Virus record (IMG/VR): IMGVR_UViG_3300027861_000245
Span: 1 to 20,331 of that record
Direction: 5' to 3' (one strand)
Source of the DNA: a virus
Length of the DNA stretch: 20,331 nt
Made by a program: the position numbers and the translations under genes. Under the pieces are notes generated by a model that was given only the letters and a program-made list of their open reading frames with translations, did no database searches and had not been told where the DNA came from. Positions 1 to 20,331 of the stretch are shown here, one piece after another; position 1 is the stretch's first letter; each line of letters starts with the position of its first letter.

Positions 1-3000
1 CAAACTCAACCCGATCCGCAGCGTAATTCTTAGTCTTGGGATCAAGACCATCAGCAGTACCGCCAGCGCCGTGCGTTGTACCGCCAGGGCCACCACCGGA
101 ACCACCACTAGAGTTACTACCGCTGCCACCCCCACCACCGCCACTAGCGGTTGATTCAAAGACGATTGTTCTTTCGTCTCTTAGGATCTTCACCGTCATG
201 TTTGTACCACCGACTAACCTCAGAGGGAAGTCAGGAGTACAGTCATTGATTGTCCCACCCGTGCTAACGATAGCGGAAGTGTCGGCGTTGTTTGCAATCG
301 TTACCGCAGTAAGCGTATCGCGCAGTCTAGCACCAGAGACTTCAGGTAAGCCGATGATTTCAGCATTACCGTCAATCGGTCGGGCCATCCATTTGCCGAC
401 TCGAACATCCATCGTGGAGGAAGACTTACCAAAGATACCAGCCTCACGGTTTCCAGAACCTCCAATTACAGGAGATGCTGAATCCGCATAGATGATCTTC
501 GGGATCTCTTCTTCCCAAGCCGTGTTATCAAAGCTACTCGGCCAGAACACTTTCAACTGTGCGTTGACTATACCTGAAGCCCTCGCTTCCAATCTAATCG
601 CCATACCTCGCACAGCCATTAACGGAGGGTCAATGGTGAGCGTTTGCAGTTGGGTTAGATTTCCTAAGCCATCGTCCTTCCACAATACCAAGTCACCTTG
701 GTCACTGATAGAAGCAGCATAGAAGCCTGAGTCAGCCGCAGCTTTATTACCGTTACACCTCGCAATGACGCCTACTGCCGGACGATCATTGAAGACATTG
801 TTTTCAACCTTGTTAGTAGCTTTGAAAACTTCAGCAACTACAACCATGTCATCGTAACTAGCAGTAGCTCCAGAAGCGCCTAAGTAGAACGCTTCAGTAA
901 CTCCTGTAGTTGTTGATGGTAGGTTAGCGCAAGCCGATGTGTCGGATGCAGCGTTTTCGTCATCGAAGTGAAGAACCGCCCAACCTGGATCAGTTGTCCA
1001 AACACCTGTACCACTTTCTTGTTCAATGTTAGTGCCAGCAGCACCACCAGACAAAGCACCTTCAGTACGGTTAAAGTCATCCCAGTTATCATGACCTCGG
1101 TTAATGTTCCGAGCTTCAGTACGATGGATGCCAGAACCGTTAAAGGTTGTGGTGTATGGAACTCCGTAATCGTTGTTTGCACTGGAAATATCCGTGGGGA
1201 AGAATCCATCACGAATGTCTTGCAGCTCAACCAACGCCGAGCGAGCCAAGGTAGAACTAACAAAAGTTCTCTCTTCTCTCAAGCCCGAAGGATAACCGTT
1301 AGTGTTTAAGTTTTGAACGCTTGCCCGTGTGCCGTAAGGAGCGGGTCTTGCGTCTCTACCAAAGCGAACCCCGTAAGCTTCTAACTCATCGTGATAGATG
1401 ACGTGCCTGTAACCATCAGGCACAGCGCGTCTCCATACACCACCTTCGTTGTTAGGCTCATAGAAGTTATTTTGGAAGAACGGCTTCTTAGTTGCCCACC
1501 CCGTACCTTCATCGCTCAGGATGTTCGGGATGTCTGTGTAGTTATGGCGTCTAGTTGACCATGCCCACGGAATTCCTGTGAATCGGTCATACCTGATTTC
1601 ACCTGGAGCAATGCCTACGACCCCGGAAGTTCCTGCTTGACGTTTTAATGCGTCCTTAGTAGGAACTGGAGGGCCGAACAAGCCAACGCCCCATGTAGGG
1701 CCACCACCAAAACCAGACCATGATTCGATTGTGCCGTCACCCGTTTCATCGAAAGGATGATCGCTTCGCAGCATGGGTGTTCTACTCCAGCCTTGACCGT
1801 AGAAGGTGTGGGAGCCGTAGTGAGTTTGGTGTCTGTGGTAAGGGAACTCTACCGCAGCAGCATTAGTATCAAATCTATGACCAGTCGGGTTGTAATTGAC
1901 GTGATCTAGAACTGTGTCTTCCATTCCCACTACGCCTAGACCAGTTTGCATACTGGAACCAAACAGGAGCGGGTTTACATCGCGGAAAGCATCATTACCG
2001 GAAGGTGTGAGAACCTTAACAATGCTATTGCTAATGTTGGTAGTCTCATCCGGTGCTATTGAAGACAGCGTAGGTGAGTGTGAACCTTGTACGACTAAGC
2101 GTGACGTATCATCAAAAGCAATCGACGGGATTCCAAATCCCGAATTCAAAGAACTAACGACCGAAGACAAAGCCAAGCTGTTCGAGGTAGCTAGGTCAAC
2201 CTTCTGGTTAGTTTGTGTAGTTCCTTGAATGACTGTGAATCTTGCAGCCGTCTTGTAATCCGTGTTAATCGGGAACGTGGCTGTAGTAGATAAACGTCGC
2301 TTCTTTGAACCTACTGCGGTAGGCGCTTGCGGATCATACTGAAGCATCTTGCGAATGCCACTAGCTTCATCGTAAGCACTAAACTCAGTAGATGCCTTTG
2401 TAAGGGTCACTTGTTGAGCGAAAGGTGTAGAACCCGTAATGGTGTACGGGTATGCCGGGGGCATTACTCCACCTTCAACACGAAAAGAGAAGTTGAAAAT
2501 CTTGTCTTTCGCGTCATCGCTAGCTGTAGTTGTGTCGTACAGTTTGACGTAAGAGTTTTCACCACCGTAAGCCGGAGCTTTAATGAGCAAGTAACTCTTA
2601 ATCACACCACTTGCTGAAGCGTCCTCTTGACGGTAGGCGACAGTTGTACCGAAAGCTGTATTGATGTCGCTAATGACATCATCAATCGTTACCGCTGAAC
2701 CTGTAGTCAAGGTTACTTCTAAAACCGTCTCAACACCAGTTGTTAGCGTGATGCCTAACTTTACCTTTGGAGAGGTAATGGTGCTAAGGTCAACGGGCCA
2801 ATCCCGTACATCGCCTCTCATGTGAGCGCGAGTCAGCCCGATCTCTGCAACTGCCCTACCTCCTTCTACAACAAACGGGTAATGGTCAGTTTGCTGACCA
2901 CTTCCCAAACTTTGAACGCTTAGAGACCCTAGTGCCGTTAGGTTAGAACGGATCTCATCCGAACTAATGGCAGAGCCAGCAATCGGAAAGGACACCTCGA

Positions 3001-3025
3001 AATTACTGTCCATGTTATTAGCCAT
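1..3025 (-). CDS. Large tail fibre/appendage structural protein (partial, 3' end beyond window)
   Basis: Reading from the ATG at 3025, this frame has no stop for 1008 codons and is still open at base 1, so the gene is cut by the left edge. The start MANNMDSNFEV is preceded by GAGGGG nine bases upstream and lies just after the TAA of the gpI-like gene. I checked the frame at ATG codons at 1951, 1924 and 388. The product is rich in Thr, Ser, Gly and Asn with no signal peptide or membrane segment. Roughly residues 680-880 look like a LamG/concanavalin-like jelly roll (strand-like segments such as VGVIARCNG, GDLVLWKDDG and AIRLEARASG). A Gly/Ser linker follows at about 961-982. Position after the baseplate genes suggests a fibre, adhesin or baseplate-attached appendage. 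I do not recognise a named family; the role is inferred from position and composition. Confidence 0.8.
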   Translation of the reverse strand, partial: MANNMDSNFEVSFPIAGSAISSDEIRSNLTALGSLSVQSLGSGQQTDHYPFVVEGGRAVAEIGLTRAHMRGDVRDWPVDLSTITSPKVKLGITLTTGVETVLEVTLTTGSAVTIDDVISDINTAFGTTVAYRQEDASASGVIKSYLLIKAPAYGGENSYVKLYDTTTASDDAKDKIFNFSFRVEGGVMPPAYPYTITGSTPFAQQVTLTKASTEFSAYDEASGIRKMLQYDPQAPTAVGSKKRRLSTTATFPINTDYKTAARFTVIQGTTQTNQKVDLATSNSLALSSVVSSLNSGFGIPSIAFDDTSRLVVQGSHSPTLSSIAPDETTNISNSIVKVLTPSGNDAFRDVNPLLFGSSMQTGLGVVGMEDTVLDHVNYNPTGHRFDTNAAAVEFPYHRHQTHYGSHTFYGQGWSRTPMLRSDHPFDETGDGTIESWSGFGGGPTWGVGLFGPPVPTKDALKRQAGTSGVVGIAPGEIRYDRFTGIPWAWSTRRHNYTDIPNILSDEGTGWATKKPFFQNNFYEPNNEGGVWRRAVPDGYRHVIYHDELEAYGVRFGRDARPAPYGTRASVQNLNTNGYPSGLREERTFVSSTLARSALVELQDIRDGFFPTDISSANNDYGVPYTTTFNGSGIHRTEARNINRGHDNWDDFNRTEGALSGGAAGTNIEQESGTGVWTTDPGWAVLHFDDENAASDTSACANLPSTTTGVTEAFYLGASGATASYDDMVVVAEVFKATNKVENNVFNDRPAVGVIARCNGNKAAADSGFYAASISDQGDLVLWKDDGLGNLTQLQTLTIDPPLMAVRGMAIRLEARASGIVNAQLKVFWPSSFDNTAWEEEIPKIIYADSASPVIGGSGNREAGIFGKSSSTMDVRVGKWMARPIDGNAEIIGLPEVSGARLRDTLTAVTIANNADTSAIVSTGGTINDCTPDFPLRLVGGTNMTVKILRDERTIVFESTASGGGGGGSGSNSSGGSGGGPGGTTHGAGGTADGLDPKTKNYAADRVEF
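81..144 (-). repeat. Gly/Ser-rich low-complexity linker inside the fibre gene
   Basis: On the minus strand this stretch encodes runs of Gly broken by Ser, Asn and Pro, around residues 961-982 of the fibre protein. It is probably a flexible hinge between the upstream jelly-roll-like region and whatever domain continues beyond the window. The opposite strand gives a Pro-rich shadow frame. Confidence 0.75.
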
Positions 3026-3031
3026 CTGGTT

Positions 3032-4435
3032 TTACCCCTCGAACAGAACGCCTACCGAACCCCATCCTTTGAACAATGGAGACGTGTAGGTATCAACACC
3101 CGTTCTATCCCATCGGATAGGTTGAGTGATTTTTAAGGTTGTTGTAACCGCTGCGTTATCGACTGGTTGAGTCAACAATGCGCCGGATACAGTTAGTTCT
3201 GTGGACACGTCAAGGTTATCGGGGACAAGATGCGATGCCACAATCCCGTTCACTGCTTGAACTAACAAGTTCTCATCTAGATTAGAGATGGAGCCGATCA
3301 AACCAATCTCCACATGGATTGGTCTAATGATTTCGATTCGTCTTCTTAATTCATCAAAGTCCGTAGCTCCTAGGTTTACACCCGGAACTAAGGGCTTCAA
3401 GAAAACATCAATGTCAGAATCAGGTATTTGAATCGCAGTATTACCTGAAGCACCATCGACCGCTAACGTGTCAATGATTTTCTTTGTCTCATCTTCACCA
3501 CCGCCGATTTGCAACAACTTGTCTTTGTCAGCTAAGCCGACTCGGATGTTACTGAACTCGATTTGGTAAGTGAGGGTACTTGCATTAGTCTCCCCTAGCT
3601 GGAACTCTTCAGCATCAGCTAGAGTGTCGATGTCTTTACTTTCGTAAATCAATTCTGGTTTACCAGAACCTAGGAACACTTGGAACCATCCATCACTGGA
3701 TGTTCCGGCCTTCATCGCAACACGGACATTAACAACTTGCCCTACCGTGAAAGTGTGGCTAGTTGTTACCGGAGTCGATGCGAATTCATTTGTGCCGTCT
3801 CCTGTGATCTTTAGGACGTTACTTGCAATCAACTGCAAAGAGATTGCTTCAGATGGGTCTGTAGCAGACCGCATCGTAATTAAATCCAAAGTGTCACCAC
3901 CGGAAAAGGCTGTGCTTTCACCGATGACTAGCGAGATGTCGTACAAGTAGATCGAAGTATCTTCACCCTTCGGAAAAGTTTTCTCCAACAGTGTTCCTGA
4001 ACCAGCACCACCGTCTGCGCTACTCATCACAATGGAACGTCCTGAAACAGCCGCCGTAGCATTAGCATCAGTCGTGACCGTATCAAAGTACACATCCAGA
4101 GACGTGCCTTCTTGCAGGTTAGGTACAAACATGGCCGCGTTAGCTAGCGACTCTGCGCTAGCCGGGGAGCCGATGTCAATGCCGTCTCTGTACTCAAGGT
4201 GAGCAGGTTCGCTTGCCGTTACGTCTGGAGGATCGTTGTCATCGACATTGAACCAACCAGTCTCCGGCGCGTGAGTGTAGTTCGATGTTACCTCAGTGAC
4301 TTTCACATCAAAGCCAAACGTCTTAAACAAGAGCTTGTAAGCCTTATGTGTTCCCTTCAACTTGTACAAGTTGACTGCATTAGCAATCTGCTGCCGTTGA
4401 AGAATCTCCGGGTCATCTGGTTCTAGGTTACCCAA
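3032..4435 (-). CDS. gpI-like tail/baseplate protein, C-terminal segment with LamG-like insert
   Basis: A 467-residue frame whose only possible start is TTG at 4435; TAG lies in frame four codons upstream and I see no ribosome binding site. Residues 1-50 hold the signature of phage tail protein I (P2 gpI / T4 gp7-associated): DPEILQRQQIANAV followed by LYKLKGTHKAYKLLFKTFGF, the 'KGT' helix pair that closes the gpI domain. The preceding gene ends in FVSLDYLARMVG, which is the part of the same domain expected just before. Residues of about 130-300 are a beta-rich region resembling a LamG/concanavalin jelly roll, and the C-terminus is again beta-rich. It probably links the baseplate wedge to fibres. 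Best read as the second half of one protein made by a +1 shift; otherwise it is an independently started gene, or the split is a sequence error. Confidence 0.75.
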   Translation of the reverse strand: MGNLEPDDPEILQRQQIANAVNLYKLKGTHKAYKLLFKTFGFDVKVTEVTSNYTHAPETGWFNVDDNDPPDVTASEPAHLEYRDGIDIGSPASAESLANAAMFVPNLQEGTSLDVYFDTVTTDANATAAVSGRSIVMSSADGGAGSGTLLEKTFPKGEDTSIYLYDISLVIGESTAFSGGDTLDLITMRSATDPSEAISLQLIASNVLKITGDGTNEFASTPVTTSHTFTVGQVVNVRVAMKAGTSSDGWFQVFLGSGKPELIYESKDIDTLADAEEFQLGETNASTLTYQIEFSNIRVGLADKDKLLQIGGGEDETKKIIDTLAVDGASGNTAIQIPDSDIDVFLKPLVPGVNLGATDFDELRRRIEIIRPIHVEIGLIGSISNLDENLLVQAVNGIVASHLVPDNLDVSTELTVSGALLTQPVDNAAVTTTLKITQPIRWDRTGVDTYTSPLFKGWGSVGVLFEG

Positions 4436-4436
4436 C
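4428..4436 (-). other. Candidate +1 frameshift site GTT-GGG-TAA-C in the gpI-like gene
   Basis: The upstream frame reads ATG GTT GGG TAA; the downstream frame reads GGT AAC CTA GAA. A +1 slip of the glycine tRNA from GGG to GGT with the TAA stop waiting in the A site would join LARMVG to NLEPDDPE and give a protein of about 755 residues. The layout (four-fold-box codon, then a stop, then C) resembles known +1 sites such as prfB and Listeria phage PSA, but there is no Shine-Dalgarno-like stimulator. A one-base sequencing or assembly error would look the same. Confidence 0.45.
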
Positions 4437-5300
4437 CATTCGCGCTAGGTAATCTAACGAAACGAATGTTGGAACAATGCCAATGGTATGCGCAACAGTT
4501 GGAGGTTCATCCCAAGCAGAATCTACTCGGAAGACTCCAGTTGTCGGACTGTACTCAATGATTTGCCTTGTCTGCACATTAAGCAAAACATCTTCATCAT
4601 TGGCTGGATCAATTTGCCTACGTTGCACCCTTGCATACATACCCACATAAACATCTTCCATGTCAATGTGTGCTTGAGGGATTACGGCATCGTAGTTGTA
4701 GTTAGCATCCCCGTGAAGGGAGAACGTCATACCCGATGCTGCAAGAGCTGAATCTGAATCCTGGTAGTCCGGTGCAGGTAAGTAACCCGTCAACGGATAA
4801 GCAATTTCACCAAGGAACTCTTCGTCTGAGAATGAAACTGCATCCCAGTCTTCGTTAACCGTAGCTGTCCCTGTAGACTCATCAAAGTCAACGATCACCC
4901 GGTACTTACCGTAAGTATTCGGAGAAGGTGACGCTGAAGTGGGGTCTTTCAAGTTAAGCACTCCGCACCCGACATAGTAATCATCCGTTGGGATGAACGT
5001 GCCAGGAGCAAAAACTAACTTGTCTGGGAATTGCGCAGTACCGATTAGGATCTGCTCACCATGTTGCAAGTCATCACTAAAGCCAGAGTAGTTACCTGTC
5101 GTTAACAGGATTCCACCATCGCTGTACCGCTTAGGCACATTGACTCCATCAACATCAAGCAATACTGAAATGGCTTTCGTCTCTTCAGTTAGCCGGAAGT
5201 AATCGCGTTGTACTGCATCAAAGAATTTCTTGATCGCTTCGTTTGGGTCATTTGATTTGACCGAAAAAGGAAGCATGTCATAGAGTCGAATGTCACTCAT
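4428..5300 (-). CDS. gpI-like tail/baseplate protein, N-terminal segment
   Basis: A 290-residue frame starting at ATG 5300, which overlaps the TAA of the J-like gene as TAATG (translational coupling). Residues 1-50 (IRLYDMLPFSVKSND, then AVQRDYFRLTEETKAISVLLDVDG) match the N-terminal helical pattern of phage tail protein I. Residues of about 60-270 are a beta-rich insertion with repeated Asp/Tyr/Thr segments. The frame ends LDYLARMVG and stops at TAA, in the middle of the conserved 'L..La..lG....R..i.nav...KGT' block. The rest of that block is found at once in the +1 frame. The protein is therefore probably incomplete by itself. It sits just after the gp6/gpJ homologue, the usual place of gpI in P2-type and related baseplate operons. 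Confidence 0.8.
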   Translation of the reverse strand: MSDIRLYDMLPFSVKSNDPNEAIKKFFDAVQRDYFRLTEETKAISVLLDVDGVNVPKRYSDGGILLTTGNYSGFSDDLQHGEQILIGTAQFPDKLVFAPGTFIPTDDYYVGCGVLNLKDPTSASPSPNTYGKYRVIVDFDESTGTATVNEDWDAVSFSDEEFLGEIAYPLTGYLPAPDYQDSDSALAASGMTFSLHGDANYNYDAVIPQAHIDMEDVYVGMYARVQRRQIDPANDEDVLLNVQTRQIIEYSPTTGVFRVDSAWDEPPTVAHTIGIVPTFVSLDYLARMVG

Positions 5301-7318
5301 TATGAGCTAGTTTGAGTTTGTACAACCGTGACTGTTACGGTTCCCTTAACTAACGCTTCGCTATCTCTTGCCCGAAGGTCGGGCAACATGCTGTACGTTG
5401 TAGTAGCATCCGGGTACACACTCCAGTCAGAGTTGAGTGTTGCAATTTTTTCAGTGCCGTCGTAATCCAAGACAAATCGAGCTTGACCCGATCCGGTTCC
5501 CGAATCTGTTGTTAGCACTCTGCTTACAAAAGTGTCATCGACTGCCGATGCACCGGACTCCAACCGCACTAATCGCGGATGGAACAATTCGTAGGTATCT
5601 GCACTTGCAGGGTCAGCAAGATCCCAAGCATTTTCTACTGTGAGAGTCTTAGTTGAACCAACGTAGGAAACTACTCGGCGGGTTTCAATCACACCACCGT
5701 CATTCACTCGAACCCGGTAATTGCAGTAAAAGTCATCTACTGTGCTAACCGCTTGGCTGGGTGAAGTGTGGTTAGTCGGCAGGATCAAAATCGAAGTTCC
5801 TGTACCACCTGCCGTTTGTGTCGGCAAAGTACCTGCCCCTAGCGATTGAAGTGTGTCCGTCAAAATGGCCGGATCTGGCGCGGTGACGTGACACCAATCG
5901 ACGCCAGGAACCGCCATGATTTCATCGTAGATCCAGGAAGACCGCAGCTCATTTTCATGGCGCACCCGGCTTTCCTTGAAAAGCCCGTCAATGACCGACT
6001 CAACCGCCGTCACCACATCTGCCGAGGTAAACCGAGAATTCACCCTGATACGCGCTGTGACGTTCACTGAGCGGTTGTAGCCCGGAACCACCGCAACAGC
6101 CACGGTAGCCACCTTGCGGCCCTCCAGGAAGCTAGCAAGAGCGTCTAGGAGAGATTGCGCGGGAGAGGCTACCAGAACATTGTCATCGTCGGCTGTCCAG
6201 ACGTACACAGAGACCAGATTGCTCAGCCCGTCCGAGGGGTCACAAATGACTCCGGCCTTTGCCACCGTGCCATTGCTGCCATCGGTGTAGCCATTGGAGA
6301 GCGTGACGTAATCCCCGAAGGTGATTGCCCGGTCATTGGTCTTGACGTATTCCGGCGCGAAGAAGCGAGCGGTTTCAATGCTCTCCCGTGGAGCGCCCCC
6401 AGAAGCCGCCACAGTGTTCGCAACGTCTAGGGAGATGGTTTGAGTGGCCCCGCCACCCGTGGGCGTCCCCACGACCTCTACTGGCTGGCTGATGGCATTT
6501 GCGGCCACGTTGCCCTCGCTACCCCCGCCTGTGCGGTAAGCAGCTTCCACAGTGACGCCCCTCGCCGGAGCGTTGCCCGTGTTGTTGTCGCCAAAGGAAA
6601 TTGAGGCTTGATCGTCTTCGTTGATTTTGACTTCATAAATCTCCTGGTTGGTGGAATCGTCTGGATCGCCCAAAACCAAGGAATCTACTTCTAGCCAAGT
6701 CACCCCGCCGATCACCACTTCTACCGTGCCGTCGATCACCGGAACATTTGAAAGCACCATGCGCTGAAATGGGGAACCGTCCGAAGTAAAGGATTCGTTG
6801 TACGACTGGCCCTCACTAGCTGAGATGCTAATTGTTGATCCGCTTCCTTGGTTCACTCCGTTGACGATCCAATCCGGCGCACTGTAGGAAAGAGTGTAAT
6901 CGACCAGCACTTCAAACTTGGCCGTCCCCGCTGTCAGCACTTGGCCTTTTGCAATGGTGACGGTTTCATAAGTTGCGATGTCTGCGGTTTGAATCACTAG
7001 GTCTGCGGAAGCAGCAGTCGCTAAGCTCATCGTGTAACCAATCAGCTTAGTAGCGCCTACCATGTTGCGGCGTTCTCTAATTACTTCGATGTAGGTTTCG
7101 TTAGCACCTCTGTCGATAGCAAAACTGTTAACCGCGAAACCGTAAGCTGCGAGTTCCAACATCGCAACACCCAAGGCAGACTCAACGAAGTCTTGGTAAT
7201 CCTCTGGGTACTTCTGTTTCAGGAACTCGATGAGTGAAAGTTTGTAACCTGCAAAGTCTCTTGAAGTGAAGTCAATGAATGCAGGTAATGCCGACACAGA
7301 GGAGTTTGAATTAGCCAT
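5300..7318 (-). CDS. Baseplate wedge protein, J-like (P2 gpJ / T4 gp6 family)
   Basis: A 672-residue protein starting at ATG 7318, four bases after the first base of the gp25-like gene's TAA. The N-terminus carries the family pattern DFTSRDFAGYKLSLIEFLKQ, followed by ALGVAMLELAAYGFAVNSFAIDRGANETYI, the helical region seen in baseplate J proteins, where it packs in the wedge. A middle Gly/Ala/Thr-rich beta region contains the typical YRTGGGSEGNVAANAI segment. A later segment, RHENELRSSWIYDEIMAVPGV, fits the family's C-terminal part; residues of about 520-672 are an extra beta-rich tail. It forms the wedge ring around the hub with the gp25-like and gpI-like proteins. Codons for about residues 240-486 are clearly GC-richer than the rest of the gene, which suggests a recombined segment. 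Confidence 0.9.
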   Translation of the reverse strand: MANSNSSVSALPAFIDFTSRDFAGYKLSLIEFLKQKYPEDYQDFVESALGVAMLELAAYGFAVNSFAIDRGANETYIEVIRERRNMVGATKLIGYTMSLATAASADLVIQTADIATYETVTIAKGQVLTAGTAKFEVLVDYTLSYSAPDWIVNGVNQGSGSTISISASEGQSYNESFTSDGSPFQRMVLSNVPVIDGTVEVVIGGVTWLEVDSLVLGDPDDSTNQEIYEVKINEDDQASISFGDNNTGNAPARGVTVEAAYRTGGGSEGNVAANAISQPVEVVGTPTGGGATQTISLDVANTVAASGGAPRESIETARFFAPEYVKTNDRAITFGDYVTLSNGYTDGSNGTVAKAGVICDPSDGLSNLVSVYVWTADDDNVLVASPAQSLLDALASFLEGRKVATVAVAVVPGYNRSVNVTARIRVNSRFTSADVVTAVESVIDGLFKESRVRHENELRSSWIYDEIMAVPGVDWCHVTAPDPAILTDTLQSLGAGTLPTQTAGGTGTSILILPTNHTSPSQAVSTVDDFYCNYRVRVNDGGVIETRRVVSYVGSTKTLTVENAWDLADPASADTYELFHPRLVRLESGASAVDDTFVSRVLTTDSGTGSGQARFVLDYDGTEKIATLNSDWSVYPDATTTYSMLPDLRARDSEALVKGTVTVTVVQTQTSS

Positions 7319-7319
7319 G

Positions 7320-7763
7320 TTAAGCCGCCATGTTGCCTCGTTGAATCGAGATGAACAACGAGTCTTGTGATTGCGTTTCTTTAATGATGTAACGCATTTG
7401 AATGGTGAATTCGTGTTCCTCTGCTGAGATCAACACGTCGATTAAAGAGATGCGAGTTTCCCATCTCTCAATTGCCTTGATAACAACCCGCTTTGCAATG
7501 GACTTCAAGAGCGCGTCATTAGGTTCAAAGACCAACTTGTTCAAAGCACTACCGAACTCTGGGAGCATTACGCGCTCGCCTGGGTGGGTAGTTAGGATTG
7601 ATAGGATTGATCCGTAAATGACTTCTTTGGTGTAGACAACTTCCCACGGGCCACCTTGCTTATCACGCAAAGGCAATGCGAGTCCTCTATACCTTGCCCC
7701 GAACCTCGGGTTTGCATTTGTCGATGTTGGATCAGTTGTAATGTTGTTAATGACTAAGCCCAT
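7320..7763 (-). CDS. Baseplate wedge protein, gp25-like (GPW/gp25 family)
   Basis: A 147-residue protein, the usual size for T4 gp25 / P2 gpW homologues. Residues 61-82 (PGERVMLPEFGSALNKLVFEPN) and 101-105 (WETRI) match the two conserved blocks of the family, the second being the W-E-x-R-I motif at the core of the wedge interaction with sheath and gp6/gpJ. The ATG at 7763 overlaps TAA at 7763-7765 in the TAATG arrangement common in this module. That TAA belongs to the frame of the PAAR gene read through its internal TGA. In contractile systems gp25 seeds sheath assembly at the baseplate. Confidence 0.92.
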   Translation of the reverse strand: MGLVINNITTDPTSTNANPRFGARYRGLALPLRDKQGGPWEVVYTKEVIYGSILSILTTHPGERVMLPEFGSALNKLVFEPNDALLKSIAKRVVIKAIERWETRISLIDVLISAEEHEFTIQMRYIIKETQSQDSLFISIQRGNMAA

Positions 7764-7810
7764 TAGTTTACATTTACGTCAGACGAACCGCCTGTACAGG
7801 AGTGAGTAAT
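7763..7810 (-). other. In-frame C-terminal extension of the PAAR gene beyond TGA
   Basis: Directly after the TGA at 7811-7813, the same frame continues for 15 sense codons (ITHSCTGGSSDVNVN) and stops at TAA, whose last base is the A of the gp25-like ATG. The extension contains His84, Cys86 and a final SSDVNVN strand like the SSNVF strand earlier in the protein, as expected for the missing end of a PAAR fold. The junction has the same TAATG form as at 5300, 8053, 10609, 11118 and 18033. Without read-through, this 47-base gap would be the only notable non-coding gap in the baseplate cluster. Confidence 0.6.
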
Positions 7811-8053
7811 TCAAGTGTCGGCGTTACCGCTGTAATTCACTGCAATGCCTTCAGCAAAAACATTTGAGCTTCCGTTAGCCGTCTTCAAGTTTGGAGAACA
7901 GTGAGGATTACCGCCTGTGCAGGAGTCATCCGATGTTCTACTAGACCCATCAACAGAAAGTAAACTTCCGTTGCAGAACACAGTTGACTGAAGAACTGAA
8001 TTAAGCACTCCGTTATCTGTGTTCAAGTCTCCGTCTCTGTGTGCTGCACCCAT
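7811..8053 (-). CDS. PAAR-domain spike tip protein (interrupted by in-frame TGA)
   Basis: An 80-residue frame starting at ATG 8053, overlapping the spike gene's TAA as TAATG. The pattern AAHRDGDLNTDNG, STVFCNGSLLSVDGS, NPHCSP and NGSSNVFAEG is that of phage PAAR proteins, which cap the gp5/gpV spike as a sharp cone and bind a metal through His and Cys. The frame ends at GNADT-TGA. In PAAR relatives as I remember them, a Cys commonly follows this Gly-Asp-x-x-Ser/Thr segment, so TGA stands where TGT or TGC would be expected. With the 15 following codons the product would be 96 residues, a normal PAAR length. It may be read through, recoded, recently mutated or mis-sequenced; the truncated form would lack its last strands and probable metal ligands. 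Confidence 0.82.
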   Translation of the reverse strand: MGAAHRDGDLNTDNGVLNSVLQSTVFCNGSLLSVDGSSRTSDDSCTGGNPHCSPNLKTANGSSNVFAEGIAVNYSGNADT

Positions 8054-8943
8054 TAGTTCAAGTTGATGTTGGTTCCAGTAATGTTGACATCGCCTGATGC
8101 CGTTAAGTCCAAGTCACCTGTGCTACTGAGTAGGATCTTGCCGCTCTCAGTCATCTTCAGTGTGTGACCGCCGTTTGTTGAAAGTTCTACGATGTCAGTA
8201 GAGCTGTTCATTGACAGTTGGTGTCCATCGTCTGTGTTGATTTCAATCTTTGGAGTCTCATCATCAAGCCAAATCTCTTGACCACCTTTAGTGGTAATCA
8301 CGATTGACTCCTTACCGCTAATGTCTGACATCAAAATGTTATGACCCAACGGAGTCTGCATTTCAAGTCTTCGAGTAGCTGCTTTGTCATCAAAACTAAT
8401 GATGTGACCACCCGCAGTTTCTAGCGTGACGTGTTGACTATCTCCACCGGAGTTATCATCGAAGATGATTTTATGCCCTCCAGGAGTTCTAATAGCCGAG
8501 ACCTTCCGAGCTTCAGCAGTTGCCCCGTCAATGTTCGATCCGGGGTAGACGTTACCCGCGTGTCGGCTTTGCCCTGTTGTGTCTGCTGCTCGCTGCCCTA
8601 CTTCAGTGATCGTATCGTCCTTACCCCAAACAGTTCCCATCCAGAACGGATGATGCGGATCACCCTGCATGTACATCACCGCAACTTGCGAACCTACCGG
8701 GGGAACTCTGTAGTCCCCGTGGTCAGTACCACCACCGCCTAGTGAAATGAAGTGCGCCCAAGGTAATGCCGAAGTTGGGATCTTAGATTTATCCGTGTTG
8801 ACGGCTGACACTCGAACCTTTACACGCCCAAGAATCTTTGGATCATCAGTGTCTTCGATTAAGCCGATATAAACACCGTAGTATCTATCTCTCAATCGTT
8901 GACGGTCTTGATTGCCAGCTTGGTTTAAGCCTGGATCAGTCAT
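8053..8943 (-). CDS. Baseplate spike protein (gp5/gpV/VgrG-like, no lysozyme domain)
   Basis: A 296-residue protein starting at ATG 8943 with CGGAG seven bases upstream. Residues of about 20-110 form the OB-fold: YYGVYIGLIEDTDDPKILGRVKVRV, then DHGDYRVPPVGSQVAVMYMQGD and PFWMGTVWG, the classic pattern of gp5/gpV N-terminal domains. Residues 155-296 are a beta-helix made of turns with a recurring (G/L/D)GH or GGQ motif at 155, 178, 199, 220, 239 and 258, spaced 23 to 19 residues, ending in GDLDLTASGDVNITG. As a trimer it should form the membrane-piercing needle, held by the hub protein upstream and capped by the PAAR protein downstream. There is no T4-type lysozyme domain between the OB-fold and the helix. 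Confidence 0.93.
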   Translation of the reverse strand: MTDPGLNQAGNQDRQRLRDRYYGVYIGLIEDTDDPKILGRVKVRVSAVNTDKSKIPTSALPWAHFISLGGGGTDHGDYRVPPVGSQVAVMYMQGDPHHPFWMGTVWGKDDTITEVGQRAADTTGQSRHAGNVYPGSNIDGATAEARKVSAIRTPGGHKIIFDDNSGGDSQHVTLETAGGHIISFDDKAATRRLEMQTPLGHNILMSDISGKESIVITTKGGQEIWLDDETPKIEINTDDGHQLSMNSSTDIVELSTNGGHTLKMTESGKILLSSTGDLDLTASGDVNITGTNINLN

Positions 8944-8946
8944 GGT

Positions 8947-10161
8947 TTACTCCGATGTGATTTCAGCACCTTCATCACGGTCGTTTTCACCACGATCAAT
9001 GAGCTTCTGTTGTCGCTTAGTGCCAGCGTTCTTACCTTGATCTGGGTGACGGCTTCCGTCTGTGCCTAGTTCAAGGTTTGTAACGTAGCTACCTCTCGTG
9101 ATGGCATGCTTAACGCGGTAGATGCGATAGACTCCGCTGGTGTAGTGGATGTCACCGTCTGTCTTCTGTACCATCACTTCGATTAGGTCTCCTACCACAA
9201 GGGTTGGGTCTCCTAGAATCTGCATGGATGCTCGCCATGTTAGTGTTCGAGCTTTAGCCAACTTCCAGTTAGCCCACGCTTCCACTTGCTTTGGATCGTC
9301 GTAAGGCAGGGTGTACATTCTCCCTGTGTTACCGCCTTGATCCTCAGTCTGAATTGTCCTATCGCCTTGAGCAATTCGAGGGCCGCTATTGTCGATGTTG
9401 ATGTTTTGAACAATGGGTTGTTTTGACAACACATCGTAGCCTTCTACCCGAATGTCCCCACCACCACTAGCTAACATCATGTACCCGTTAAACTGCGGAG
9501 CAAAGCTCAACACTTCCGAGTTTTCAGTACGTCCGTAGATGTACCTTCTAATGATGCCTTGCTCATAGTCCGGCGTTCTGAAGATAATTGTATTACCTTC
9601 ACACCTGAACTCATAACCAGATTGCCCGGTTCGAGCTGAGACAGCTTTGGGCTTTAATACGTTCTCAATGAAAAACGCATTCGTCACATTCTGCTGTTCA
9701 ATGGTTATCCGTCCTGAAGTTTCTTCAATGTCCAGATTCCAATTTCTCGTGCCGAAGACATCAGCAACGATGTCACTAACCTTTTGACTCTTCCAAGAGC
9801 GCGAGTAAACTTGTTGCGAGTCACGCAGCAAGTTACCCGTCAACTCTAAGTGCAACCGTAGTCCTGTATGCTCAAAGGTTGGTTGATACTTTAGTACCAC
9901 CCCTTCTTGAAGCTTTGAAGTCCTACCATTAGCCCAACCGAATTCGTACTGAATCGCTCTGTCATCAGGGATGATTAGATTTTCTAATGTATCCCACTCT
10001 TGGTCAAACAAGGTGATGCTTGTTTTACCCATCGAGCCATCCGACAACACCTCATGAGAAAACTTCTCTAGGTAATTGGGGATAGCGTTAATGTCCCTAC
10101 CCCCAAGGATGATCCGTACAGATGGCACTCCTGGAGATAGCCAGGATTTAATCTCAGCCAT
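8947..10161 (-). CDS. Baseplate hub protein (gp27 / P2 gpD-like)
   Basis: A 404-residue protein starting at ATG 10161, four bases after the first base of the preceding gene's TAA. N-terminal beta segments (PSVRIILGGRDI, KTSITLFDQEWDTLENLIIPDD, IQYEFGWANG), a middle segment SWKSQKVSDIVADVFGTRNW and the late segment GDPTLVVGDLIEVMVQ followed by SGVYRIYRVKHAITRGSYVTNLEL fit the gp27/gpD hub family, whose trimer forms a torus between tube and spike. Its place directly before the OB-fold spike gene supports this. The C-terminus, after about residue 370, is a charged, probably disordered tail rich in Gly, Arg, Asp and Glu. Confidence 0.85.
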   Translation of the reverse strand: MAEIKSWLSPGVPSVRIILGGRDINAIPNYLEKFSHEVLSDGSMGKTSITLFDQEWDTLENLIIPDDRAIQYEFGWANGRTSKLQEGVVLKYQPTFEHTGLRLHLELTGNLLRDSQQVYSRSWKSQKVSDIVADVFGTRNWNLDIEETSGRITIEQQNVTNAFFIENVLKPKAVSARTGQSGYEFRCEGNTIIFRTPDYEQGIIRRYIYGRTENSEVLSFAPQFNGYMMLASGGGDIRVEGYDVLSKQPIVQNINIDNSGPRIAQGDRTIQTEDQGGNTGRMYTLPYDDPKQVEAWANWKLAKARTLTWRASMQILGDPTLVVGDLIEVMVQKTDGDIHYTSGVYRIYRVKHAITRGSYVTNLELGTDGSRHPDQGKNAGTKRQQKLIDRGENDRDEGAEITSE

Positions 10162-10162
10162 C

Positions 10163-10609
10163 TTATGTATTTCCGAATGAAGTATCTATTAAGCCAGCAG
10201 GTCGATTAACAGGAAGAGCCGGACGGCTTTCACCTGTATCCAAATTGCGTTGCAGCAATCTCGACAGGACATCAGATTTATTTGGTATCCTCAAGGGCAT
10301 ACCAACTGGCATCCCGCCGTTACCGCGACCATCAGCGAATTGATTAGTGATGTCATTAGCGTGAGCAATCACCCACCACAAATTGACATCCCCGTAAAAC
10401 TCGTAAGCGATTAGATCCAGTCTTCCAATATCCGTTTGCCGGACAACGTGTACAAGATCCTGATCGGTCTGCTCAAAATCAAACGGCTCCCAAATGCCCC
10501 AGTAAAAAACATTAGAGCCTTTACTAGGGTCAGAGTCCGAAGCTGCTTGAAACAGTTTGGTTCTTTGGTAAGGACTGCTAGCCTTGAGTTTGATTGTTCT
10601 ACCAGCCAT
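10163..10609 (-). CDS. gp53-like baseplate protein with LysM-like fold
   Basis: A 148-residue protein whose ATG at 10609 overlaps the previous gene's TAA (TAATG). Residues of about 59-110 (IGRLDLIAYEFYGDVNLWWVIAHANDI, then GMPVGMPLRIPN) match the LysM-like module seen in T4 gp53 and equivalent contractile-injection-system proteins: a 'LD.iAy.fYGd..LWWvIa.aN.I' block followed by 'G..L.IP'. Here the module is structural and helps join wedges to the hub, rather than binding peptidoglycan during host entry. It lies between the tube initiator and hub genes, the same neighbourhood as in many myovirus clusters. Confidence 0.8.
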   Translation of the reverse strand: MAGRTIKLKASSPYQRTKLFQAASDSDPSKGSNVFYWGIWEPFDFEQTDQDLVHVVRQTDIGRLDLIAYEFYGDVNLWWVIAHANDITNQFADGRGNGGMPVGMPLRIPNKSDVLSRLLQRNLDTGESRPALPVNRPAGLIDTSFGNT

Positions 10610-11118
10610 TACGTTCTCACCTCCGAACTAGACAGAAGCCTATCGCTCACCTCTTCCAAGGTTAACGAAATGATTGCGTGATAACTCGTTAAGTCCGGGG
10701 TTGTCCACGGGCCTTTAATTACTGGAGCTACGTTTGTGCAAACACACCTCACATCAATGAGTGTGCCGAAGACAAAGATAACCGTAGGCGTAGGGAGGTA
10801 AACACCTCCCTTCACTTCTGGGTAAACCAATGACTCACACCACCTCACTCGACCGTCAATTTCCGACTCCGGTACTCCATCATCACCACCATCTACTGAA
10901 GCCATGAAGCCTAGTGTCAGGTTGAAGATTTTAGTTGTTGAAGAGCTGTACACCCGAATCGGTTCTGACCTACCTAGGATGGGAACCGATGCGTACTCCG
11001 CTGCTTTGTTCCAAGCGATTTCATCCGGCACAAGTTGGAACTCTAATCGTTCCTCCGTGTTGTCCTCAAGATAAAGGAACGCCGTTTGAAGTGTTGTTAC
11101 TTTGCTTTGAATTGGCAT
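10609..11118 (-). CDS. Tail tube initiator / baseplate-proximal protein
   Basis: A 169-residue beta-rich protein; its ATG at 11118 overlaps the tape measure's TAA (TAATG). The layout LEFQLVPDEIAWNKAAEYASVPILGRSEPIRVYSSSTTKIFNLTLGFMA, followed by a segment defining a threshold (VRWCESLVYPE), a 'P.P.v.f.fG' strand (LPTPTVIFVFGTLIDVRCVC) and an ending that describes late strands (SYHAIISLTLEEVSD), resembles the tube-like proteins (N-terminal part of Pvc7-type LysM proteins, T4 gp48/gp54 analogues) that start tube polymerisation on the hub. Identification rests on this pattern and on position right after the tape measure; exact family is uncertain. Confidence 0.65.
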   Translation of the reverse strand: MPIQSKVTTLQTAFLYLEDNTEERLEFQLVPDEIAWNKAAEYASVPILGRSEPIRVYSSSTTKIFNLTLGFMASVDGGDDGVPESEIDGRVRWCESLVYPEVKGGVYLPTPTVIFVFGTLIDVRCVCTNVAPVIKGPWTTPDLTSYHAIISLTLEEVSDRLLSSSEVRT

Positions 11119-13451
11119 TAGACTCCGTACCCCGTGGTTAGGTCAGACTCACCTAAATTCAGGCTATTGTTTTGAGTGTTACTTCTAGCAGCTACACCAG
11201 GAGAACCACCCAAGCTATCTAGCTTTTCAGCTAACATCGTGAAGCCCCATTCGAGGCGGTCTGTTACAGCATTCGACATCTCGTTAGTAGCCTCAGCCGT
11301 TCCTTCACTTGTTGGTGCTTGCATCATCATTTCAGCTCCCCCAACGTCTAAGTTAGAAGTATCAACTTTGACATTTTCAGGAGTCTCTACACCAAGCTCT
11401 TTCATTTGCTCTGGGGTAAGACTATCCCCTTGCGCTTGAGCTAACGCTTTTGCAGCATTTTTCTTTGCGTCGTCTTCATTAATCGCGGCTTCTGGATTGC
11501 CATGTTCTCCAAGCAATTTATCTTTGTCAATGATGCCTAGCCAATCAAGTACCTTGAGTACCCAACCAAACGTCTTATCAACAAAGGAAGCAATTTTCTT
11601 AATGATCCATCCTGCAACATCCATGATGATTGTCAAAGGTTTCAAAATCAAGAAATTGATTACCTTGCCTATCATCTTAAAACTCTTTAATAAGACGTTC
11701 CATACAATCTTACCAATGAACATCAGTAATTCTCTAATGGGCTTAGTTACTTGCCAAATCACTTGCAAGATCGTCCAGACCTTACTTAGTGAACTTACAA
11801 TAACATCCCAAATGATCTTGCCTAAACTCATTGCAGCGTCTATGACTGGCTTAATGGCTTCCCACACTGAGCCTAGCACTGGGAGAACTTTGTCTGCCCA
11901 AACTGCTCGCACGGTATCGGAGTGCTTCCACAAGAGGTACACACCCGCTGCCACTGCTGCTACTGCTGCAATGATTAGAAGGATTGGGCCAAGAGCAGTA
12001 AGAGAGACCATCCGAAAGTCCTTCATAGCGTCCATTGCATAACCAGCCCCACTGACGACAGAGCCAAAACCTTTACCCCCCATCACCAACAAGTTTAACC
12101 CTGCTGCCGCTGACATTGGGTTGAACTCTTTCATAAAGTCCAACACCTCAACACCCGACACACCAAACATCGACATGCTAGCAATGCCTTTAGTCGTTGC
12201 TTCTGAGAACTTTTCAAAGGCTGTCTTGTTAGCGTCTGAAGCATCCGCCATCTCTAGAGACGCTGAAGTAGCTTTCAACATCATAGATTCGGCTGAGTTA
12301 CCCGTGACCGCCAACTTGCTATTAATCGACTCTATGTTAGATCCTAAGTTCCTGAATGCAGCCACTGAGCCTTGAAACTCCATTATCTCCATCATAGGTT
12401 TCAAAGAGCTGTCGGACATATCGTTAATACTTCCGGCTAAGTTATCGAAGAGACCTTCGAGGTTTCCGCTCTTCAACCTAGATTCAATCTCCTTGAAAGG
12501 TCGGTTTAGCAAGATACTCATTTGTTGTTGAGCTTCCTTGTCTCCACCAATACCTTTCGCCAGAGCATCTGCCATCGAAGACCCGGCCTCGCCCCAGTTC
12601 TCAGACAGAGAACCCGTAACACCTGCTAGGTTAGATAGCAGTGCCGCACTTTGATCCGAAGACATCTTCTTCAAAGCAGGGCCAACCATCTCAATCTGTT
12701 GCAACATTGCCTCAGATAACATCCCTGTATCAGCCGCCGTCTGTTGACCTACCTTACGGGTAGTGTTGAAGACATTAGCAATTTGATTAGCAGTGTATTC
12801 GTAGTCATCTGCTAATCGGTACGCAAGTTTTGAAGCAGTCTCTACGGAAGTTGTCGTAGCTGTTGCGTAGTTCGCAGCAGCAGGAGCCAATTCCAAAAGC
12901 ATTTTAAGGTTTGTCACACCTGCTTCAGTTAAAGCTTTCGCAGCAGCCGCAGTTTCGTTCAACGCTGAGCCGCCTTCGACTCCAGCGTTTACTAGCTCCC
13001 TCTTAAACAAACTTAGACGTGTTCGGCTAAGCCCTAAATGTTGGTTCATCTGGTTAACAGATTCTACAAACGAGCCAACTTCTTCACCTCCGCCTGAAGA
13101 GAACGCGGAACTCACTTTCGATCCAATGTCTTTTATCCCCTCTCCGAATGCTCCGAAGGTTGCCATGTCAGGAAGGGAGAATCCTTTGAAAGCACTAAAC
13201 TTCTTTCGGATCATTGTCAAACCCCCACCAACAAAGTCAAAAGACCTTCGAGAGTCCAATGACCATTTGTTAGTGCGGGTTCGCATCGTATTGTAGAAGC
13301 TTGAGGCTTTATCTTGAAGACCTTGCCACGACTTCTGCGCAATCGCAATGGCTTTATCGCCTTTTTGAAAGTCGTTACGAACGTCTTTCCAGACTTTACC
13401 AGCCTTATTTTCTAAGTCTACGACCCACTTAATTAGTGTGGCTTCCATCAT
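11118..13451 (-). CDS. Tail tape measure protein
   Basis: A 777-residue protein starting at tandem ATG codons at 13451, with GAGG twelve bases upstream. It shows the features of tape measures: long Ala/Ser/Met/Leu-rich helical stretches, a 'LSRTRLSLFKRELVNAGVEG' and later 'GSVAAFRNLG' type of region typical of phage TP901-like tape measures (residues about 140-400), and strongly hydrophobic segments at about 480-510 (ALGPILLIIAAVAAVAAGVYLL) and 550-640 with several Trp. It sits between the chaperone frames and the tube initiator. It fixes tail length, is encircled by the tube, and is thought to leave first during injection. At about 1.5 angstroms per residue the predicted tail is near 115 nm. 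Confidence 0.9.
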   Translation of the reverse strand: MMEATLIKWVVDLENKAGKVWKDVRNDFQKGDKAIAIAQKSWQGLQDKASSFYNTMRTRTNKWSLDSRRSFDFVGGGLTMIRKKFSAFKGFSLPDMATFGAFGEGIKDIGSKVSSAFSSGGGEEVGSFVESVNQMNQHLGLSRTRLSLFKRELVNAGVEGGSALNETAAAAKALTEAGVTNLKMLLELAPAAANYATATTTSVETASKLAYRLADDYEYTANQIANVFNTTRKVGQQTAADTGMLSEAMLQQIEMVGPALKKMSSDQSAALLSNLAGVTGSLSENWGEAGSSMADALAKGIGGDKEAQQQMSILLNRPFKEIESRLKSGNLEGLFDNLAGSINDMSDSSLKPMMEIMEFQGSVAAFRNLGSNIESINSKLAVTGNSAESMMLKATSASLEMADASDANKTAFEKFSEATTKGIASMSMFGVSGVEVLDFMKEFNPMSAAAGLNLLVMGGKGFGSVVSGAGYAMDAMKDFRMVSLTALGPILLIIAAVAAVAAGVYLLWKHSDTVRAVWADKVLPVLGSVWEAIKPVIDAAMSLGKIIWDVIVSSLSKVWTILQVIWQVTKPIRELLMFIGKIVWNVLLKSFKMIGKVINFLILKPLTIIMDVAGWIIKKIASFVDKTFGWVLKVLDWLGIIDKDKLLGEHGNPEAAINEDDAKKNAAKALAQAQGDSLTPEQMKELGVETPENVKVDTSNLDVGGAEMMMQAPTSEGTAEATNEMSNAVTDRLEWGFTMLAEKLDSLGGSPGVAARSNTQNNSLNLGESDLTTGYGV

Positions 13452-13453
13452 GG

Positions 13454-13639
13454 CTAAGATTTACCTCTACTAGCTTTATCAATGGCTTCTTTCTTCTCAC
13501 GCAAGACTTTATTGAGCAAACTAATTGTCTGCACACGTTCCACTCTTGCCATGCCTTCCACACAACTCCAAGTTATGCCTTTGGAGTGGTATGCTATGTA
13601 GAACTGCTGCTCAAGCAGATCCTTGTACGTCCCGGTCAC
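13454..13639 (-). CDS. Second frame of tail assembly chaperone (downstream partner of gp26-like protein)
   Basis: A short frame in +1 relative to the gp26-like gene, ending two bases before the tape measure. The body TYKDLLEQQFYIAYHSKGITWSCVEGMA followed by a charged helix (NKVLREKKEAIDKA) looks like the small domain that follows gp26-like proteins in T4-related and other myoviruses. The frame is open from a TAA just upstream of 13672, giving three possibilities: TTG at 13672 (72 residues, weak signal), GTG at 13639 (61 residues, with GGAGG four bases upstream, my choice for an independent start), or no start of its own and entry by +1 frameshift from the overlapping gene at CCC-C (13652-13649), which would give a fused product of about 316 residues. 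Confidence 0.7.
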   Translation of the reverse strand: MTGTYKDLLEQQFYIAYHSKGITWSCVEGMARVERVQTISLLNKVLREKKEAIDKASRGKS

Positions 13640-14405
13640 GCTTCCTCCGGGGACGAAAGAACTCTGCCCCAAAGGGCAGCGTTACCTCATCGTGAAAGAA
13701 GCCACAAGAAGGACACTCAACATCAATTTGAAGATCGTAACCGAAGTTCATATCATCAATCGCATCTCTGAGTGCTAGTGAGTCTGGGCCTTCTAAGTTG
13801 TCTACCATCGTTTGAATTGCAAAGCGGGACTCCGGTTGCTCACCATCGACAGTTTCAATGTGTTTAGCCAGCCTGAGCGTATACGCCGGATCACCACTCT
13901 GTACACCAACTTTTTTCTGTACCGTGGCAACGTGCTTGGCTAAAGCTGCTTCATCAAATCCTCGGAGCAACCGTAGTCCCAACTTTTTCTCGCTGTGGGG
14001 TAGTGTAATCTCATACGGCTCTTGGTATTTTTCAGAAGCTTCCGTGTATGGAAAATCCTCCAAAAGATTTTTATCGTGTCGAGCCTGGACACTGCACTGT
14101 TCACACTTATGTTGGAAGGAGTAAGCATTGCCGTATGATAGACCACGAATCTGAATTAACAGAAATAGTCTATCCGGTAAAACCAGATCCTTTGGATTGA
14201 ATTTGTCAGGGAACTCAACACAGTTTTGAAACACCTGTGTAAGTTTTGACTCATGCCCCCCACCTGCCCCTGAAAAGATTTTCTCTTCTCTGGTAGTAAA
14301 GGATGCAATTTTAATTTCGCCCCCAGGTAATTTTCCTTCATAGAAAACTCCTAGAGATGGAAGTGTAACGACTTTTGTTAAAGTCCGTTTATCAAGATTT
14401 CCCAT
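13611..14405 (-). CDS. gp26-like baseplate/tail assembly chaperone with CxxC pairs
   Basis: A 264-residue protein starting at ATG 14405 with AGGAG seven bases upstream. It matches the layout of T4 gp26-like baseplate assembly proteins: an N-terminal TLPSLGVFYEGKLPGGEIKIASFTTREEK block, a helical middle, one CxxC pair at 101/104 (HKCEQC), a second at 231/234 (ECPSC), and a final LPFGAEFFRPR. The four cysteines probably bind zinc. Such proteins help baseplate hub or tail assembly and are not always present in the virion. It lies between tube and tape measure, the place where chaperones with a frameshifted long form are usual. It ends with TGA at 13611, after a basic tail that is read only in this frame. 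Confidence 0.75.
   Translation of the reverse strand: MGNLDKRTLTKVVTLPSLGVFYEGKLPGGEIKIASFTTREEKIFSGAGGGHESKLTQVFQNCVEFPDKFNPKDLVLPDRLFLLIQIRGLSYGNAYSFQHKCEQCSVQARHDKNLLEDFPYTEASEKYQEPYEITLPHSEKKLGLRLLRGFDEAALAKHVATVQKKVGVQSGDPAYTLRLAKHIETVDGEQPESRFAIQTMVDNLEGPDSLALRDAIDDMNFGYDLQIDVECPSCGFFHDEVTLPFGAEFFRPRRKRDRDVQGSA
13644..13652 (-). promoter_or_regulatory. CCCC slip candidate and GGAGG ribosome binding site in the chaperone overlap
   Basis: In the 62-base overlap the transcript reads CGT CCC CGG AGG AAG CGTG. CCC.C allows a proline tRNA to move +1 onto an identical CCC codon just before CGG AGG, codons that are often slow. The adjoining GGAGG is also a good Shine-Dalgarno sequence for GTG at 13639, with rather short spacing. 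The sequence alone does not separate frameshifting from independent initiation. Confidence 0.45.
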
Positions 14406-14426
14406 CGTTGTACTCCTAGTAAAGAA

Positions 14427-14457
14427 CTTGGGATGACGTATGAGACATCACCCCAAG
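14427..14457 (-). terminator. 12-bp hairpin after the tube gene (attenuator or RNA-stabilising stem)
   Basis: Ten bases after the tube gene stop, the transcript folds perfectly: CTTGGGGTGATG pairs with CGTCATCCCAAG (two G-T wobbles) around a 7-base loop, TCTCATA. Only a broken U-tract (TTCTTT) follows, so termination would be partial. Its place between the highly made tube and the low-copy chaperone and tape measure genes suggests transcript attenuation or 3'-end protection of the sheath-tube message. The AGGAG of the next gene starts nine bases after the stem. Confidence 0.7.
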
Positions 14458-14466
14458 CGAAAGTTT

Positions 14467-15009
14467 TTAAGCCGCCCCAGTATTAGTGAGGGTTGGCTTT
14501 GCCTTGTCGTAGCGCAAGGTTAGTTCAATCTTCACTGGTTCACTCGACGACATATCAAGCGTACCCCAGTTAGCTGATTGGATCCAGCAGCCGACTAATA
14601 GCCAACTGCGTTCAGCAGATCCATCCGGTGCAAACAAAGTAATCTCGCAATTTTTCTTGTAATCTTTTGCGAGACCGATTTGATCTGTCTCCGGGTTGTA
14701 AACCATTTCACTCCAGACTTTGAACGCATTAGCAATGCCTACATCCACCATATCTTTGATTGTCAAAGGGATGGTTTCATAAGTTGCTTTGCCAGCCACA
14801 AACCGTTTGGAGTTCAAGAAGTTTAATTCAATTTCTTCAATGGTCAGGGTTGGTAGGTTCGCAGTTTCTAGAGCGACGTGGAGACCTTCACCACTAAGGA
14901 TGTCAGCACCAGCAATGGTATCGGTTACAGTGAACAGCCAGTTGTTAGATCGCTGTGGTTCATACAAGCCTTGAGCTTGTGCAAGAGCGTCGGCATTGGT
15001 ATTAGCCAT
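14467..15009 (-). CDS. Tail tube protein (T4 gp19-like)
   Basis: A 180-residue protein starting at ATG 15009 with GAGG nine bases upstream. It carries the gp19-family pattern: NNWLFTVTDTIAG, then LHVALETANLPTLTIEEIELNFLNSKRFVAGKATYETIPLTIKDMVD, then AFKVWSEMVYNPETDQIG and late strands GSAERSWLLVGCWIQSANWGTLDMSSSEPVKIELTLRYDKA. Stacked hexamers form the inner tube through which DNA and the tape measure pass. It follows the sheath gene by 13 bases, the standard sheath-tube pair, and is followed by a strong hairpin. Length is near the family norm of about 150-180. Confidence 0.95.
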   Translation of the reverse strand: MANTNADALAQAQGLYEPQRSNNWLFTVTDTIAGADILSGEGLHVALETANLPTLTIEEIELNFLNSKRFVAGKATYETIPLTIKDMVDVGIANAFKVWSEMVYNPETDQIGLAKDYKKNCEITLFAPDGSAERSWLLVGCWIQSANWGTLDMSSSEPVKIELTLRYDKAKPTLTNTGAA

Positions 15010-15022
15010 TAGATGTTACCTC

Positions 15023-16651
15023 TTAGTTTTGCGTGAACTCTTGGAACTGAGCGCCAGTAGCGAGCAGCGTAAAGTCAATCGAAAGGACTTCAGCAGTCTT
15101 GGTCGGTTGGATCAAGATGATGCCTTTCATCACGTTCTGATTGATTAGTGTTTCTGTGTTTGTTGAAGAATCACAGATTACTTGGAACTTGGTGATGCCT
15201 CTCCGTGCCTTGATTCCTTCCAAGACTGGAGTAACTACACCGATAAAACGACGCCAAGTGATCGGATCGTTTGGTTCAAAGACTAAGAAGCGAATCGAAG
15301 TTGCGATTACCTTCTCAGCGTAAAGCATCATTCTCCGCACGTTCACACGATCAAGAGCCGATGCAATTCTTTGAGTAGTCTTCTGACCCCAAATCGTAAT
15401 GCCATCATTAGCAAAGTCTACGATTGGGTTCACTACGTTGCCGTTACCGTAAAGCAGCTCTCGCTCGCCCAGGGAGGTTGTAAGCTCAATGGACAATGCG
15501 GAACTCAAGCGACCACGGTTCAAGCCAGCAGGGGCTTGCCACGGATCTGCTACCCGGTCGTTAAAGGCCATCTGCGACAGCACCCATCCCGAGGGAGGAG
15601 TCCAAGAATTTTCTTGGTTGTAACCATCGTAGTATTTGACCCAAGGCCAGTAGAGAGCCGCGTAAGAAGAGTTGATCGAAGAGTCTGCTGCGTAGTCACC
15701 TTCGCCGTTAGCGAAGTCAACAGCTTTTGCAGGAGTCAATCCGAACGGCGGGTCAATCACTGCCAAGCAGTCTGCCCGTGTCTCAGCCGTCGAAAGCAAA
15801 GCAGTCCTTACTGCCGCTGCATCCGTCTCACCAGGAACAGCAATCAAGTTAATATCCAAGGTGTCAACCTCTTCAAAAACTTTAAGGCCGCTTCTCGCTC
15901 CGGTAGCTACATTGATCGTGCCAACATAGTCAGCGTCAACCAAACCAGTAATGCCGTTCTTACCAGTAGTCATCAAGGACGTATCTGGAGAAGCGTCTGT
16001 ACCGTCTGGAACAGTAGAACCTGAAATCTGGTTAGTTACCGTGACATAGGTGCTAGTGCCGTTGATGACATCTTCAGCGTTAGTCAGCAAGTCGTTATAC
16101 TCGCTGTTTGTCACGCCTTCGTTTGCAGTACCAAAGGTGACGTTTGCGTACTTCTCAACCAAAGCCCCCATAAAGTAAATGGAGATGTCTTTGGCATTCG
16201 TTACGTTTGAGTTAGAAGGATCAGTCGTAACAACTTTGATACCTTCATTGGAAGTGGCTGAGGCTTGATTAGCCCACTCGCCTTTTGTAAGTGCATCGAC
16301 TTTAAGAATGTCTACAGCAGTTGCTTGTAGCATCACTGTCGCAGCAGCAGCAGGAGTACCACCATCTTCATCAGCCACGCGAACTACCCAGAGCTGATTA
16401 CCGTTACGAAGATACTGAAGAGCTGCGTGAGACATGTAGCTCACAGCAGAATCAGAGTCACCGCTGACAGTTGAAATCGGCTCTCCAAAAGTTTGCACTA
16501 ATTGAAGTTCGTTTGTGATGTATGTGGGAGTATTGATCGGGCCTTTTTCTGCCCCGCCAACAAGTCCAACAATTGAGGTACTAATCCTTGCCGCGTATTG
16601 CGAGAGGTCGATTTCGGTGAACACTACACCTGGAGAAACTTGAATTGCCAT
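15023..16651 (-). CDS. Contractile tail sheath protein
   Basis: A 542-residue protein with the hallmark start IQVSPGVVFTEIDLSQYAARISTSIVGLVGGAEKGPIN and the typical end: NVRRMMLYAEKVIATSIRFLVFEPNDPITWRRFIGVVTPVLEGIKARRGI, then FQVICDSSTNTETLINQNVMKGIILIQPTKTAEVLSIDFTLL. These N- and C-terminal blocks form the mesh that links sheath subunits in a helix around the tube and drive contraction. Residues of about 95-250 are a variable, Thr/Ser/Ala-rich outer domain. Middle segments with GLNRGRLSSALSIELTTSLGERELLYGNGNVNP-type content and ITIWGQKTTQR are also family-like. The gene proves the phage has a contractile tail. Confidence 0.97.
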   Translation of the reverse strand: MAIQVSPGVVFTEIDLSQYAARISTSIVGLVGGAEKGPINTPTYITNELQLVQTFGEPISTVSGDSDSAVSYMSHAALQYLRNGNQLWVVRVADEDGGTPAAAATVMLQATAVDILKVDALTKGEWANQASATSNEGIKVVTTDPSNSNVTNAKDISIYFMGALVEKYANVTFGTANEGVTNSEYNDLLTNAEDVINGTSTYVTVTNQISGSTVPDGTDASPDTSLMTTGKNGITGLVDADYVGTINVATGARSGLKVFEEVDTLDINLIAVPGETDAAAVRTALLSTAETRADCLAVIDPPFGLTPAKAVDFANGEGDYAADSSINSSYAALYWPWVKYYDGYNQENSWTPPSGWVLSQMAFNDRVADPWQAPAGLNRGRLSSALSIELTTSLGERELLYGNGNVVNPIVDFANDGITIWGQKTTQRIASALDRVNVRRMMLYAEKVIATSIRFLVFEPNDPITWRRFIGVVTPVLEGIKARRGITKFQVICDSSTNTETLINQNVMKGIILIQPTKTAEVLSIDFTLLATGAQFQEFTQN

Positions 16652-16657
16652 GTTTCG

Positions 16658-17080
16658 TTATTTACTCTCGTTGTTTGTGGAAGGTTTATCACTACCAGAG
16701 TTGGAGCCTTTGGACTTACGCTTGCGCTTTGGTCTTTTACTCTTACCGTCTGGTTTTTGGGTCTGTGGCGCATCACCTTTGACAGGCTTGCTCTCAACAG
16801 ACGCACCAGTTGTAATCTCTTCCGTAACAACAATGCGTTTCTCCTCTACAGGGTCTTCGCGTTTCGGAACAGTTTCTTGCTTAGCTTCCGCTGACTCTGC
16901 ATGAATGATTTGCAGATAGCCAGCCTTGGCTAATTTTTTCACTTCTTGAAGGTACTTGGGGTCACACTTGAAAGAAGCCTTAGCGTTGCGAGCAACCCGA
17001 ACAAAGATCATGTTGCCATTTTGCTTTGTCGGTATCTTCCAAGAGAACTCCCGTAGATTTTTTACTGTGACTTGAATCAT
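16658..17080 (-). CDS. Unknown protein with Lys-rich disordered tail
   Basis: A 140-residue protein whose ATG at 17080 overlaps the TGA of the tail-terminator-like gene (ATGA), so translation is probably coupled. Residues 1-55 look folded (IQVTVKNLREFSWKIP, MIFVRVARNAKASFKCDPKYLQEVKKLAKAGYLQII). The rest is low complexity: Glu/Lys/Pro-rich, then a basic block KSKRPKRKRKSKG, then Ser/Asn-rich. I do not recognise the family. Position just before the sheath gene suggests a small tail or neck accessory protein, and the basic tail could bind DNA or an acidic surface; both are inference. Confidence 0.75.
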   Translation of the reverse strand: MIQVTVKNLREFSWKIPTKQNGNMIFVRVARNAKASFKCDPKYLQEVKKLAKAGYLQIIHAESAEAKQETVPKREDPVEEKRIVVTEEITTGASVESKPVKGDAPQTQKPDGKSKRPKRKRKSKGSNSGSDKPSTNNESK

Positions 17081-17805
17081 TCACTTGGCCTCCAGCCATC
17101 TTCATCCACCGTCAACTTGCTGGACTCATCAAACTCTCCGTCATCGACATCTTGAACAGTTGCCGTGGAGTCTAAATTGCCGAGGTAAGTTTCTTGTTCA
17201 ATGCTGAGTACAGTCTTAGTAGTGGTCATCTCTGGGAGCAGCCAACCCTTGAGGGTGAATGTCCAAGTCATCCGCACTTCTGTTCGATCTTCATCAGCTT
17301 CTAAAGTAGAAGTGTCAGAAACTCCTTCCGACACTAACTCAATTAACTTTCGTCCCCAACCAGACCACACGCCTTCAAAACTCACAGAGAGGAAGGCGGG
17401 TTTTTGGAGGACGAATTCAAAAGCAACCCATTGGGCAAAGGCATTTGCAGCAGCATCGGTCTTAGACCAGAAATCAACTTGATAACTCAAGTCGTAGGCT
17501 CGTGGGAAAACAGCAGAGTTTCCTTCTGTCTTGTTCTCATCCGAATAGCCAATGTTGGATGGTCTCCATCTGACACCGAGGTTTCGATACCGAAGCTCAT
17601 CCTTAACAATTTCCTGCTGCTCTACAGACACTATGGGGAGCAGCAGAGCGCGTTTCTCATCCAAGCCCCATATTTCCGCAGCCGTGGCGAACGCTCTGTC
17701 AGGGGTAGCGAAAACGACTCTCAGGGAGTTCCCATCTGTTTCGAGTGGGCTACCCTGGAGCATGTCCATAACCGCCTGATCGTAAAGGCGGATTTGGTCA
17801 ACCAT
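17077..17805 (-). CDS. Probable tail terminator / neck protein
   Basis: A 242-residue protein from ATG 17805. The order of motifs LRVVFATPDRAFATAAEIWG, LLLPIVSVEQQEIVKDELRYRN, VFPRAYDLSYQVDFWSKTDAAANAF and a late VRMTWTFTLKGWLLPEM resembles tail terminator or sheath-stabiliser proteins of myoviruses (T4 gp15-type fold), in which 'P..y.l.YqvdlWtk' is a recurring block. Such a protein caps the last tube and sheath ring and joins the head connector. It is followed by an accessory gene and then the sheath gene, a common place for the terminator. Its C-terminal 40 residues are acidic and probably disordered. Family assignment is by pattern only. Confidence 0.6.
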   Translation of the reverse strand: MVDQIRLYDQAVMDMLQGSPLETDGNSLRVVFATPDRAFATAAEIWGLDEKRALLLPIVSVEQQEIVKDELRYRNLGVRWRPSNIGYSDENKTEGNSAVFPRAYDLSYQVDFWSKTDAAANAFAQWVAFEFVLQKPAFLSVSFEGVWSGWGRKLIELVSEGVSDTSTLEADEDRTEVRMTWTFTLKGWLLPEMTTTKTVLSIEQETYLGNLDSTATVQDVDDGEFDESSKLTVDEDGWRPSE

Positions 17806-17811
17806 TTTGGC

Positions 17812-18033
17812 TTACCGGGTTACGCCCTTTTTCTTTTTGCCACGAAAGCGTTTTTGCTTGCCGTGCTTCTTCGAGTATGGCTCATCGCCAAGACGGGTTT
17901 GCGTCCCCGTCCCGATGTTGCCAGTCATCGTCATTTCTTCCTTCTCTTCTTCCTCTTCAGTTTCTTCTGCTGGATTAGCATCCGAAGCTTCAAGTTCCAA
18001 GCCTTCGTCAATTCGTAGTAAATGTCGGTACAT
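17812..18033 (-). CDS. Small charge-polarised unknown protein
   Basis: A 73-residue protein whose ATG at 18033 overlaps the TAA of the nuclease-like gene (TAATG), and which ends six bases before the next gene; this exact fit argues that it is real. The middle (about residues 13-34) is strongly acidic with a run of Glu, and the end (about 56-73) strongly basic (HGKQKRFRGKKKKG). It has no cysteine, membrane segment or recognisable fold. A virion-assembly accessory protein is possible, but the function is unknown. Confidence 0.7.
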   Translation of the reverse strand: MYRHLLRIDEGLELEASDANPAEETEEEEEKEEMTMTGNIGTGTQTRLGDEPYSKKHGKQKRFRGKKKKGVTR

Positions 18034-18497
18034 TAGTACATGTCATGGAGTTCAAAGGTTTCTAGCAGGTCAGCCGCGTAAACCAAATCAAACTGCCGCT
18101 CCGCTAAGAGCTGCATGAAATTGTTAACGTCCATGAATCTCAAACCTGCGTACTTTGCGCACAATGGAGGACATTCAATGTTCTCACGATGCGCAGGTAC
18201 ATAGCATCTGAAGTAGGACAGGTTGCGTGTACTCGGCTGTGTGGATGCGACAACGATGCGCCGCCCTTGAGGGTTTTCACCCGTACCCATCAACGCCATG
18301 CGTAGACAAGTTTTTGCTCGATCAAGAGATTCTTTTACAACTGCATCCTTGGAGCGTTCATCCGGTAATTCCACACTCTGCATCTGAATGCGGAAATCCT
18401 GGAATTTGCGGAAGCCAAAATCAAGACGTGCATCAAAGGTACGACCGTTGACCACGTTATTGACTTGCGCCTTGTAATTGAAAACTAACTTGTTCAT
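18033..18497 (-). CDS. Staphylococcal-nuclease-fold-like protein with altered active site
   Basis: A 154-residue protein from ATG 18497, 14 bases after the preceding gene and without a clear ribosome binding site. Residues 15-47 follow the N-terminal beta pattern of thermonuclease (SNase) domains: VVNGRTFDARLDFGF corresponds to 'V.DGDT....i..gf', and FRIQMQSVELPDE to 'fRL..vDTPE'. Later, SYFRCYV (94-100) and MDVNNFMQLLAERQFDLVY (122-140) match the 'v.v...~LN..Ll..G.A..Y' end. The Arg is kept (R36), but Asp-Thr-Pro-Glu is replaced by Glu-Leu-Pro-Asp and the DGD calcium loop by NGR, so nuclease activity is doubtful. Surrounded by neck genes, it may be a structural use of the fold. Assignment is by pattern and not certain. 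Confidence 0.5.
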   Translation of the reverse strand: MNKLVFNYKAQVNNVVNGRTFDARLDFGFRKFQDFRIQMQSVELPDERSKDAVVKESLDRAKTCLRMALMGTGENPQGRRIVVASTQPSTRNLSYFRCYVPAHRENIECPPLCAKYAGLRFMDVNNFMQLLAERQFDLVYAADLLETFELHDMY

Positions 18498-18511
18498 TAT
18501 TAGTGTTTGCT

Positions 18512-19099
18512 TTACTTCTTCGCACTTAGCGAAGAGTTTGACTGTTTAAGGATGAGCTTTGCCACTTGTTTGTGAGCTGCTTTAATCCTTGACTGTTGTA
18601 ATCTACGGTACTTTCTAATTGTTGGCCTCCAGTGCGGTCGCGCCGGGAGCTTCCGTTTCCTTGAACCGTATTCCATTAGCCGTGCAAGTTCGATGTAGGG
18701 CAGACCCGAAGGGCCGTGCGTATCCTTTCGCGTACCGAGTTGGTAGCTCAAGTTGTTTCCGTACATCCTGCTTGCTACTCGAATGCTCTTCAGGTATTTA
18801 CCTGTGGCTATAAGAGTTCGAGGGTCAAGACCTAATCTCTCCTTCCGAGCTTTGTACTTCGGACTGAGAGGTTTCCACTTGAATGCTTGGTCAGCAATCC
18901 GTTTCTTTAAGTCTCGCTTCGCTTCGTGGGCGACTCTTTTCAGTTCGCCCTTGAAGACTTCTACCTGAGCATTCTTAACTACGTTACTGAAGTTCTGGTA
19001 GACGTGTGTGCCTAGTCCATTCTTGAGATTGAGTTTCTTAGCTAACTTCCCTCTCATGTTCGGACTGAGCTTGATAAGGAAGTGTTTGCTAGCTGCCAA
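18512..19099 (-). CDS. Tail completion/neck protein, HK97 gp10 or Mu gpG-like
   Basis: A 195-residue very basic protein. The start is TTG at 19099, supported by AGGAG eight bases upstream, and overlapping the preceding gene's end. The middle shows the recognisable family order: KWKPLSPKYKARKERLGL, then RTLIATGKYLKSIRV, then ELARLMEYGSRKRKLPARPHWRPTIRKY, where 'phe..G......PaRPf.rP' is the signature of HK97 gp10-type and phage virion morphogenesis proteins. These act at the top of the tail to join it to the head connector. The C-terminal 35 residues form a basic helix. Confidence 0.7.
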   Translation of the reverse strand: MAASKHFLIKLSPNMRGKLAKKLNLKNGLGTHVYQNFSNVVKNAQVEVFKGELKRVAHEAKRDLKKRIADQAFKWKPLSPKYKARKERLGLDPRTLIATGKYLKSIRVASRMYGNNLSYQLGTRKDTHGPSGLPYIELARLMEYGSRKRKLPARPHWRPTIRKYRRLQQSRIKAAHKQVAKLILKQSNSSLSAKK

Positions 19100-19565
19100 A
19101 TCTGTATCTCCTGCAAGTCACTATGATGTGGAATGGAATGTTAGTGTTAGCCCAGTAACCTTCTTTGCCTCGGTGTTGGGATAACACTTCGTAATAGTCA
19201 TCATCAAATTCGATGACCCACCCAATCATGTATTGTGAACCTGAACCAAGTAAGCCCTTGTCTTCCAGCAAAGCTGTAGCGAAAGTCACCATGACCTCGC
19301 GCTGTTCATCAATGCCGTACTTTTTCAATTCTTGCCGACTAGGTTCAAAGTCCACGAAAGAATACATTTCTATGGGTTCCTTAAAGTGGGTGTCCTGTGA
19401 TCGGGTTTCCCGATACAGAGAATCTTCCACCGTCTGCTCACGATCAAGTTGAAGAATTCGGATGAGAGGGTAAGCCTGTTTAGCTATCTCTATCTGATAT
19501 TCAACTTGTACCGCGATGTCTTGCGTCTGTGGTAGACGCACAGGGTTAAACGCGCCTTCTGTCAT
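19089..19565 (-). CDS. Probable head-closure/neck protein
   Basis: I choose ATG at 19565 (158 residues), because GGTGG lies five bases before it; a GTG at 19574 in the same frame has no ribosome binding site. The ATG is three bases after the TAA of the upstream neck gene. The sequence has the order IRILQLDREQTVEDSLYRETRSQ, RQELKKYGIDEQREVMVTFATALLEDKGL, IEFDDDYYEVLSQHRGKEGYWANTNIPFHIIVTCRRYRF. This is the layout of myovirus neck/head-closure proteins (T4 gp14-like analogues), in which a small beta barrel closes the portal vertex and binds the tail. The family is inferred from pattern and position. Confidence 0.6.
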   Translation of the reverse strand: MTEGAFNPVRLPQTQDIAVQVEYQIEIAKQAYPLIRILQLDREQTVEDSLYRETRSQDTHFKEPIEMYSFVDFEPSRQELKKYGIDEQREVMVTFATALLEDKGLLGSGSQYMIGWVIEFDDDYYEVLSQHRGKEGYWANTNIPFHIIVTCRRYRFGS

Positions 19566-19567
19566 CG

Positions 19568-20331
19568 TTACCACCTAGTAGGAGGAACAGGAGGAGAGAA
19601 GCCACGAATCTCGTTTTCCATTTTCTCTTTTTCGTTCTCTGATTGTTGCATTAACTCCGAGGCGTTCAGGGTGAGCTGCCCACCAGGGGCCGGGACTGCA
19701 CCACCAAACTTGCCGCGAATCTGAGCAAGCACTTCTTTAGCCAAAGCTAAACAGTACCTTCTTAGAGCGCGAAAGTGCATCTGTGGAACTTGACTCAAAG
19801 CATTGTCATCAAAGTAGTGATACGTTATGAGAAAGCTGCCTGATGGCCCATTCACATTTGTACCGCCTAGCGAGATGTACAAGTCTTTGTTTAGCCTGTC
19901 CCATTTCCAATCCGGCTCCTGACCAGTAGTTCTCTGGATCGTCTTCCAAATTGAAATGCCTAGGTTGTATTGATCGAAGTCAAGTTGTTGACCTCTTGGG
20001 TATTCCCTACCGAACAATGGATCAGACACTAAGGGTGCGCCCTCAGCTCTAACAAACTCTACCCGGTAAACTCCTCGACTTGGAACGTCTGGGAGGTTGT
20101 ACTTGTACACACCGCTAATGAAGTTGACTACTCCAGTTTGCTCCACTGGAACATACTGATTGTAATAGCCTAAAGCTTCTTCCATGATGTGAGCGTATTG
20201 TCCCGGCTGTAGCTCTACGCCAACTGCGGGCCATCCAAGCATTGATCGAATGTATTCACGGATACTTGTTTCATTCAAGTCTCCTGAAGTAGGGTACGTT
20301 AACACTTCAATGAACGGATAAGGGTCTACCG
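19568..20331 (-). CDS. Probable neck/head-tail connector protein (partial, 5' end beyond window)
   Basis: The frame is open to the right edge: the codons before GTG 20305 read VDPYPFIE without a stop, so the true start most likely lies outside the window and the GTG is internal. At least 254 residues are present. Residues after 20305 show a helical pattern, SIREYIRSMLGWPAVGVELQPGQ followed by EEALGYYNQYVP, then beta-rich segments (GVYKYNLPDVPSRGVYRVEFVRAE, SFLITYHYFDD) and a long helix (FRALRRYCLALAKEVLAQIRGKFG). This fits neck or adaptor proteins that bind the portal. It opens the visible neck group, and its TAA is three bases before the next gene's ATG. Confidence 0.6.
   Translation of the reverse strand, partial: VDPYPFIEVLTYPTSGDLNETSIREYIRSMLGWPAVGVELQPGQYAHIMEEALGYYNQYVPVEQTGVVNFISGVYKYNLPDVPSRGVYRVEFVRAEGAPLVSDPLFGREYPRGQQLDFDQYNLGISIWKTIQRTTGQEPDWKWDRLNKDLYISLGGTNVNGPSGSFLITYHYFDDNALSQVPQMHFRALRRYCLALAKEVLAQIRGKFGGAVPAPGGQLTLNASELMQQSENEKEKMENEIRGFSPPVPPTRW

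What the first reader, a model, noticed from the sequence alone, without database searches (positions are those of the whole stretch)
7763..7813. In-frame TGA in the PAAR spike-tip gene followed by a plausible missing C-terminus
After GNADT-TGA the same frame gives ITHSCTGGSSDVNVN and a TAA that overlaps the gp25-like ATG as TAATG, the junction type of this module. The extension brings His, Cys and a final strand like the SSNVF strand earlier in the protein. TGA lies where PAAR relatives, as I recall them, often carry Cys. Cys-to-TGA with conserved downstream sequence is the pattern expected for read-through, selenocysteine or a very recent mutation. No clear SECIS stem is seen; only a short palindrome, CCTGTACAGG, lies 11 bases after TGA.
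Basis: partly seen in the sequence, partly recalled or inferred. Interest (0 to 1): 0.75.

Follow-up and report, generated by a model that had tools for sequence, protein, structure and literature searches.

The report
Phage spike-tip gene with premature stop
The gene for the sharp metal-binding tip of an uncultured phage's tail needle carries a stop codon where almost every relative has a zinc-binding cysteine; the sequence behind the stop still encodes the missing end of the protein, but the evidence fits a recent local mutation (or an uncorrected sequence error) better than selenocysteine or another programmed read-through.

Summary
The 80-aa minus-strand ORF (8053..7811) is a PAAR spike-tip gene. 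Behind its TGA the same frame encodes the missing C-terminal strand and ends in TAATG on the gp25 start. In 136 related phage PAARs the aligned residue is Cys in 132, and all but one (a partial hit) keep 13-22 residues after it. The read-through chain models as a complete PAAR cone (pLDDT 91, Z about 14 to T4 gp5.4 and T6SS PAARs); the truncated one scores lower. The Cys corresponds to a zinc ligand of known PAARs. It is not, however, a simple Cys/TGA pair. Relatives have Cys-x-His; here the stop-to-His interval is one codon longer, seen in none of 136. The TGA also lies in an 8-nt copy of sequence 26 nt upstream, next to a second intragenic repeat. No other TGA-PAAR turned up in 2.9 million viral contigs, against at least 117 Cys versions found with a comparable pattern. 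A hairpin meets the published bSECIS consensus, but so do 34% of all TGAs in the window. TGA ends other genes here, and no tRNA lies in the window. Most likely a recent insertion-type lesion, or a contig error. Low-level UGA read-through is possible; selenocysteine is unlikely.

The parts
7811..8053 (-). PAAR spike-tip gene up to the in-frame TGA (80 aa)
   Evidence: PHROG 281 PAAR, E 2e-4; profile of relatives hits PhiKZ gp163.1, T4 gp5.4 and T6SS PAARs
7811..7813 (-). in-frame TGA, aligned with the Cys that 132 of 136 relatives have
7766..7810 (-). 15 codons behind the TGA (ITHSCTGGSSDVNVN), homologous to the C-terminal strand of the family; one codon longer between stop and His than in any relative
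   Evidence: completes the fold in the model
7763..7765 (-). TAA, probable ancestral stop, overlapping the gp25 ATG as TAATG
   Evidence: same junction type as the upstream gene/PAAR junction at 8053 (21-nt similarity)
7320..7763 (-). gp25-like baseplate wedge gene; no Shine-Dalgarno-like match before its ATG, so probably translated by coupling from the end of the PAAR frame
   Evidence: Pfam GPW_gp25 E 8e-17; duplex energy -0.4 kcal/mol
8053..8943 (-). gpV/gp5-like spike gene (Phage_base_V OB domain), the expected partner of PAAR, directly upstream
   Evidence: Pfam E 1.6e-17
7806..7813 (-). 8-nt copy TGAATTAC containing the stop
   Evidence: P about 0.015 in 1000 Markov sequences
7832..7839 (-). 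second copy of TGAATTAC, 26 nt upstream in the gene, in another reading phase (G TGA ATT AC read as GTG AAT TAC)
7787..7803 (-). 17-nt intragenic repeat ACTCCTGYACAGGCGGT, C-terminal copy
   Evidence: 0 of 300 simulated sequences, and longest in other window tiles 14
7910..7926 (-). 17-nt intragenic repeat, copy in the mid-gene loop, where it replaces the family's His42 region by a longer loop with Cys45
7777..7798 (-). hairpin downstream of the TGA that meets the loose bSECIS rule but is not above background

Best explanation
This is an ordinary PAAR spike-tip gene of an uncultured contractile-tailed phage whose reading frame was very recently interrupted. A small local rearrangement, probably a 3-nt templated insertion at the Cys81 codon by slippage or template switching against the copy 26 nt upstream, made a TGA and lengthened the Cys-to-His interval by one codon without shifting the frame. 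Translation then normally stops at residue 80. The zinc ligand and the last beta strand that closes the cone on the N-terminal strand are lost, and the coupled gp25 start loses its terminating ribosome 45 nt away. The lesion is either a real allele that is tolerated, rare or doomed in the phage population, or an error of this single contig; without reads the two cannot be told apart. Shown: homology and intactness of the downstream codons, uniqueness of the stop and of the extra codon, and the repeats. Inferred: the mutational route, the recency and the functional loss.
For: 132 of 136 relatives have Cys at the site and all but one, a partial hit, keep 13-22 residues behind it. The extension is as conserved as the rest, so the stop is young or not always obeyed. 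The stop-to-His interval is one codon longer than in all 136 relatives, which a plain Cys/Sec or Cys/TGA swap does not explain. The TGA lies inside an 8-nt copy of nearby sequence (P about 0.015), next to a 17-nt intragenic repeat (0 of 300). 13 genome hits of the TGA pattern are all chance. TGA is an ordinary stop elsewhere in the window (genes ending at 13611 and 17077). The truncated chain models worse, mainly at the N-terminal strands that the missing strand pairs with (pLDDT 84.6 against 91.2). Ala at the corresponding Cys74 of EAEC PAAR loses zinc and T6SS function (PMC10715212).
Against: Every other gene in the window is intact. gp25, probably essential, has no visible ribosome-binding site and seems to rely on ribosomes reaching 7763. 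A polar nonsense allele should therefore be costly, which favours an error or some read-through over a fixed mutation. The 8-nt repeat is only mildly improbable.
Confidence: 0.68

Rival explanations
1. Contig error: the TGA and the extra codon are not in the phage DNA. (Counted inside the best explanation as one of its two branches; listed apart because reads would decide it.)
For: Single record with no read data; the stop and the extra codon are unique among 137 sequences; the sequence behind it is intact and the gp25 coupling seems to need it.
Against: All other frames of the window are clean. A frame-preserving 3-nt excess made of a nearby 8-nt copy is not a typical short-read error.
Confidence: 0.22
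2. Low-level UGA read-through (near-cognate tRNA, probably Trp) makes a few full-length PAARs next to many truncated ones. One PAAR caps each virion, so a few percent would do, as with the UGA read-through that makes the minor A1 virion protein of phage Qbeta (from general knowledge).
For: The extension is as conserved as the rest; the full-length chain folds as a complete PAAR; the required stoichiometry is low; the TGA is followed by A, not a strong terminating context (general knowledge).
Against: No relative does it. Trp at a zinc-ligand Cys would remove the ligand, and the extra codon changes the geometry. No recoding element was found.
Confidence: 0.12
3. Selenocysteine: the TGA encodes Sec as a zinc ligand at the spike tip, decoded by host SelB and tRNA-Sec through the downstream hairpin.
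For: TGA aligned with a functionally important Cys, conserved flanks, and a hairpin with a G-starting loop about 22 nt behind the TGA and MFE about -8 kcal/mol, which satisfies the published bSECIS rule (PMC13188914).
Against: 34% of all TGAs in the window satisfy the same rule and the fold is no better than shuffles (z about 0). No second Sec-containing PAAR in viral contigs or species genomes. The Cys-x-His spacing is broken. Bacterial selenoproteins are mostly redox enzymes, whereas this Cys is a structural zinc ligand. No Rfam match or tRNA in the window. The selenoproteome papers read do not mention phage.
Confidence: 0.04
4. TGA is reassigned (Trp, Cys or Gly) in this phage or its host.
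For: In-frame TGA in a conserved gene.
Against: Only one in-frame TGA in about 20 genes, against 99 TGG codons in them; TGA ends other genes, one of them overlapping the next start.
Confidence: 0.02

Closest known systems
Phage PAAR spike-tip proteins (T4 gp5.4, PDB 4ku0/5iv5; PhiKZ gp163.1, PDB 6p1z)
   Same: Gene order spike-PAAR-gp25, fold (Z 14.4 and 13.5 over 85-89 residues of the read-through model), sequence profile (E 7e-6 and 8e-13)
   Different: Reading frame stopped by TGA at the Cys of the CxH motif; one extra codon; longer mid loop with SCTGG repeat and Cys45
T6SS PAAR proteins (E. coli c1882, V. cholerae VCA0105, EAEC PAAR)
   Same: Fold (4jiw Z 14.7, 4jiv Z 14.1); zinc site of His and Cys, with the C-terminal Cys needed for function in EAEC (PMC10715212)
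   Different: Phage structural gene, truncated before that Cys
Bacterial selenoproteins found as Cys/TGA pairs (bSECISearch, deep-Sep)
   Same: TGA opposite a conserved Cys with homologous flanks and a bSECIS-like hairpin
   Different: Spacing broken by an extra codon, no second TGA homologue, hairpin at background level, not a redox protein

Membership tests
PAAR spike-tip protein | PAAR sequence family | tested here: met
   PHROG 281 PAAR E 4e-5 for the read-through chain; profile hits solved PAARs at E 1e-12 to 1e-5. The window protein alone is below the Pfam PAAR cut-off; a close relative scores 24 bits against a cut-off of 27
PAAR spike-tip protein | conical beta fold capping a gp5/VgrG spike | tested here: met
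   AlphaFold2 pLDDT 91.2, pTM 0.82 for the read-through chain; Foldseek and VIA matches to 4jiw, 4ku0, 4jiv, 6p1z; spike gene directly upstream
PAAR spike-tip protein | C-terminal Cys zinc ligand and last strand in the translated product | tested here: not met
   TGA stands at the Cys; met only if the stop is read through
Selenoprotein | TGA aligned with Cys of homologues in an otherwise ungapped, conserved context | tested here: not met
   aligned with Cys, but one extra codon before the His in 0 of 136 relatives
Selenoprotein | bSECIS element behind the UGA | tested here: inconclusive
   consensus met, but also by 34% of all TGAs in the window; shuffles z about 0
Selenoprotein | more than one TGA-containing homologue | tested here: not met
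   0 hits in viral contigs, only chance hits in genome contigs; the pattern has limited recall, about half of known relatives
Selenoprotein | Sec machinery (selA, selB, selC, selD) in phage or host | not testable with these tools
   no tRNA in the window; the host is unknown and the record is a 20-kb fragment

The most novel reading that the evidence does not exclude
A phage selenoprotein or programmed UGA read-through at the zinc-ligand Cys of the needle tip, giving two forms of PAAR from one gene (truncated and full-length).
Probability: 0.1. Interest if true: 0.8.

Novelty: new member of a known kind. Interest (0 to 1): 0.28.

Why it matters
If the stop were translated it would be an unusual case of recoding in a phage tail protein and, as Sec, a selenium ligand at a zinc-closed membrane-piercing tip. 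As it stands it is mainly a well-documented case of how a Cys/TGA pair with conserved downstream sequence and a consensus-satisfying bSECIS can arise from an ordinary local lesion. It shows that residue spacing and background SECIS rates should be checked before calling viral selenoproteins.

Tried and rejected
Close relatives of the same phage: none found. The best PAAR relatives share 50-59% identity and the best gp25 47%; the spike protein gave no relative in the pattern scan; DNA search of the phage collection gave none; an exact degenerate pattern of the site gave none. So synonymous/nonsynonymous tests behind the stop were not possible. Pattern search with the window's own longer spacing plus TGA gave two contigs, L273 and L274, which are not PAAR. 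Rfam gave nothing. Terminator and promoter scans near the site were at background. Alternative code was rejected on stop usage. SECIS by minimum free energy was rejected on background. Literature on phage selenoproteins: no paper found with the terms used. The host could not be inferred; sheath relatives are as diverse as Listeria, Bacillus, Thermus and cyanobacterial phages at 38% identity or less.

Full report
What is there. The window is a 20.3-kb IMG/VR fragment with a minus-strand tail module of a contractile phage: sheath, tube, tape measure, LysM-like and spike genes, PAAR, gp25, baseplate J ('LysM-like' is an inference from order and weak PHROG hits). The PAAR ORF runs 8053..7811 and ends in TGA; the frame continues 15 codons to TAA (7765..7763), which overlaps the gp25 ATG as TAATG. 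The spike/PAAR and PAAR/gp25 junctions resemble each other over 21 nt, so 7763 looks like the natural end of the gene.

It is a PAAR gene. PHROG 281 (PAAR) matches both the truncated and the read-through chain. A profile of 46 window-like sequences matches PhiKZ gp163.1, T4 gp5.4 and T6SS PAARs. The read-through chain, folded with its relatives, gives pLDDT 91.2 and pTM 0.82 and superposes end to end (residues 2-96) on 4jiw, 4ku0, 4jiv and 6p1z with Z 13.5-14.7. The truncated chain gives 84.6 and 0.71, with the loss mostly in the N-terminal strands that the missing strand covers.

The residue at the stop. I collected 136 distinct related PAARs from IMG/VR. The aligned residue is Cys in 132, followed by x-His in 129; all but one, a partial hit, keep 13-22 residues behind it. 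In EAEC PAAR zinc is bound by H14, C41, H46 and C74, and the C74A protein loses zinc and does not complement (PMC10715212). By position (inference) Cys74 corresponds to the stop here, Cys41 and His46 to Cys45 and His51. The codons behind the stop are about as similar to relatives (0.48) as the rest (0.51), inside the spread of the family. So the stop is recent, or is not always obeyed, or is not in the phage at all.

Why not a clean Cys/TGA pair. Every Cys-x-His relative has exactly one residue between Cys and His; the window has two codons between the TGA and the His, an excess of one codon found in none of 136. The TGA and the next codons (TGAATTAC, 7813..7806) are an exact copy of 8 nt located 26 nt upstream in the gene (7839..7832). 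A repeat at least this long over the stop appears in 1.5% of simulated sequences. Directly behind it, 17 nt are repeated with one mismatch in the mid-gene loop (0 of 300 simulations; longest in other window tiles 14). The gene thus shows two signs of local copying, and a templated 3-nt insertion at the Cys codon explains the stop and the extra codon together. This route is an inference.

Selenocysteine and read-through. A TGA version of the motif has no hit in 2.9 million viral contigs. 13 hits in 84,980 species genomes are out-of-frame chance matches. The pattern covers about half of the known relatives, so rare cases could be missed. TGA is a normal stop for at least two other genes, and no other gene has an internal TGA. 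Low-level near-cognate read-through remains possible: one PAAR per virion is enough, and gp25 has no visible ribosome-binding site and seems to need ribosomes reaching the TAATG. That last point also argues for a contig error.

Verdict. The favoured reading is a recent, unique, insertion-type interruption of an ordinary gene (about 0.68 together with the contig-error branch, which I put at about 0.22). Read-through is about 0.12, selenocysteine about 0.04. Reads at the site or a second record of the same phage would settle it.

Noticed in passing
window 7787-7803 and 7910-7926 (minus strand): 17-nt intragenic direct repeat encoding SCTGG twice in the PAAR gene; the mid-gene copy lies in a loop longer than in relatives and coincides with loss of the nearly invariant His42, with a Cys at 45.
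   Followed up: partly
window 7759-7779 and 8049-8069: The spike/PAAR and PAAR/gp25 junctions share a 21-nt pattern (76% identical): both genes end in N-x-N-x-N-stop with TAATGGG into the next gene.
   Followed up: no
window 7763, 8053, 18033, 18497: Several genes whose starts overlap or abut the previous stop have no Shine-Dalgarno-like match, suggesting translation by coupling.
   Followed up: partly
L009 (IMGVR_UViG_3300017605_001304): Closest gp25 relative (47%) with a PAAR of the same order, whose CxH motif is C-F-D; its TGA stop overlaps the gp25 start as an ordinary terminator.
   Followed up: no
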